Source of the DNA: Candidatus Scybalocola faecigallinarum
GTDB taxonomy: Bacteria > Bacillota > Clostridia > Lachnospirales > Lachnospiraceae
Assembly (NCBI GenBank): GCA_018711005.1
Contig: DVIT01000012.1
Location: forward strand, 87,170-151,169
Direction of reading: 5' to 3'
DNA: 64,000 nt
Under the pieces are notes generated by a model, which was not told where the DNA came from, made no database searches, and was given only the letters and a program-made list of their open reading frames with translations. Positions 1-64,000 of this stretch are shown piece by piece (within the stretch, counting starts at the first letter, position 1; each line of letters begins with the position of its first letter). The translations under genes were made by a program, and so were the position numbers.

Positions 1-712
1 CGCCTATGCCTTTTTAATGTACCGCAGGAATACCATTTTGCGGGAGGTGGCAGAGAAACGTCTTTCTGCCATTAGGGAATTTACAGAGCTGGGCTCCGGC
101 TTTAAGATCGCCATGCGGGATCTGGAGATCCGGGGCGCAGGCAACCTTTTAGGGGAACAGCAAAGCGGCCATATGGAAGCTGTAGGCTATGATCTGTATT
201 GTAAAATGCTTAATGAAGCGGTGAAAGAGCAGCGGGGCGAGACGGTAGAGGAAGCCTTTGAAACAACCATCGATCTGGATCTGGATGCCTATATCCCGGC
301 AACCTATATCCGCAATGAATTTCAGAAGCTGGAAATTTATAAGCGGATTGCAGCCATTGCCAATGAGGAAGAATATGAGGAAATGGCAGATGAGCTTATG
401 GACCGTTTTGGCGAGCTGCCCAAAGCGGCTCAAAACCTCCTTGGGGTTGCCCTGTTAAAGGCCCAGGCCCATGAGGCGGGCATTGCCTCCATTACCCATC
501 GGGATAATGTAACAAAGATCGTCATGTTCCCCCGGGCAAAGGTGGATGGAGACCGGATCCCGGAACTGCTGGCCAGGTACCGCAATGCCATGAAGTTTTC
601 CATGAGCGGGGAACCGTGCTTTACAGTGCGCACCAAAAGCGGTCCCGGTTTTGATGTGATCCGGTGCGAGAAAATACTGATCCAGGATATAAAAACATTG
701 ATAGGCCCATGA
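1..712 (+). CDS. mfd: Transcription-repair coupling factor Mfd, C-terminal part (5' end outside window)
   Basis: ORF 17..712 starts inside a longer reading frame; 'GSGFKIAMRDLEIRGAGNLLGEQQSGHMEAVGYDLYCKML' is the Mfd/RecG-like TRG motif region followed by the Mfd C-terminal domain. Confidence 0.93.
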   Translation, partial: AYAFLMYRRNTILREVAEKRLSAIREFTELGSGFKIAMRDLEIRGAGNLLGEQQSGHMEAVGYDLYCKMLNEAVKEQRGETVEEAFETTIDLDLDAYIPATYIRNEFQKLEIYKRIAAIANEEEYEEMADELMDRFGELPKAAQNLLGVALLKAQAHEAGIASITHRDNVTKIVMFPRAKVDGDRIPELLARYRNAMKFSMSGEPCFTVRTKSGPGFDVIRCEKILIQDIKTLIGP

Positions 713-805
713 AAATCAGATATAATAAATCCGTGCATATGGGAGGAAAGGCCCGTTGCGCAAGCTTGGCAGGGTATGGCCCTACATACCCGGAAAGGAT
801 AGAAA

Positions 806-2062
806 ATGAAAGGTAAATTTGTAAAAAAGGCGGCAGCCATTGCCGTTGCAGTAAGTTTAGGAGCTGCCTCCCTGGCCGGATGCAGCAGCGCTACAGATGA
901 GACTGGAGCCCAGTCCGGTACAGAGACGGTCCAGACAAGCGACAGCGGGGAGACTCAGGCTCAGGCTGAGACCGAGGCAGTGACGGAAAATGACCCTATC
1001 GATCCGGATGCTGTGGCTTTGGAGATCGCTGACATGCAGGTGATGGCGCCGGAGCTGTTTTACTTTTATCTGAGTATGCGTACCCAGATGGAATACACGT
1101 ATCAGGCACTTGGAACTGTTGACTGGACGATGGTCATGTATGACGGAGGACCTACCTATGGTGAATATTTAAAGACCATGGTAGAAAGTCAGCTCCTTCA
1201 GATCCTGTTTTGGAATACTTATGCCCAGGAGGATAATATTACCCTGTCAGATGATGACCAGGAGCAGATCGCAGAAGAACTGTCCTCTTTTAATGCGGCA
1301 CTTACCGATGAGGACAAGGCGTTTTATGGCTTTAACGATGAAAATGTGACCCAGACCTTAGAGCATATTTCCATTGCCGGAAAGGTTATGGATGCAGAAG
1401 TGGAAAAGCAGATCGCCGCTTTTACGGACGAGGAAAAGGAGAAGTGCGTTTACCGTACAGTCCAGCACATTTTGTTAAAAACAGAGATGGAAGCAGAAAC
1501 CGATGAATCCGGAAATGCCGAGACCGTTTCTGAGGAAGATGCCCAAAGCTTTAAGGACGAACAGAAGGCCAAGGCTGAGGAAGTCCTGGCAAAGGCCCAG
1601 GCCGGAGAGGATTTTGAAGCTCTGGCAGATGAGTACAATGAGGACAGCGGTTTTGAGTATTCCTTAAACAGCAGCGGACAGAGCCCGGCCGGCGTGTCCT
1701 ATGTGCAGGAATTTACGGACGGCGCTTTTGCTCTGTCTGAGGGCGAGGTTGCGATCGTAGAGACGGAATATGGCTATCATGTCATGAAATGTATTTCCGA
1801 AAATGACGAGGAGCTGGGCCAGGAGGCACAGCGTACTTTGGCAGTGAACAAATATAATGAGATTTACCAGCAGTGGCTGACAGACAATGAGCCTGCATTT
1901 TATGACGGCTGGCAAAACTATGCGGTGTTAAATACTCCGGCGCTGCCGTCTCAGGCAGAGGCAGAATCTGAGGCTGCGGCAGAGTCAGAAGCGACAGCGG
2001 AGACAGAAGCTGAGTCTCAGGCCGATGGAGACACCCAGGCGCCAGAGTCTGAGCAGTCCTGA
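806..2062 (+). CDS. PpiC/PrsA-like peptidyl-prolyl isomerase lipoprotein
   Basis: Lipobox LAGC; parvulin region 'RTVQHILLKTE...ARAGEDFEALADEYNEDSG...FALSEGEVA.VETEYGYHVMKC'-like; acidic low-complexity C-terminal tail. Confidence 0.85.
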   Translation: MKGKFVKKAAAIAVAVSLGAASLAGCSSATDETGAQSGTETVQTSDSGETQAQAETEAVTENDPIDPDAVALEIADMQVMAPELFYFYLSMRTQMEYTYQALGTVDWTMVMYDGGPTYGEYLKTMVESQLLQILFWNTYAQEDNITLSDDDQEQIAEELSSFNAALTDEDKAFYGFNDENVTQTLEHISIAGKVMDAEVEKQIAAFTDEEKEKCVYRTVQHILLKTEMEAETDESGNAETVSEEDAQSFKDEQKAKAEEVLAKAQAGEDFEALADEYNEDSGFEYSLNSSGQSPAGVSYVQEFTDGAFALSEGEVAIVETEYGYHVMKCISENDEELGQEAQRTLAVNKYNEIYQQWLTDNEPAFYDGWQNYAVLNTPALPSQAEAESEAAAESEATAETEAESQADGDTQAPESEQS

Positions 2063-2079
2063 GAAAGAAGGCGGGGGCG

Positions 2080-2886
2080 ATGAAGAAAAAAAAGAAAAGG
2101 AACTGGGTATTAAATATTATTCTTGTGATCGCCATTGTGTGCTTCCTTGGAAGCGGCGGTTATCTTTTGAAATATTACTGGGATAGCTGGCAGGCAGAAA
2201 AAAATATTTCCGCTCTGGAGGATATGATCCTGACCGATGAGGAGGCTGCTGCCCAGACCGGAACCGGCGACGGTTCCCTGGAAAGCGGAGAGTCGTCGGA
2301 CCGGCAGGCGGCTTCCAACCGTTATGCCCGCCTTTTGGAACAAAACCCGGATTTTATCGGCTGGATCCAGATCGAGGGAACGCCCATCAGCTATCCGGTC
2401 ATGTATACGCCGGATGATCCGGAATATTACCTTCATCGGAACTTTGATAAAGAGTATGAGTACAGCGGCCTTCCCTTTGTGGACGGCAGCTGTTCGCTGG
2501 ATCCCCGCAGCACCAATGTGATCGTTTATGGCCATAACATGAAAAGTGATACAATGTTCAGCCATCTTTTGGATTACCAGGATGAGTCCTTTTATAAAGA
2601 TCATCCCTACATAACCTTTAATACGATCTACGGCGATGCCCAGTATGAGATCGTGTCTGTGATCCTGGCGCGGGCTCTGTATGAGGATGAGGAAGGATTC
2701 CGCTATTACGGCATGATCGATGCAGCGTCACAGGAAGAATTTGATGAATATATGGCGAATATTCATGCAATGGAGTTGTATGATACCGGCGTGGACGCTT
2801 CCTACGGAGACCAGCTCCTGACCTTGTCCACCTGCGAATATTCCCAGGAAAACGGGCGTCTGGCAATTATTGCAAAAAAAAGATAG
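2080..2886 (+). CDS. Class B sortase
   Basis: N-terminal TM; 'NPDFIGWIQIEGTPISYPVM', 'NVIVYGHNM', catalytic 'LLTLSTCEYS'. Confidence 0.9.
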   Translation: MKKKKKRNWVLNIILVIAIVCFLGSGGYLLKYYWDSWQAEKNISALEDMILTDEEAAAQTGTGDGSLESGESSDRQAASNRYARLLEQNPDFIGWIQIEGTPISYPVMYTPDDPEYYLHRNFDKEYEYSGLPFVDGSCSLDPRSTNVIVYGHNMKSDTMFSHLLDYQDESFYKDHPYITFNTIYGDAQYEIVSVILARALYEDEEGFRYYGMIDAASQEEFDEYMANIHAMELYDTGVDASYGDQLLTLSTCEYSQENGRLAIIAKKR

Positions 2887-3003
2887 AATCTATAACGGAA
2901 ATGTGTTACAATACATTCATCAGGCATTGTATAAAATTACCAATTATGTTAATAATTTAACAGAAAAATTAGATCAAAACGTAAAAAACCAGGAGGTTGC
3001 CCT

Positions 3004-4215
3004 ATGAATGTATTTGTAGTTAATTGTGGAAGTTCGTCTTTGAAGTATCAGCTCATTGACGCTCAGTCTGAGCAGGTTCTTGCCAAAGGACTGTGTGAGC
3101 GCATCGGTATTGACGGCAGCCAGATCGTATTTAAGCCGGCCTGCGGCAAAAAAAGCGGAGAGAAGATCACCATCCAGGCGCCTATGCCGGATCACACCAA
3201 CGCGATCCGCATGGTGCTGGATTGCCTTGTCAATGAAGATTACGGTGTGATCGCCTCTTTGGATGAGATCGGCGCTATCGGCCACCGTGTGGCTCACGGC
3301 GGAGAAAAGCTGGCATCATCGGTGCTCCTTAATGATGATGTAGTCAGAGAGATCGAGGAGTGCTGCGAACTGGCTCCCCTGCATAATCCGGCCAATCTTA
3401 TTGGTATCCGGGTGTGCCATGAGCTTATGCCAAGTGTCCCTATGGCTGCAATTTTTGATACTGCATTTCATCAGACGATGCCGAGAAAAGCTTATTTGTA
3501 CGGCCTTCCCTACCGTTATTATACGGATTATAAGATCCGCCGCTACGGCTTCCACGGCACCTCCCACCGCTATGTTTCTCAAAAAGCTGCCCAGATCCTG
3601 GGCGTACCTTATGAATCCTTAAAGACCGTTGTGTGCCATTTAGGCAATGGCGCCAGCATTTGTGCTGTGCAGAATGGTAAATCTGTAGATACCAGTATGG
3701 GATTTACCCCTGTGGCAGGTCTTGTTATGGGAACCCGGTGCGGGGATATTGACCCGGCGATTGTAGAATATTTAACAGACAAAGAGAACAAAGACGTCCA
3801 TGAGATCAACCGGGTACTGAACAAGGAGTCGGGAATTTACGGCCTTTCCGAAGGTCTGGTAGATTTTCGGGACATTCGCAAGGGCTGCGAAGAAGGCGAT
3901 GAAAAGTGCCTGAGAGCCATGGATGTGTTTATGTATAATATTGCCACAAGAGTCGGCGGCTACGTGGCAGCCATGAACGGCGTGGACGCTATTGTGTTTA
4001 CGGCAGGGATTGGCGAAAACGGCGATAAGATGCGCAAAGATATTTGCGAGCAGTACTGGGGCTACTTAGGCATTAAGATCGATGATGAAAAGAACCGCAT
4101 TTCCGGTCAGGATGTGGTGATCTCTACACCGGATTCTAAAGTTAAGGTCCTTGTGATCGGTACAAACGAAGAACTGATGATCGCCCGGGAGACCATGGAG
4201 CTTGTAAAGGCGTGA
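3004..4215 (+). CDS. ackA: Acetate kinase
   Basis: Full-length 403 aa; 'VNCGSSSLKYQLID', 'HRVAHGGE', 'FDTAFHQTMP', 'YGFHGTSH', 'VVCHLGNGASI', 'FTAGIGEN'. Confidence 0.97.
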   Translation: MNVFVVNCGSSSLKYQLIDAQSEQVLAKGLCERIGIDGSQIVFKPACGKKSGEKITIQAPMPDHTNAIRMVLDCLVNEDYGVIASLDEIGAIGHRVAHGGEKLASSVLLNDDVVREIEECCELAPLHNPANLIGIRVCHELMPSVPMAAIFDTAFHQTMPRKAYLYGLPYRYYTDYKIRRYGFHGTSHRYVSQKAAQILGVPYESLKTVVCHLGNGASICAVQNGKSVDTSMGFTPVAGLVMGTRCGDIDPAIVEYLTDKENKDVHEINRVLNKESGIYGLSEGLVDFRDIRKGCEEGDEKCLRAMDVFMYNIATRVGGYVAAMNGVDAIVFTAGIGENGDKMRKDICEQYWGYLGIKIDDEKNRISGQDVVISTPDSKVKVLVIGTNEELMIARETMELVKA

Positions 4216-4287
4216 TTTTTAGGATGACATGAACCGTCTCCTGCCTGCATATGGTATAGTAATCCAGGCAGAACAGGCGGGGGACTT

Positions 4288-5217
4288 ATGCGGCAAAAGC
4301 TTATGCGCGTGCTTTTTATGTGCGGGGCATTGTACATGATCCCATGCATCCTTACAATGTTGATACGAAAGAATATCCCTGAGACAGACGGCAAAACGTT
4401 TGACTCAGGGATTTTAGTTTACATAAGCCAGGGATCGGAAATGGAGGCCATGGATCTGGAAGAATATCTTGTGGGTGTTGTGTCGGCCCAGATCCCTGCA
4501 GATTATCCTCTGGAAGCATGTAAAGCCCAGGCAGTCATTGCCCGGACCCATGTGATGAATATTATGGGGAGCCGCACCAGCGCCGCCGCGTCAGAGCTGG
4601 TCCAGGCTTATGACAGCCGGGAAAACATCCTGGAAAAATACGGGACAAAGGCGTCCGGTTATTATGAAACCCTTGTCCAGGCAGTGACAGCAACGTCTGA
4701 GGAAGTCCTTACCTTTGACGGAGCCTTGGCGGAACCGGTATATTTTTACGGCGGTACAGGAAAGACCCGGAATGCTGCGGATGTATGGGGAAGCGAGATT
4801 CCTTATTTATCTGCGGTGGAAAGCCCGGAGGATGGAGAGGCGCAGGAGAACCAGACCCAGGTGACCATGGATGTGGAGGAGTGTATACAGCGGCTGAAAG
4901 CCGGGGACAGTGACTTTGAAGCGTCTGCACAAACCTTTAAGGATACGGTGCAGATCCTGGAAAAGGATGAAAGCGGCTATGTGCTGTCCATACAGCTGGG
5001 AAATAAGACCTTTTCCGGAGAACAGCTCCGGTCACTGCTGGACCTGCCTTCGGCGGCTTTTGAGGTGCGGGCCAAGCGCAAAACAATTACGTTTGATGTG
5101 ACCGGCTGCGGCCATGGCGTTGGCCTGAGCCAGCAGGGGGCCTTGATCATGGCGGAGGAAGGCAGGAATTACGAGGAGATTTTGACCTGGTATTTTCCGG
5201 GCGCCGGGATAGAATGA
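4288..5217 (+). CDS. spoIID: SpoIID/LytB-like protein (stage II sporulation protein D family)
   Basis: 'LEEYLVGVVSAQIPADYPLEACKAQAVIART', 'GCGHGVGLSQQGA', 'YEEILTWYFPG'. The usual catalytic Glu in the 'aEMP' motif is Gln here. Confidence 0.88.
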   Translation: MRQKLMRVLFMCGALYMIPCILTMLIRKNIPETDGKTFDSGILVYISQGSEMEAMDLEEYLVGVVSAQIPADYPLEACKAQAVIARTHVMNIMGSRTSAAASELVQAYDSRENILEKYGTKASGYYETLVQAVTATSEEVLTFDGALAEPVYFYGGTGKTRNAADVWGSEIPYLSAVESPEDGEAQENQTQVTMDVEECIQRLKAGDSDFEASAQTFKDTVQILEKDESGYVLSIQLGNKTFSGEQLRSLLDLPSAAFEVRAKRKTITFDVTGCGHGVGLSQQGALIMAEEGRNYEEILTWYFPGAGIE

Positions 5218-5275
5218 TAAAAAGTGCCTGAGCCTGTGTATAAAACTTCTGATTGTGGTGAGACTATAGTCAGAG

Positions 5276-6118
5276 GTGATAAAGGTGAAAAGGAAATTGT
5301 TTAATTTTTTCAGAAACAAAGGATTTTATCTGGCCATCGGTATATGTGCCTTAGCCATTGTGGCAGTGGCCGGGGTGGTGAATTACCAGTCCGCAAAACA
5401 GGACCGGCAGCTTGCCGAAAATGCCGCCGGATTTGAAGATGTACCAGAAGGAGAGGCTGACGGTGCCGTTGCCGATAACCGCACACCGGAAAATGACCGT
5501 GATATGGATTACACAGAAGGGTACAATGCAGACGAAGTACAGGAGATTTTAAATGAACTTCAGGAAGAAGCTGCTGCCGGAGAATCCTCCGATGCGGTTG
5601 CTGTAAATTCCGGAGACGTTTCTGCCCAGGAAAGTGATGGCGCAGAAGGCGCACAAAGTGAAGAAAGTACCGGTGAGACTCAGGTACAGGATACATCCGC
5701 AGGATTTGACGAGACACAGAAGATGAACTGGCCCGTTTCAGGAACCATCCTGATGGATTACAGTATGGATTCAACGGTTTATTATAAAACCCTGGATCAG
5801 TACAAATGTAATCCCGGAGTGCTCATTGCCACACAGAGCAATACGCCTGTAAATGCGGCCTTTGAAGGAACTGTTGCCTCGATCACAAATGATGCGGCTC
5901 TGGGGACGGTCCTTGTTATGGATATGGGCAATGGCTACCAGGCCTCTTACGGACAGATTAAAGATGTGACCGTCAGTGTTGGAGATACTGTGGAAAAAGG
6001 CCAGGTGATCGCTGCGGTTGCCCAGCCTACAAAATATTTCGGAGAAGAAGGGAGCCATCTGTACTTTCAGTTAGAAAAAGACGGAAGCCCTGTAGATCCC
6101 AAACCATATATGGAATAA
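5276..6118 (+). CDS. M23/LytM-domain protein, SpoIIQ-like
   Basis: N-terminal TM, acidic linker, C-terminal LytM fold signature 'NTPVNAAFEGTVASI...VSVGDTVEKGQVIAAV...SHLYFQLEKDGSPVDP'; immediately downstream of spoIID. Confidence 0.8.
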   Translation: MIKVKRKLFNFFRNKGFYLAIGICALAIVAVAGVVNYQSAKQDRQLAENAAGFEDVPEGEADGAVADNRTPENDRDMDYTEGYNADEVQEILNELQEEAAAGESSDAVAVNSGDVSAQESDGAEGAQSEESTGETQVQDTSAGFDETQKMNWPVSGTILMDYSMDSTVYYKTLDQYKCNPGVLIATQSNTPVNAAFEGTVASITNDAALGTVLVMDMGNGYQASYGQIKDVTVSVGDTVEKGQVIAAVAQPTKYFGEEGSHLYFQLEKDGSPVDPKPYME

Positions 6119-6120
6119 TC

Positions 6121-6162
6121 CCGTGCGCCCTGTATTCTTTGGGGCGCACGGCTGTTTTTTGG
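6121..6162 (+). terminator. Rho-independent terminator
   Basis: CCGTGCGCCC-loop-GGGGCGCACGG followed by CTGTTTTTT. Confidence 0.85.
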
Positions 6163-6442
6163 ATGGATTCCGGCGCTGCCGGGAGCAGTAAGGGGCGGCA
6201 CATTTGGCCCATTGGTGCATATAATAAGATCAGGTAGTCAAGGATCATGTGTTTCCCGGATCTCCAAAACGGCTGATGATCATAAAGCGGTGAGTTCAAT
6301 ATGGATGCTTTGGTGCAGTACATATTGAAAAATATGCAGCAAATGATCTTCACAACGGCCTCACCGTTAAATAACACATATCATGGCTGCTTTATATAAA
6401 ATGCCGGTTCCCTTTTGGGGGCCGGCAAATTTCATGGGCGTG

Positions 6443-7060
6443 TCAGCGGATAAAGTTGGTAAAGATGGCCGGCTCTTTTTCCGGAAGGCCGAACTGCTCT
6501 TTTCCAAGCTTAATGCTTTTAATGAGGAAAGCCATGTTCCGTCCAAGGGTGCGCATGGTCTGGAGTCCTTCCAGATCCTGTCTGGCCTCCTCAGCCCGTC
6601 CGCCGTGGATCAGGTTCCAGTACTGGCTGGAAACGACAGGCATACTGGAAATGGTGAAATATTTGTTCAGCTCGTCAAAGGTGGCCGTATTGCCTGCCCG
6701 GCGGCAGCTGACAACCGATGCGCCCACCTTCATGGATTTGTCAATATGGCTGCTGAAAAACAGACGGTCCAGGAAAGAGATCAGTGTGCCGTTGGCAGAA
6801 GCATAGTATACGGGAGAACCGATAACAATGCCGTCGCAGGCAGCAAACTTGGGCGCTGTTTCATTGACAATATCGTTAAATACACATTTTCCGGTTTCTG
6901 CGCATTTGCGGCAGGCGATACATCCCCGAATATCTTTGTTTCCTACATGGATGATTTCTGTATCGATCCCTTCTTTATTCAGTGTCTGGGCCACTTCATT
7001 CAGGGCAGTGTAGGTACATCCCTCTTTGTGAGGGCTTCCGTTGATCAAAAGAACATTCAT
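6443..7060 (-). CDS. Flavodoxin-like iron-sulfur flavoprotein / NADPH-dependent FMN reductase
   Basis: 'MNVLLINGSPHKEGCTYTALNEV', 'CIACRKCAETGKCVFND', 'GIVIGSPVYYASANGTLISFLDR'. Confidence 0.9.
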   Translation of the reverse strand: MNVLLINGSPHKEGCTYTALNEVAQTLNKEGIDTEIIHVGNKDIRGCIACRKCAETGKCVFNDIVNETAPKFAACDGIVIGSPVYYASANGTLISFLDRLFFSSHIDKSMKVGASVVSCRRAGNTATFDELNKYFTISSMPVVSSQYWNLIHGGRAEEARQDLEGLQTMRTLGRNMAFLIKSIKLGKEQFGLPEKEPAIFTNFIR

Positions 7061-7174
7061 GGATTATTCCTCCTTGACTTGAAAAAAAATTTTTTATAAC
7101 ATTATTCTTACATTATCATTATAAACACTTAGAGTACACAACAGTCAAGTACAAATATTTAATGTCACCGCCGG

Positions 7175-7204
7175 GGTAACCGTTCAGCCGGCTGAACGGT
7201 TACC
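7175..7204. repeat. 30-bp perfect palindrome GGTAACCGTTCAGCCGGCTGAACGGTTACC
   Basis: Read directly from sequence; related arms recur at about 34549, 48242, 59684, 60403 and 25080. Confidence 0.9.
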
Positions 7205-7265
7205 TTAAGGATATTTAATATTGCCTTATGGCTGGCGGATTTGTTGCAAGAAGGCGGGAAAGATC

Positions 7266-7526
7266 ATGAATTATACCTATATGGTACAGTGCAGTGACGG
7301 AAGCTTATACACAGGCTGGACCAATGACCTGGATAAGCGCATCCGCGCCCATAATGAAGGGCACGGCGCAAAGTATACAAGGCCCCGGCGTCCGGTAAAG
7401 CTGGTCTACTGGGAGGAATTTGAAACAAAAGAAGAAGCCATGAAGCGGGAGGCTTCCATAAAGAAGCTGACCAGAGCCCAAAAGGTCCGGCTGTGCAGCC
7501 GTCGGGACGGACAGTCTTTACTTTAG
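7266..7526 (+). CDS. GIY-YIG nuclease family protein (UPF0213/YhbQ-like)
   Basis: 'MNYTYMVQCSDGSLYTGWTNDLDKRIRAHNEGHGAKYTRPRRPVKLVYWEEF'. Confidence 0.9.
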   Translation: MNYTYMVQCSDGSLYTGWTNDLDKRIRAHNEGHGAKYTRPRRPVKLVYWEEFETKEEAMKREASIKKLTRAQKVRLCSRRDGQSLL

Positions 7527-7700
7527 GATGAGCTTTTGCAGTAAAAAAAAGACACCATAGTGAAAATCGAGGGCTTATCCGCAGATTCCCGGAAATACTA
7601 TAATAAATCTATACGTAACCGCATCACATGTATTGGACGGAAAGCCTTCGGTAGGGCCGCGGCGGCCTTGAGGATGCGTGGGAATAGGAGGGAATCACAC

Positions 7701-10373
7701 ATGAACTACAAAATAACGGACACAGAATTTCGTCTTGAAGATCCCCAGAACGTTGGCGGGCTATATATGCCTTTAGTCAACGAAAAGGTGATGAGCTGCA
7801 TTACACCGGACGGTCATGGGGATAATAAGATCTCCCAGGACTGCTTCTTTTTAGAGCCGGTGAGTATTGAAAATCTTCACAGCAGCATGAGTACAAGGAA
7901 TTTCTGGTGTATCGTGGATGGGGAGGATGCGCCCTGGTCTGTTTTCGGTTATTCCGTATATCAGCAGGCACAGCGGCATACGCCTCAGGAAGAAAAGGCA
8001 TGGCTTCAAGCAGGACCATACTGGCAGGAAGTAAAGCGCACCTGCCCGAAAAACGGATTGAGCGGAACCGTTCTTTCCTTCTGCCCTGTAGGCGAGGAAA
8101 TGGCAGAAATCATGAAGGTCACTTTGGAAAACAAGGGAGAAGCGCCGATAACATTAACACCTGTGGCGGCTGTCCCCATTTTCGCAAGAGGAGCAGATCA
8201 TATCCGTGATCATCGCCATGTTACAGCACTGCTGAACCGGATCTGTGTGACACAGGACGGCGTAGTGGTAACACCTTCCATGGCCTTTGACGAGCGGGGA
8301 CATCATAAGAACGATATATCCTATGGCGTGTACGGCCGGGACGAGCTTGGGGGAAAGCCTGTCGGAGCCGTACCGACGGTAGAGGATTTTATTGGTGACG
8401 GCGGAAGCTATATGGCGCCGGTATCTGTACTGAAGGGATGCGCCTTAAGCACAGAAGGCGCGGAGTTTGACGGATTTGAAGCCATGGGCGGACTGTGGTT
8501 TGAAAAAGTAACTCTGGAGCCGGGCGAATCCCGCAGCTACTGTCTGGTATTAAGCTATAACGGTGAGGGCCTTGAATATCTGGATGTTAAAAAGGCAGGA
8601 ATCGCTTTTGAAGAAATGAAGGTTTACTGGAATGACCAGAAGATTATTACCTGCCACACATCAGAGCCTACCTTTGACACATGGATGGCCTGGGTCAGCC
8701 TGCAGCCCCATCTGCGCCGGATTTATGGCTGCTCCTTCCTGCCTCACCATGACTACGGCCGCGGCGGCCGGGGATGGCGGGACCTGTGGCAGGACTGCCT
8801 GTCCCTGATCCTGATCAATCCGGAAATCGTCCGCAGCGACCTGAAGAACTTCTTTGCAGGTATCCGTGCCGACGGAACTAATGCAACTATTATCGGCAGC
8901 CGTCCCGGCGAATTTATTGCTGACCGCAATGCCATTGTCCGGGTATGGATGGATCATGCATACTGGCCATTCCGCACCGTTGCCCTGTACCTGGAGCAGA
9001 CCGGAGACTATCCGTTCCTGTTTGAAAGCCAGCCTTATTTCAGGGATAAGATTCTTAACCGGGGTACAAAGATTGATGAGGCTTATGCAGATGACGGAAG
9101 CAACTGCCTGAAGGATGCCGGCGGAAATATGTACCAGGGAACCCTTTTAGAGCATTTGCTCTTACAACATCTGGCTCAGTTTTTCGATGTAGGCGAACAT
9201 AATCATATGCGTCTCCACGGTGCCGACTGGAATGACGCCCTTGATATGGCCGCAGACAGAGGCGAGAGCGTGGCATTTACCGCAGCCTACAGCGGAAACT
9301 TTAAGGAACTGGCTGATCTGTGCCGGACGATTAAGAAAAAGATGAGCGTTAAATCTGTGCGGGTATTTAAGGAACTGACCATGCTTTTAGATGCCAGCCC
9401 GGAGATTTATAAAGATGTGGCTAAGAAAAATGCCCTTCTGGATGCATTTTGCACCGCAAGCTGCAGCCATGTCAGCGGTGAGCTGGCAGAGATTGACATT
9501 GACCATCTGGCCGATGTCCTGGAGCAGATGGGCCTTTGGATCAATAATCATATCCGCTGCATGGAAATCGTTCATGACGATGCCGGAGAGAGCTGGTTCA
9601 ACGGCTACTACAACAATCACGGACAGCAGGCTGAAGGCGTTAAGGATGGCCGCGTGCGAATGATGCTTACCGGACAGGTATTTACTATTTTATCCGGAAC
9701 AGCCCTGGATGAGCAGGTAGAGCAGATCAGCCGGGCTGCAGAAAAGTATTTGTACAAAAAGGAGATCGGCGGCTATCGTCTGAATACGGATTTTGCGGAA
9801 AATAACATGGATATGGGAAGAATGTTCGGATTTGCCTATGGCCATAAGGAAAACGGAGCCGTATTCTGCCATATGAGCGTTATGTACGCCTATGCCCTGT
9901 ATTCCAGAGGCTTTGTCCGGGAAGGTTATAAAGCCATTGCTTCATTATACGAAAAAGCAGCCGACTTTGAAACAAGCCATATGTATCCGGGCATTCCTGA
10001 ATACTTTACCCCGAGAGGACAGGGCGTTTATTCCTACCTTACCGGTGCAGGAAGCTGGATGGTGCTTACCGTACTGACTCAGATGTACGGCGTACGGGGC
10101 AGGGAAGGACATCTTCAGCTGGCGCCGAAGCTTCTGGCATCCCAGTTTGACAGTAACGGCGTTGCCGGCGTTTCCTTAAAATTTGCCGGAAAATTGCTGG
10201 ACATCAGCTATGTCAATGCGCAGCATAAAGATTTCGGAGACTATGAAGTGGAGGAGATCTTTATTAACGGGCGGCAGTATTTTAATGAAGAAAACTGCGG
10301 CATTATCCAGCGAGAGTTTATCAAGTCTCTCCCATCCGATACGGTTAATGAAATTAAAGTCATCCTTGCATAA
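7701..10373 (+). CDS. GH94-family glycoside phosphorylase
   Basis: Start chosen at ATG 7701 after 'ataggaggg'; 'HDYGRGGRGWRDLWQDCLSLIL', 'FAGIRADGTNATIIG', catalytic region 'RLHGADWNDALDMA', 'GLWFNGYYNNHG'-like motifs. Confidence 0.85.
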   Translation: MNYKITDTEFRLEDPQNVGGLYMPLVNEKVMSCITPDGHGDNKISQDCFFLEPVSIENLHSSMSTRNFWCIVDGEDAPWSVFGYSVYQQAQRHTPQEEKAWLQAGPYWQEVKRTCPKNGLSGTVLSFCPVGEEMAEIMKVTLENKGEAPITLTPVAAVPIFARGADHIRDHRHVTALLNRICVTQDGVVVTPSMAFDERGHHKNDISYGVYGRDELGGKPVGAVPTVEDFIGDGGSYMAPVSVLKGCALSTEGAEFDGFEAMGGLWFEKVTLEPGESRSYCLVLSYNGEGLEYLDVKKAGIAFEEMKVYWNDQKIITCHTSEPTFDTWMAWVSLQPHLRRIYGCSFLPHHDYGRGGRGWRDLWQDCLSLILINPEIVRSDLKNFFAGIRADGTNATIIGSRPGEFIADRNAIVRVWMDHAYWPFRTVALYLEQTGDYPFLFESQPYFRDKILNRGTKIDEAYADDGSNCLKDAGGNMYQGTLLEHLLLQHLAQFFDVGEHNHMRLHGADWNDALDMAADRGESVAFTAAYSGNFKELADLCRTIKKKMSVKSVRVFKELTMLLDASPEIYKDVAKKNALLDAFCTASCSHVSGELAEIDIDHLADVLEQMGLWINNHIRCMEIVHDDAGESWFNGYYNNHGQQAEGVKDGRVRMMLTGQVFTILSGTALDEQVEQISRAAEKYLYKKEIGGYRLNTDFAENNMDMGRMFGFAYGHKENGAVFCHMSVMYAYALYSRGFVREGYKAIASLYEKAADFETSHMYPGIPEYFTPRGQGVYSYLTGAGSWMVLTVLTQMYGVRGREGHLQLAPKLLASQFDSNGVAGVSLKFAGKLLDISYVNAQHKDFGDYEVEEIFINGRQYFNEENCGIIQREFIKSLPSDTVNEIKVILA

Positions 10374-10390
10374 GCATGTGGATCATAAAA

Positions 10391-10433
10391 CTTTGGGCCG
10401 GAGGCCAGGCCGCCTTTGGCCCCAAAGCTATAA
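10391..10433 (+). promoter_or_regulatory. Intercistronic hairpin between the two phosphorylase genes
   Basis: CTTTGGGCC...GGCCCCAAAG inverted repeat, no T-run. Confidence 0.6.
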
Positions 10434-10450
10434 AATAACAGGAGGCAGTT

Positions 10451-13400
10451 ATGTTAGATAAGGAAATGAACTACATTTTGGAACAGTATCAGCAGAAATC
10501 TCTGTTTTCAAGCTTTCTCCCAGGTATCAGCGGAGAGCTGGGGATTCCTCTGTGGTGCTATTATGTCAACCGCGGACAGGCCATCTCCTGCTTTGGCGTG
10601 CAGGATAAAAACCATGGTATTATGGAATTTTACCCTGCCCATCAGGCATATGAGCGTACCTCTCTTATGGGCTTCCGTACCTTTTTAAAGATCAATGGAA
10701 GCTGTACAGAGGCCTTTGCGGATCCTGCACAGAAACAGGTGATGCGTGTTGGTATGAACAGCCTGACTATTGAGGAAGAAACGCCGGATTATAAGATTAC
10801 TGTAGAGTATGAGACACTTCCCGGCGAGCCTCTTGCAGCTCTGATGCGTTCGGTAAAGGTTACAAACCTTTCCGGAAAAGACATGGCGCTGGAAGTGATC
10901 GACGGTATGGCAGAAGTGCTTCCCTATGGGGTCAGCGGCGGCGCTATGAAGGAGATGGGCCAGACGACAAAGGCATGGATGCAGGTTTTGGATACCGAGC
11001 TTTGCCAGCCTAAGTTCAAGGTTCGGGCCAGTATGGAGGATTCTGCTGAGGTTTCCCAGATCGAAGGCTTTAACTACGCATTAGCTAAAGACTGCCAGGA
11101 TGGCTCAAAGCTCCTTCCGGTGATTGTGGACCGCGAAGTATTATTTGAGTATGACAGCACTTTGATGCGCGCTTACGGATTTATGTCCCACAGCGTTGAT
11201 GAGCTTATGGCAAAAGAGCAGGTAACCTGCAATGATGTACCCACCAGCTTCTTTGGCACGAAGAAAGAATTAAAGGCCGGAGAAAGCCTTAATATTAAAG
11301 AACTTTACGGCATGTCCGAGAACCGGAAGGCTTACGATACTATGGTGGGCAAGTTTTTAACCGATGGATGGTTTGAGGAAAAACAGGCTCAGGCAAAAGC
11401 GCTGACCACTCAGATTACAGAGCGGATCGCAACAAAGACCGCAGATCCTGTCTTTGATGCATACTGCCGCCAGAATTATCTGGATAACCTGCTGAGAGGC
11501 GGATATCCTGTAAAACTTGGAAAGAACCAGATCTTTTACCTGTATTCCAGAAAGCACGGAGATATGGAAAGAGATTACAACTTCTTCTCCATGCTTCCTG
11601 AATATTATTCCCAGGGTAACGGCAACTTCCGCGATGTTAACCAGAACCGCAGAAGCGATATGCTTTATTCCCCATTTGTAGGCGATAGTGCCATTAAGAC
11701 TTTTTATAATGCGCTTCAGATCAACGGATATAACCCGCTGAGTATTGATAAAATGACTTACCGCATTAAAACGGAAACCCCGGAAGGCGCAGCTGTTCTT
11801 GAAAAGACCGGAAAGATCGGCGGCATGGATTTCCTTGCCAACGGTGATTATACTCCGGGACAGCTTTATAAAGCCCTGGAAAATGCCGGTGTTGACAATA
11901 TCCAGGAAGTTTTTGAAGAAGTTCTGGATGCATCCCTGCGTATGGATACCACAAGCTATGGGGAAGGTCACTGGAGCGATCACTGGACCTACAACCTGGA
12001 TCTTGTGGATGCGTACCTGGCCGTTTATCCGGAAAAGAAGGAAGAACTTCTTTATGATGATGATTCCTACTTATTTACCCAGGCACGGATGGAGATCCTT
12101 CCAAGAACACAGCGCTACGTTGCAACCGATCACGGTGTGCGCCAGTACCATTATCTGAAGGAAAATGTAGATACCTCTGTTCCTGAAAATCGTTATCTTA
12201 AGGATGAGGCACAGAATGTAGTACACACCAACCTTATGTCCAAAATGCTTACCCTGACAGCCAATAAAGTGGCTGCCCTGGATCCCTATGGCATGGGTGT
12301 GGAAATGGAAGGCGGAAAGCCGGGCTGGTATGACGCATTAAATGGTCTGCCGGGACTTTTAGGTTCTTCCATGGCAGAGGCTTACGAAGTTTACCGGATG
12401 ATCTGCTGGGAAAAGGAAGCCGTACAGGAAAGCGGCAGAGATGTTGCCTTACTGGAAGAAGTGGCTGAGCTTGCCCTGGCCGTAGCAAAAGCCTGCAAAG
12501 ATCATGTAGATGAAATGGAAGGCGACGGACAGGCTTATGGCCTTTGGACGGATATTAACAATGCCAAAGAAGCTTTCTGGGCAAAAACAGCAAAATCTGT
12601 TTCCGGAAAGACGGTTGTATGGAACAGCAAACAGCAGCTGGAGGTGCTGGATGCTTACGCCCTTGTTATGAAAAAAGGCATTGAAAAGGCACAGAGAGTC
12701 GGCGGCCCGGTTTGCCCCACATACTTCTATTATGATGTGCCGGAATATGAAAAAACCCAGGATGGCCTGATGCCATTGAAATTCCAGGTAGAGCGGACAC
12801 CGGATTTCCTTGAAGGCTCTGTGCATATGCTGAAGCTTAAAGATTTTGACGGACTTAAAAAGACCGTTTATGACAATGTTAAAAACAGCCGTCTGTATGA
12901 CCAGCCGCTGAAAATGTACAAAGTGAATGCGTCCCTGTCTGAGGCATCCTTTGAGCTGGGCAGAGCCTGTGCATTTACCCCCGGCTGGCTGGAAAATGAA
13001 TCTGTATGGCTTCATATGGAATACAAGTATCTGCTTGAACTGCTGAAGTCCGGATTGTATGAGGAATTTGAACAGGATTTCCACGATGCGGCTGTTTGCT
13101 TCCTTCCGGAAGATATGTACGGAAGAAGCCCGCTGGAAAACTCCTCTTTCATTGCCAGCAGCGCAAATCCAAACAAGAAGATCCATGGCAAAGGTTTTGT
13201 AGCCCGCTTAAGCGGTTCTACAGCAGAATTTCTGCAGATCTGGCAGCTGATGATGTTTGGCAGTCGGCCATTTGTCATGAAGGATGGGGAACTGACCCTG
13301 GATCTTATGCCATGTATCCCGTCTTACCTGGCTGAAGGTGTTGATGTGATTGAAACTACCTTCCTGGGAAGCATCAAGACGGTTTACAGACTGAACGGCC

Positions 13401-13552
13401 TTAAGGCCCTGATCCCCGGCGGTTATTCTATTAAAGAAATTTCCCTGGAACGTGCAGACGGAAGTTCTGTAACAAAAACCGCTGTTACCGGAGAAGATGC
13501 AAGGCTTCTTCGCAGCGGTGAGTATACAAAGATGACCGTAGAGTTTGCATGA
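10451..13552 (+). CDS. Large beta-glucan/oligosaccharide phosphorylase of the GH94/GH149/GH161-type clan
   Basis: 1033 aa; 'LPGISGELGIPLWCYYVNRGQAISCFGVQDKNHGIMEFYPAHQAY', 'GEGHWSDHWTYNLDLVDAYLAVYPEKK', 'DALNGLPGLLGSSMAE'. Exact CAZy family not resolvable by eye. Confidence 0.75.
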   Translation: MLDKEMNYILEQYQQKSLFSSFLPGISGELGIPLWCYYVNRGQAISCFGVQDKNHGIMEFYPAHQAYERTSLMGFRTFLKINGSCTEAFADPAQKQVMRVGMNSLTIEEETPDYKITVEYETLPGEPLAALMRSVKVTNLSGKDMALEVIDGMAEVLPYGVSGGAMKEMGQTTKAWMQVLDTELCQPKFKVRASMEDSAEVSQIEGFNYALAKDCQDGSKLLPVIVDREVLFEYDSTLMRAYGFMSHSVDELMAKEQVTCNDVPTSFFGTKKELKAGESLNIKELYGMSENRKAYDTMVGKFLTDGWFEEKQAQAKALTTQITERIATKTADPVFDAYCRQNYLDNLLRGGYPVKLGKNQIFYLYSRKHGDMERDYNFFSMLPEYYSQGNGNFRDVNQNRRSDMLYSPFVGDSAIKTFYNALQINGYNPLSIDKMTYRIKTETPEGAAVLEKTGKIGGMDFLANGDYTPGQLYKALENAGVDNIQEVFEEVLDASLRMDTTSYGEGHWSDHWTYNLDLVDAYLAVYPEKKEELLYDDDSYLFTQARMEILPRTQRYVATDHGVRQYHYLKENVDTSVPENRYLKDEAQNVVHTNLMSKMLTLTANKVAALDPYGMGVEMEGGKPGWYDALNGLPGLLGSSMAEAYEVYRMICWEKEAVQESGRDVALLEEVAELALAVAKACKDHVDEMEGDGQAYGLWTDINNAKEAFWAKTAKSVSGKTVVWNSKQQLEVLDAYALVMKKGIEKAQRVGGPVCPTYFYYDVPEYEKTQDGLMPLKFQVERTPDFLEGSVHMLKLKDFDGLKKTVYDNVKNSRLYDQPLKMYKVNASLSEASFELGRACAFTPGWLENESVWLHMEYKYLLELLKSGLYEEFEQDFHDAAVCFLPEDMYGRSPLENSSFIASSANPNKKIHGKGFVARLSGSTAEFLQIWQLMMFGSRPFVMKDGELTLDLMPCIPSYLAEGVDVIETTFLGSIKTVYRLNGLKALIPGGYSIKEISLERADGSSVTKTAVTGEDARLLRSGEYTKMTVEFA

Positions 13553-13595
13553 TCCTGTAAGGCATGATTTTTAAGGCAGCGGAAGCTTTGCCCAT

Positions 13596-13648
13596 AAACA
13601 GCCGCACCGACAGACCAGGCTAGTCCGGGTTTGGCGCTGCGGCTGTTT
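13596..13648 (+). promoter_or_regulatory. Intercistronic hairpin upstream of GH30 gene
   Basis: Perfect 11-bp arms AAACAGCCGCA/TGCGGCTGTTT. Confidence 0.65.
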
Positions 13649-13674
13649 GAGCATATCAACTGGAGGAATATAAT

Positions 13675-14997
13675 ATGAAGGTTATTACAACAAACACTAA
13701 GGAAAATAAGTATTGGGAAGAATCGGCAGCAGATTCCCGGGAATTGTCCTGTATGCAGGCTGTTTGCCTGTATCCGGAGCTTAAGATGAACACCATCCAC
13801 GGCTTTGGCGGCGCATTTACGGAAAGCGCAGCTTATTGCTATTCACAGCTGCCGGAAACGGAAAAAGAAGCGTTTATTAAAGCCTGCTTTTCTGATGAAG
13901 GCTTAAGATATACCCTTGGCCGGACCCATATTAACAGCTGTGACTTTTCTCTGTCCAACTATGCAGCTGACGAAGACCCGGAAGATACAGAGCTTAAAAA
14001 GTTTTCTTTAGACCGTGAAGAAAAGTATATCCTTCCCCTGATCAAAGCAGCACAGTCTCAGTGCGGCGGAAACTTAAAGTTTTTACTTTCCCCGTGGAGC
14101 CCGCCGGCATTTATGAAAACCAATAATGAAATGAACCACGGCGGTTATTTAAAGGAAGAATACTATGAGCGCTGGGCCCAGTATATAGTCCGTTTTATAA
14201 AAGAGTATGAAGCCCGTGGCGTTCAGGTCAGCTGGGTGACTGTACAGAACGAGCCGGATGCTGTACAGACATGGGATTCCTGCAAATACAGCGCAGCCCA
14301 GGAAGGCGTTTTTGCCGGAAAATACCTTGGTCCGGCTTTAGAAGCTGCAGGGCTTTCCCATGTACGGATCTTTGTATGGGACCACAATAAAGAGTGTGCG
14401 TATGAGCGCACCTGCGGCTCCATGGCCCAGGAAGGGGCAGACAAATATGTCGCCGGCGTAGGTATCCACTGGTATACGGGCGATCATTTTGAAAATCTGG
14501 ATATGATCCGCCGCCGTTTCCCTCAGCTGGAAATCTTCTTTACAGAAGGCTGTGTGGAATACAGCCGCTTTGACCGTTCCAATGAGGTGCATAAAGGGGA
14601 AATGTATGCCCATGATATGATCGGCAACTTTAAAAACGGCGTCAGCGCATTTTTAGACTGGAACCTGCTTTTAGACAGCAAGGGCGGCCCTAACCATGTA
14701 GGCAACTTCTGTGATGCTCCCCTGATGTGTACGGAAGATTTTTCAAAGGTGGAAAAGCACCTCAGCTACTATTATATCGGCCATTTCAGCAGATATGTTA
14801 AACCAGGTGCCAGCGCTGTATGCGTTTCTTCCTATTGCAGTGAAGCAGAGTGTGCAGGATTTGTCAATCCTGACGGAGAAAAGGTGTTAATATTGCTGAA
14901 CCGCCAGGATAAAACGGTCCATGTGAATGCCGGAGCCAATGGCCAGGGGGCATCTATTGACCTGGCGCCTCACAGCATTGTGACACTTTGCTGGTAA
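13675..14997 (+). CDS. GH30-family glycoside hydrolase (glucosylceramidase / beta-1,6-glucanase-like)
   Basis: 'IHGFGGAFTESAAY', 'LLSPWSPPAFMKTNNEMNHGG', acid/base 'TVQNEPDA', nucleophile region 'FFTEGCVEYS'. Confidence 0.88.
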   Translation: MKVITTNTKENKYWEESAADSRELSCMQAVCLYPELKMNTIHGFGGAFTESAAYCYSQLPETEKEAFIKACFSDEGLRYTLGRTHINSCDFSLSNYAADEDPEDTELKKFSLDREEKYILPLIKAAQSQCGGNLKFLLSPWSPPAFMKTNNEMNHGGYLKEEYYERWAQYIVRFIKEYEARGVQVSWVTVQNEPDAVQTWDSCKYSAAQEGVFAGKYLGPALEAAGLSHVRIFVWDHNKECAYERTCGSMAQEGADKYVAGVGIHWYTGDHFENLDMIRRRFPQLEIFFTEGCVEYSRFDRSNEVHKGEMYAHDMIGNFKNGVSAFLDWNLLLDSKGGPNHVGNFCDAPLMCTEDFSKVEKHLSYYYIGHFSRYVKPGASAVCVSSYCSEAECAGFVNPDGEKVLILLNRQDKTVHVNAGANGQGASIDLAPHSIVTLCW

Positions 14998-15219
14998 TAA
15001 ACTTGTGCGGTGAGTTTTTTTATGGATAAAGTGCTTAGTATTTGAATAAAAACTAAAAAAATGACACCAATAAAAAATTTGTACCATTATAAAAATTGTA
15101 TAAAAAAACTATAATCATATTACAGTCCGGTCAGGGAACCGGAAATGATAAGAGATGAACAAAGCCGTTCCTGTGGAGAGGCTTTCTTCAGAGATTTTAT
15201 GTAAGGAGGACATGAAATT

Positions 15220-16638
15220 ATGAAAGGAAAAAACACAATGCGTAAATTGCTTGCTGCTGTTTTAGCTGGAACAATGATCTTTTCCATGGCAGCTTGCGGT
15301 GATACCGGCGAAGCTCCGGCAGCTGATGACGGCGGAGATGCTGCAGCAGAATCTTCTACAGATGATGCTCAGGTTTCCGGCAAGGCTGATGCTTCTCAGA
15401 AGCTGGTTATCTGGACAATGGCAGCGGATATGCAGCAGTTTGCTGATAAGTACGTTGAGTCTCATCCGGATGTAGCTATCGAAGTTGTTGTTACAGCTCC
15501 GGCAGATTATCCTACAAAGGTTCAGAACGCTTTAAGATCCGGCGCTAAAGACCCGGATGTTGTGTGTGCAGAGCCACAGTCCATTCAGACATTTATTGAG
15601 GCAGGCTTCTTTGAAGACCTGAACCAGGAACCTTATAACGCACAGCAGTATGCTGAAAACTTCGTAGATTACGTTTGGGCAGCCGGACAGGATTCCGAAG
15701 GCAATCAGAGATGTATTTCCTATCAGATCACACCTTCCGCAATCTTCTATCGCCGTGATATTGCTGAAGACGTTTACGGAACATCAGATCCGGAAGTGAT
15801 CGGTGAAAAGTTTGCTACATATGATTCCATACTTACAACCGGTCAGGAGATGAAAGAAAAAGGCTACAGAATCTTCGCTTCTACTGGTGAGCTTGGCTTC
15901 TTTGCAGGCAATGAGCCATGGATTGTTGACGGTACCCTGAATCTTTCTCAGAGCCGTATGGATCAGATGAACACTGCTATTGAGCTTTATACACAGGATC
16001 TGACCTGCTATGTTGATACATGGTCTACAACATGGTATCAGGCTATGAACGGCCCGATTCCTCTGGTTGGCGACGAAGTTGATATGTGGGATCAGGAAGC
16101 CGTAGACGCAGCTGCTGCAGCTGCTGAAGGCGAAACTGAAGTATTTGCATTCGGTCTTCCAAGCTGGGGCGTATTAACACTTCGTGACAATGCTCCGGAT
16201 AACTCCGGTAAATGGGGCGTTTGCCAGGGACCCACATACACATTCAGCGGCGGTACATTCCTTGGTATCAATCCTAACAGCGAAGACAAAGATCTTGCAT
16301 GGGATTTCATTACATTCTGTACAACAAACGAAGAAACACTTGACTGGTGGATCGAGACCTCTGAAGGTGACGTTGTATCCTGGATCCCATCAATTGAGAA
16401 ACATAGAGATGACGAGAACGAATACTATGGCGGCCAGAAACTGTATGAACTGTTCCTCGGTCTTGCAGAGCATATCGACTACTCTAACGTAACACCGATG
16501 GATACTGAGTGTAATGACCTTTGGAATGCTGCAATCGGTTCGATCCAGAGAGGTGAGATGACGCAGGAAGAAGCCATCAGCAATTTCTACGATCAGATTG
16601 AATCCACATATCCGGATATTACAGTAAACAGAGAGTAA
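15220..16638 (+). CDS. ABC transporter sugar-binding lipoprotein
   Basis: Lipobox 'MAACGD'; family 1 extracellular solute-binding protein pattern; next to MalF/MalG-like permeases. Confidence 0.92.
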   Translation: MKGKNTMRKLLAAVLAGTMIFSMAACGDTGEAPAADDGGDAAAESSTDDAQVSGKADASQKLVIWTMAADMQQFADKYVESHPDVAIEVVVTAPADYPTKVQNALRSGAKDPDVVCAEPQSIQTFIEAGFFEDLNQEPYNAQQYAENFVDYVWAAGQDSEGNQRCISYQITPSAIFYRRDIAEDVYGTSDPEVIGEKFATYDSILTTGQEMKEKGYRIFASTGELGFFAGNEPWIVDGTLNLSQSRMDQMNTAIELYTQDLTCYVDTWSTTWYQAMNGPIPLVGDEVDMWDQEAVDAAAAAAEGETEVFAFGLPSWGVLTLRDNAPDNSGKWGVCQGPTYTFSGGTFLGINPNSEDKDLAWDFITFCTTNEETLDWWIETSEGDVVSWIPSIEKHRDDENEYYGGQKLYELFLGLAEHIDYSNVTPMDTECNDLWNAAIGSIQRGEMTQEEAISNFYDQIESTYPDITVNRE

Positions 16639-16682
16639 TATGTGACGGAAACCTCTGGTTCCGTGAAATATGTGTCTGACAA

Positions 16683-16710
16683 GGAGCTGCCGCCGGACAG
16701 CGGCAGCTCC
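16683..16710 (+). promoter_or_regulatory. Intercistronic stem-loop between binding-protein gene and permease genes
   Basis: GGAGCTGCCGC-CGGACA-GCGGCAGCTCC, 11-bp perfect arms. Confidence 0.75.
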
Positions 16711-16740
16711 TGTTATATCTGAGGAAAGGAGACGTATGCT

Positions 16741-17694
16741 ATGGCATCCCAAAACACTGCGGTATCGGGAAAACCTGTTAAAACCAAAAAGAAGGATCTG
16801 AATAAGACCGGCTATGGTTACCTGTTTGTTGCACCTTTTGTTATTATATTTATCATTTTCTGCATCTATCCCGTTGTTCGTACATTGTACTTAAGCTTTA
16901 CCGATTATCCCGGCTATGGAAACCCGATTTTTAACGGAATCGATAACTATATCCGTGTTATCAATGATAAGTTTTTCTGGCGGGATTTGTGGAACACCAT
17001 TAAAATCTGGGGCGTGAACATTATTGTTCAGTTAGGCCTCGCATTCCTGCTGACGATTGTATTTAGTGATATTAAGTATAAGATCCGCGGCTTAAGCATT
17101 TTCCGTGCTTTATTCTATCTGCCAAACCTGATCGCTGCCACATCTGTAGCATTCCTGTTCCAGACCCTTCTTGACTGGAAATATGGTACAGTTAATCAGC
17201 TGCTTGGTACAAGTATTAACTGGCTTGGCGATGTAAATGTAACTCCGTATGTTGTATCCATTATCGGCGCCTGGATGTGGTTTGGTAACTCCTTTATCAT
17301 GCTCATGGCCGGTGTTCAGGGTATTTCCAAAGAATACTATGAGGCTGCAGCTATTGATGGTGCAGGCCGCTGGAAAGTATTTACAAAGATCACACTTCCT
17401 CTGTTAAAGCCCATCCTTCTGTATGTAAGTATTACATCCTTCATCGGTGGTCTCCAGCTGTTCGATGTTCCGTTCCTGATGTGCGGCGGTACAAACGGTA
17501 ACCCATCCGGAACAACTCAGACCATGGTTATGTACCTGTACCGGTTCGGTTTTGAAAATAATCAGGTTGGCTACGCTGCTGCTATCGCCTATACAATCTT
17601 TATTATGATCCTGATTGTTTCCATTATCCAGCTGAAAGTCCTTGGCTCCAGCAATGACGGTACGCCGAAGAAAAAGAGAGGAGGTAGAAAATAA
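16741..17694 (+). CDS. Carbohydrate ABC transporter permease (MalF-like)
   Basis: 'YEAAAIDGAGRWKVFTKITLPLLKPILLY' EAA motif; six TM segments. Confidence 0.93.
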   Translation: MASQNTAVSGKPVKTKKKDLNKTGYGYLFVAPFVIIFIIFCIYPVVRTLYLSFTDYPGYGNPIFNGIDNYIRVINDKFFWRDLWNTIKIWGVNIIVQLGLAFLLTIVFSDIKYKIRGLSIFRALFYLPNLIAATSVAFLFQTLLDWKYGTVNQLLGTSINWLGDVNVTPYVVSIIGAWMWFGNSFIMLMAGVQGISKEYYEAAAIDGAGRWKVFTKITLPLLKPILLYVSITSFIGGLQLFDVPFLMCGGTNGNPSGTTQTMVMYLYRFGFENNQVGYAAAIAYTIFIMILIVSIIQLKVLGSSNDGTPKKKRGGRK

Positions 17695-17696
17695 TT

Positions 17697-18524
17697 ATGG
17701 CTACAAAGATTAAACGCGTTATTTTATATATTGCATTAATTCTTCTGGCAGTCATCTGTCTTCTGCCGTTCCTTTTAATGATCGTTAATGCTACCCGTAC
17801 CGGACAGGAAATTGTGCGTTCCTTTACATTGATTCCGGGCCGCGCTCTGGTAAACAACTGGAAGACAGTATTTAGTTACTTTAACCTGTTCCAGGGTATG
17901 TTAAACAGTTTGATCGTTGCTGTGCCATGTACAGTTTTCTCTGCCTACTTTTCGGCTCTGACTGCTTATGGTCTGCATATGTACAAATTTAAAGGCAATA
18001 AAGTGATTACCATGTGTATCGTCATTTTCATGATGATTCCTGCACAGTTAAGTCTCCTTGGTTTTTATGATCTGGTTTCCATGCTGGGACTTACAGACTC
18101 TTATCTGCCTTTGATCCTGCCATCCATTGCATCCGCCGGTACAGTATTTTTCTTAAGACAGTACTGTGAAGTATCTGTCCATCCGGCCCTGGTGGAAGCT
18201 GCCCGTATTGACGGTGCTGGAGAACTTCATATTTTCCATAGGATTATTCTCCCGCTCCTGGCTCCTGGTATTGCTACCATGTCCATTGGCGGTTTCATCG
18301 GAAGCTGGAACAACTACCTGACACCATTGGTATTGTTAAATACACCGAGCAAGTTCACACTTCCGGTTATGATCGCTTCCTTAAGAGCGTCCAACGATAT
18401 TTCTACAAACCAGGGTGCTATTTATCTGGCAGTTGCCATCTCCGTAATCCCGATCCTGATCGTGTTTGCATTCTGCTCTAAGTACATTATCAGCAGTATT
18501 TCCGCAGGCGGTGTTAAGGAGTAA
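17697..18524 (+). CDS. Carbohydrate ABC transporter permease (MalG-like)
   Basis: 'LVEAARIDGAGELHIFHRIILPLLAPGI' EAA motif. Confidence 0.93.
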   Translation: MATKIKRVILYIALILLAVICLLPFLLMIVNATRTGQEIVRSFTLIPGRALVNNWKTVFSYFNLFQGMLNSLIVAVPCTVFSAYFSALTAYGLHMYKFKGNKVITMCIVIFMMIPAQLSLLGFYDLVSMLGLTDSYLPLILPSIASAGTVFFLRQYCEVSVHPALVEAARIDGAGELHIFHRIILPLLAPGIATMSIGGFIGSWNNYLTPLVLLNTPSKFTLPVMIASLRASNDISTNQGAIYLAVAISVIPILIVFAFCSKYIISSISAGGVKE

Positions 18525-18547
18525 TCTATACGTTTAATTAAAGACTG

Positions 18548-18606
18548 GTCGTCAGGTGATTTTTATGTATAATAGTATATGCATAAAATTGCCTGACGGC
18601 TTTTTG
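18548..18606 (+). terminator. Terminator after ABC permease operon
   Basis: GTCGTCAGG...CCTGACGGC followed by TTTTTG; internal complementary loop. Confidence 0.75.
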
Positions 18607-18731
18607 TGGTATGAAGGATTCAGAATTTTTTACGGATTTTACACTGCTCCTGTGGTTCAGACGGATGTGAATTTTTCATACCAGAGAAAGTATTGGAAAA
18701 TATCTGTCTTATTGTTGAAAGGAGAAGGAAG

Positions 18732-20324
18732 ATGAAAGGAAAAATCCTCCTGGCAGCTATGATTGCAGCAGTATGTGTGGGGCTGGGCATTGTCAGCTTT
18801 ATAAGGACACAAGAGACATCAGGAGAGGACGCTGATGCGGAGGCACAGGACACTACTACACTGGACTGGTATATTAACTATTCATGGTTCGATTCCCAGT
18901 GGGGAGAAAATATTGTTTCAAAAAAGATCACAGAGGAGACCGGGGTCGATATAGAATTTATTGTTCCTAAAGGAACTGAAACTGAAAAACTGGATTCCAT
19001 GATTAATTCCGGAACCCTTCCGGATATTGTGACCATTGGCTGGTGGGAACCCCAGAACCAGGAAATGATCGAAAGCGGCATGGTGTATCCTTTAAATGTG
19101 CTGGCAGAAGCATATTCTCCGGATTTTTTTGATGTAGTTGATGAATCCCGGGTGCGCTGGTATACCCAGTCTGACGGAAATATTTACGGCTATCCCAACT
19201 ATTCTTTTACTTATGAGGATTTTGAGAATAATGAACTGACCTCTCATCAGAACTTTCTTGTACGGAAAGATATATACGAGGCTATAGGAAGCCCGGATAT
19301 GACTACGCCGGAGGGATTTGCAGCAGCGGTGAAAGCTGCGGCGGAAATGTTCCCGGAGGTGGATGGGGAACCGCTGATCCCTATTGGCTGTGATTCCTTT
19401 ACGGAAAACGGGTGTACATCCTTTGACAACTACCTTCTGAATTTTCTGGCCATTCCTTATGAGCAGGACGGCCAGTATTATGATCGTTATACAGATCCGG
19501 AGTATATCCGCTGGCTGAAAGTATTCCGCCAGCTTGGAGAGGACGGCTATTTAAAGGATGAGATCTTTATAGACCGGCGCTCCCAGCTGGAGGAAAAGCT
19601 TGTCCAGGGACGGTATTTCTGCCTGCTCTATCAAAATAAAGATATTGAAGACCCTCAGAAGCAGATCTATCTGGAGGATCCGGAAAGAGTCTATATGGCT
19701 GTTGAGGGGCCTCGAAATTCTGCCGGCGACGATCCGGTGCTTCCGACCCAGGGGATCAATGGATGGTCGCTGACCTATATTTCCAAAAACTGCAAGAATC
19801 CGGAGAAAGCCATTGAGCTGATGACCTATATGCTCAGCGAGGAAGGGCAAAAGCTTGCCTATATTGGAGAAGAAGGAACCATGTACACCCAGGAGGGGGA
19901 TGTGACTACCATAAAGCCTGAAGTGCTGTCGCTTTTGAATTCAGACCGGGAGGCCTACGAGGCCGTTTATGGCGCTGATGACACGTACTGGATGCTGCAA
20001 AACGGTGTCAGCCAGCTTCAGTGGCAGACGCCTATGCTGGACTGCTTTGCCCAGCTTCGGGACTGGACCCGGCCTTATGTGGCATATACAGGCCAGTATG
20101 ACTTAAGCTTTTCAGATCCCCAGACAGCGGCGCTGTATGACCATATGCAGTATTTGTGGGGGATAACGCTGCCAAAGCTTCTCATGGCAGACAGTGATGA
20201 GGAATTTGACCGGATCCTGGAGGAATATGTCCAGACCCGGGAGGAGGAGGGGTATGCCCAGTTTGCGGCAGCCGCAACTCAGATGTACAAGTTAAATAAA
20301 CAAAAATTAGGAATGGAAGAATGA
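18732..20324 (+). CDS. Family 1 extracellular solute-binding protein (second; linked to sensor kinase)
   Basis: 'TTTLDWYINYSWFDSQWGENIVSKKITEETGVDIEFIVPKGTETEKLDSMINSGTLPDIVTIGWWEP'; start ATG 18732 after GGAGAAGGAAG. No clear lipobox. Confidence 0.85.
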   Translation: MKGKILLAAMIAAVCVGLGIVSFIRTQETSGEDADAEAQDTTTLDWYINYSWFDSQWGENIVSKKITEETGVDIEFIVPKGTETEKLDSMINSGTLPDIVTIGWWEPQNQEMIESGMVYPLNVLAEAYSPDFFDVVDESRVRWYTQSDGNIYGYPNYSFTYEDFENNELTSHQNFLVRKDIYEAIGSPDMTTPEGFAAAVKAAAEMFPEVDGEPLIPIGCDSFTENGCTSFDNYLLNFLAIPYEQDGQYYDRYTDPEYIRWLKVFRQLGEDGYLKDEIFIDRRSQLEEKLVQGRYFCLLYQNKDIEDPQKQIYLEDPERVYMAVEGPRNSAGDDPVLPTQGINGWSLTYISKNCKNPEKAIELMTYMLSEEGQKLAYIGEEGTMYTQEGDVTTIKPEVLSLLNSDREAYEAVYGADDTYWMLQNGVSQLQWQTPMLDCFAQLRDWTRPYVAYTGQYDLSFSDPQTAALYDHMQYLWGITLPKLLMADSDEEFDRILEEYVQTREEEGYAQFAAAATQMYKLNKQKLGMEE

Positions 20325-22138
20325 GAAAAAAAGGTAAGGAAGTTTTTAACGGTTACAAATTGAATAAAAAGTTTACCATTGTCATTCTTTTGGTACTGGC
20401 AGTTTGTCTCATGTTTTTTACGATTAACTCTTTTACGACAACAAAGAATATGATTGTTTCCCAAAGTATCCAGGAGACGCTGCGGTGGCTGGATGAGGAC
20501 TATTCTTCTGTCCAGAAAATGACAGAGCTGTGTTATATGTCTGCCCAGATCTTTTTAGAGGATCGGGAGCTGAAGGACTTTCTGGAAGATCTGAAAGATG
20601 GAAAAGAAATGACGCCTGACCAGTATTATGATTTTTTTAAGACCAATATTAATACAATGGAGAGTATGGTCAACAGTAACCCGTATTTGTACCAGATCCG
20701 TGTTTATGCCTATAACAATTCATTTCCGGAAATGGATCCTATTTTGTACCATATGGACCGTCTGGAAAGATTCCCGTGGGCGGCCACCTTTGAATCCGGG
20801 ACATGGCAGATGGATTATCCGGACTACCTTCTTTCCCGGTCGGATCAGCATCATCTGATCTCCCTGGTCAGCACCATGACCAATGGACGGGGAGAGGAGA
20901 TCGGTGTCGTTGAGGCCGTCGTATCTATGGAGGAAATGTTTCCCAGGATCTATTCTGCGGATGAATACAGCTGGAGCTGTTTTGTAAAGGAGGATGGCAC
21001 CATTGTATCCTCATCGGCAAATTCCTTTTGGGAAAACTCAAAAGAGGAAATTATCGATGTCCTTCCCAGGACAACCTCCTATGATTATATATATACATCC
21101 ATTAACGGCCACGAGGTGATCATTGCCGGCCAGTACATGGAAAAATTTTCGGGAACATATGTATGCCTGTACAGTCTGGCCCAGCAGTCCAGGCAAATGT
21201 TTTTGCAGCAGGCACAAAACATCCTGGTGATCATTCTTGTCTTTCTGGTCATGGCTATTGTGATCAATATTACGGTCAAGTCTCTGTTTAAGCGCTTCTA
21301 TGTAATCCTTGGCGTGGTGCGTAAGGTACAGGACGGGGATCTGGATGAGCGCATCCCTGTTTCCGGCAAGGACGAGATCAGTGAAATGGCCGTCCAGATC
21401 AATGCAATGCTGGATAATATCCAGGTATTGATGCGGGATAAGATTGACAGGGAGGTGCTTGTAAAAAATACAGAGATTAAAGCCCTCCAGAATCAGATTA
21501 ATGCCCATTTTATATACAATGTGCTGGAATCTATCAAAATGATGGCGGAAATTGATGAAAAGTATGAGATTTCTGACGCTATTACCGCTCTAGGTGAGCT
21601 GCTGCGCTACAACCTGAAATGGACGTCAAGCAATGTGACGATCCGGGAGGAGATTGCCTATATCCGGAATTATATCCGCCTGATGAACCTGCGGTATGAT
21701 TTTGCCATTATTTTGTCTGTGAATATTGACGGGGAAATTTATGAACAGAGGATCCCTAAAATGTCCCTGCAGCCTATTGTGGAAAATGCCATCCTTCACG
21801 GAATCGCCCAGCTGGGAGAGGATGCGACGATTTATATTAAGTCCATTGCCTGGGGTGATGATTTTGCCATTACGATTACCGATTCCGGTGTGGGTATGGA
21901 TGAAGAACACCGGCTGCTTCTGGAAAAGAAGATCAACGGAGAAATTGATGATCCGGATTCAAAACACGGGATTGGCCTGAAAAACGTTAATTATCGTATA
22001 AAAATGCAGTTTGGAGAGGAATATGGACTGACTGTCCATTCCATGGAAGGATGCTATACGAAGATCACGGTGCGCCTTCCCAGATTTTCTGAAAAAAAGG
22101 ATGATAAAAATGCAGACCTTATTAATCGTGGAAGATGA
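20321..22138 (+). CDS. Sensor histidine kinase, YesM/LytS-type (HAMP + His_kinase + HATPase)
   Basis: 'KALQNQINAHFIYNVLESIKMMAEI', HAMP 'SLFKRFYVILGVVRKVQDGDLDERIPVSGKDEISEMA', 'PKMSLQPIVENAILHGI'. Confidence 0.92.
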   Translation: MRKKGKEVFNGYKLNKKFTIVILLVLAVCLMFFTINSFTTTKNMIVSQSIQETLRWLDEDYSSVQKMTELCYMSAQIFLEDRELKDFLEDLKDGKEMTPDQYYDFFKTNINTMESMVNSNPYLYQIRVYAYNNSFPEMDPILYHMDRLERFPWAATFESGTWQMDYPDYLLSRSDQHHLISLVSTMTNGRGEEIGVVEAVVSMEEMFPRIYSADEYSWSCFVKEDGTIVSSSANSFWENSKEEIIDVLPRTTSYDYIYTSINGHEVIIAGQYMEKFSGTYVCLYSLAQQSRQMFLQQAQNILVIILVFLVMAIVINITVKSLFKRFYVILGVVRKVQDGDLDERIPVSGKDEISEMAVQINAMLDNIQVLMRDKIDREVLVKNTEIKALQNQINAHFIYNVLESIKMMAEIDEKYEISDAITALGELLRYNLKWTSSNVTIREEIAYIRNYIRLMNLRYDFAIILSVNIDGEIYEQRIPKMSLQPIVENAILHGIAQLGEDATIYIKSIAWGDDFAITITDSGVGMDEEHRLLLEKKINGEIDDPDSKHGIGLKNVNYRIKMQFGEEYGLTVHSMEGCYTKITVRLPRFSEKKDDKNADLINRGR

Positions 22139-23555
22139 AAAATTAATACGAAAAGGCATTGCCGCTATGGCTTCAAGAAGTCCGGTGCATATTGATGAGA
22201 TCCTGGAATGCCGTAATGGCGAGGAAGCCATGAAGATTTTAAGGTCCAGGAAGATCGACACCGTATTTATGGATATCCGTATGCCCAAAATGGATGGCCT
22301 GGAGCTGGCGCGCCAGATGGAAACCTTAGAGGAAAAGCCGGATGTGGTAGTGATCAGCGGCTATGATGATTTTAACTATGCTGTGGAGATGCTCAAACAC
22401 GGCGTGTTTGACTACGTGCTTAAACCTGTAAAGCGGGAAACCATTGAAGATCTCCTTGTAAATCTTGAGAAAAAGCAGCAGAAAAATATTACAAAAGCCA
22501 AAAAGGAGATACAGCTCCTTTATCATCAGATCAAGTTTATGCAGGAATCCAATATGACCCGGGGGGATATGGACAATGCCCAGAAGCAGTACCGGGAGAT
22601 ATATGGCGATGAGGAATATGTACTCATCTGCGCGCCTCAAAGGAGCGGCTTTAGCGAGGAAAATTTCCAGGGCGTATTTTTGGAAAATGTACAGGGACAG
22701 AACCTGTTCCTTTTACCGGTGCGGTATTTTGAGGAATGGAGCAAACAGACTCAGATCCGCTGCTTTGGTGTCAGCAGCAGCCAGGCGAATTTTTATCAGT
22801 GCAGCCAGGCCTGCAATGAGGCCAGGGATGCACGAGTGGATGCATTTATTAAATGCAGGCCTATGGTGCGGTTTTCCGAATGCAGCGAATATACGCCGTC
22901 AGAGGCAGAGCTTAAGGATATGGAGCAATTTGTGGAACAGTTCGTCCGGCAGATTTCTACAAAAAACAGAGATACAGCCCTGCGGCGTTTTGAAGGCATG
23001 TACTTTGAGGCCAGACACGGGCGCAGATCGCCGGTAGATGTTTTGAAAATGACAGAAAATATCCAAAAGATGATGACAGATGTCTATCAGACATTGATTC
23101 CGGAGGATAAAAAAGGACTGCTAAAATATGAATCGCCGTTTAATTTTGAAGATGCCGAAGCTTTTATGACGGAATTTAAAACATGGATCGGCCAGATCGT
23201 TGGCTGTCTTTCCGATGAGTTTGTTTCAGATCAGAATAAAAGGAAGATCCGGGAAGCTGTGGATTATATCCATGAAAATTATTATAAGGATCTGAATATG
23301 GCCCAGGTGTCCAACTATGTGTCCATGAACTATTCCCTGTTTTCCCTGGCCTTTAAGGAATATACCGGAGTGAATTTTGTCAATTACCTGAAAAATATGC
23401 GTATCCGGGAAGCGAAACGTCTGCTTGTGGAAACCGATCTGAAGATCACAGATATCAGCCATAAAGTGGGATATGAAAACGATAAGCACTTTATGAAGAT
23501 CTTTAAGAACATTTGCGGTGTTTCTCCGTCAGATTACCGGAAAAATCAGCTTTGA
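22110..23555 (+). CDS. YesN-type response regulator with AraC DNA-binding domain
   Basis: 'MQTLLIVEDEKLIRKGIAAM', 'DTVFMDIRMPKMDGLELA', C-terminal AraC HTH 'ITDISHKVGYENDKHFMKIFKNICGVSPSDYRKN'. Confidence 0.93.
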   Translation: MQTLLIVEDEKLIRKGIAAMASRSPVHIDEILECRNGEEAMKILRSRKIDTVFMDIRMPKMDGLELARQMETLEEKPDVVVISGYDDFNYAVEMLKHGVFDYVLKPVKRETIEDLLVNLEKKQQKNITKAKKEIQLLYHQIKFMQESNMTRGDMDNAQKQYREIYGDEEYVLICAPQRSGFSEENFQGVFLENVQGQNLFLLPVRYFEEWSKQTQIRCFGVSSSQANFYQCSQACNEARDARVDAFIKCRPMVRFSECSEYTPSEAELKDMEQFVEQFVRQISTKNRDTALRRFEGMYFEARHGRRSPVDVLKMTENIQKMMTDVYQTLIPEDKKGLLKYESPFNFEDAEAFMTEFKTWIGQIVGCLSDEFVSDQNKRKIREAVDYIHENYYKDLNMAQVSNYVSMNYSLFSLAFKEYTGVNFVNYLKNMRIREAKRLLVETDLKITDISHKVGYENDKHFMKIFKNICGVSPSDYRKNQL

Positions 23556-23686
23556 CCCGGATGAAGATCCTGTGTATAATAGTAACAGAGCCACAGACCG
23601 GTCCGGTTATACGGCAGGGACATGACGGCCGGTGAACTGGCGGGCTTTTTGAATGACTGGGATTTTTCAGGATGGAGGTAAGATAA

Positions 23687-25036
23687 ATGTCATCAATGAT
23701 CGTTGAAACGAAGTACGGAAAGCTTCAGGGGGTAAAAGAGGATGGATGTATTGTATTTAAAGGCGTTCCTTATGCCATGCCCCCTGTAGGAGATTTAAGG
23801 TTTAAGGCTCCCAGGCCGCCCATGCCCTGGGATGGTGTTTTAAAGGCCGATGCCTTTAGCTGCCGCAGCGCCCAGAATGATATTAACACGCCGGATACTT
23901 TTTACGGAAAAGAGTTTTACCAGGAAAAGGTATTTGCCACACCAGTGTCGGAGGACAGCCTGTATTTGAATCTTTGGGTGCCGGAAGACGCTTTGGCCGG
24001 GGAGGCAGAGGAGAGACATTCCTTTCCGGTGGCAGTTTATATCCATGGCGGTGCATTTTTAGGCGGGTGCGGCCATGAGGCAGAGTTTCGCACCGGGGCT
24101 TACGGAAAAAAGGGCGTGATCCTGGTAACCATCAACTACCGCTTGGGCGTTTTCGGTTTCCTTGCCCATCCGTGGCTGGAAGCTGAGGATGATGTGGCCT
24201 GCGGCAATTACGGGATCATGGATCAGATTGCTGCCCTGGACTGGATCCGGGAAAATATCCGGGCCTTTGGCGGCGATCCGGAAAATATTACGATTTTTGG
24301 CCAGTCTGCCGGGTGCATCAGTGTCCAGACCCTTCTTTCCACACCTTATGCCAAAGGCAAATTTGCCAAGGCCATCCTTCAAAGCGGCGCCGGCTATCCG
24401 GTGGTCGTTCAGCGGGATGTAACCCTGGACCAGGCTTTTGAGTACGGAAAAATGGTGGCGGAAAAGGCCGGAGCTGCTTCCCTGGAGGAATTGAGAGCCG
24501 TGTCCATGGAGACACTGCTGGCGGTTCAGGGAGAAATTTCAGAAGAACTTATGTCAACCGGGCAGGGGCTGGTTTTTTGCCCGGTGCTTAACAGAAAGTT
24601 CCGCACACAGACCTATGACGGGGCGGTTGAAAACGGAACCATTGCCAATGTGCCGACCATGATCGGTTCAACAAGAAATGATATTACCGTAACCCCGGAA
24701 GAAGCCGCTTCCCAGCAGAGCCGTTTCCGTGAGAGCTGCAGAGGCTGGGCACTTGCTATGGAAAAGCTGGGTCATGCACCGTCCTATGTGTATTACTTTA
24801 AGCGGAGCATGCCCGGAGACGACGCCGGGGCGTTCCATTCGTCAGAGCTGTGGTATATGTTCGGCACACAGAAACGGTGCTGGCGCCCGCTGACTGAAGG
24901 AGATGACCGTCTGGCCGAAACTATGGTATCTTATTGGACCAACTTTATGAAAAACGGCAGTCCGGAAGGTCCCGGTCTGAAGCTGTGGCCGCCATGCACT
25001 GCAGAAGATCCTTTTGAAATGGAATTTGATATTTAA
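23687..25036 (+). CDS. Type-B carboxylesterase family protein
   Basis: 'GVPYAMPPVGDLRFKAPRPP', 'SEDSLYLNLWVP', 'PVAVYIHGGAFLGG', 'IFGQSAGCISVQTLLS'. Confidence 0.92.
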   Translation: MSSMIVETKYGKLQGVKEDGCIVFKGVPYAMPPVGDLRFKAPRPPMPWDGVLKADAFSCRSAQNDINTPDTFYGKEFYQEKVFATPVSEDSLYLNLWVPEDALAGEAEERHSFPVAVYIHGGAFLGGCGHEAEFRTGAYGKKGVILVTINYRLGVFGFLAHPWLEAEDDVACGNYGIMDQIAALDWIRENIRAFGGDPENITIFGQSAGCISVQTLLSTPYAKGKFAKAILQSGAGYPVVVQRDVTLDQAFEYGKMVAEKAGAASLEELRAVSMETLLAVQGEISEELMSTGQGLVFCPVLNRKFRTQTYDGAVENGTIANVPTMIGSTRNDITVTPEEAASQQSRFRESCRGWALAMEKLGHAPSYVYYFKRSMPGDDAGAFHSSELWYMFGTQKRCWRPLTEGDDRLAETMVSYWTNFMKNGSPEGPGLKLWPPCTAEDPFEMEFDI

Positions 25037-25045
25037 TAGGATGGT

Positions 25046-25070
25046 GTGAGGACAGGGAGCCTGTCCTCAC
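25046..25070. terminator. Probable terminator hairpin
   Basis: GTGAGGACAGG-GAG-CCTGTCCTCAC perfect 11-bp arms; no T-run. Confidence 0.5.
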
Positions 25071-25126
25071 GCCTGGCTGGTTACTATTCACAGCCACCCC
25101 ACCCGCATGAGCGGCTATTTGGGGGA

Positions 25127-25720
25127 TCATAAAAAATTAAGGATCTGTGAAAAACCTGCGGTTCCCACACTGTAAAGGGCAATGACAAAGGGTTTGCCCA
25201 GAAGGATGATGGTCACAAACTTTTTCCAGCGGATCTTTGTCAGACCGGCCACAAAGCATAGGACATCATCCGGTGCGGTGGGAAGAAATATGGCAAGTAA
25301 AAAAATAATATCAAACTTTTTACCCTTTTCCAGCCAGGAAATATATTTATTATAGGTTTCTTCTTTAACAAACTTTTTTACAAGAGAAGTGCCGTACCGT
25401 CTGGCCAGGTAAAAGGCAGCGACAGAACCGATACATACGCCAATATAGCTGTAAATGAATCCCGCGATGGGCCCGAAGATCAATGCTCCGGCAATACATG
25501 TAACAAATCCGGGCAGCATAGGAATGATCACCTGGAGTGCCTGGATGAACATAAAGATCAGCGGCCCCCAAAGTCCGGCGCTGCCGATAAATGCCTGAAG
25601 GGTCTCTACAGATTCAAAAATCCCGGCCCGGTATCCGGCAATAGCCAGGGCGGCACACGCAATGATCAGAAATACGGTCATTACCTTTGAAATAATTGAA
25701 ACATAGTTTTTCTTGGCCAT
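25127..25720 (-). CDS. TVP38/TMEM64 (SNARE-associated/DedA-like) membrane protein
   Basis: 'MLPGFVTCIAGALIFGPIAGFIYSYIGVCIGSVAAFYLARRYG', 'FLPTAPDDVLCFVAGLTKI'. Confidence 0.87.
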   Translation of the reverse strand: MAKKNYVSIISKVMTVFLIIACAALAIAGYRAGIFESVETLQAFIGSAGLWGPLIFMFIQALQVIIPMLPGFVTCIAGALIFGPIAGFIYSYIGVCIGSVAAFYLARRYGTSLVKKFVKEETYNKYISWLEKGKKFDIIFLLAIFLPTAPDDVLCFVAGLTKIRWKKFVTIILLGKPFVIALYSVGTAGFSQILNFL

Positions 25721-25956
25721 GTGTCAGTCGCTCCTTTGTTTATGGTCTTATCCTATTATAAAAGAAAACCTTGAAAATTTTATGTGCTTTTTTTAAAAAA
25801 TTATTAAAAAGATAAGGCGCTTTTTACAGCAATTTTTGCCAGGAAGCGGCGGTTCAGACTTTCAGATACATGCTGCCTGAAAAGCCTCAACATACAAAAA
25901 GGCTTTGATAAGTACGGGGGCCCGCTGCCTATCAAAACCTTCCTGTATGGATTCCG

Positions 25957-26208
25957 TCACATTTTCGAAAGAAAACCTTCAATCCGATTGAGGGCATTCT
26001 CCTCATCCCTTCCCGATGTATATAGTGTAATTTCATCTCCGCTTTTCAGACATATTCCGAGTACACCAACAATGTTTTTAACATTGATCGTCTGGCTGCC
26101 TTTCTGTAAGTAGATACTGCTGTCGAACCGTGAAGCTGTTTGAACGAGTAACGAAATTGGTTTTGGGTATGTACCACTTGATGAGCCAACAACAACCTGC
26201 TTTTCCAT
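25957..26208 (-). CDS. HPr-like protein lacking His15 and Ser46 equivalents
   Basis: 'SSGTYPKPISLLVQTASRFDSSIYLQKGSQTINVKNIVGVLGICLKSGDEITLYTSGRDEENALNRIEGFL' aligns end to end with HPr ('SGIHARPATVLVQTAS..NLKSIMGVMSL'). Confidence 0.88.
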   Translation of the reverse strand: MEKQVVVGSSSGTYPKPISLLVQTASRFDSSIYLQKGSQTINVKNIVGVLGICLKSGDEITLYTSGRDEENALNRIEGFLSKM

Positions 26209-26540
26209 AGGCACACCTCCTGTCCTGCTAGAGAAGCATAGGAAAAATGGTGATCAGGCTGTACTTTAACAACCTGAAGTTTACATTTTCAGTATACACT
26301 ATTCTTGGCCAAAATGCTAGTGCGAGTTTATAAAAAATTTGTAAAAATTAGGCAAAGTGATAAAAAACATATAAAGTCAAGATTAAAATGTAAAAAAATT
26401 AAAGAGCGTGTTTAAATTTTCCAGAGAAAAAGACTGAGTAAATTGTGTATATTTCCGAATAATGACCTTTAAATCCGGAATAATTGTCTCTTTATACAGA
26501 AATTTTTGTAAAATATACACATTTCGTCAGGTAAAAAAAC

Positions 26541-26573
26541 ACCCGGGATACCGCAATTGCGGCAGCCCGGGGA
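26541..26573 (-). terminator. Terminator of AEC transporter gene
   Basis: Minus-strand CCCCGGGCTGCCGCAATTGCGGTATCCCGGG then TGTTTTTTT. Confidence 0.85.
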
Positions 26574-26576
26574 GGG

Positions 26577-27536
26577 TCAGATCAGGCCAAGACAGCGGAG
26601 AAGGAACACCCATAATGTTAATGTGACAGAGGAAAAGAGGGTGGCAGTAACCACAATGCTTGATGTAAGCACTTCATCATTGCCCATGTTCTTGGCCATA
26701 ATGTAGCAGGTGACTGTTGTGGGAGAGCCAAGCATGACAAGGATGGCAACAAGCTCACTGTTGCGGAAGCCCATGGCCACAGCGGCAGGGAAAAAGATGG
26801 CAGGCAGCAGGATCAGCTTGATAAATGTAGCTGCCAGGGTGGGCTTGATCTTTTTAATGGCCTTGCGACCTTCAAAACCGGCGCCCACAACAAGGAGGGC
26901 GATGGGAGTCGCCGTATCTGCAATGCTGGTAATGGCCTTGTAGGGAATGGTAAACGCCGGACCGGTAATGTCAATCCCCAGAAGGGAGAAGGGAAGCCCG
27001 GCAACAATACCGATAATAATAGGATTTTTCAGCACATTTAAAAATGTGTTCCGGATCTGGTGTCCCTGGTCCGCGCTTTTATTGCTGGAGCAGACAGAAA
27101 GGATGATCACGGAAAATATATTATATAAAGGAACCGCGGCCACGATCATCATAGGCGCCATTCCTGAGGATCCGTAAATATTATTTACAAATGCAATGCC
27201 AAGGACAGCGGCGCTTCCCCGGGCGCTGGCCTGGACAAAGGCGCCCACCATGGTTTTATCTTTCATAAAAATACTCGTAAAAAACCATACGCCTAAAAAC
27301 ATCAAAGTGGTGGCGATCATGCAGAAAAAGAAAAAACTGGCGTCAAAGTCATGACGGATGTCCGCAGTGGCAATATCATTAAAAAGCAGCACCGGCAGGG
27401 CTACTTTAAACACATATTTGTCTGCAGCGCTGTTAAACCCTTTGGTAAGGATTCCCAGCCGCATCAGGATCCATCCAAGGACAATAAGGATGAAAATAGG
27501 GAGCGTGGCATTTAGGCTGAAAATAAAGTTACTCAT
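26577..27536 (-). CDS. AEC-family (auxin efflux carrier-like) transporter
   Basis: 'FILIVLGWILMRLGILTKGFNSAADKYVFKVALPVLLFNDIA' and C-terminal 'LGSPTTVTCYIMAKNMGNDEVLTSSIVVTATLFSSVTLTLWVF'. Confidence 0.9.
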   Translation of the reverse strand: MSNFIFSLNATLPIFILIVLGWILMRLGILTKGFNSAADKYVFKVALPVLLFNDIATADIRHDFDASFFFFCMIATTLMFLGVWFFTSIFMKDKTMVGAFVQASARGSAAVLGIAFVNNIYGSSGMAPMMIVAAVPLYNIFSVIILSVCSSNKSADQGHQIRNTFLNVLKNPIIIGIVAGLPFSLLGIDITGPAFTIPYKAITSIADTATPIALLVVGAGFEGRKAIKKIKPTLAATFIKLILLPAIFFPAAVAMGFRNSELVAILVMLGSPTTVTCYIMAKNMGNDEVLTSSIVVTATLFSSVTLTLWVFLLRCLGLI

Positions 27537-27669
27537 GAATATTCCTCGCTTTAGTAAGTTGTTTTTATACTACGGTAGCACGAATGCTTTTTCCTGTCAA
27601 TGAGCAGGGCATTATTTCAGCATTTGGGGAATATATTTTACCAAAGACTGCTTCCGGGGGAATAAAAGG

Positions 27670-29199
27670 ATGGAATCAACAGGCATATCTCTGAAAACGC
27701 AGATTTTACGGGGAACCGTGATCCTGGCCGGCGCAGGGGTCATTACCCGGGTGCTGGGCCTTTATAACCGGGTATTTTTAGCCAATACCATCGGTGCAGG
27801 GCAAATGGGGATTTATCAGCTGATCTTTCCGGTTTTTATGGTGTGCAATGCCATTTGCTGCTCCGGGATCGAGACGGCCCTTTCCAGGCTGACGGCTGCC
27901 TATGCAGGACAGGGAAAGCACGGAAATATACGGCGGCTTGTAAAAATTGCCGTGGGGATCAGTATGCTTCTGGCCTGTGTGCTGGCTGCGGGCGTTTATG
28001 TCCTGGCCGGGCCCATCAGTATTTTTATTTTAAAAGAACCGGAATGTGCCGGGTGCCTGAAGGTTTTAGCCATTGTTATCCCTTTTTCAACAGCCCATTC
28101 CTGTATTTTAGGTTATTTTTACGGCATGAAGCAGACCGGGGTGCCGGCGGTCTCCCAGCTGATCGAACAGATCTGCCGCGTATCGTCCATTTATATGCTG
28201 TCTGTGTCTGTTTTTACGGGAAATGAAGCCGGGGCTGTTATGGCGGTATGGGGCATGGCGGCCGGAGACGGGATTTCCTGTATTTATACGCTGGTTTCCT
28301 ATAAGTTTCATGTGTATCGGCTCCAGCGCCATTTAAGTGAAAGGCACGGCAGAACAGCCGATAGAAGGACTTTATTTGGCCAGCTTATGGGGGACGCCAT
28401 TCCTCTTACTGTAAACCGTCTTTCCCTGACCATGCTCCAGAGCATTGAGTCCATCCTTATCCCGGCCATGCTGAAGCTTTATTATACAGCATCCGGCGAG
28501 GCGATGGAAATCTACGGTGTTGTTACCGGTATGGCTATGCCTTTTATCAGCTTTCCTTCAACCCTGACCAATGCCCTGGCATCCATGCTCCTGCCGGCAG
28601 TGGCTGAAGCGGCGGCAAAAAAGGATTATCCCCTTGTCCGGCGGGCTGTATCCAAAAGCATTCATTATTGTCTGCTCATCGGCATATTAAGTATGAGTAT
28701 TTTCATCCTTTTTGGAAACAGCCTTGGCATGGTATTTTTTAAAGATGAAATGGCCGGGCAATTTTTAACGATCTTTGCCTTTTTATGTCCCTTTATCTAT
28801 ATGTCCGGCGCCCTGGCCAGTGTTCTTAACGGTTTTGGAAAGACCCGCCTGACGCTGCTTCATAACGTCCTTTCCGTAGGCGTGCGCATCCTGTGCGTGG
28901 TGGTCCTTGTCCCCCGTATGGGCATTTCCGGATACTTTTGGGGAATGCTGGCCGGAAGCCTTCTTTTGTGCGGACTGCATACCCTGAGGATCGCAGGCAT
29001 ATGCGGCATTTCCTTTAGTGCTGCCAAGTCCCTTATTTTTCCATGTATCTGCGCAGCAGCAGGCGGCTATGTATCCCTGGCAGTCTACCGCTATCTGCTA
29101 AGCGCCCTGGCATGGCCCCAGCTGGTGGTTATTGCCATTCCATGTTTGTGTATGGCTGTGATTTATTTCCTGGGGCTTGCAGTCACCAGAAGTCTTTAA
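27670..29199 (+). CDS. Polysaccharide flippase, SpoVB-like (MOP superfamily)
   Basis: 'ILRGTVILAGAGVITRVLGLYNRVFLANTIGAGQMGIYQLIFPVFMVC' and 14-TM pattern. Confidence 0.88.
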   Translation: MESTGISLKTQILRGTVILAGAGVITRVLGLYNRVFLANTIGAGQMGIYQLIFPVFMVCNAICCSGIETALSRLTAAYAGQGKHGNIRRLVKIAVGISMLLACVLAAGVYVLAGPISIFILKEPECAGCLKVLAIVIPFSTAHSCILGYFYGMKQTGVPAVSQLIEQICRVSSIYMLSVSVFTGNEAGAVMAVWGMAAGDGISCIYTLVSYKFHVYRLQRHLSERHGRTADRRTLFGQLMGDAIPLTVNRLSLTMLQSIESILIPAMLKLYYTASGEAMEIYGVVTGMAMPFISFPSTLTNALASMLLPAVAEAAAKKDYPLVRRAVSKSIHYCLLIGILSMSIFILFGNSLGMVFFKDEMAGQFLTIFAFLCPFIYMSGALASVLNGFGKTRLTLLHNVLSVGVRILCVVVLVPRMGISGYFWGMLAGSLLLCGLHTLRIAGICGISFSAAKSLIFPCICAAAGGYVSLAVYRYLLSALAWPQLVVIAIPCLCMAVIYFLGLAVTRSL

Positions 29200-29352
29200 G
29201 TGGCCCAAAGGCAGGAACGGCGCCGCAGGGGCAAGGAAGAAAGCAAAACAGATAAACGCCGGAAAGCTATTGTGTTTAAAAAGATATTGTCTGATAATTC
29301 TGAAAAATAATTTTGAGAAGTAAAATTATAGTTAAAAATATGTAAAAAAGTA

Positions 29353-29381
29353 TTGACAATTATGCTGGCAGAGGTTATAAT
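29353..29381 (+). promoter_or_regulatory. Consensus sigma-A promoter of the orphan ncRNA
   Basis: TTGACA (29353-29358), 17-nt spacer, TATAAT (29376-29381). Confidence 0.92.
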
Positions 29382-29387
29382 AAAACC

Positions 29388-29685
29388 ATCAAAAGAAACC
29401 CGATAAAATAAGGCGAAAGAGAGGTACGGACCACCGAAGACTTAAGCTAAAAACCCAAAAAGCTTTAAAATTTCACCTTATATTTTTTATCAACTCAGCA
29501 AAAGTAAATCAGATTTTATTTTAATTAAAAGAAAGTTTGATTGAGCTGAAAGTAATAAAGGTATCAGGAGAATCATTTTAGAGAAGATTAAAGAATTCAG
29601 CGAAAGATGAGGTAAAGTCCAATGGATTCAATAGTCTTGTAAGGAGAGTATCGTTAGAAATAACGTTTACTCTCCTTATTTTTTT
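29388..29685 (+). ncRNA. Orphan structured non-coding RNA (class not identified)
   Basis: Starts just after a consensus promoter, ends in a strong intrinsic terminator (AAGGAGAGTA...TACTCTCCTT + T7); long closing helix GATAAAATAAGGcGAAA/TTTCaCCTTATaTTTTTTATC; no convincing ORF. Confidence 0.85.
29641..29685 (+). terminator. Intrinsic terminator of the ncRNA
   Basis: AAGGAGAGTA-tcGTTAgaaaTAACgtt-TACTCTCCTTA then TTTTTTT. Confidence 0.93.
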
Positions 29686-29754
29686 GTGCGTAAGTGCGCC
29701 CGGCAAGCGGCAGCCGGGGAAGGCATCTTCCCCGGTAATCCCAAAGGACATAAC

Positions 29755-29788
29755 AACAGCCCCGGAAAATGGTCTTTCCGGGGCTGTT
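29755..29788 (-). terminator. Terminator of the Bce-like operon
   Basis: AACAGCCCCGGAAA-atggtc-TTTCCGGGGCTGTT perfect 14-bp arms. Confidence 0.8.
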
Positions 29789-29791
29789 GGT

Positions 29792-31822
29792 TTAATTTGA
29801 AACGATCTTATAATAAATCCTGGCCGTTACGGTGTAGATAATGGTATAAAATACGGCAAAGACTGCGATGGTGCATATAAGGCCTGCAATATATAAAGTT
29901 GTATTGTACATTTGCAAAATGGCCAGCAGCCGGGAAACAATAGGAAAAGCAAAGCCGGTGTGGATACATGCAACTGCCAGGGGAAGGAAAAACACGGAAA
30001 GTACCTGGGTTTTTATGGAACCCTTCACTTCTTTGCGGCTCATGCCCACCTTTTGCATGATCTGGAAACGCTCCCGGTCCTCATAGCCTTCGGTCATCTG
30101 CTTGTAATAAATGATCAGCACAGTGGCCATTAAAAACAGGATGCCTAAAAAGACGCCGATAAAGAGCAGTCCGCCGTAAAGCTGATAGTAGCCGTCCGTA
30201 GATTCTGCCACACAGGAAACATAGCCGGAAATTTCAGCCGGAGCATTGCCGCTGTCAAATACCGCTGCCTGGAGCTGGTCCTTTACAGCGATCTGGGTTT
30301 GATCGTCTGCGTCCAGGTCAAAGGTATAAGAGTAGTTGGTGAAATAGCCGTAAGCCTGGCCGATGGACCGGGTCATTTCCTGGATGGCAGAGGAATCTTT
30401 GGCAATAATGTAACAGGTATTGACCATGTATTTTGAGGCGCTGTCTGCAATCTCAAAATCATCCAGCGTCCCTTTTACATTCAGCAGCGTCGTATCCAGG
30501 ACCAGCTGCGGTCCACTCACGGCCTGCCTTATGGGATTAATATAAATATCATTGCTGTTTTCCAGTGTCAGGGAGCTTCCGGTAATTTCGTTGTAATCCT
30601 CAAGGGATAAAAACAGCAAAAGCCAGGCGGATGTATCTGTATAAAAGCTTGTTTCATTGCTGCCATAAAAACGGTTCCCGTCCTTAAGCACCATAAGGGA
30701 GGTTTCAGTAAATTTTTGGGTATCTTTTGGCTGTATCTGATTTTCCTCAATGATCCCGTCAATAAATGACTCTACCGCAGGAACATCCGCAGGATCGATG
30801 GAAGAAATATCCACCTGAATATGTCTCGGATAATTGGTGCGCTGCTGATCCTCAATACTAATATACAGCAGGAAGGAGGTGGAGATCATAACAAGGACCA
30901 TGGTGGACAGGATACATATATTGGCCAATCCCACGGCATTTTGCTTCATACGGTAGAGCATGCCGGAAATAAATGTAAAATGATTGGGCTTGTAATAATA
31001 TTTCTTGTTTTTCCGCATCAGCTTCAGGGCGGCGATGGTCACGGAAGTAAATAAAAGGTAAGTTCCTATAATTACCAGGATCACTGCAATGAAAAACAGC
31101 ATCACAGCATCAAGGGGCGAAGTTGCAGTAATGGAAATATAGTATCCTCCGCCAAGACACAAAAGGCCGGCAATGACCATGAAAATCCGCGCTTTAGGTT
31201 CCTTTTCGCCCACGTTGGAGCCTTTAAGCAGCTGGATAGGGCTGGCAATCTGGATCTGGCGCAGGGTGCTTAAAAAGGTCAGTGCAAAGATCATAAGGAA
31301 AAACACAATGGTAAGCTGTACGCTGGCCGGGGAAATGGGATTGCCAAGGCTGCTTTCGGAAATGTGGACAAGCTTCATCAGAAAGAGCAGGGCTGCCCGG
31401 TATAAAACAATGCCGAAAAACAATCCAAGGATAATGGTGATGGCGGCACAGTAGAGCGTTTCATAAAAAAGGACCAGGGCAATGTGCTTTTTCTCCATGC
31501 CAAGGATATTGTAAAGGCCAAACTCCTTTTTCCTTCGTTTAATAATAAAGCTGTGGGTGTAAAATAAAAAGATCACAGCAAAAACACCAATGATCCACTG
31601 GCCGTATTCAAGGAATATCCGGACCTCAGCAACGCCATAAAGCTGATCCAGCTGTCCGGCATAGGCCAGCGCAGAGATAATATAATACATGGCGATGGTA
31701 ATAATACAGGTGATCATATAGGAAATATAGCTGCGCCGGTTTTTTCCCAGATTTTGGAAGGCAAGTTTTGGATAAAAAAGTCTACGCATGGCGCTCACCA
31801 CCTGTTTTTGATGTTTCTTCAA
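29792..31822 (-). CDS. BceB-like ABC transporter permease (FtsX domains)
   Basis: 676 aa, 10-TM layout with large extracytoplasmic domain; 'LAFQNLGKNRRSYISYMITCIITIAMYYII', 'RRKKEFGLYNILGMEKKHIALVLFYE', 'MQKVGMSRKEVKGSIKTQVLSVFFLPL'. Confidence 0.9.
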   Translation of the reverse strand: MKKHQKQVVSAMRRLFYPKLAFQNLGKNRRSYISYMITCIITIAMYYIISALAYAGQLDQLYGVAEVRIFLEYGQWIIGVFAVIFLFYTHSFIIKRRKKEFGLYNILGMEKKHIALVLFYETLYCAAITIILGLFFGIVLYRAALLFLMKLVHISESSLGNPISPASVQLTIVFFLMIFALTFLSTLRQIQIASPIQLLKGSNVGEKEPKARIFMVIAGLLCLGGGYYISITATSPLDAVMLFFIAVILVIIGTYLLFTSVTIAALKLMRKNKKYYYKPNHFTFISGMLYRMKQNAVGLANICILSTMVLVMISTSFLLYISIEDQQRTNYPRHIQVDISSIDPADVPAVESFIDGIIEENQIQPKDTQKFTETSLMVLKDGNRFYGSNETSFYTDTSAWLLLFLSLEDYNEITGSSLTLENSNDIYINPIRQAVSGPQLVLDTTLLNVKGTLDDFEIADSASKYMVNTCYIIAKDSSAIQEMTRSIGQAYGYFTNYSYTFDLDADDQTQIAVKDQLQAAVFDSGNAPAEISGYVSCVAESTDGYYQLYGGLLFIGVFLGILFLMATVLIIYYKQMTEGYEDRERFQIMQKVGMSRKEVKGSIKTQVLSVFFLPLAVACIHTGFAFPIVSRLLAILQMYNTTLYIAGLICTIAVFAVFYTIIYTVTARIYYKIVSN

Positions 31823-32594
31823 AGCTCATAAGCTTTCTTGCGCCGCCGGTGGCGATGAGTGTCAGTGTATCGGAAATCTTCTGATACATAGCCTCATAGC
31901 TTTGCCCCGCCCGGTAGATCTGATGAAAGACCTCCCCGTCCTTAATAAACAGGACACGTTTGGCATGGCAGGCGGCATTGGTGCTGTGGGTGACCATAAG
32001 GATCGTCTGGCCGCCGGCGTTAATATCCTCAAAAAGCCTTAAAAGACTGTCGGATGCCCGGGAATCCAAAGCGCCTGTTGGTTCGTCGGCTAAAACCAGC
32101 GCCGGATCTGTGATCAGGGCCCGTGCCACGGCGGCACGCTGCTTTTGTCCCCCGGAAACCTCATACGGGAATTTATTTAAAATATCCCCGATCTCAAGAC
32201 GCTGTGCAATAGGCGTCAGGCGTTGTTCCATCTGAGAGTAGGGGGTACGCGACAGGACTAAAGGCAGGAAAATATTATCCTTCAGGGAAAAGGTATCCAA
32301 AAGGTTAAAATCCTGAAAAACAAAGCCCAGATTATCCCGCCGGAAAGCGGAAATTTCCTTTTCCCGGATCTTTACAATGTTTTTGCCGTTAAGCAGTACC
32401 TCGCCGCTGGTGGGCTTATCCAGGGCGGCCAGGATATTTAAAAGCGTTGTCTTTCCGGATCCGGATTCACCCATGATGGCTACAAATTCTCCGGCCTCTA
32501 CAGAAAAAGACACATTTTTCAATGCCTGTACCTGCTGGCTTCCGAAGCGGGTCGTATATACTTTTTTCAGATTATTCACTTCAAGAATCGTCAT
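31782..32594 (-). CDS. BceA-like ABC transporter ATP-binding protein
   Basis: Walker A 'GESGSGKTT', signature 'VSGGQKQRAAVARAL', Walker B 'LVLADEPTGALDS'. Confidence 0.95.
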   Translation of the reverse strand: MTILEVNNLKKVYTTRFGSQQVQALKNVSFSVEAGEFVAIMGESGSGKTTLLNILAALDKPTSGEVLLNGKNIVKIREKEISAFRRDNLGFVFQDFNLLDTFSLKDNIFLPLVLSRTPYSQMEQRLTPIAQRLEIGDILNKFPYEVSGGQKQRAAVARALITDPALVLADEPTGALDSRASDSLLRLFEDINAGGQTILMVTHSTNAACHAKRVLFIKDGEVFHQIYRAGQSYEAMYQKISDTLTLIATGGARKLMSFEETSKTGGERHA

Positions 32595-32679
32595 ACGTTC
32601 ACCTCATATACAAAAGATTTTTGCGGGACAGGCCGGCGTTTGCTGCGCACACCGCCGGGCCGGCCTTCTTACAGTGAGA

Positions 32680-32708
32680 AGTATAGCAAAACAGGGAAAT
32701 GCAAGCCA
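32680..32708 (-). promoter_or_regulatory. Candidate promoter of the BceAB-like transporter genes
   Basis: Minus strand TGGCTT-N17-TATACT, with a weak -35 typical of activated promoters. Confidence 0.5.
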
Positions 32709-32718
32709 TAAGTCTGAC

Positions 32719-33738
32719 TTACATTTCCCCGGGGAACCTTACACTTTTGTAAGTATCCAGGCCAATGGACACCGTTGTCCCTTCGCCGGGAACGGAAGTG
32801 ATCTCTATAGTATGGGAAAGCTTGTTTAAAATGCGGCGGCATAAATACAGGCCCAGTCCGCTGGATTTTTGGCCGGAGCGGCCGTTATATCCGGTAAAGC
32901 CTTTTTCAAAGATCCGGGGAAGATCCTCCGAACGTATGCCAATGCCTGTGTCTGAAATGATCAGAGACGGGCGGGCCGGGTCAATGCGGATGGTAATACT
33001 TCCCGTTTTCGTGTACTTTAATGCATTGGATAAGATCTGCTCAATGACAAAGGACAGCCATTTTTCATCAGTGAGTACATAAAATTCATCCTCGTCAAAG
33101 TTCAGGCGGATCTTTTTCAGGACAAAGATCCGGGCGTATTTGTGGATACAGCTGCGCACGATCTTTACAAGGGAACACGGCGCAATGATAAAGTCCGTGG
33201 AATCGCTGTCCAGGCGCAAATAGGATAAGACCATGTCCACATATTGTTCGATCTTAAACAGCTCTGCACCAAGGGCTGTGTTCTGGGGGGAATCTTCTTT
33301 GCGCAGCAGCAGGTCCATGGCGGCAATGGGGGTTTTGATCTGATGGGCCCACATCGTATAATAATCCATCATTTCTGTGCGGCTGCTGTCATTTTTGGCA
33401 ACGATGGCCTGCTTGTGCTCGTACAGGGCAGTGATGATCTCCTGATAATCCCGGTCAGGAAGAACGGCGCCCGGCGTCCATGGATCCAGTTCCACGGTGA
33501 TCCGCTCTTTAATATCCTGGAGGGTTTTATGTTTTTGTACAAATTTGGAAAATGAGCGGATCCACAGGATAAAACCAAAGATAAAGCACAAAACAAAGGC
33601 GTAGGCCACAGCTTCCAGAGGCAGGCTGTACAGGTAAAAAATAACGGCGGCAATGGCCCAGCAGCCTAAGGCGGCCAGGAGTATGGCCCGGTAAGCTTTT
33701 ATATATTCCCAAAACAGGGAGAAAGGTTTCTTTTCCAT
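32719..33738 (-). CDS. BceS-like intramembrane-sensing histidine kinase
   Basis: Two N-terminal TM helices with short loop; 'YYTMWAHQIKTPIAAMDLLL'; 'GLGLYLCRRILNKL'. Confidence 0.92.
   Translation of the reverse strand: MEKKPFSLFWEYIKAYRAILLAALGCWAIAAVIFYLYSLPLEAVAYAFVLCFIFGFILWIRSFSKFVQKHKTLQDIKERITVELDPWTPGAVLPDRDYQEIITALYEHKQAIVAKNDSSRTEMMDYYTMWAHQIKTPIAAMDLLLRKEDSPQNTALGAELFKIEQYVDMVLSYLRLDSDSTDFIIAPCSLVKIVRSCIHKYARIFVLKKIRLNFDEDEFYVLTDEKWLSFVIEQILSNALKYTKTGSITIRIDPARPSLIISDTGIGIRSEDLPRIFEKGFTGYNGRSGQKSSGLGLYLCRRILNKLSHTIEITSVPGEGTTVSIGLDTYKSVRFPGEM
32739..32752 (-). promoter_or_regulatory. Candidate BceR-type response-regulator box TTACA-CTTT-TGTAA
   Basis: Matches the TNACA-N4-TGTAA pattern recalled for BceR-like regulators; lies 30 bp upstream of the candidate -35. 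Confidence 0.6.
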
Positions 33739-33776
33739 AAATATATCGCCTCACATCATTGGATCATGTTTTTTGT

Positions 33777-34448
33777 TTATTCGATAATATAACCGATCCC
33801 TTTTTTGGTCTGGATAAAATCCGTCAGGCCGCAGGCCTCCAGCTTTTTCCGGAGCCGGGTAATGTTGACGGTCAGGGTATTTTCATCCACATAGCAGTCG
33901 GTTTCCCACAGCCGCGTCATAAGGGTATCCCGGCTGACCACCTTTCCTTTATTTTCCATAAGCGTCAAAAGGATCCGGTAATCATTTTTTGTTAGATCGA
34001 TCTTTTCATCATTATAAGTCAAAGTCGCGTCTCCGGTATTTAATATAGCGCCTTTATGCTCCAAAAGCCCGGAGGATGCGCCGAAATCATAGGTGCGCCG
34101 CAGGATGGCCAGCACCTTTGCAGTCAGGACATTCATGTCAAAGGGTTTGGCGATAAAGTCGTCCCCGCCCATGTTCATGGCCATGATAATGTTAAAGTTG
34201 TCTGAGGCAGAGGAAATAAACATAATGGGAACCTTGGAAACCTTGCGGATTTCATTGCACCAGTGAAAGCCGTTGAAAAATGGCAGGGAAATATCCAAAA
34301 GCACAAGGGACGGGGAATAGTCGGCAAATTCTGCCAGTATATTTTGAAAATCCGAAGCACAGCGCACCCCGCAGCCCCAGGTTTTCAGCTGTTCTGCAAT
34401 CGCAGATGCAATAACGGTATCATCTTCCACAATAAATATTTTATGCAT
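33777..34448 (-). CDS. BceR-like OmpR-family response regulator
   Basis: 'MHKIFIVEDDTVIASAIAEQLKTWG', 'LVLLDISLPFFNGFHWC', winged helix 'LMTRLWETDCYVDENTLTVNITRLRKKL'. Confidence 0.93.
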   Translation of the reverse strand: MHKIFIVEDDTVIASAIAEQLKTWGCGVRCASDFQNILAEFADYSPSLVLLDISLPFFNGFHWCNEIRKVSKVPIMFISSASDNFNIIMAMNMGGDDFIAKPFDMNVLTAKVLAILRRTYDFGASSGLLEHKGAILNTGDATLTYNDEKIDLTKNDYRILLTLMENKGKVVSRDTLMTRLWETDCYVDENTLTVNITRLRKKLEACGLTDFIQTKKGIGYIIE

Positions 34449-34671
34449 GGTCATCCTCCTTAACTGCTCGTGTATTTTTGTCTGACAGGACAGTGGCACT
34501 GCCATGCCATACCGGATCCGCAGGCATGGCTCAATTTTATCACAAAGCCTGAACGGTTACCAGCCGGAAATTACGGCTGCATTGACATTGGCAGGCGTTT
34601 TTTATAAAATGAAGCAAGAGTCCCCGTTTGTTAAAATCAAGGTGCCCCAGGGCACAGAAGTGGAGTAATAC

Positions 34672-36501
34672 ATGAAAATACTGTTGGCGGCGATCAATGC
34701 CAAATATATACATTCCAATCTGGCTGTTTATTCTTTGAAAGGCTGTACACGCCATATCCATGGGGTGGAGACTGTGGTGAGAGAATATACCATTAATAAT
34801 TATATAGATGAGATCCTTGCCGGACTTTACCGGGAAAAGCCGGATGTTCTGGCATTTTCCTGTTACATATGGAACCTGGATATGGTGGAAGAACTGGCGG
34901 ATCTGATGCACAAGGCAGACCCCCGGCTTGAAATCTGGCTGGGAGGCCCGGAGGTTTCCTATGATGCCGGGGATGTTCTGGAGCGAAATCCTCATGTGCG
35001 CCTGGTCATGCGCGGAGAGGGCGAGGATACTTTCCGGGAGCTGGTTCAGGGACTGTGCGGCATGAGCCCTGAAGGGGACTGCAGCACGGAAGCTGTGACC
35101 GGCGGCTTGACCGACGAGGCGCTGTCCCGGATCAGGGGCATTACGTTTCGGTGCAGGGATGGACGGATCATGGAAAATGGAGAACGTCCGCCGGTAAATA
35201 TGGATCAGATCCCATTTCCTTATAAAAATATGGAAGTGTTTAAAAACCGGATCATTTATTATGAAAGCAGCCGGGGCTGCCCGTTTTCCTGCAGCTACTG
35301 TTTGTCCTCCATTGATAAGCATGTGCGCTTTAGAAGCCTTTCCCTGGTGAAAGAGGAGCTTAAGCTTTTCCTGGATTATAAGGTGCCCCAGGTGAAGTTT
35401 GTGGACCGGACCTTTAACTGCCGTCATGACCGGACCATGGAAATATGGCGCTTTATTAAGGAAAATGATAATGGCATTACAAACTTCCATTTTGAGATCA
35501 CGGCGGATCTGCTCAATGATGAGGAACTGGAGTTTTTAGCAGCCCTGCGGCCGGGGCTGATCCAGCTGGAGATCGGCGTCCAGTCGACCAACCCTGAGAC
35601 GATCCGGGAAATTGACCGGGTCATGGATTTTGAAAAGCTGTCGCGTATTGTAGGAAGGATCCGAAAGGGGAACAATGTCCACCAGCATCTGGATCTGATC
35701 GCAGGCCTGCCCTATGAAGGGCTGGACAGCTTTATAAAGTCCTTTAATGATGTGTACGGGCTGCGGCCCCAGCAGCTTCAAATGGGATTTTTAAAGGTGC
35801 TGAAAGGGTCCAAAATGCATGAAAAGCAAAAGGATTATGGCCTTGTATACCATACAAGACCTGTATATGAAGTTATGTCCACCAAGTGGATCACTTTTGA
35901 TGAGATTTTGTTTTTGAAAGATATTGAGGAAATGGTAGAGGTTTATTATAACAGCACTCAGTTTATTTACAGCCTGGAATATTTGCTGCATTTCTTCTCA
36001 TCGCCCTTTGCCTTGTTTCAGGCCCTGGCCGAAACGTACCGGTCCCAAAACATGGCCGGACGGAAGTTTTCCCGGCTGGAACGCTATGATTTTCTTCGGC
36101 AGTTTGCTGCCGGGGAATTAAAGGGGCAGACGGGGGCTTTGGACTTTTCCCAGCCGCTGTTTGATGAGATCCTCCGGTATGATCTTTATTTGCGGGAAAA
36201 AGTAAAGACGCGGCCGTCCTGGGCGCCGGATCCGGCAGAATGGAAAAAGGCTGTGGCCGCATTTTATTCCTCACCAAAGATGCGTGAAAAGTATTTTAAA
36301 GAATATGATGATAAAAACTACCGCCAGATCCGCAATCTGACCCATGTGGAGATTTTTTCGTGGAATATCCCGGAAAGCGCTGCAAAGGGCCGGGGTGTGG
36401 CTGAAAATAACGGCGGCGTATTGTTTATGTACCAGCACAGAGACAGTCTCACCTATGGGGCCCGTACCGTCTGGTTAAAGGAGGATCTTTATGCCCAATA
36501 A
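34672..36501 (+). CDS. B12-binding-domain radical SAM protein (DUF4080-type)
   Basis: N-terminal B12-binding 'LLAAINAKYIHSNLAVYSL'; radical SAM 'SSRGCPFSCSYCLSS'. Confidence 0.9.
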   Translation: MKILLAAINAKYIHSNLAVYSLKGCTRHIHGVETVVREYTINNYIDEILAGLYREKPDVLAFSCYIWNLDMVEELADLMHKADPRLEIWLGGPEVSYDAGDVLERNPHVRLVMRGEGEDTFRELVQGLCGMSPEGDCSTEAVTGGLTDEALSRIRGITFRCRDGRIMENGERPPVNMDQIPFPYKNMEVFKNRIIYYESSRGCPFSCSYCLSSIDKHVRFRSLSLVKEELKLFLDYKVPQVKFVDRTFNCRHDRTMEIWRFIKENDNGITNFHFEITADLLNDEELEFLAALRPGLIQLEIGVQSTNPETIREIDRVMDFEKLSRIVGRIRKGNNVHQHLDLIAGLPYEGLDSFIKSFNDVYGLRPQQLQMGFLKVLKGSKMHEKQKDYGLVYHTRPVYEVMSTKWITFDEILFLKDIEEMVEVYYNSTQFIYSLEYLLHFFSSPFALFQALAETYRSQNMAGRKFSRLERYDFLRQFAAGELKGQTGALDFSQPLFDEILRYDLYLREKVKTRPSWAPDPAEWKKAVAAFYSSPKMREKYFKEYDDKNYRQIRNLTHVEIFSWNIPESAAKGRGVAENNGGVLFMYQHRDSLTYGARTVWLKEDLYAQ

Positions 36502-37162
36502 TGAAAATCAAGGGGAAAAGCGCCGGGTAGAGCAGATTTTGGCACGGCTGGATGAACGCTACGGCACAGAAAAAATCTGCTATTTGAACTATAATGAGCC
36601 ATGGCAGCTGTTAGTGGCTGTCATATTAAGCGCCCAGTGTACAGACGCCCGGGTCAACATTGTGACAGGCCCTCTGTTTAAGCGGTATCCTACGCCCCGT
36701 GACCTGGCGGAAGCTGATCAAAAAGAGGTGGAGGAATATATCCATTCCGCAGGCTTTTATGTCACAAAGGCCAGAAATATTATTGCCTGCTGCCGCAGGC
36801 TTGTAGATGTTTACGGCGGGGAAGTCCCCAAAACCCTGGAGGAGCTGGTAACGCTGGCCGGCGTGGGCCGCAAGACGGCCAATGTGATCCGGGGAAATAT
36901 TTATGATGATCCAAGCATTGTGGTGGATACCCATGTGAAACGGATTTCCGGGAAGCTGGGCTTTACAAAGGAAAAGGATCCGGAAAAAATCGAGTATGAT
37001 CTGATGAAAGTGCTTCCAAAAGACCACTGGATCTTATATAATATGCATATTATCACATTGGGACGGGAGATCTGCACCGCGCGAAGCCCTAAATGCGGGC
37101 AGTGCTTTTTAAAGGATCTGTGCCCGTCCGGCGATAAAACGGAGGTTGCAGCCGATGCTTAG
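36491..37162 (+). CDS. nth: Endonuclease III
   Basis: 'LLVAVILSAQCTDARVN', HhH 'LAGVGRKTANVI', 'VVDTHVKRISGKLG', FeS 'CTARSPKCGQCFLKDLC'. Confidence 0.95.
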   Translation: MPNNENQGEKRRVEQILARLDERYGTEKICYLNYNEPWQLLVAVILSAQCTDARVNIVTGPLFKRYPTPRDLAEADQKEVEEYIHSAGFYVTKARNIIACCRRLVDVYGGEVPKTLEELVTLAGVGRKTANVIRGNIYDDPSIVVDTHVKRISGKLGFTKEKDPEKIEYDLMKVLPKDHWILYNMHIITLGREICTARSPKCGQCFLKDLCPSGDKTEVAADA

Positions 37163-37883
37163 ATCTTATGTTGCCTTTGACCTGGAAACCACAGGCCTGA
37201 GCGTGGAAGAAAATTGTATTATTGAATTTGGCGCCCTGAAAGTGCGGGACGGGGCCGTTGCCGGTCGGTTTATGACCTTTGTCCGGCCGGAGGAGGAGAT
37301 CACAGAGCGGATCACGGAAATTACCGGGATCACCAACGCCATGACCGCGGATGCGCCTTCCATTGAGGAGGTTATGAAAGCGTTCGTGGACTTTTGTGAG
37401 GACGATGTGCTTATTGGCCATAATCTGATGTTTGATTACAGCTTTGCCAAAAAGTATGCCGGACGGTGCGGCTATGCCTTTGAAAAAAAGGGCATTGACA
37501 CCTTAAAGATCGCCCGGACCGTGTGTACCGGACTTGTGTCCAAAAGCCTTGGCGCCTTATGCGACCATTACGGCATTGTCAATGACCAGGCCCACAGAGC
37601 CTACCACGACGCCCTGGCTACGGCCAAGCTTTATCAGACGATGGCCCATTACTATGAAAATGACCATGAGGCGCTGTTTGCGCCGGCACCCCTGATTTAC
37701 AGAGAAAAAAAGGTCCAGCCGGCCACGCCAAAGCAAAAAGCCTACTTGAATGAATTGATCAAATATCATAAAATAGACTTTAACGAAGATATAGAGGCGA
37801 TGAACCGCAGCCAAATGTCTAAAGCTATTGATAAAATTTTATTAAATTATGGTATCCCCGGGAAAAAACGGGGGAATCTATAG
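37155..37883 (+). CDS. DnaQ/PolC-like 3'-5' exonuclease family protein
   Basis: 'YVAFDLETTGLSVEENCIIEFGALKV', 'LIGHNLMFDYSFA', 'HRAYHDALATAKLY'. Confidence 0.9.
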   Translation: MLRSYVAFDLETTGLSVEENCIIEFGALKVRDGAVAGRFMTFVRPEEEITERITEITGITNAMTADAPSIEEVMKAFVDFCEDDVLIGHNLMFDYSFAKKYAGRCGYAFEKKGIDTLKIARTVCTGLVSKSLGALCDHYGIVNDQAHRAYHDALATAKLYQTMAHYYENDHEALFAPAPLIYREKKVQPATPKQKAYLNELIKYHKIDFNEDIEAMNRSQMSKAIDKILLNYGIPGKKRGNL

Positions 37884-37899
37884 AAAGAAGGAATCGCAT

Positions 37900-38001
37900 A
37901 TGTTTTATAATCGGAAATCAAAAAGGATCATCTCCGGCGTGATCATCGGTATTCTTATTGTGTCCATGATTGCCGGTATTTTTGCAGGCTTTGCCGTGTA
38001 A
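37900..38001 (+). CDS. 33-aa small single-TM protein MFYNRKSKRIISGVIIGILIVSMIAGIFAGFAV
   Basis: Good RBS (AGAAAGAAGGA), basic N-terminus followed by one TM helix; fits in the gap between flanking CDSs; absent from the supplied ORF track because of length. Confidence 0.65.
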   Translation: MFYNRKSKRIISGVIIGILIVSMIAGIFAGFAV

Positions 38002-38032
38002 AGCATGATCCGCAGCTGAAAGGAAAACGCCT

Positions 38033-39523
38033 ATGAAAAAATTATTAGGAAATATACTGGCCATTATGGGCCTTGTGCTGTTTTGCTGTATTCTTCCGGG
38101 AAGGACAGGCTATGCGGCGGATGAGCCGGTGATCCCGGAAGGCGTGGAAGTGGAAGGAATCGATCTGAGCAACATGACCCCGGAGGAGGCCAAGGCGGCG
38201 TTAAACAGCTTTGTGGAAGATGTTAAAGGCCGTACCCTCCATCTGACAGACAGCGACGGCACGGTGATGGATATTCCATTTTCCCAGTTTGGGGTCGATA
38301 TTGCAGATCCCGGGGTGGTGGATAAGCTGAGCCAGATCGGCAGCGGCGGAAATATCCTGACCCGCTATAAAGCGTTAAGAGATGTGCAAAACGGCCATGG
38401 GGACTATCAGATCCAGTTTACATGCGACCAGGCGGCTCTTGAAAGTATTTTAAATGAGCGGGCAGGGGAAGTGAACCGAGATCCTCAGGATGCCATATTA
38501 GTCCGCCACGGGGGACAGCTGATCATTACCGATGAAGTGATTGGCCGCACCCTAAAGGCTTCAGAGACTGCCAAGGCAGCTGCAGATACGATCAAAGGCG
38601 GCTGGGACCGGCAGGATCTGAGCATTGCGGCAGCCTTTGATGAGGCAGCTCCGGCCCATACGGCCCAGGAGCTTTCTGTGGTCCAGGACGTTCTTGGAAC
38701 ATACACCACAAGCTTTGCAGGAAGCGGCTATAATCGTATTGAAAATATAAAAAACGGAGCAGCAAAGATTGACGAGACGATCCTGTATCCGGGCGATGAA
38801 TTTTCATTTACCCAGGAGGTTGCCCCATTTACCGCGGAAAACGGCTATTATATTGCCGGAGGCTATGCATCCGGGAAAAATGTAGATACTATGGGCGGAG
38901 GCATTTGCCAGGTATCCTCTACTTTGTATAATACCGTGCTTCGTTCCGAGCTGACAGTGCTGGAACGGACCAACCATATGATGACGGTAGGCTATGTGCC
39001 TTTAGGGGCAGACGCCACCATTGCGGAACCGACCATTGATTTTAAATTCAGAAATGACTATGATTACCCGGTTTACATTGAGGCCTACACTTACGGAAGC
39101 TCTGTAACAGTGACCTTTTACGGCAAGGAAACCCGGCCGTCCAACCGGACGCTGGAGTTTGAAAGCGTGACCGAGCAGACCATGGATCCCGGCGCGGATG
39201 TGGTGACTGAAGATCCCACCATGCCGATAGGCTATGAGCAGGTGACCCAGGCGGCCCATACCGGCTATGTGGCATCTTTTTATAAGCTTGTTTATGTGGA
39301 CGGTGTCCTGGAAAGCCGGGAGCTGATCAACCGCAGCACTTACAATGCTTATCCCCGTTATGTGACCCGGGGAACAAAGCAGCCGGAAACTCAGCAGCCG
39401 GAAACATCCGCACCTGAGACATCGGCGCCGGAAACAACACCGCCCCAGACCCAGGCGCCTGGGGACGGGAGTGCCGCCTCCGGGGGCGGCGCTGTGACAC
39501 CCCAGCCGGATCCGGCTGCATAG
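38033..39523 (+). CDS. VanW family protein with peptidoglycan-binding-like domain
   Basis: 'YPGDEFSFTQEVAPFTAENGYYIAGGYASGKNVDTMGGGICQVSSTLYNTVL...NHMMTVGYVPLGADATI'; PET-rich tail. Confidence 0.92.
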   Translation: MKKLLGNILAIMGLVLFCCILPGRTGYAADEPVIPEGVEVEGIDLSNMTPEEAKAALNSFVEDVKGRTLHLTDSDGTVMDIPFSQFGVDIADPGVVDKLSQIGSGGNILTRYKALRDVQNGHGDYQIQFTCDQAALESILNERAGEVNRDPQDAILVRHGGQLIITDEVIGRTLKASETAKAAADTIKGGWDRQDLSIAAAFDEAAPAHTAQELSVVQDVLGTYTTSFAGSGYNRIENIKNGAAKIDETILYPGDEFSFTQEVAPFTAENGYYIAGGYASGKNVDTMGGGICQVSSTLYNTVLRSELTVLERTNHMMTVGYVPLGADATIAEPTIDFKFRNDYDYPVYIEAYTYGSSVTVTFYGKETRPSNRTLEFESVTEQTMDPGADVVTEDPTMPIGYEQVTQAAHTGYVASFYKLVYVDGVLESRELINRSTYNAYPRYVTRGTKQPETQQPETSAPETSAPETTPPQTQAPGDGSAASGGGAVTPQPDPAA

Positions 39524-39531
39524 GGAGGTTT

Positions 39532-40542
39532 TTGTCTTTGAAAATCGGAAAATTAAAAGAAAGCATTTTAGACAGGTCTGTATTTAAACAGATCCATAAA
39601 AGAAATGACAATGTATTATGTAAACCTAAAGCTGGGCTTGGGTATCAGCAGATACAAACCGGGCCGGATACATATATGACAGTCACTGTGAATACGGTGG
39701 AAGGGACGCCTTTTCAGGCCGGGGCCCTGGCTGTGCCAAGGGCAGTCAACAGCCTGGTCTGCTCCGGGGCTGTGCCGGCGGGGATCATGCTTTCCCTGAC
39801 GGTGCCGGAAGAAACCCAGGAACCGGAGTTTCGCAAAATGATCCATAGGATAGAGTCGGATTGCCAGGCGGAAAATATTGATCTGGCAGGCGGCCATACC
39901 CAGGTCAGCCCAGGCGTTTCCCGGGTCATTGCCGGTGTGACCGGCCTTGGCGTTATGAGACCGGGGACAGGGGCCGGCCGGGGTGGGGCCTCGGCGGCCC
40001 CCCGGGCGGGGCAAAGTATTATTATGACCAAATGGGCCGGCATGTCCGGCGCCTGGCTTCTTGAACAGGAATATCATGAAGCTTTTGTAAATAAATATAA
40101 CTATGATATTGCCGCGGCTATTGCAGGCATGGATCAGTATTTTTCTGTGACCCGGGAAGCAGCAGCGGCATTGGCAGAGGAAGCCTGCTTTTTATATGAT
40201 CTGTCGGAAAGCGGTGTGTTTGGCGGCTTGTGGGAAGCGGCCCAGGCCGGACATACCGGTCTTTGGGTAGATTTAAAGGCGATCCCCATCCGGCAGGAAG
40301 TAGTGGAGCTGTGTGATTTTGTGGATGTTAATCCGTACAAGATCCCGTCCATGGGCGCTCTGCTCATTGCTTCGGAACACGGCGACCGTCTGGTACAGAC
40401 ATTAAAGAGCCAGGGCATTCCGGCGGCGGTGATCGGCCAGTTTACCCAGGACAATGACCGGATCGTCATGAATGATGACGAGGTGCGCTATCTGGAGCCG
40501 CCCTCAGGCCTGGAGCTGCCGAAAGGGGGACAGGCCCGGTAA
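39532..40542 (+). CDS. AIR synthase/HypE-related protein
   Basis: 'NSLVCSGAVPAGIMLSLTVPEE...LAGGHTQVSPGVSRVIAGVTGLGVM...SIIMTKWAGMSGAWLL'. Confidence 0.75.
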   Translation: MSLKIGKLKESILDRSVFKQIHKRNDNVLCKPKAGLGYQQIQTGPDTYMTVTVNTVEGTPFQAGALAVPRAVNSLVCSGAVPAGIMLSLTVPEETQEPEFRKMIHRIESDCQAENIDLAGGHTQVSPGVSRVIAGVTGLGVMRPGTGAGRGGASAAPRAGQSIIMTKWAGMSGAWLLEQEYHEAFVNKYNYDIAAAIAGMDQYFSVTREAAAALAEEACFLYDLSESGVFGGLWEAAQAGHTGLWVDLKAIPIRQEVVELCDFVDVNPYKIPSMGALLIASEHGDRLVQTLKSQGIPAAVIGQFTQDNDRIVMNDDEVRYLEPPSGLELPKGGQAR

Positions 40543-40620
40543 GGGCAGGGTTTTCCGCCCGGATGATGATTGGCCGGACGAATGGCCGCAGCAAAATATA
40601 TGGAAAGGATGATACGTGGA

Positions 40621-41103
40621 ATGAAAGAGAAAATTTTGTCAGTTATAGAGAAAAACAGTAAGATCAGTGTAGAGGATCTGGCCGTTGTTTTAGGCGAAAA
40701 GGAAGAAGATGTAGCTCAGGCGATTTATGAAATGGAAAGAGATAAGACCATCTGCGGCTATCATACGATCATTAACTGGGGCAATACTTCTGTGGATAAG
40801 GTCGTTGCCCTCATCGAAGTCCGTGTTACACCTCAGCGGGGCCAGGGCTTTGATAAGATCGCAGAGCGCATTTACAATTTCAGCGAAGTCGATACCGTTT
40901 ATCTTATATCCGGCGGCTTTGATCTGATGGTAATCCTGGAAGGCAAATCCCTGCAGGAGGTAGCCCACTTTGTATCATCCAAGCTGGCTACAATGGAATC
41001 TATTTTAAGCACAGCGACCCACTTTGTTTTAAAGAAATATAAAGACCACGGGACGATCATGATCCCGGAGACTAAAAAAGAAAGGATGCTGATTACACCT
41101 TGA
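40621..41103 (+). CDS. Lrp/AsnC family transcriptional regulator
   Basis: 'VEDLAVVLGEKEEDVAQAIYEMERDKTICGYHTIINW' and RAM domain 'VDTVYLISGGFDLMVILEGKSLQEVAHFV'; overlaps the aminotransferase start. Confidence 0.9.
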   Translation: MKEKILSVIEKNSKISVEDLAVVLGEKEEDVAQAIYEMERDKTICGYHTIINWGNTSVDKVVALIEVRVTPQRGQGFDKIAERIYNFSEVDTVYLISGGFDLMVILEGKSLQEVAHFVSSKLATMESILSTATHFVLKKYKDHGTIMIPETKKERMLITP

Positions 41104-42290
41104 GAAATCCATTATCCAAAACCATCACAGAGATTAAACCATCCGGCATCCGAAAGTTTTTTGACCTGGTCACTGAAATGAACGATCCGGAAGTCATCTC
41201 CCTTGGCGTAGGCGAGCCGGACTTTGATACCCCCTGGTTTATCCGGGAGGAAGGCATTTACTCCCTGGAAAAGGGACGGACATTTTATACATCCAACTCC
41301 GGCTTAAAGGAGCTGCGGGAGGAAATCTGCAATTATCTGGAGCGGCACTGCCATGTGTCTTATGATTATCAGCATGAGGTTCTTGTAACCGTAGGCGGAT
41401 CGGAAGCCATTGATATTGGCCTGAGAGCCATGCTGGATCCGGGCGACGAGGTGCTGATCCCTCAGCCAAGCTATGTTTCCTATGAACCTTGTACTATTTT
41501 GGCCGGAGGCGTGCCTGTCATTATTAACCTGAAGGAAGAAAATGAATTCCGCCTGACAAAGGAAGATCTTCTTAATGCCATTACCCCAAAGACAAAGGTG
41601 CTGATCATGCCTTTCCCTAACAACCCTACAGGGGCGATCATGGAAAGAAAAGATCTGGAAGCCATTGCCCAGGTATGTATTGAAAAAGATATTTTCGTTA
41701 TGTCCGATGAAATCTACAGCGCCCTTACCTATGGGGTGGAGCATGTTTCCATTGCTTCCTTGCCGGGAATGAAGGAGCGGACCATCCTTATTAACGGCTT
41801 TTCCAAGGGCTATGCCATGACCGGATGGCGCCTTGGCTATGCCTGCGGGCCGAAAGAGATCATTGAGCAGATGACAAAGATCCACCAGTTTGCCATTATG
41901 TGCGCGCCGACCACCAGCCAGTATGCAGCTGTACAGGCATTAAAATACGGCGATGACGAGGTGGAAAAAATGCGCCAGTCTTATGACCAGCGGCGCAAGT
42001 TCCTCATTCACACTTTCCGCAAAATGGGACTGGAATGCTTTGAGCCTTTTGGCGCATTTTACATATTCCCAAGCATTAAGAGCCTGAACATGTCCTCCGA
42101 CGAATTTGCCCAGAGACTTTTACAGGCTGAGAAAGTAGCTGTAGTTCCGGGAACCGCTTTTGGCGACTGCGGTGAAGGCTTCCTGCGTATTTCCTATGCC
42201 TATTCTCTGGAAGAATTAAAGACAGCTACAGACCGTATTGCTCGCTTTGTGGCTTATCTTAAGGAACACCCGGAGGGTGAAAAGCCATGA
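41100..42290 (+). CDS. PLP-dependent class I/II aminotransferase
   Basis: TTG start; 'ISLGVGEPDFDTPWFI', 'FPNNPTGAIM', 'VMSDEIYSALTY', 'INGFSKGYAMTGWRLGY'. Confidence 0.95.
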   Translation: MRNPLSKTITEIKPSGIRKFFDLVTEMNDPEVISLGVGEPDFDTPWFIREEGIYSLEKGRTFYTSNSGLKELREEICNYLERHCHVSYDYQHEVLVTVGGSEAIDIGLRAMLDPGDEVLIPQPSYVSYEPCTILAGGVPVIINLKEENEFRLTKEDLLNAITPKTKVLIMPFPNNPTGAIMERKDLEAIAQVCIEKDIFVMSDEIYSALTYGVEHVSIASLPGMKERTILINGFSKGYAMTGWRLGYACGPKEIIEQMTKIHQFAIMCAPTTSQYAAVQALKYGDDEVEKMRQSYDQRRKFLIHTFRKMGLECFEPFGAFYIFPSIKSLNMSSDEFAQRLLQAEKVAVVPGTAFGDCGEGFLRISYAYSLEELKTATDRIARFVAYLKEHPEGEKP

Positions 42291-42790
42291 TGAACATTGT
42301 CCTTTTAGAGCCGGAAATGCCGGCCAATACAGGAAATATCGGGCGGACCTGTGTTGCCACAGGCACGCGGCTCCATCTGATCGAGCCCCTGGGCTTCCGC
42401 ATTAACGATAAAACTGTGAAGCGTGCCGGCCTGGATTACTGGGACGACCTGGATGTGACTATTTACGACGATTTTAAGGACTTCCTTGAAAAAAATCCTC
42501 AGTGTGCCGGAAAGCTTTATATGTTTACCACAAAAGCAAAGCACTCTTACAGTGATGTGTCCTATCCGGAAGATGCGTGGCTGATGTTTGGCAAGGAAAG
42601 CGCCGGGATCCCGGAAGAAATCCTTGTGGAATATGAGGACTTTTGCGTACGCATCCCGATGATGGGAGAGATACGGTCACTGAACCTGTCCAACTCTGTG
42701 GCCATTGCCCTGTATGAGGCGCTGCGGCAAAATGATTTTGAACAGTTAAATAAACAAGGCGATCTCCACCGCCTTCACTGGAAAAAATAG
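42287..42790 (+). CDS. trmL: tRNA (cytidine(34)-2'-O)-methyltransferase (SPOUT)
   Basis: 'MNIVLLEPEMPANTGNIGRTCVATGTRLHLIEPLGFRI', 'LMFGKESAGIPEEIL', 'MGEIRSLNLSNSVAIALYEALRQ'. Confidence 0.94.
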   Translation: MMNIVLLEPEMPANTGNIGRTCVATGTRLHLIEPLGFRINDKTVKRAGLDYWDDLDVTIYDDFKDFLEKNPQCAGKLYMFTTKAKHSYSDVSYPEDAWLMFGKESAGIPEEILVEYEDFCVRIPMMGEIRSLNLSNSVAIALYEALRQNDFEQLNKQGDLHRLHWKK

Positions 42791-42795
42791 GTATT

Positions 42796-42848
42796 AAAAA
42801 GCCCATCCTCCCCTCCGGGTTACCCGGAATGGGAAGATGGGCTTTTTT
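42796..42848. terminator. Bidirectional terminator
   Basis: AAAAAGCCCATC...CCGGGTtACCCGG...GATGGGCTTTTTT between convergent genes. Confidence 0.92.
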
Positions 42849-42868
42849 CTATGGGTGCAGGCCAAGGC

Positions 42869-44671
42869 TTAGGCCATCAGTTCTTCCATTTCATCAATCA
42901 GACTGGAGAACAGGTTTAATGCTTCTTCAATAGGCTTTGGAGATTCCATATCCACACCGGCACCGCGAAGGAGTGAGATAGGATCTTTGGAGCAGCCGCC
43001 GGACAGGAAGGAAATGTAATCCTTCACAGCGCTTTCCCCTTCTTTTAAAATACGCTGGGACAGAGCCATGGCAGCGGAAAAGCCTGTAGCGTACTGGAAT
43101 ACGTAGAAATTGTAGAAGAAATGGGGGATACGTGCCCATTCAATGTCAATTTCAGGATCCACAACAACGTCGTCGCCGTAGTATTCTACGTTTAACTGAT
43201 GATACAGTTCTTTTAAGTAGTCTGCTGTAAGGCCAACGCCATTTTCGCTGGCTTCGTTGATCTTCATTTCAAACTCTGCAAACATGGTCTGGCGGTAAAG
43301 AGTCGTACGGAACTGCTCAAGGAAATAGTTGATCAGGTAAGCGCGGACTTTCTTATCTTCTGTATTTTTCAGAAGATACTGCATCAGCAGCGCCTCGTTG
43401 CAGGTAGAAGCAACCTCAGCAACAAAGATCACATATTCTGCATCCGGTGAAGGCTGGTTTTTATTGGACAGCCAGGAATGGATCGCATGTCCCATTTCAT
43501 GAGCCAGGGTAAATTCTGAATTTAATGTATCTTTATGATTCAGAAGGACAAACGGATGAACCTTATGTCCGGCAGAGTAAGCGCCGGAGCGTTTTCCTTT
43601 ATTTTCATAAACATCGATCCAGCGGTTTTCAAAGCCTTCTTTTAAAATGGCCTGATAGTCCGGTCCAAGGACAGATACGGCTTCCATAACATTTTTCTTG
43701 GCTTCCTCAAAGGAAACCTTTACATCGGCATCCGGAACCATGGATGTATACAGGTCGTACATATGAAGCTCGTCCACGCCCATAAGCTTTTTGCGCAGCT
43801 TCATATACTTGTGCATATAGCCCATATTGTCATGAACGGTCTGGATCAGGTTTTTATAAACCTTTACCGGAACATTTGTCACATTTAAAGCAGCCTCAAT
43901 GGTGGAAGGATACTTTCTGGCCTGGGCAAAGAACTTTAACTGGTTGACCTGAGCGGATAAAACAGCAGCAGATGTATTTTTGTGCTGATCCAGTGTATGG
44001 TACAGGTTCATAAATGCATCTTTGCGGATGCGGCGGTTGCTGTTTTCCATAAGAGAAATAAAGCTTCCGTGGGTCAGCGGCAGTTCATTGCCGTCATCAT
44101 CCAGTACCGGAGGAAATGCGGCATCGGCATTATCCATCATGGAGAAGATCGTCTCAGGTCCGTTGGCTACTTCTCCGGCAGCGGCTAAAAGCTTTTCCTC
44201 GGCAGGAGACAGGATATGATCCTTTAACCGGCGCACTTCCATAAGGCTGCGGCGGTAAACATTCAGTCCCGGCTCGTCTTTAAAAAACTGTTCCAGCGTT
44301 TCATCGGGGATAGCCAGGATCTCGGGGCTGGAAAATGCCAGACGTCCCACACAGTCTACATAAACGGACATGGCTCTGGATGACATGGCCTGGTATGTGC
44401 TGTTGGTCGTATCCACATCATAACGGCGCTGTGCATAGCCGTAAATATTGTCAATATTTTCATTGATCTGCGTTTCCAAGGTGCAGTAGCCGTAAAGGGA
44501 TGCTGCGCTTTCCCCAAGCTTACCCTGGTACTTTACGATTTCATCGGTTTGAGCGGCAAGCTTCTTTACCGCTTCCTCCCAGGCTTCATCAGAAGGAAAA
44601 ATATCCTCAATGGCCCAGGTATCCTTTGGATCCACCTGGTTTCTTTCTAAAATTTTTGATGCATCTGACAT
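42869..44671 (-). CDS. pepF: Oligoendopeptidase F
   Basis: 'LAHEMGHAIHSWLSNKNQP' HExxH; 'FVAEVASTCNEALL'; start MSDASKILERNQV. Confidence 0.95.
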   Translation of the reverse strand: MSDASKILERNQVDPKDTWAIEDIFPSDEAWEEAVKKLAAQTDEIVKYQGKLGESAASLYGYCTLETQINENIDNIYGYAQRRYDVDTTNSTYQAMSSRAMSVYVDCVGRLAFSSPEILAIPDETLEQFFKDEPGLNVYRRSLMEVRRLKDHILSPAEEKLLAAAGEVANGPETIFSMMDNADAAFPPVLDDDGNELPLTHGSFISLMENSNRRIRKDAFMNLYHTLDQHKNTSAAVLSAQVNQLKFFAQARKYPSTIEAALNVTNVPVKVYKNLIQTVHDNMGYMHKYMKLRKKLMGVDELHMYDLYTSMVPDADVKVSFEEAKKNVMEAVSVLGPDYQAILKEGFENRWIDVYENKGKRSGAYSAGHKVHPFVLLNHKDTLNSEFTLAHEMGHAIHSWLSNKNQPSPDAEYVIFVAEVASTCNEALLMQYLLKNTEDKKVRAYLINYFLEQFRTTLYRQTMFAEFEMKINEASENGVGLTADYLKELYHQLNVEYYGDDVVVDPEIDIEWARIPHFFYNFYVFQYATGFSAAMALSQRILKEGESAVKDYISFLSGGCSKDPISLLRGAGVDMESPKPIEEALNLFSSLIDEMEELMA

Positions 44672-44764
44672 GTATGTCACTCCTTTTTTATAATGTAATA
44701 AGACAAGGGGCACAACGTGGGGACAGTCCGTGTCTCATGCCTTTTTGCCCCTTGTCTCAAATGA

Positions 44765-45604
44765 TCAGAACGTCTGGACGGCAAAATATATAAGTATGAT
44801 CACACCCAGGATAATACGGTACCATCCGAAAGCTTTAAAGTCGTGCTTTTTAATATACGCCATAAGAAATTTAATAGCCAGGATGGAGACGATAAAGGCA
44901 ACTGCCATACCTACAATAAGGATCATCAGCTCCTGGGACGTAAAATGAAAGCCGAATTTTAAAAGCTTTAAGGCGCTTCCTCCAAGCATGGCCGGGATGG
45001 CCAGGAAAAATGTAAATTCTGCGGCCACGGTCCGGGAAATACCAATAAGCAGGGCGCCTACAATAGTGGCGCCGGAGCGGGAGGTGCCGGGAAATACAGC
45101 GGCGATCATCTGGAAAACGCCGATGATCAGCGCTGCCGTGTAAGTAATATCACTAATGGCATTAACCCTGGCGTTTTTGCTGAAACGGCTGTTTTCAATT
45201 ACAATAAACAGCACACCAAAAAGAATAAGCATAATAGCCACAGTCATATAATTGTAAAACAGGGCGTTGAGCCAGTCATCCAGGAAAATACCCACGATGG
45301 CCGCAGGGACTGAGGCGATGAGTATTTTCAGCCACATAATCATCATTGGCTGGTCTACGGTTAATTTTGTCCTGCCCTGGACCTTTTCTACCCCAAAGGG
45401 GAACAGCCGCTTCCAGTAAATGACCACAACGGCCAGGATGGCGCCGAGCTGGATCACCACTAAAAACATTTCCAAAAAGTCGGCAGTGACATTTAACGGC
45501 ATGATCTCATCCAGCAGGATCATGTGTCCGGTACTGCTAATAGGCAGCCATTCGGTAATACCTTCCACAATACCAAAAATTATTGCTTTGATCAGTTCAA
45601 TCAT
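44765..45604 (-). CDS. uppP: Undecaprenyl-diphosphate phosphatase
   Basis: 'IIFGIVEGITEWLPISSTGHMILLDEI', 'AAVFPGTSRSGATIVGALLIGISRTVAAEFTFFLAIPAMLG'. Confidence 0.95.
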   Translation of the reverse strand: MIELIKAIIFGIVEGITEWLPISSTGHMILLDEIMPLNVTADFLEMFLVVIQLGAILAVVVIYWKRLFPFGVEKVQGRTKLTVDQPMMIMWLKILIASVPAAIVGIFLDDWLNALFYNYMTVAIMLILFGVLFIVIENSRFSKNARVNAISDITYTAALIIGVFQMIAAVFPGTSRSGATIVGALLIGISRTVAAEFTFFLAIPAMLGGSALKLLKFGFHFTSQELMILIVGMAVAFIVSILAIKFLMAYIKKHDFKAFGWYRIILGVIILIYFAVQTF

Positions 45605-45726
45605 TGAGAGTCCTTTCTTTGTCTGATGGGCGTCCGGGTAAACAGCGCTTGCCCGGGCACCGCTGTTTTTATATAATATATTGAGATCCGGCACTTCCTA
45701 TGCGCCGGATCCGGCGGCACAGGCCG

Positions 45727-48132
45727 TTAGTCTTTAAATTCTACGATGGTAACGCCGGTCTCCCCTTCCCCGAAGGTTCCAAGACGGAAGGACTTAACGT
45801 TTTTCATTTTACGCAGCCGCTGGTGGACAGCGTTGCGAAGGGCTCCGGTCCCCCGGCCGTGGATCACGGTGACCTGAGACAAATGGGCCAGATAAGCGTC
45901 ATCCAGGTATTTTTCCATTTCCGGGATCGCCTCGTCTACCGTTTTCCCGATCAGATTAATGCTTGTGGAAACGCTGGCGGACTTGCTCATTTTGATCTTT
46001 CCGGCGCCGGTCTTTTTCAGTACCGGAGTCTTGATCACTTCTTCATCTAAAAGCTCCAAATCGCTTAAGGCGACTCTGGACTTTAAAATCCCCATTTGTA
46101 CCTGAACATTGCCCTTAGAATCCGGGGCAGAGGAAATGATCCCCTTGATCCCCATGCTGCGCACCATCACACTGTCTCCCGGCTTAATATCCTGGGGACG
46201 GAGCTTGTTTTTCTTTCCATTGGAAGCAAGGGTCAGGCCGCTGCCTACTTTATTAAGCTTTTCACGTACTGCAGTACGTTTGGCCTCCATGGCCTTGGCG
46301 TTGCCGCCGCCGGCGGACAGCTTGTTCATATCCCGGATGGTCTGGTCTGCAAAATCCTTGGCATCCTGAAGGATCTTCTGGGCCTGTTCCCTGGCTTCCC
46401 GAAGGATCCGTTCCTTTTGCTGGGCCATGTTTTCCTGTTTGGTTTCCAGGCGCTGTTTTAAGGCTGCCACCTGGGACTTGTAATTTTCGATTTCTTCCCG
46501 TTCCGTCTCAATGGTCTTGCGGCTGGATTCCAGATCTGAAAGGAGATCCTCAAAATCCTGGTCCGCTGCGTCCATATTTTTCCGGGCGTCATTAATAATA
46601 TATTCCGGAAGGCCAAGCTTTTCGGAAATAGCAAAGGCATTACTCTTTCCGGGCACGCCGATGAGGAGACGGTAGGTGGGGCTTAAGGTTGCCACATCAA
46701 ACTCGCAGCAGGCATTGCATGCCCCTTCCTGGGACAGGGCAAAAACCTTCAGCTCGCTGTAGTGGGTGGTGGCCATGGTCGTCACATCCCGTTTTAAAAG
46801 ATTTTTTAAAATGGAAATGGCCAGGGCCGCACCTTCGGTAGGATCCGTTCCGGCACACAGCTCATCTAACAGCACAAGGCTTTTATAGTTGGATTCCTCA
46901 AGGATTTTAATAATGTTTGTCATATGGGAGGAAAATGTACTTAAGCTTTGCTCAATACTTTGCTCATCGCCAATATCAGCAAACACATTTTCAAAAACAG
47001 ACAGCTCCGACTGGTCAAAGGCGGGAATATGGAGTCCTGCCTGGCCCATAAGGGTAAAGAGGCCGACAGTCTTTAAGGATACCGTCTTACCGCCGGTGTT
47101 GGGGCCGGTAATGATCAGCAGCTTAAAGTCTTTGCCCATAGTAATATCAATGGGCACCACCTTCTTTTTGTCCAGCAGAGGATGGCGGGCCTTTTTAATA
47201 TTAATATAACCCTTTTCATTAAAACGGGGCTCTGTTCCGCTGTAAGTACGGGAAAGAGCCGCTCTGGCAAAAATAAAATCCAGCTGTGTCAGCACCGTAA
47301 CGTTATCTTCCAAAGCTTCGGCATGTTCAGCCGCCTGCTGGCTCAGCTGTGCCAGCACCTTTTCGATTTCTTCTTTTTCCTTGATCTCCAGCTCTCTTAA
47401 GTCATTATTTAATTTCACAACAGCCATAGGCTCAATAAATAATGTGGACCCGGAGGACGACTGGTCGTGGATCATACCCTGGACCTGGCTGCGGTACTCC
47501 GCCTTTACAGGAAGGCAGTAGCGTCCGCTGCGCATGGTTATAATGTTGTCCTGGAGCTTTGATGCCATGGACTGGGAATTAACCATGGTGTTTAACTGGG
47601 ACCGGATCCGGTCATTGGTCAGACGGATATTCCGCCGCACGGATTTTAATCCCGGGCTGGCGTCATCGGCAATATCTTCCTCAGAAAGGATACACCGTTT
47701 GATCTCATTATTTAAAGGACTTAAAGGCTCGATCAATGCAAACATAGCATCCAGACTGTCCTGAGAAGCTTTGGCATCTTCATTGATTTCCCTGCCCTGG
47801 CTGTTTTCCCGGCGGCCATAGGATTTTGCCCGCAGGGCCACATCCAAAAGGGAAGCAATGGCCAGAAGCTCGGGAATGTTTAAGGCAGAACCGACCTTCA
47901 GCCGCAGCAGGGAGCCGCGAATGTCCTTAAGGCCGGAAAAAGACAGATTCCCTTTGGCATAGATCCGGGCCAGGGCATCACTGGTTTCCATCTGCATCTG
48001 ACAGATTGTCCCAAGATCAGAGGACGGCATCAGATTCCGGCACAGATCCTTGCCCATAGGCGAACCTGCCAGCTCTGTAAGCTTTTCAATGATCTTTGGA
48101 TATTCCAGGATGCGAAGTGCTTTTTCATTCAT
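45727..48132 (-). CDS. mutS2: Endonuclease MutS2 with Smr domain
   Basis: 'LLIITGPNTGGKTVSLKTVGL', 'LVLLDELCAGTDPTEGAAL', C-terminal Smr 'VTVIHGRGTGALRNAVHQRLR'. Confidence 0.96.
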   Translation of the reverse strand: MNEKALRILEYPKIIEKLTELAGSPMGKDLCRNLMPSSDLGTICQMQMETSDALARIYAKGNLSFSGLKDIRGSLLRLKVGSALNIPELLAIASLLDVALRAKSYGRRENSQGREINEDAKASQDSLDAMFALIEPLSPLNNEIKRCILSEEDIADDASPGLKSVRRNIRLTNDRIRSQLNTMVNSQSMASKLQDNIITMRSGRYCLPVKAEYRSQVQGMIHDQSSSGSTLFIEPMAVVKLNNDLRELEIKEKEEIEKVLAQLSQQAAEHAEALEDNVTVLTQLDFIFARAALSRTYSGTEPRFNEKGYINIKKARHPLLDKKKVVPIDITMGKDFKLLIITGPNTGGKTVSLKTVGLFTLMGQAGLHIPAFDQSELSVFENVFADIGDEQSIEQSLSTFSSHMTNIIKILEESNYKSLVLLDELCAGTDPTEGAALAISILKNLLKRDVTTMATTHYSELKVFALSQEGACNACCEFDVATLSPTYRLLIGVPGKSNAFAISEKLGLPEYIINDARKNMDAADQDFEDLLSDLESSRKTIETEREEIENYKSQVAALKQRLETKQENMAQQKERILREAREQAQKILQDAKDFADQTIRDMNKLSAGGGNAKAMEAKRTAVREKLNKVGSGLTLASNGKKNKLRPQDIKPGDSVMVRSMGIKGIISSAPDSKGNVQVQMGILKSRVALSDLELLDEEVIKTPVLKKTGAGKIKMSKSASVSTSINLIGKTVDEAIPEMEKYLDDAYLAHLSQVTVIHGRGTGALRNAVHQRLRKMKNVKSFRLGTFGEGETGVTIVEFKD

Positions 48133-48241
48133 TTTTATCACCTGCGATTCTTTTAAAGTCAATCATTCCTATTGTAACCTATATGGCAGGAAAATGGAAG
48201 TCTATTGTTGATCCATCATAAATAGTTACAATGTGAGTGTA

Positions 48242-48271
48242 TTTAACAGTTCCGCTTGCTGAACTGTTAAA
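48242..48271. repeat. Intergenic palindrome TTTAACAGTTC-cgcttgct-GAACTGTTAAA
   Basis: 11-bp perfect arms, 8-nt loop; related to the 7175 and 59684 elements. Confidence 0.8.
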
Positions 48272-48452
48272 TCCCGGCGGGCATGGCGCAATCCCTGTAA
48301 TTTTATATGGTAAAATCCACATGCTTGCAGTATAATACAATATGGCTTGTAATATCCAAAGTAATTTATGCCGCCAGAGCCTTCAGGCCGGGCAAAAGCG
48401 TGTTTTGCCTGCCGGGGTGGCGGTCATCATGTTATATAGAAAGAGGACTGTC

Positions 48453-49403
48453 ATGAAATTTATTGAAACATTCAGAGAAGGAGAAAACATCTCCGATATT
48501 TATCTTTGCAAATCCAAACAGACTATGAAAACAAAAGCCGGAAAAACCTATTATTCCATGATCCTTCAGGACAAAACCGGAACGATCGACACAAAAGTAT
48601 GGGAAATTTCCGGAGGCATTGAACACTTTGAAGCTCTGGACTTTATTAAGGTTGACGGCCAGGTGACCAGCTTTCAGGGCTCTCTCCAGCTGAATGCCCG
48701 CCGAATCCGCCGGGTGCAGGAAATGGAGTATGATCCCCAGGATTATATGCCTGTAAGCCAGTATAAGATCGACGATATGTACAAGGAACTGACCGCGTAC
48801 ATTGCCAGCATCCGGGAACCCCACTTAAAAGCCCTGGCAGAAAGTTATTTTGTCAAGGATAAAGCATTTATCCAAAGCTTTGTGAAACACTCTGCCGCCA
48901 AAAGCGTCCATCACGGCTTTGTGGGCGGACTGCTGGAGCATACATTAAGTGTTATGAAGCTGTGCGATTTTTACTGCACCCGTTATGCCATGCTGAACCG
49001 GGATCTGCTCATGACAGCAGCCCTCTTTCATGACATTGGAAAAACCAAAGAGCTGTCTTTGTTTCCTGCCAATGATTACACAGATGCGGGACAGCTTATC
49101 GGACACATTGTTATTGGCGTAGAAATGATCCATGACCGGATCCGGGACATTCCGGGATTTCCACAGGTATTGGAAAATGAACTGAAGCACTGTATTGTAG
49201 CCCATCATGGCGAGCTGGAATACGGTTCTCCGAAAAAGCCGGCCCTTATGGAAGCCATGGCCTTAAACCTGGCAGATAATACAGACGCCAAAATGCAGAC
49301 CATGACGGAAATCTTTAAAAATGCCGGGGACAGCACGGAATGGCTGGGCTTTAACCGGATCCTGGATTCCAACATCCGCCGCACATCAAAACAGAACCAG
49401 TAA
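48453..49403 (+). CDS. 3'-5' exoribonuclease YhaM-like (OB + HD domain)
   Basis: 'MKFIETFREGENISDIYLCKSKQTMKTKAGKTYYSMILQDKTGTIDTKVWE', HD 'LLMTAALFHDIGKTKEL', 'HCIVAHHGELEYGSPKKPALMEAMAL'. Confidence 0.92.
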   Translation: MKFIETFREGENISDIYLCKSKQTMKTKAGKTYYSMILQDKTGTIDTKVWEISGGIEHFEALDFIKVDGQVTSFQGSLQLNARRIRRVQEMEYDPQDYMPVSQYKIDDMYKELTAYIASIREPHLKALAESYFVKDKAFIQSFVKHSAAKSVHHGFVGGLLEHTLSVMKLCDFYCTRYAMLNRDLLMTAALFHDIGKTKELSLFPANDYTDAGQLIGHIVIGVEMIHDRIRDIPGFPQVLENELKHCIVAHHGELEYGSPKKPALMEAMALNLADNTDAKMQTMTEIFKNAGDSTEWLGFNRILDSNIRRTSKQNQ

Positions 49404-49434
49404 ATATCCTGAAATGATGCAGAAAGGAAAATAT

Positions 49435-50838
49435 ATGATCCGAAAAAATGATGAATTTACATTGGAGATCACAGACCTGGGCACCAACGGTGAAGGCATT
49501 GGCAGACTAAACCAGGGAGATGAAAACGACGGCTACACAGTCTTTGTTAAAGACGCCCTGATCGGGGATAAGATCCGCACAAAAATCATTAAGCCCAAGA
49601 AAAACTACGGTTACGGCCGGCTTATGGAGATCATTACCCCGTCGCCCTACAGAGTCGCGCCGCCATGTCCTGTAGCCCGGGCCTGCGGCGGATGCCAGAT
49701 CATGCACCTGGATTACAAGGAACAGCTGCGTTTTAAGGAAAACAAGGTCCGCAACCTTTTGGAACGTGTGGGAGGACTCCGGGATTTTACCATGCTTCCC
49801 ATCCTGGGCATGGAGGAGCCTTATTATTACCGGAATAAGGCCCAATTTCCTGTTGGAAAAAATAAAGACGGAAGGATCGTCATGGGCTTTTATGCCGGTC
49901 ACACCCACGCTATTGTGGACACAGAGCATTGCTACATACAGCATCCGCTAAATGAAACACTGATCCGCATCATTAAAAACTGGATGGAAAAATACAAAAT
50001 ACAGCCCTATGACGAACAGACCGGGAAGGGCCTTGTGCGCCATGTGCTGACCCGTATCGGCAGCACCACCGGCCAGGTCATGGTCTGTCTGGTCATTAAC
50101 GGCGGCAGCCTTCCTCACGGGGATGCCCTTGTGGATGCCTTAACGGCCGTGGATGGGATGACCAGCATCAGCATTAATATAAACCGGGAAAAGACCAATG
50201 TGATCCTGGGCAGCCTGGTAAAAACCTTGTGGGGCCAGCCCTATATTACCGATTACATTGGAAATATTGCCTACCAGATCTCACCACTGTCCTTTTACCA
50301 GGTAAATCCCGGACAGACCCGGGTCCTTTATGAGAAAGCCCTGGAATTTGCCGACCCAAAGCCTGGTGAGGTAGTCTGGGATCTGTACTGCGGCATTGGA
50401 ACTATTTCTCTGTTCCTGGCCCAGAAAGCATCGAAGGTTTATGGGGTGGAAATCGTACCCCAGGCCATTGAGGACGCTAAAAACAATGCCCGCCTAAACC
50501 ACATGGATAACGTGGAGTTTTTCGTGGGAAAGGCCGAGGAAGTGCTCCCGCGGGAGTACGAAAAAAACGGCGTCTACGCCGATGTGATCGTTGTAGACCC
50601 GCCTAGGAAGGGCTGCGACGCATCCCTTCTGGAATGCATGGTCCAAATGGCGCCAAAGCGTATCGTTTATGTCAGCTGCGATCCGGCCACCCTGGCCCGG
50701 GACTTAAAATATTTAAGCGAACACGGCTATAAGGTGGATGTGGTACAGTGTGTTGACATGTTTGGGCATAGTGTGCATACAGAAACAGTAGTCTCTCTAA
50801 GCCGCAAAAAACTTGACAGAATAATCAGCATAAATTAG
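49435..50838 (+). CDS. rlmD: 23S rRNA (uracil-5-)-methyltransferase RlmD-like (TRAM + SAM MTase)
   Basis: TRAM domain; 'CPVARACGGCQIMHLDYKEQL', 'VWDLYCGIGTISLFLA', 'VIVVDPPRKGCD', 'VYVSCDPATLARDL'. Confidence 0.93.
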   Translation: MIRKNDEFTLEITDLGTNGEGIGRLNQGDENDGYTVFVKDALIGDKIRTKIIKPKKNYGYGRLMEIITPSPYRVAPPCPVARACGGCQIMHLDYKEQLRFKENKVRNLLERVGGLRDFTMLPILGMEEPYYYRNKAQFPVGKNKDGRIVMGFYAGHTHAIVDTEHCYIQHPLNETLIRIIKNWMEKYKIQPYDEQTGKGLVRHVLTRIGSTTGQVMVCLVINGGSLPHGDALVDALTAVDGMTSISININREKTNVILGSLVKTLWGQPYITDYIGNIAYQISPLSFYQVNPGQTRVLYEKALEFADPKPGEVVWDLYCGIGTISLFLAQKASKVYGVEIVPQAIEDAKNNARLNHMDNVEFFVGKAEEVLPREYEKNGVYADVIVVDPPRKGCDASLLECMVQMAPKRIVYVSCDPATLARDLKYLSEHGYKVDVVQCVDMFGHSVHTETVVSLSRKKLDRIISIN

Positions 50839-51298
50839 AAGAGAAAGAAATTTTGGCATAAGTATTTCTGATACGGCAGATTGCTATTATACAGAAGGAG
50901 AATTACAATTTTCTTCGTTCTATTTTGCACGGCAGATTTTTGATTTGAGTGAATATTATAGATCAGCAACAGATCAAGAAGTTCAGGCATTTACAACAAG
51001 TGACAAACTATCTTTTGAAGATACAGAGGCATTTAAGAACACGGCTAATACCTGGATAAGGAGAAAAATAGCAATGATTAATGATTCTGATGTGCTTGTA
51101 AATTATAAAGCATCAGAAATTAAAAGGTTGGCTAAGGACGCTGGGATAACAATTGAGATTGAGAATAAGAAAGTTGTTATCCCAAATGATAAGGAACAGA
51201 TAAAGGTTATTCTCGGTTTTTTGGATGAAGAGGCATACAAAGGCCCGTTTTTCCAGAATACATTTCTTGCTAATTCAAAAAGAAAGATTAATAAATAG
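50834..51298 (+). pseudogene. C-terminal remnant of a DUF4868-like (KwaB-like) protein
   Basis: Open frame from about 50834 reads 'FGISISDTADCYYTEGELQFSSFYFARQIFDLSEYYRSATDQEVQAF...YKGPFFQNTFLANSKRKINK'; begins right after the rlmD stop with no start region; strikingly AT-rich. Family call is from memory. Confidence 0.55.
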
Positions 51299-51328
51299 TT
51301 TGAAAAATGAAAGGGTAATTTTGATAAG

Positions 51329-51934
51329 ATGAATGCATCTTTTTATAAAGAAATCAAAGAAATTTTAATTTCGGCGAGAAATAAAGTCTATCAAACGGCT
51401 AATTTTGCAATGGTTGAAGCCTACTGGAATATTGGAAAATCAATCATTGAGGAACAGGGTGGCAATGAAAAGGCGGAGTATGGTACAGGCTTGCTAAAAG
51501 AATTGTCAAAGCAAATGACACAGGATTTCGGAAAAGGATTTACTGTTGCCAATTTGAAAAATGTGCGACAGTTTTATTTAACGTTTCCAAATGGCTACGC
51601 ACTGCGTAGCGAATTGAGTTGGACGCATTATCGGCTTCTAATGCGAGTGGAGAATGAAAACGCACGAGAATTTTATATGCAGGAAGCTGTAAAATCTCAA
51701 TGGAGTACAAGACAACTTGAGCGTCAGATAAATTCCTTCTTTTATAAGCTGAACTGGGCAGTCCTTATTTCCCTTGCCCTTGTCCTGGCTGTTATGTTTA
51801 CACCCCTGTCTGCTTTATTTGGCCTGATCCGTCTCCCCGGAAAGCTGTATCTTATCGGCCTTTGCCTGATTTTAGTTCCTGTGCTTGTTATGGAATTTTC
51901 TAAAGCTTTCGGATTGATCAGGCACCATCATTGA
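51329..51934 (+). pseudogene. Chimeric ORF: DUF1016/YhcG N-terminal domain fused to P-type ATPase C-terminal transmembrane tail
   Basis: N-terminus 'FAMVEAYWNIGKSIIEEQGGNEKAEYGTGLLKELSKQMTQDFGKGFTVANLKNVRQFYLTFP...WTHYRLLMRVEN' = DUF1016_N; after about residue 139 'NWAVLISLALVLAVMFTPLSALFGLIRLPGKLYLIGLCLILVPVLVMEFSKAFGL' = cation P-type ATPase tail; base composition shifts at about 51.75 kb. Confidence 0.75.
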
Positions 51935-52057
51935 TGGATTTCAAAAAAGACGAATCCATTGTATTCCTCCGGAGCTTGTGCTAAGATAAATACAGAAAAT
52001 TTTTGGAGCAGCGATCCTGGTATAGCCGGATCGCTGCAGCTTTTGGAGGAATGATCG

Positions 52058-52648
52058 ATGACAACACATTTTACACATGCATCTGCACTGGAGCTTTTAA
52101 GGAAATATAATAAGGAGCCGTTTCATATTCAGCATGGGCTGACAGTTGAAAGCTGTATGCGGTGGTTTGCAAAAGAATTAGGCTATGGTGAGGATGAGGA
52201 TTTCTGGGGCATCTGCGGATTGCTCCACGATATTGATTTTGAGCTGTATCCGGAGGAACACTGCAAAAAAGCGCTGGAGCTGCTGGCCGGGGCAGAGGCA
52301 GAGCCTCAGCTGATCCACGCCGTGTGCAGCCACGGCTACGGGATCTGTTCGGACGTAGAGCCGGAACATGATATGGAAAAAGTTTTGTTTGCAGTGGATG
52401 AACTGACCGGACTGATCGGCGCAGCTGCAAAAATGCGCCCGTCAAAAAGCGTTATGGATATGGAAGTGAAAAGCCTTAAAAAGAAATATAAGGATAAACG
52501 CTTTGCTGCCGGCTGTTCCCGGGAGATCATTGATGAAGGCGCACAGCGTCTGGGCTGGACATTGGAAGAACTCATGGAAAAGACCATTTTAGCCATGCGC
52601 GCCTGTGAGGCATCGGTGGCAGCGGAGATGGAAGCCCTTGGCTTATAA
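52058..52648 (+). CDS. HD-domain hydrolase
   Basis: 'HIQHGLTVESCMRWFAKELG', 'WGICGLLHDIDFELYPEEH', 'AVDELTGLIGAAA'. Confidence 0.88.
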   Translation: MTTHFTHASALELLRKYNKEPFHIQHGLTVESCMRWFAKELGYGEDEDFWGICGLLHDIDFELYPEEHCKKALELLAGAEAEPQLIHAVCSHGYGICSDVEPEHDMEKVLFAVDELTGLIGAAAKMRPSKSVMDMEVKSLKKKYKDKRFAAGCSREIIDEGAQRLGWTLEELMEKTILAMRACEASVAAEMEALGL

Positions 52649-52692
52649 TTGGAAGGAAAAAGGCAGTTTTTGTAAGGAAGGATTTTAGTAAA

Positions 52693-53574
52693 ATGCTGGG
52701 ACTAAAACGTGGAGAGGTCTTTTTGTGTCCCCATGAAAAGGCATGGGAAACAGAGGCCCAGAGGACGATTTCCCAATTATGGGAAATTCTGGGAAATCGG
52801 GCAAAGGATATTCAGCATGTGGGTAGTACGGCAGTGCCGGCGATCAAGGCAAAACCCATTATTGATATTGCTGTGGCTGTGGATGATTTTCAGCATATAC
52901 TCAGCCTTAAGGAAGAACTGGAGAAAAATGGTTTTTATTACCGCCCATGCCAGCTGGAGGGGCAGCTTCTTTTTGCCTGCGGCAGCTGTTACGATGGTTC
53001 GGGTGAATTGCAGACCCACTTTATCCATGTGACTTTAACAGACAGTCCGGCATGGAATAATTATATAAATTTCAGGGACTACTTGAATCATAATCTGTCT
53101 GCGGCAAAGGCATATGAGTCTGTGAAAGTCTCTATGTCAGAGCAGGTCACGGGAGGCTGCGTTGGGGAGGGATATACGCCCCGCCAGAGCTATACGGCGG
53201 GAAAGCATGATTTTATTACAGACATGCTGTGCAGGGCTCAGGCCTATGGTTATCTTGGAAAAATGGTTTACATAAAAATTGACCGTCCTGCCGGCAGCTG
53301 TCATCCGGAACATAAATCTATGATTTATCCACTGAATTATGGGTTCATTCCAGGAACATTGTCCGGGGATGGTGAAGCATTGGATGTTTATTTGCTTGGT
53401 GTTCGTGAGCCTGTGGAAGAATATACAGCCAGGGTTATTGCCGTGATCCATCGTTATGATGATGTGGAGGACAAGCTGGTTGCAGCCCTGGAAGGGATGA
53501 CCTTTACAAAAGATGAGATTAAAAGTGCGGTGGGATTTCAGGAGCAGTATTTTAACAGTGAGGTAATCGTATGA
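52693..53574 (+). CDS. GrpB-family (UPF0157) domain fused to an inorganic pyrophosphatase-like domain
   Basis: N-term 'IQHVGSTAVPAIKAKPIIDIAVAV...NFRDYLNHNLSAAKAYESVK' (GrpB); C-term 'MIYPLNYGFIPGTLSGDGEALDVYLLG...RVIAVIHRYDDVEDKLVAA' (PPase). Confidence 0.85.
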   Translation: MLGLKRGEVFLCPHEKAWETEAQRTISQLWEILGNRAKDIQHVGSTAVPAIKAKPIIDIAVAVDDFQHILSLKEELEKNGFYYRPCQLEGQLLFACGSCYDGSGELQTHFIHVTLTDSPAWNNYINFRDYLNHNLSAAKAYESVKVSMSEQVTGGCVGEGYTPRQSYTAGKHDFITDMLCRAQAYGYLGKMVYIKIDRPAGSCHPEHKSMIYPLNYGFIPGTLSGDGEALDVYLLGVREPVEEYTARVIAVIHRYDDVEDKLVAALEGMTFTKDEIKSAVGFQEQYFNSEVIV

Positions 53575-54065
53575 AAACCTTATATTTGATCGGCGGCCCC
53601 ATGGGTGTGGGTAAGACGACGGTGTGCCGCTTGCTAAAAAAGAAACTGGATCGGGCGGTTTTTCTGGACGGTGACTGGTGCTGGGATGCAGATCCTTTTG
53701 TGGTCAATGATGAGACAAAGGCAATGGTTTTGGATAATATTTGCCATGTGCTGAATAATTTTCTTAGCTGTACTGCTTATGAAAATGTTATTTTTTGCTG
53801 GGTCATGCATGAGCAGGGGATTATTGATGCTATACAGTCGGCGCTGAGGCTGCAGGACTGCAGGGTGATCACCATTTCCCTGGTGTGCCGCCGGGACGTT
53901 CTGGTCAGCCGTCTGGAAAAGGATATTTGCGGCGGCCTCCGGCAGCCGGATGTGATCGGCCGCAGTCTGGACCGTTTATCGTGTTATGCAGGTCTGGATA
54001 CTCTGAAGCTGGATGTTTCGGATCAAACCTCTGAGCAGGCGGCAAGGCTTATTGCCAAACTGTAA
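53571..54065 (+). CDS. P-loop nucleotide/shikimate kinase-like protein
   Basis: 'LYLIGGPMGVGKTTVCRLLKKKLDRAVFLDGDWCW'. Confidence 0.85.
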   Translation: MKTLYLIGGPMGVGKTTVCRLLKKKLDRAVFLDGDWCWDADPFVVNDETKAMVLDNICHVLNNFLSCTAYENVIFCWVMHEQGIIDAIQSALRLQDCRVITISLVCRRDVLVSRLEKDICGGLRQPDVIGRSLDRLSCYAGLDTLKLDVSDQTSEQAARLIAKL

Positions 54066-54100
54066 GGAAAAATAGCAGAAATACGGTAAGAGAGGGGATC

Positions 54101-54823
54101 GTGTTGATTAAAATTGCTATTTGCGATGATGATGCGCGGGCAGTGGCCCGTCATGAAAATATAGTAAAGGACTGTTTAAAGGCCTGTGGTATTGGTTATG
54201 AGATCACGGCCTATACGTCCGGGAAAAATCTTCTTTGGGATATAACGGACGACGGATTTTTCTATGACCTGATCCTGCTGGATATTGAAATGCCCGGGAT
54301 CAGCGGCATGGATATTCCCGGACAGCTTAAGCAGTTTCTTCCCAATGTGAAGATTATTTTTGTGACCTCCCACAGGGAATATGCCATTGACGCTTTTGAA
54401 CTGTCCATTTTCAGATATGTACCTAAGGATCATCTGGAGGTACGGCTTGCTGCAGCAGTGAAGGATGCGGCAAGGCTGATCGAGCTGGAGGCAGGGCAGG
54501 AGTATGTGATACGGACGGCAAATCGCATGGAGAAAATTCCTTATAAGGACATCTATTATATCCGCAGGGACGGGAAAAATTCCAGTATTGTGTCGGTTAC
54601 CGGGACTTCAAAGGTGAGAAAGAGTCTTCAGCAGGTATATGAGGAGCTGGCTGCGCCGGAGTTTATTTATATTGACCGGGGATATATTGTAAATATGATC
54701 CATATTATGAAGATCAGCGGCGGCGTGGCGGTTTTAAAAAATGGAGAAGCGCTGCCGGTGAGCCGTTCTCATTTGCAGGGCGTTAAGGATCAGATCAACC
54801 GGTTTTGGGGGGAGCATATATGA
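54101..54823 (+). CDS. LytTR-family response regulator (AgrA-like)
   Basis: 'IKIAICDDDARAVARHENIV', 'LILLDIEMPGISGMDI', LytTR 'FIYIDRGYIVNMIHIMKISGGVAVLKNGEALPVSRSHLQGVKD'. Confidence 0.92.
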   Translation: MLIKIAICDDDARAVARHENIVKDCLKACGIGYEITAYTSGKNLLWDITDDGFFYDLILLDIEMPGISGMDIPGQLKQFLPNVKIIFVTSHREYAIDAFELSIFRYVPKDHLEVRLAAAVKDAARLIELEAGQEYVIRTANRMEKIPYKDIYYIRRDGKNSSIVSVTGTSKVRKSLQQVYEELAAPEFIYIDRGYIVNMIHIMKISGGVAVLKNGEALPVSRSHLQGVKDQINRFWGEHI

Positions 54824-56109
54824 TGGAATGGTATATATTGCTGTCAGATGCTGTGACCAATATGCTCCGGCTGTTCCTTGGTTTTTGCTTTGTGGCAAAG
54901 CCTGGGGATTTTGTCTTAAATAAAAAGGCGTTTGTATCCACTGTTGTTTTAGGCGGTTTGCTGGCTGTTTTTGGGGCGTTATTTCTGCCTGGCCCGGGAA
55001 CTGCTGCCGGGGAAATTCTTTTTTTAGGGGCTGCTGCCTGGTATTTTAAACGGGAACGGCTGCAAATGAGCCTGTTTTTGATCCTCTTTTATGAAATTGG
55101 CGTGGGATTATGGGATTTTCTTATGTCTTCCTGGCTGGGCGTATTCTTTTTGCGGGAAGGGTTTATCCGTCCGGATACTATAGAACACAGGATGGGTGTT
55201 TGGGCGGTGCGTCTGATCATGGTGGGGATCGGACTTTTTCTGGCGTACAAAGGCGATGCCCGTGCTTATTTCCGGGCAGCTTCTGTGGCAGCAGTGGCAG
55301 GCCTGGCGGCCGTTGTTACGCTGTCTGAACAGACACGGCTTTCGCTGGATGAGGATGCGGTGGGCACATGGATCATCCTGGCAATGGTGCTGCTTTTTGC
55401 ACTGCTGTTTTACCGTCTCAGCCGCCAGCGGGAAATGGAGGCTCAGATTGCCCGGTTAAAGGAGACTCAGGCCCGGATCGTGGAACGGGACTACGAGGCT
55501 TTGCGGAAGATTTATGGAGATAATGCCAAGCTGTACCATGATCTGCATAATCATATTGAGTCCATTTATCAATGTCTGATCCAGGGAAATATTAGTGAAG
55601 CTACGGCTTATTGTGAGGCTCTGCGGGGGCCGGTCGGGGAGATTTCCCAAAATACATGGACCATGGATAAGGCGGTGGATTATCTGATCAGCAGTAAAAT
55701 GGCTTTGGCCGCAAGTCTCCATATTCAGACGAAGGTGAATATTGAATATCCCCGGAATACCAATATCCGCAGCGTTGATCTGACAACCATCCTGGGAAAC
55801 CTGCTGGATAATGCATTGGAGGCCCTCCAAAATGCTCCGGCGTCTGTACGTTTTTTGTCCCTGACAATTCGGCGTATTAATGATATGCTGATCATTAAAG
55901 TGGAAAATGGCTGCAGCAGGGAGCCGTCCCGGGCGGATGGCAAGTGGGTGACGTCCAAGGAGGATAAGGCTTTTCACGGCTGGGGCCTGGAAAGCACCCG
56001 GACTGCGGCCATGCGCTATGACGGAGTGGTTAATACGGATTATGGGGACGGGATTTTTTGCGCTGTCGTTACTCTGTCCTTTCAGCCAGTCCAGACAGCG
56101 GCAAATTAA
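54820..56109 (+). CDS. GHKL-domain sensor histidine kinase (AgrC-like)
   Basis: Multi-TM N-terminus; 'YHDLHNHIESIYQCL', 'DLTTILGNLLDNALEAL', 'HGWGLESTRTAAMRYDG'; 4-bp ATGA overlap with the regulator. Confidence 0.9.
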   Translation: MMEWYILLSDAVTNMLRLFLGFCFVAKPGDFVLNKKAFVSTVVLGGLLAVFGALFLPGPGTAAGEILFLGAAAWYFKRERLQMSLFLILFYEIGVGLWDFLMSSWLGVFFLREGFIRPDTIEHRMGVWAVRLIMVGIGLFLAYKGDARAYFRAASVAAVAGLAAVVTLSEQTRLSLDEDAVGTWIILAMVLLFALLFYRLSRQREMEAQIARLKETQARIVERDYEALRKIYGDNAKLYHDLHNHIESIYQCLIQGNISEATAYCEALRGPVGEISQNTWTMDKAVDYLISSKMALAASLHIQTKVNIEYPRNTNIRSVDLTTILGNLLDNALEALQNAPASVRFLSLTIRRINDMLIIKVENGCSREPSRADGKWVTSKEDKAFHGWGLESTRTAAMRYDGVVNTDYGDGIFCAVVTLSFQPVQTAAN

Positions 56110-56132
56110 AATTTTATATGTGGATTATCCTG

Positions 56133-56167
56133 GAAAACTCTGGCCCAAGAGCGCCGGAGTTTTTTTC
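56133..56167 (+). terminator. Terminator after AgrCA-like pair
   Basis: AAAACTCtGGC...GCCgGAGTTTTTTT. Confidence 0.8.
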
Positions 56168-56197
56168 GCGGTCAAAAACCTGCCATTTGCGGACATT

Positions 56198-56227
56198 TTG
56201 GTACAGTGCCATGGGCCATGCTATGAT
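56198..56227 (+). promoter_or_regulatory. Candidate promoter for small ORF + ABC transporter operon
   Basis: TTGGTA-N18-TATGAT. Confidence 0.5.
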
Positions 56228-56274
56228 AAATGTGTGTTAAGAAAACGCTTGAACTTACAGTTAGGAGGATTTTT

Positions 56275-56439
56275 ATGCGTCACTTTTATATTCGTATGAT
56301 TCTTGGTATTGTATTTGTTGTATGTATGATTTACAGCTTAATAACAGAAAATTTTTATTTTGCTTTGTTTTATCTGGTATTGGGGGCTATGCTTCTTATT
56401 TCTGCCTATAGTTTGTGGAAGAAAAATAAGCAGGGGTGA
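56275..56439 (+). CDS. 54-aa two-TM small membrane protein
   Basis: 'MRHFYIRMILGIVFVVCMIYSLITENFYFALFYLVLGAMLLISAYSLWKKNKQG'; RBS TTAGGAGG; stop 5 bp before the next CDS start. Confidence 0.75.
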   Translation: MRHFYIRMILGIVFVVCMIYSLITENFYFALFYLVLGAMLLISAYSLWKKNKQG

Positions 56440-56444
56440 TAAAA

Positions 56445-57188
56445 ATGCGTTATGAGCCGCTTTTGTCCGTAAACAATTTAAACGTATGGTATGACAGGAA
56501 GTATCCGGTGCTTTCCGGGCTTTGTCTGGAGCTTGGGACCCATGAGGTTGTGGGGCTGATCGGCCTTAACGGAGCCGGGAAAACCACATTCATAAAAACA
56601 ATCGCCGGACTTTTGCCGGGGTTTTCACTGGACCATCTTTGGTGGAAAGGGCAAGAATTTGCTTCCGGCGGCCGCACAGGACTGTTTCGGGATCCGGATT
56701 TTAAGAAGGAGAGGTATGTGGTGTTTGATCAGGACAGCTCCTTTATGTATTTTACATTCCGGGAATATCTGGACTATGTAGCTGCGGCTTATGGCTTGGC
56801 CCGTCCGGATGTATCCCATCTGGTGAAAGGGTTTCATTTTGAAGCGTTCCAGGATGTTCTTTTAAAGGAGTTGTCCACGGGAAATCTGAAAAAAGCGTGG
56901 CTTATTACCGGGTTTGCTTTGCGGCCCAAATTGCTTTTTCTGGATGAGCCTGTTAATGGCCTGGATTTTTCAAGTACAGAGTTTTTATATGAACTTATGA
57001 GGGGCTATAAGGCTTATGGGACGATTCTATTTTCTTCCCATGTTTTGGAAAGTATTTGCCTTACCTCCCAGAGGGTCCTTGTCCTTGAGTCGGGCAGGAT
57101 ACGCCGGGAATTTACCGGGGGAGATATTGAAGCGAAGCATATCCGGGAGGTGCTGTGGGATGAAAGTCATGATGAAGGCCTTTGCTAA
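56445..57188 (+). CDS. ABC transporter ATP-binding protein
   Basis: 'GLIGLNGAGKTTFIKTIAGLL', 'LKELSTGNLKKAWLITGFALRPKLLFLDEPVNGLD'. Confidence 0.92.
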   Translation: MRYEPLLSVNNLNVWYDRKYPVLSGLCLELGTHEVVGLIGLNGAGKTTFIKTIAGLLPGFSLDHLWWKGQEFASGGRTGLFRDPDFKKERYVVFDQDSSFMYFTFREYLDYVAAAYGLARPDVSHLVKGFHFEAFQDVLLKELSTGNLKKAWLITGFALRPKLLFLDEPVNGLDFSSTEFLYELMRGYKAYGTILFSSHVLESICLTSQRVLVLESGRIRREFTGGDIEAKHIREVLWDESHDEGLC

Positions 57189-58398
57189 GCAATATTTTGG
57201 TGCAAAATATGAGGGCATTGCAAAAAGTTTGACGATTTGTGTGATTTTGTTCTTGGCTGTTTATGGAACGCAGTTAAAAGTCCGTATTGCCCCATCTGTT
57301 TTTTATCTGACCTCAACTGCATTTAGCGGAGGAATCATGGCCCAGATGCTTTTTGGACGGAGGCTTATGGAAAACATGGAGGGCATGTTTGTGCTTCCCT
57401 TTAAAAACCGTGATTTTGTGCTGGCCTGTGTATTTATGCTTGGAAGCCATACGATCCTTACAAAAACATTGCCTGTATGGGCCTTGTTTCTGGCCGCAGG
57501 CCAGCTGGATGGGGCAGAGATCATTACCGGGATCCTTTGCGGCTGTATGGCATGTTTGGTGACCGGTGCAATGTATTTGCTGTGGAAAAAAAAGAATTAT
57601 TGGCTTCCCCCTGTGTGGGCTGCGGGGATCTTTACGGTTATCTTGTGGCCTTTGTGCCGGGAAATGGTGGCGCTTATGGCCGTGGCCAGCAGCTTTGGCG
57701 CTGTGCTGTATTTGTGTTTTGCAGATGCTTATGGATTTTTGCACAAAACAAGTTCCAGGCGGCCCTTTTGCCATACTGGAGGCCGGGGAAGTGTTTTTGT
57801 ATATCTGCTGCGTTATTTTACGGCCAATAAAAGCTGCTGTTTGAATACACTGGGGCTTTGCGCAGCTGCTGCTCTGTTTCCCTGGCTTTTTGGAAGCGTT
57901 TCCGGGATCAGCGGCCTGCCGTTAGGCTTTGCCCTATTGTGCTTAAATACGCCGGTGTGTACCATCTTGTCCGGTGATCCGGCGCTGGAACAGGCCCTTC
58001 ATATCCTTCCCGGACAATCCCGGCGGTTTTGCCGCAAGTATGGCCTTTTTATCAGTATGGTCAATCTGATGATTTACAGTATTTATCTGTGCAGCTGGCA
58101 GCTGATCAATGGCGGTCTTATTGGCGGCGCTTCCGGGTCCGCTGCCGTGACAGCCTTGTGGATGGCACTGGTCTTTGCCTTTCAAAGCGCATCCCTATCC
58201 GTATATTTAGAGTGGGCACATCCTATCCGGGGCTGGAAAACGGAAAGTGATCTGTGGCACCATCCCCGTAAATACATTGTTCCCTTGCTCATGCTGCTGG
58301 CGGCGGCGCTGACAGGGGCATGGCCCCTGCTGTTATGGGTGTGGACGGTTATTCTGCTGGTGGGCTTCCTGGTGGTTGGGAACAGGGGGCAGGGGTAA
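57160..58398 (+). CDS. ABC transporter permease-like multi-TM protein
   Basis: Polytopic; ATG 57160 overlaps the upstream ATPase, implying translational coupling. Confidence 0.75.
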   Translation: MKVMMKAFAKQYFGAKYEGIAKSLTICVILFLAVYGTQLKVRIAPSVFYLTSTAFSGGIMAQMLFGRRLMENMEGMFVLPFKNRDFVLACVFMLGSHTILTKTLPVWALFLAAGQLDGAEIITGILCGCMACLVTGAMYLLWKKKNYWLPPVWAAGIFTVILWPLCREMVALMAVASSFGAVLYLCFADAYGFLHKTSSRRPFCHTGGRGSVFVYLLRYFTANKSCCLNTLGLCAAAALFPWLFGSVSGISGLPLGFALLCLNTPVCTILSGDPALEQALHILPGQSRRFCRKYGLFISMVNLMIYSIYLCSWQLINGGLIGGASGSAAVTALWMALVFAFQSASLSVYLEWAHPIRGWKTESDLWHHPRKYIVPLLMLLAAALTGAWPLLLWVWTVILLVGFLVVGNRGQG

Positions 58399-58589
58399 GC
58401 TTCAGAAAAGTCTATATCATTTGGCAGGTAATTACGGTTAAAGACACGATTTTTTCGGCGAGATCCGTAATTTTTTGCAAGCTACGAATACAAATGTAAT
58501 TTTCGGTTCTTTCCCAATAGGGGGTATGGCGGTCGAATCGCTTTTTAGCTCTGCGGGTAGAGATTACACGGCACACTTCGGCTGGAAAA

Positions 58590-58800
58590 TAGATTTTGTA
58601 TAATTTGGCCGTAGAATTTTCCGTATATGTTCGGCTGAGATCAGAAAAACGTCTATTAGGGTCTAATTTTTTCCTTAAATGGTTAGACCCCAAATTGCAA
58701 AATCTCAATATAAGCCGAAGTATGATCCAAAATCTACGGCTGAAATTCTCAAAACGCTGAATCAGGCCTAAGGAGTAGGCTAAATTCTACGGCCATAAAG
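58590..58800. repeat. Long imperfect palindromic intergenic element
   Basis: Left arm 58607-58666 (GGCCGTAG...GGGTCTAA) and right arm 58683-58741 (TTAGACCC...CTACGGCT) are diverged inverted copies about 60 bp long; a second 14-bp perfect inverted match TGGCCGTAGAATTT (58606) / AAATTCTACGGCCA (58782). Confidence 0.75.
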
Positions 58801-58907
58801 TGGGAAATGAAGATCAAGGTCTAAACCAGATAAAATGAGGGGGCCAATCCATTCCGTTTTTTCCATTTAGTTCCCTTTACCGTTCTCCCCAAAATCCCAA
58901 AGGCCGC

Positions 58908-59462
58908 ATGTCCATAAAGGAGGAAATCACCCTGAAAAAGAAGATATTTTTACGCTCTAGGAATTGTGGTAGAATAAAAGAAAAAGAACGGAATAGTAAG
59001 CCGGAATTTGTGGGGCATGAGTTTTTTGGACGTACCGTAGCGGAATACAAAAAATGGTTGATTGATAATACAAGAGAACAATTAGATTTTGTTTTATTAG
59101 ATTTGATTCGTCTTTCACAAAATCAGATTGTATTATGTGACTGTCATTTAACAGTAGAAGAAGCTGAAAAATTCACGGAAGCATCAAGAATAGTCTTTTT
59201 AATAAAAGAACCTTCAAATTTAGTTGATGATTACTGTAATCGTCCCGATCACCAGGGATTTTGTGCTTTTATAAATAGTGCATCTGATATTGAGAGGGCA
59301 AAGGCATTATGCAATGCAGCCTTGAAAAGTCTTAACGAGAAAAAATATAAAGATATAAAAGATAGTATTTATTATTGGATTGAAAGAACTCCAAAAAGCA
59401 CAGTCGATGAAACATTAGAAAAAGTAGAGCGACATTTCGGGTTTGTAAAAAACATTTCATAA
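58908..59462 (+). pseudogene. N-terminally truncated kinase-like protein (P-loop missing)
   Basis: AT-rich; 'FVLLDLIRLSQNQIVLCDCHLTVEEAEKFTEASRIVFLIKEPSNLVDDYCNRPDHQGFC...YYWIERTPKSTVDETLEKVERHFGF' resembles the LID/C-terminal part of a small-molecule kinase; no GxxGxGK(S/T). Confidence 0.5.
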
Positions 59463-59683
59463 CAACTACATTAAAGCTGGAAAAGTAGAAATAGTAAAAG
59501 AATGGCAATTCCTGTTTGTTGGTGATGTAGCTAATCCAGCCAACGGCGGCTTTCATATACGTCCTGTCAATGTCAACAGAGCGTATCTAATCGTAGTTAT
59601 AAAAACAAACAAATGTTCGATAAAACTATTGCACATGTCTGAGAAATCAAGTATAATTAATCCATAAAAAGAGAATATTTTGT

Positions 59684-59707
59684 GACCGTTCATTTTGCTG
59701 AACGGTC
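59684..59707. repeat. Palindrome GACCGTTC-attttgct-GAACGGTC
   Basis: 8-bp perfect arms and 8-nt loop, same layout as the 48242 element. Confidence 0.75.
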
Positions 59708-59725
59708 GCTATTTTGGAGGGAACG

Positions 59726-60397
59726 ATGAAACAAAGAAAAGTAATCCCTGTACTGGCGGCCGCAGCTATTATTCTCATTTTCATCGGCATTGTTATTGCC
59801 GCAATATATGGCGGGGGGATACAGATCACATCTGCAAAACGGCCGGCTGATAAGTATCCGGGGCCAGCGCCGGTGATTCTTTGTGAAGGTGATGTGGACG
59901 GCGATGGGATTAAGGATCAGACCGATATTTTGGAAGGCGCTCTTGCCTATGTGCAGACATGTCCAAAGTATAAGAGCAAATATTATAGTTCCGGCTATCC
60001 GGATGATGGCTACGGTGTTTGTACGGATGTGGTGGCCTTTGGGTTAAAGTCTGCCGGCTTTGATCTTCAGGCATTGGTGGATCAGGATATTAAGACTCAT
60101 CCTCAGGACTATGCCATTGATACGCCGGATGCCAATATAGACTTCCGCCGGGTGAGGAACCTTAGTGTGTTTTTTGAAAATAACGGGATTTCTCTGACCC
60201 TGGACATTCATCAGATCGAAGAATGGCAGGGCGGGGATATTGTGATCTTTGAAAATCATATAGGTATTGTGTCTGACCGGAGAAATGAAGAAGGGATCCC
60301 TTATGTGATCCATCATAACAGTCCATTTCAGTTAAACTATGAGGAGGATATTTTGGAGGAGCGGGAAGATATTACCGGTCACTACCGTATGGAGTGA
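59726..60397 (+). CDS. DUF1287-family secreted protein
   Basis: N-terminal TM; 'YGVCTDVVAFGLKSAGFDLQALVDQDIKTHPQDY...WQGGDIVIFENHIGIVSDRRNEEGIPYVIHHNSP'. Confidence 0.85.
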   Translation: MKQRKVIPVLAAAAIILIFIGIVIAAIYGGGIQITSAKRPADKYPGPAPVILCEGDVDGDGIKDQTDILEGALAYVQTCPKYKSKYYSSGYPDDGYGVCTDVVAFGLKSAGFDLQALVDQDIKTHPQDYAIDTPDANIDFRRVRNLSVFFENNGISLTLDIHQIEEWQGGDIVIFENHIGIVSDRRNEEGIPYVIHHNSPFQLNYEEDILEEREDITGHYRME

Positions 60398-60402
60398 CCG
60401 GT

Positions 60403-60495
60403 GTAACTATTCAGCAATGCCCGCTTGGATTCGCAGCTAACGCTGCTTTATCGCTGCTGACGCAGCTAAATTCTCGCTTATGGCTGAATAGTTAC
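60403..60495. repeat. 93-bp element bounded by 13-bp perfect inverted repeats
   Basis: GTAACTATTCAGC (60403-60415) ... GCTGAATAGTTAC (60483-60495), with internal GCAGC/GCTGC hairpins. Confidence 0.85.
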
Positions 60496-60630
60496 TGACC
60501 GAAAAATCTCTCCTTTCTTTTTGCTCGTGAATATGGTATAACCTTTATTAAGCGCAGCAATCTGTCCGGTTGGTGTGCGATAAAACTGGGGACAGATGTG
60601 CGGATCAACGGGATGATATGGAGGTGTAAG

Positions 60631-61161
60631 ATGATGTGGATAAGGTGGGTCCTTGTAATGATCATGGGGGTTTTGCTGCTGGGCTGGGTGATCTTTTGTG
60701 CTATCCAGTGGATACGCCACGGCAAAGATCTGATCTTTAAGGGAGATTTTACAGGTCAGATAAAGTGCGTGAAGTGCGGTCATACATATACGGCCGGTCC
60801 GGCTGAGTTTGCCAGGTCTTCCATGGTCCGTTCCAGGAGTATTTCCAAAACAGAAGTAAGGAACGGAATGTTTATCCAGCGGCCAAAGTACAGCTATTAT
60901 GCCAGAAAGTTTCAATGTCCTTTTTGCAGGAAGCGGGTTTATGGCCAGGTCTTAAATATTAATGAGATCAGTGACCGGATGATGGCCCCTGCGATCAAAA
61001 GCGGTATGCGCTGGCTGATCTATATGTGCATTGGCGGATTTGCCATCATGATGGTCATGGACGTATGTATCCATTTCGCTGATCAGGCCAATAAGCGCCG
61101 GGTGGACGAGCTTAGACAGGAATATTATGAAGATTTAAAAGAGCAATATGACCTGGATTGA
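60631..61161 (+). CDS. Membrane protein with split zinc-ribbon (two CxxC motifs) between TM helices
   Basis: TM; 'IKCVKCGHTYTAGPAEF...FQCPFCRKRVYG'; second TM. Confidence 0.7.
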   Translation: MMWIRWVLVMIMGVLLLGWVIFCAIQWIRHGKDLIFKGDFTGQIKCVKCGHTYTAGPAEFARSSMVRSRSISKTEVRNGMFIQRPKYSYYARKFQCPFCRKRVYGQVLNINEISDRMMAPAIKSGMRWLIYMCIGGFAIMMVMDVCIHFADQANKRRVDELRQEYYEDLKEQYDLD

Positions 61162-61238
61162 TCTGATATAGCGCTGTACAGGTGGATGTTCGCGGGGGAA
61201 CAGTAAACAATAAGATTAACGAAAGAAGTGGAATTTTT

Positions 61239-62573
61239 ATGACAAAAGATATGACAAAGGGAAGCCCTATACAGCTGATGCTCCGGTTTGCCATCCCTTT
61301 GCTGATCGGAAATCTTTTGCAGCAGACCTACAATATGATGGATGCCGCTATTGTAGGAAGGTTTTTAGGGGCGGATGCCCTGGCAAGTGTAGGCTCTACC
61401 AGCAGCGTACAGTTTTTGGTGCTGGGATTTTGCAGTGGTATATGCAACGGCTTTGCCATACCTGTTGCCCGCTATTTTGGCGCCGGGGATTATGGGCGGA
61501 TGCGCAACTGCATTATCCATGCCCTTATATTAACAGCCGGAGCGGCAGCGGTGCTGACCGCGGCCTGTGCATTGCTGTGTCCGCAGATCCTGCATATCCT
61601 GTCTATTACAGAAGATATTTATGAGGATGCTTACTGGTATCTGCTGATCATTTTCCTGGGAATGCCGTTTACTTTGTTATATAATCTCCTTTCCAGCATA
61701 CTCAGAGCTGTGGGGGACAGTAAGACGCCCTTTGTATTTCTGGCATTTTCAGCGGCCTTAAATATTGGCCTGGATCTTTTATGCATCCTTGTGTTTTCCT
61801 GGGGGTGTGCCGGAGCGGCCATTGCAACGATTACCTCGCAGGCCGTCAGTGGTATATGCTGTCTTGTTTTTATTTTTAAACGGTTTACCTCGCTGCTTCC
61901 TACGCACAAGGATCAGCATCTGACCGGAACTACATTTGCCATGATGCTGGGAATGGGCGTACCTATGGGCCTGCAGTTTTCCATTACAGCCATTGGAAGC
62001 ATGGTCATGCAGTCTGCCAATAATGGCCTTGGAAGCGTGTATGTTTCCGGATTTACTGCGGCATCAAGGATCAAGCAGTTTGTTATGTCGCCCTTTGACG
62101 CGATCGCCACCTCGGTTTCAGTATTTTGCAGCCAGAATGCCGGGGCCAGGGAAGCAGGGCGGATCCGAAAAGGCTTTAGCCAGGGCCTTATCGCCGGCGT
62201 GGTTTATGGGCTGATTGCCGGGATCATTATGATCCTTTTTGGAAGAATCTTGTCCATGCTTTTCGTCAGCGCAGATTCAGTACAGGTGCTTGACGCCTCG
62301 GCTCAATATTTGCGGTATATGGGATACTTTTTCTGGAGTCTTGGTTTTTTAAATGTATGCCGCATGTGCACCCAGGGCCTTGGCTATTCGGGGCGGGCCG
62401 TGATTTCCGGAATTATGGAAATGATCGCCAGGACTTTTGTCAGCTTTGTGTTTGTTGGCGCTTACGGTTATACAGCCATTTGCTGGGCTGACCAGACAGC
62501 CTGGATTATGGCATGTATCTATATTGTGCCCATGTGCCTTTACTGTATACGTAAGGTGTGCCGGGATATGTGA
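61239..62573 (+). CDS. MATE family efflux transporter
   Basis: 'MLRFAIPLLIGNLLQQTYNMMDAAIVGRFLGADALASVGSTSSVQFLVLGFCSGICNGFAIPVARYFGAGD'. Confidence 0.95.
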   Translation: MTKDMTKGSPIQLMLRFAIPLLIGNLLQQTYNMMDAAIVGRFLGADALASVGSTSSVQFLVLGFCSGICNGFAIPVARYFGAGDYGRMRNCIIHALILTAGAAAVLTAACALLCPQILHILSITEDIYEDAYWYLLIIFLGMPFTLLYNLLSSILRAVGDSKTPFVFLAFSAALNIGLDLLCILVFSWGCAGAAIATITSQAVSGICCLVFIFKRFTSLLPTHKDQHLTGTTFAMMLGMGVPMGLQFSITAIGSMVMQSANNGLGSVYVSGFTAASRIKQFVMSPFDAIATSVSVFCSQNAGAREAGRIRKGFSQGLIAGVVYGLIAGIIMILFGRILSMLFVSADSVQVLDASAQYLRYMGYFFWSLGFLNVCRMCTQGLGYSGRAVISGIMEMIARTFVSFVFVGAYGYTAICWADQTAWIMACIYIVPMCLYCIRKVCRDM

Positions 62574-62627
62574 CGCATACAGGACGGTCATTATTTAAAA
62601 ATGTCCGCCTATAGAATATAAAACGCG

Positions 62628-62673
62628 CCCCCTTATAAAACATTCAGGTCTGATCGGATGTTTTATAAGGGGG
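62628..62673. terminator. Bidirectional terminator between convergent genes
   Basis: CCCCCTTATAAAACAT-N14-ATGTTTTATAAGGGGG, 16-bp perfect arms. Confidence 0.9.
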
Positions 62674-62677
62674 ATTC

Positions 62678-63898
62678 TTATTTTTTCTGTTCCATGGCCC
62701 GCTTTTGATATTCTTTGGGAGTCAGCCCGTAATATTTCTTGAATAATGCACAGAAATAGGATGTGCTTTGAAAACCGCACTGCAAAGAAATTTCCTGGAT
62801 TGGACTGCCAGTGGTTTTTAAAAGCTCTGACGCTTTTTCGATACGGCACTGGTGAATATAACTGGTCAGGTTCAGGCCGGTTTCTTTGTGGAATAATGTG
62901 GAAAGATACTGCTTTGAAACAAAATGGACGCGGGCCAGATCTTCTAAAGATAAAGGCTCCTGACAATGCTGACGTATATATAGAAGACATCTTTGTATGA
63001 GCGGATGCTTATTTTTAATGGACTGACGGGCGATCAGGGCGCAATAATCCTGGATCATTTTTTCGGGAAATGTTTTTAATTGAGATACAGAGGATGCCGC
63101 TTCAATACTTATAGCGAACCGGGAGGAAAGATCATCAATATAAACCGGGTGCACGCCTCCTCTTTCCGCAGCTTTTCGCAAAAGGACGTTGAATACAATA
63201 AGACGGTTTTTTTCATTCCGTATAAGCGTACCTGGCCGGGGGCGAAAGCTTAAACGGCTTTGTTCTTGAAATGCGTCAAAAGCCGCCATCGCATCTCCTG
63301 CGGCAACCGCATCCATCATTTGGTTTTCCAGGCAGTATAAATTTTCAATGGTATCTGCCAGGCGCACTTCTGGCAGAGTCTTTTTTGACGCTGTGGAGAA
63401 GGGGATTTCAAGCGCTGAGGCTGGAAGCTGTTCGAGAGCGGTTTGCTGTCCAAAGATGCCTGATGTAATAGCGAGAAGGGTTTTTTCAAACACCGGCAGA
63501 TTTTCAAGTACAGGAAATTGGGAAAAACATGTGAATAGTTCCGGCAGGTCCGCCTTAGACCGATGGTATGATTTGGCAATCTCATTCAGCGCCTCCTTTG
63601 TGATCTCTTTTCGCAGGACCGGGCCAATGCAAAAATAAAGCTTCCCGTTTGCGGATATATGGGGCATTTTATAAAAATAGTAATACAGCGTTATGGAATC
63701 CTGAACTTTAATGATTTTTGAACAGGATGTTTTTTGCTGGAATAGCTGGATAAATTTAATATATGTATCTTCCGATGCAAGATACTGCCTTAGACCATGG
63801 TCGATAGTGCGGATTTTTGAATAATCTGTGCCAAAGTATTGGACGGGAATATTCATAGAGGACAGTATTTGCAAATAAATAGAATCTGCTGCAGGCAT
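62678..63898 (-). CDS. AraC-family transcriptional regulator
   Basis: C-terminal 'LSLEDLARVHFVSKQYLSTLFHKETGLNLTSYIHQCRIEKASELLKTTGSPIQEISLQCGFQSTSYFCALFKKYYGLTPKEYQKR'. Confidence 0.93.
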   Translation of the reverse strand: MPAADSIYLQILSSMNIPVQYFGTDYSKIRTIDHGLRQYLASEDTYIKFIQLFQQKTSCSKIIKVQDSITLYYYFYKMPHISANGKLYFCIGPVLRKEITKEALNEIAKSYHRSKADLPELFTCFSQFPVLENLPVFEKTLLAITSGIFGQQTALEQLPASALEIPFSTASKKTLPEVRLADTIENLYCLENQMMDAVAAGDAMAAFDAFQEQSRLSFRPRPGTLIRNEKNRLIVFNVLLRKAAERGGVHPVYIDDLSSRFAISIEAASSVSQLKTFPEKMIQDYCALIARQSIKNKHPLIQRCLLYIRQHCQEPLSLEDLARVHFVSKQYLSTLFHKETGLNLTSYIHQCRIEKASELLKTTGSPIQEISLQCGFQSTSYFCALFKKYYGLTPKEYQKRAMEQKK

Positions 63899-64000
63899 GT
63901 CATTTTTATCCTTTCGTTTTATCGTTATTCTTTTATCTCCAATATTTATTATATATAACAATATTAATAAATACAATTAAAATATATGTATTTTATCTAA

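Follow-up and report, generated by a model that had tools for sequence, protein, structure and literature searches.

A family of stand-alone Lachnospiraceae RNAs with a putative start-less ribosome-binding unit and a conserved micro-ORF

A stand-alone RNA gene in the window (the whole 64,000-nt stretch of DNA analysed) was found to belong to a large RNA family in Lachnospiraceae, a dominant bacterial family of the mammalian gut; we are highly confident that this RNA family is real and has no Rfam entry. Its members combine a 5' unit resembling a ribosome-binding site that has no start codon with a 3' micro-ORF of five or six codons next to the terminator. We propose, with a probability of roughly 40%, that the RNA is abundant and docks ribosomes, a 30S subunit at the start-less site and a 70S ribosome at the micro-ORF, which would stabilise the RNA and might also titrate ribosomes at initiation.

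The initial annotation of the window described a perfect TTGACA-N17-TATAAT promoter, a transcript of about 298 nt and a strong intrinsic terminator, and all three were recovered from the sequence. The promoter (TTGACA at 29353–29358, a 17-nt spacer, TATAAT at 29376–29381, + strand) matches the consensus at 12 of 12 positions. The predicted transcript of ~298 nt (29388–29685, + strand) runs from a start placed by the −10 box to the end of the terminator (29639–29685, + strand), which consists of a hairpin (29639–29679) and a T-tract, the stem overlapping the micro-ORF stop codon. Among 138 distinct family promoters, TTGACA is present in 128 and TATAAT in 96, with both hexamers perfect in 91 and spacers of 16–18 nt; the high expression attributed to the RNA is suggested by its promoter. 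The −10/initially transcribed sequence TATAATAAAACCATCAAAAG, observed at 29376–29395 of the window and at loci L035, L037 and L046, also precedes unrelated protein-coding genes nearly unchanged, in this genome and in relatives, and its recurrence suggests an extended promoter/start consensus. Between the RNA and a convergent FtsX-type permease gene lies another strong hairpin, flanked by T and A tracts (29754–29789), which is probably a shared bidirectional terminator.

Searches with Rfam 15 returned no family at the gathering score anywhere in the window, and 6S and raiA, proposed as the first classes to check, gave no match over the window even at E ≤ 10. In related loci, no family was matched in 20 at E ≤ 0.1, and none over the RNA in a further 17 at the gathering score. 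His_leader reached 34.5 bits against a gathering score of 49, a sub-threshold match rejected as originating from terminator hairpins; the hairpin at 29754–29789 likewise causes sub-threshold His_leader matches. The suggestion of a stand-alone RNA outside the known classes therefore held. The family has apparently not been described before, although an earlier unnamed prediction is possible, for instance in a supplementary candidate list such as that of PMC8040213; a search for the unit motif in the texts of open-access papers revealed only two unrelated chance strings.

The RNA had also been called an orphan, a description that gave way to a widespread family. BLAST against 60 relatives detected homologues in three congeners at 86, 72 and 81% identity, 286–364 nt long, while matches in other genera were limited to a short core; these were separate stand-alone RNAs sharing AAAGAGAGGTACGGACCACCGAARACTTAA. 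Of 299 Lachnospiraceae genomes, 42 contain a 26-nt core pattern with ≤3 mismatches, whereas the reversed pattern, used as a control, was found in 0. An exact degenerate pattern matched at least 119 stretches in a species-level genome collection. Among the matches listed, the titled records were almost all Lachnospiraceae, together with a few MAGs bearing broader or odd labels, and carriers included Roseburia inulinivorans, Anaerobutyricum hallii, Eubacterium ramulus, Mediterraneibacter and Blautia. A sequence-only model of the 5' unit matched 53 of 120 sampled Lachnospiraceae genomes (~44%), a prevalence that is a lower bound, with a unit consensus somewhat skewed to the search pattern, since the genomes are a sample and the copies used to build the model had been selected by pattern. 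A class-wide sample of 148 genomes outside Lachnospiraceae gave just three weak partial matches. An RNA gene with near-perfect promoters in ~44% of sampled genomes of this family is without an Rfam entry, and its carriers include culturable species such as R. inulinivorans and A. hallii.

The middle region varies in both length and sequence across the family, and is nearly missing from minimal members of ~200 nt, which contain little beyond the unit, the micro-ORF and the terminator (L061, L083, L137). A further compact ~200-nt copy with two units, the micro-ORF MDIQEQH* and a terminator was observed on a viral contig (L212, 10850–11110), 3.5 kb from a FuFi-1 RNA (7373–7533); the flank appears chromosomal, perhaps marking a prophage edge, and no similar phage record was found. 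The window's own genome contains two tandem paralogous RNAs (L031, G000:C49:3000-8000, + strand, ~1780–2390 and ~2490–3200), located between a GATase_5-domain gene and a CNNM/CorC-type gene. They have the same promoter/start sequence and carry AAGGAGGAGATTCCATTGAAAAAG units instead, and in the first of them a micro-ORF encoding MIEPVQQ* abuts the terminator, an ending like that of the window RNA.

The putative start-less ribosome-binding unit of the window RNA spans 29413–29445 (+ strand), with an SD-like GAGAGG at 29419–29424, CCG in place of a start codon at 29434–29436, and an in-frame TAA at 29443–29445. The consensus from 157 non-redundant copies across the family, AAGAAARGGAGGTACRGWCCACCRRAAACNTAA, combines a strong Shine-Dalgarno sequence with correct spacing and CCG or CCA at the start-codon position; third positions behave as non-coding, CCR being almost never replaced by CCY. 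The 5' part is complementary to the 16S 3' tail GGATCACCTCCTTTCTA, taken from three relatives as the own-genome 16S was not found, and the predicted pairing energy of the window unit with this tail is −13.2 kcal/mol. The conserved span is ~33 nt, approximately the length that a 30S subunit covers. Each RNA carries 1 to 8 units, ~54 nt apart, with a single unit in 110 of 150 loci and tandem arrays in some species (e.g. L050, L108). The most strongly conserved part lies 3' of the SD, where the bases GUACRGWCCACCRRAAACNUAA are retained; these bases beyond the SD would imply an additional specific ligand. An unusually single-stranded unit was considered and rejected, since folding gave 0.53 unpaired against a background of 0.52.

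The reach of this RNA-level conservation well past the SD, the tandem arrays, and the stand-alone, strongly promoted nature of the RNA are also what would be expected if the unit imitated, or itself formed, the binding site of an RNA-binding protein or small RNA that normally acts on ribosome-binding sites, and which the RNA would titrate as CsrB titrates CsrA. We regard this as unlikely: the micro-ORF is left unaccounted for, CsrA is excluded, and the core motif has no shared mRNA targets in the window genome, where the window copy of GAGGTAYRGWCCA is the only match genome-wide in the assembly. A decoy for mRNAs sharing the motif was rejected on the same uniqueness, and motif-specific mRNA regulation is improbable, as the genome contains no other occurrence of the core. 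For a CsrA (RsmA) sponge RNA in particular, the repeated SD-like units, some of them with GGA, and a flagellin-like gene downstream of the RNA in three loci (L096, L133, L205) could be cited. However, GGA is missing from many unit copies, e.g. AGAGGTACAGTCCACCAAAAACTTAA, and the GGA-in-loops arrangement is absent; CsrA scored over the cut-off in 9 of 34 RNA-positive genomes versus 22 of 36 pattern-negative genomes, and CsrA is altogether absent from G000–G003, the genomes of the window and of its three congeners. This refutes the proposal for the window genome and leaves it with virtually no weight.

The transcript had been described as having no plausible ORF. This is correct for ORFs of normal length on the + strand, but a six-codon ORF preceded by an SD, conserved in the family, is present, so that the RNA is not strictly non-coding. 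The element (29609–29642, + strand) comprises GAGG at 29609–29612 and ATG GAT TCA ATA GTC TTG TAA at 29622–29642, encoding MDSIVL*, and the same layout was found in 124 distinct sequences, which are counts of sequences and not of independent events. Exactly five codons are present in 95 of the 124, the commonest peptides being MDSIV (24) and MDEIV (13), and the same peptide class occurs across many genera, with divergent peptides (MDNEM, MIEPAM, MEIAEHH) in some lineages. Start codons are ATG, TTG or GTG, with CTG in just 3, and stop codons are TAG (57), TAA (47) and TGA (20). Codon 2 is GAY in 102 and GAR in 9, while codon 3 shows AGY over AGR by 53 to 0, AAY over AAR by 18 to 1, and GAR over GAY by 22 to 1; in one congener (G002) the peptide is MDSVVL*, with Val and Leu codons changed synonymously. 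This coding-like variety of starts and stops, together with third-base changes that are synonymous only, points to a micro-ORF that is under selection at the level of the peptide. In 82 of the 124, the terminator stem starts inside the stop codon or directly behind it. The GAC/GAT alternation might have been explained by a GUCC/GGAY hairpin where the micro-ORF begins, but this was rejected, as no clear covariation was observed. Upstream of the unit in L086 and L121, one RNA carries repeated minimal ORFs, each preceded by a strong SD (GGAGGAGATTCCAATGCAGACATAA, GGAGGAGATTCCGATGCACACATAA), that encode M-Q-T* and M-H-T*.

Peptide-level selection on codons 2–5, and a peptide class shared so widely, would also fit a stabilised mini-mRNA, in which the 5' unit is just a stabiliser of the STAB-SD type, consistent with its position and with that precedent, and the MDSIV-like penta- or hexapeptide or its nascent chain is what matters. 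The 7-codon gene of microcin C is an analogue, as are peptides from minigenes that affect the very ribosome translating them. This account is possible but doubtful, as the peptide varies in the divergent lineages, no conserved processing or modification gene lies near family loci, and neither the bases beyond the SD nor the joining of the stop codon to the terminator is explained.

A leader-peptide-like ORF overlapping an intrinsic terminator likewise recalls an attenuator, in which translation of the micro-ORF would open the terminator and allow RNA polymerase to read into a downstream gene. In the window, however, the next gene lies antisense, and across the family no consistent gene follows: distinct downstream neighbours are on the same strand in 24 cases and on the opposite strand in 20 (p = 0.65), and upstream neighbours in 31 and 25. 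A raw same-strand downstream excess of 76 versus 32 is due to one orthologous cluster of 40. With no co-directional downstream gene in the window or consistently in the family, attenuation is highly improbable, and the view that the RNA does not sit beside a cis-regulated gene is supported by the lack of strand bias, which equally favours a stand-alone RNA. Apart from the three loci with a flagellin-like gene, some 40 loci are followed by one and the same recurring gene, which lies on the same strand and has an acidic N-terminal region.

None of 200 dinucleotide shuffles folds as well as the full RNA (z = −5.3), a value mostly due to the terminator, since z falls to just −2.3 when it is removed. 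RNAalifold analysis of the window RNA and its three congeneric homologues proposes a 5' region, including the unit, that is mostly unpaired, followed by a long central hairpin (29463–29583, + strand), a 3' hairpin (29584–29638, + strand) and the terminator. Changes on both sides that keep pairing were observed in 10 pairs of the whole structure, seven of them in the central hairpin, against a shuffle mean of 4.2 (0 of 500 reached 10) and 2–5 in slid controls, a test of limited power given four sequences and a structure derived from the same alignment. The central helix also appears when the window RNA and that of G003 are each folded singly by MFE. Covariation, suggested as a check, was detected, but mainly in this hairpin and not in the outer closing helix initially drawn by hand (GATAAAATAAGG..CCTTAT..TTTATC), several pairs of which are broken in congeners. 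A third hand-drawn helix (AAGATT..GAAT/ATTC..AGTCTT) was retained, and its loop would present the SD and AUG of the micro-ORF; this helix 8, with 96% of cells paired, is weak as covariation evidence because it is mostly invariant. The motif enrichment over a zero control, the consensus promoters, the peptide-level selection and the helix covariation, seen in many species, make an artefact or a degraded, functionless sequence scarcely credible.

Ribosome engagement is favoured because it explains the SD, its spacing, the footprint-sized conservation and the start and stop behaviour. The constant length of the micro-ORF, the fusion of its stop to the terminator, the consensus promoters, the absence of a cis target or of a shared mRNA motif in the genome, and the exclusion of CsrA also speak for it. 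In the proposed mechanism, the start-less unit would hold a 30S subunit, and no initiation would follow since CCR occupies the start position; the bound 30S would protect the 5' end in the manner of STAB-SD, and if the RNA were highly abundant the unit would withhold 30S subunits. A second ribosome would initiate at the micro-ORF, meet the terminator hairpin within five codons and occupy the 3' end. Together, these events would yield a long-lived RNA able to dock or titrate initiating ribosomes and thereby to buffer translation capacity. Against this reading, SD pairing alone leaves the strongest conservation, 3' of the SD, unexplained, and the unit is predicted to be no more accessible than usual; because the bases beyond the SD, the peptide selection and this accessibility are not fully explained, our confidence in the mechanism is limited. 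Titration would need an RNA abundance comparable with that of ribosomes, and a pure sponge role is weakened because most loci carry a single unit. Only tentatively do we extend the reading to a family-wide class of abundant RNAs that capture ribosomes and regulate or store the translation capacity of Lachnospiraceae, in the manner of a 6S RNA for ribosomes. If ribosome binding is true, this would be a new way of controlling translation; even without it, the family offers an unusually short five-codon ORF with clear peptide conservation and a new conserved RNA motif.

As a sponge, this RNA would resemble 6S and CsrB-type RNAs, which are abundant stand-alone RNAs with mimic sites. It differs from 6S in having no 6S match in Rfam, and from CsrB-type sponges in that the host genome is without CsrA and the site mimicked here would be a ribosome-binding site. 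With dual-function small RNAs such as SgrS/SgrT and SR1/SR1P it shares short length, stand-alone organisation, its own terminator and a small ORF, for which the start, stop and third-base evidence argues for translation; unlike them, its ORF has 5–6 codons and is fused to the terminator, and a genome search confined to the core motif identified no antisense-pairing region or target. Expression of minigenes of the lambda bar type causes peptidyl-tRNA drop-off or growth inhibition. Such minigenes (cited in PMC10192219 and PMC8708949) share with the micro-ORF an SD plus an ORF of a few codons. The present RNA differs from them as a conserved chromosomal stand-alone gene with peptide-level selection and start-less units. 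In STAB-SD, 30S binding blocks RNase J1 and prolongs RNA half-life. The element, located in the cry3A 5' leader of Bacillus thuringiensis, is SD-like, non-initiating and able to bind 16S/30S (PMC4113751). The unit described here is alike in placing an SD-like sequence, complementary to the 16S tail, near the 5' end with CCR at the start position, and would thus be non-initiating as judged from its sequence. STAB-SD belongs to the leader of an ordinary mRNA and is described simply as SD-like, whereas the present unit is conserved over ~33 nt and may occur in tandem, in an RNA whose sole ORF is a micro-ORF.
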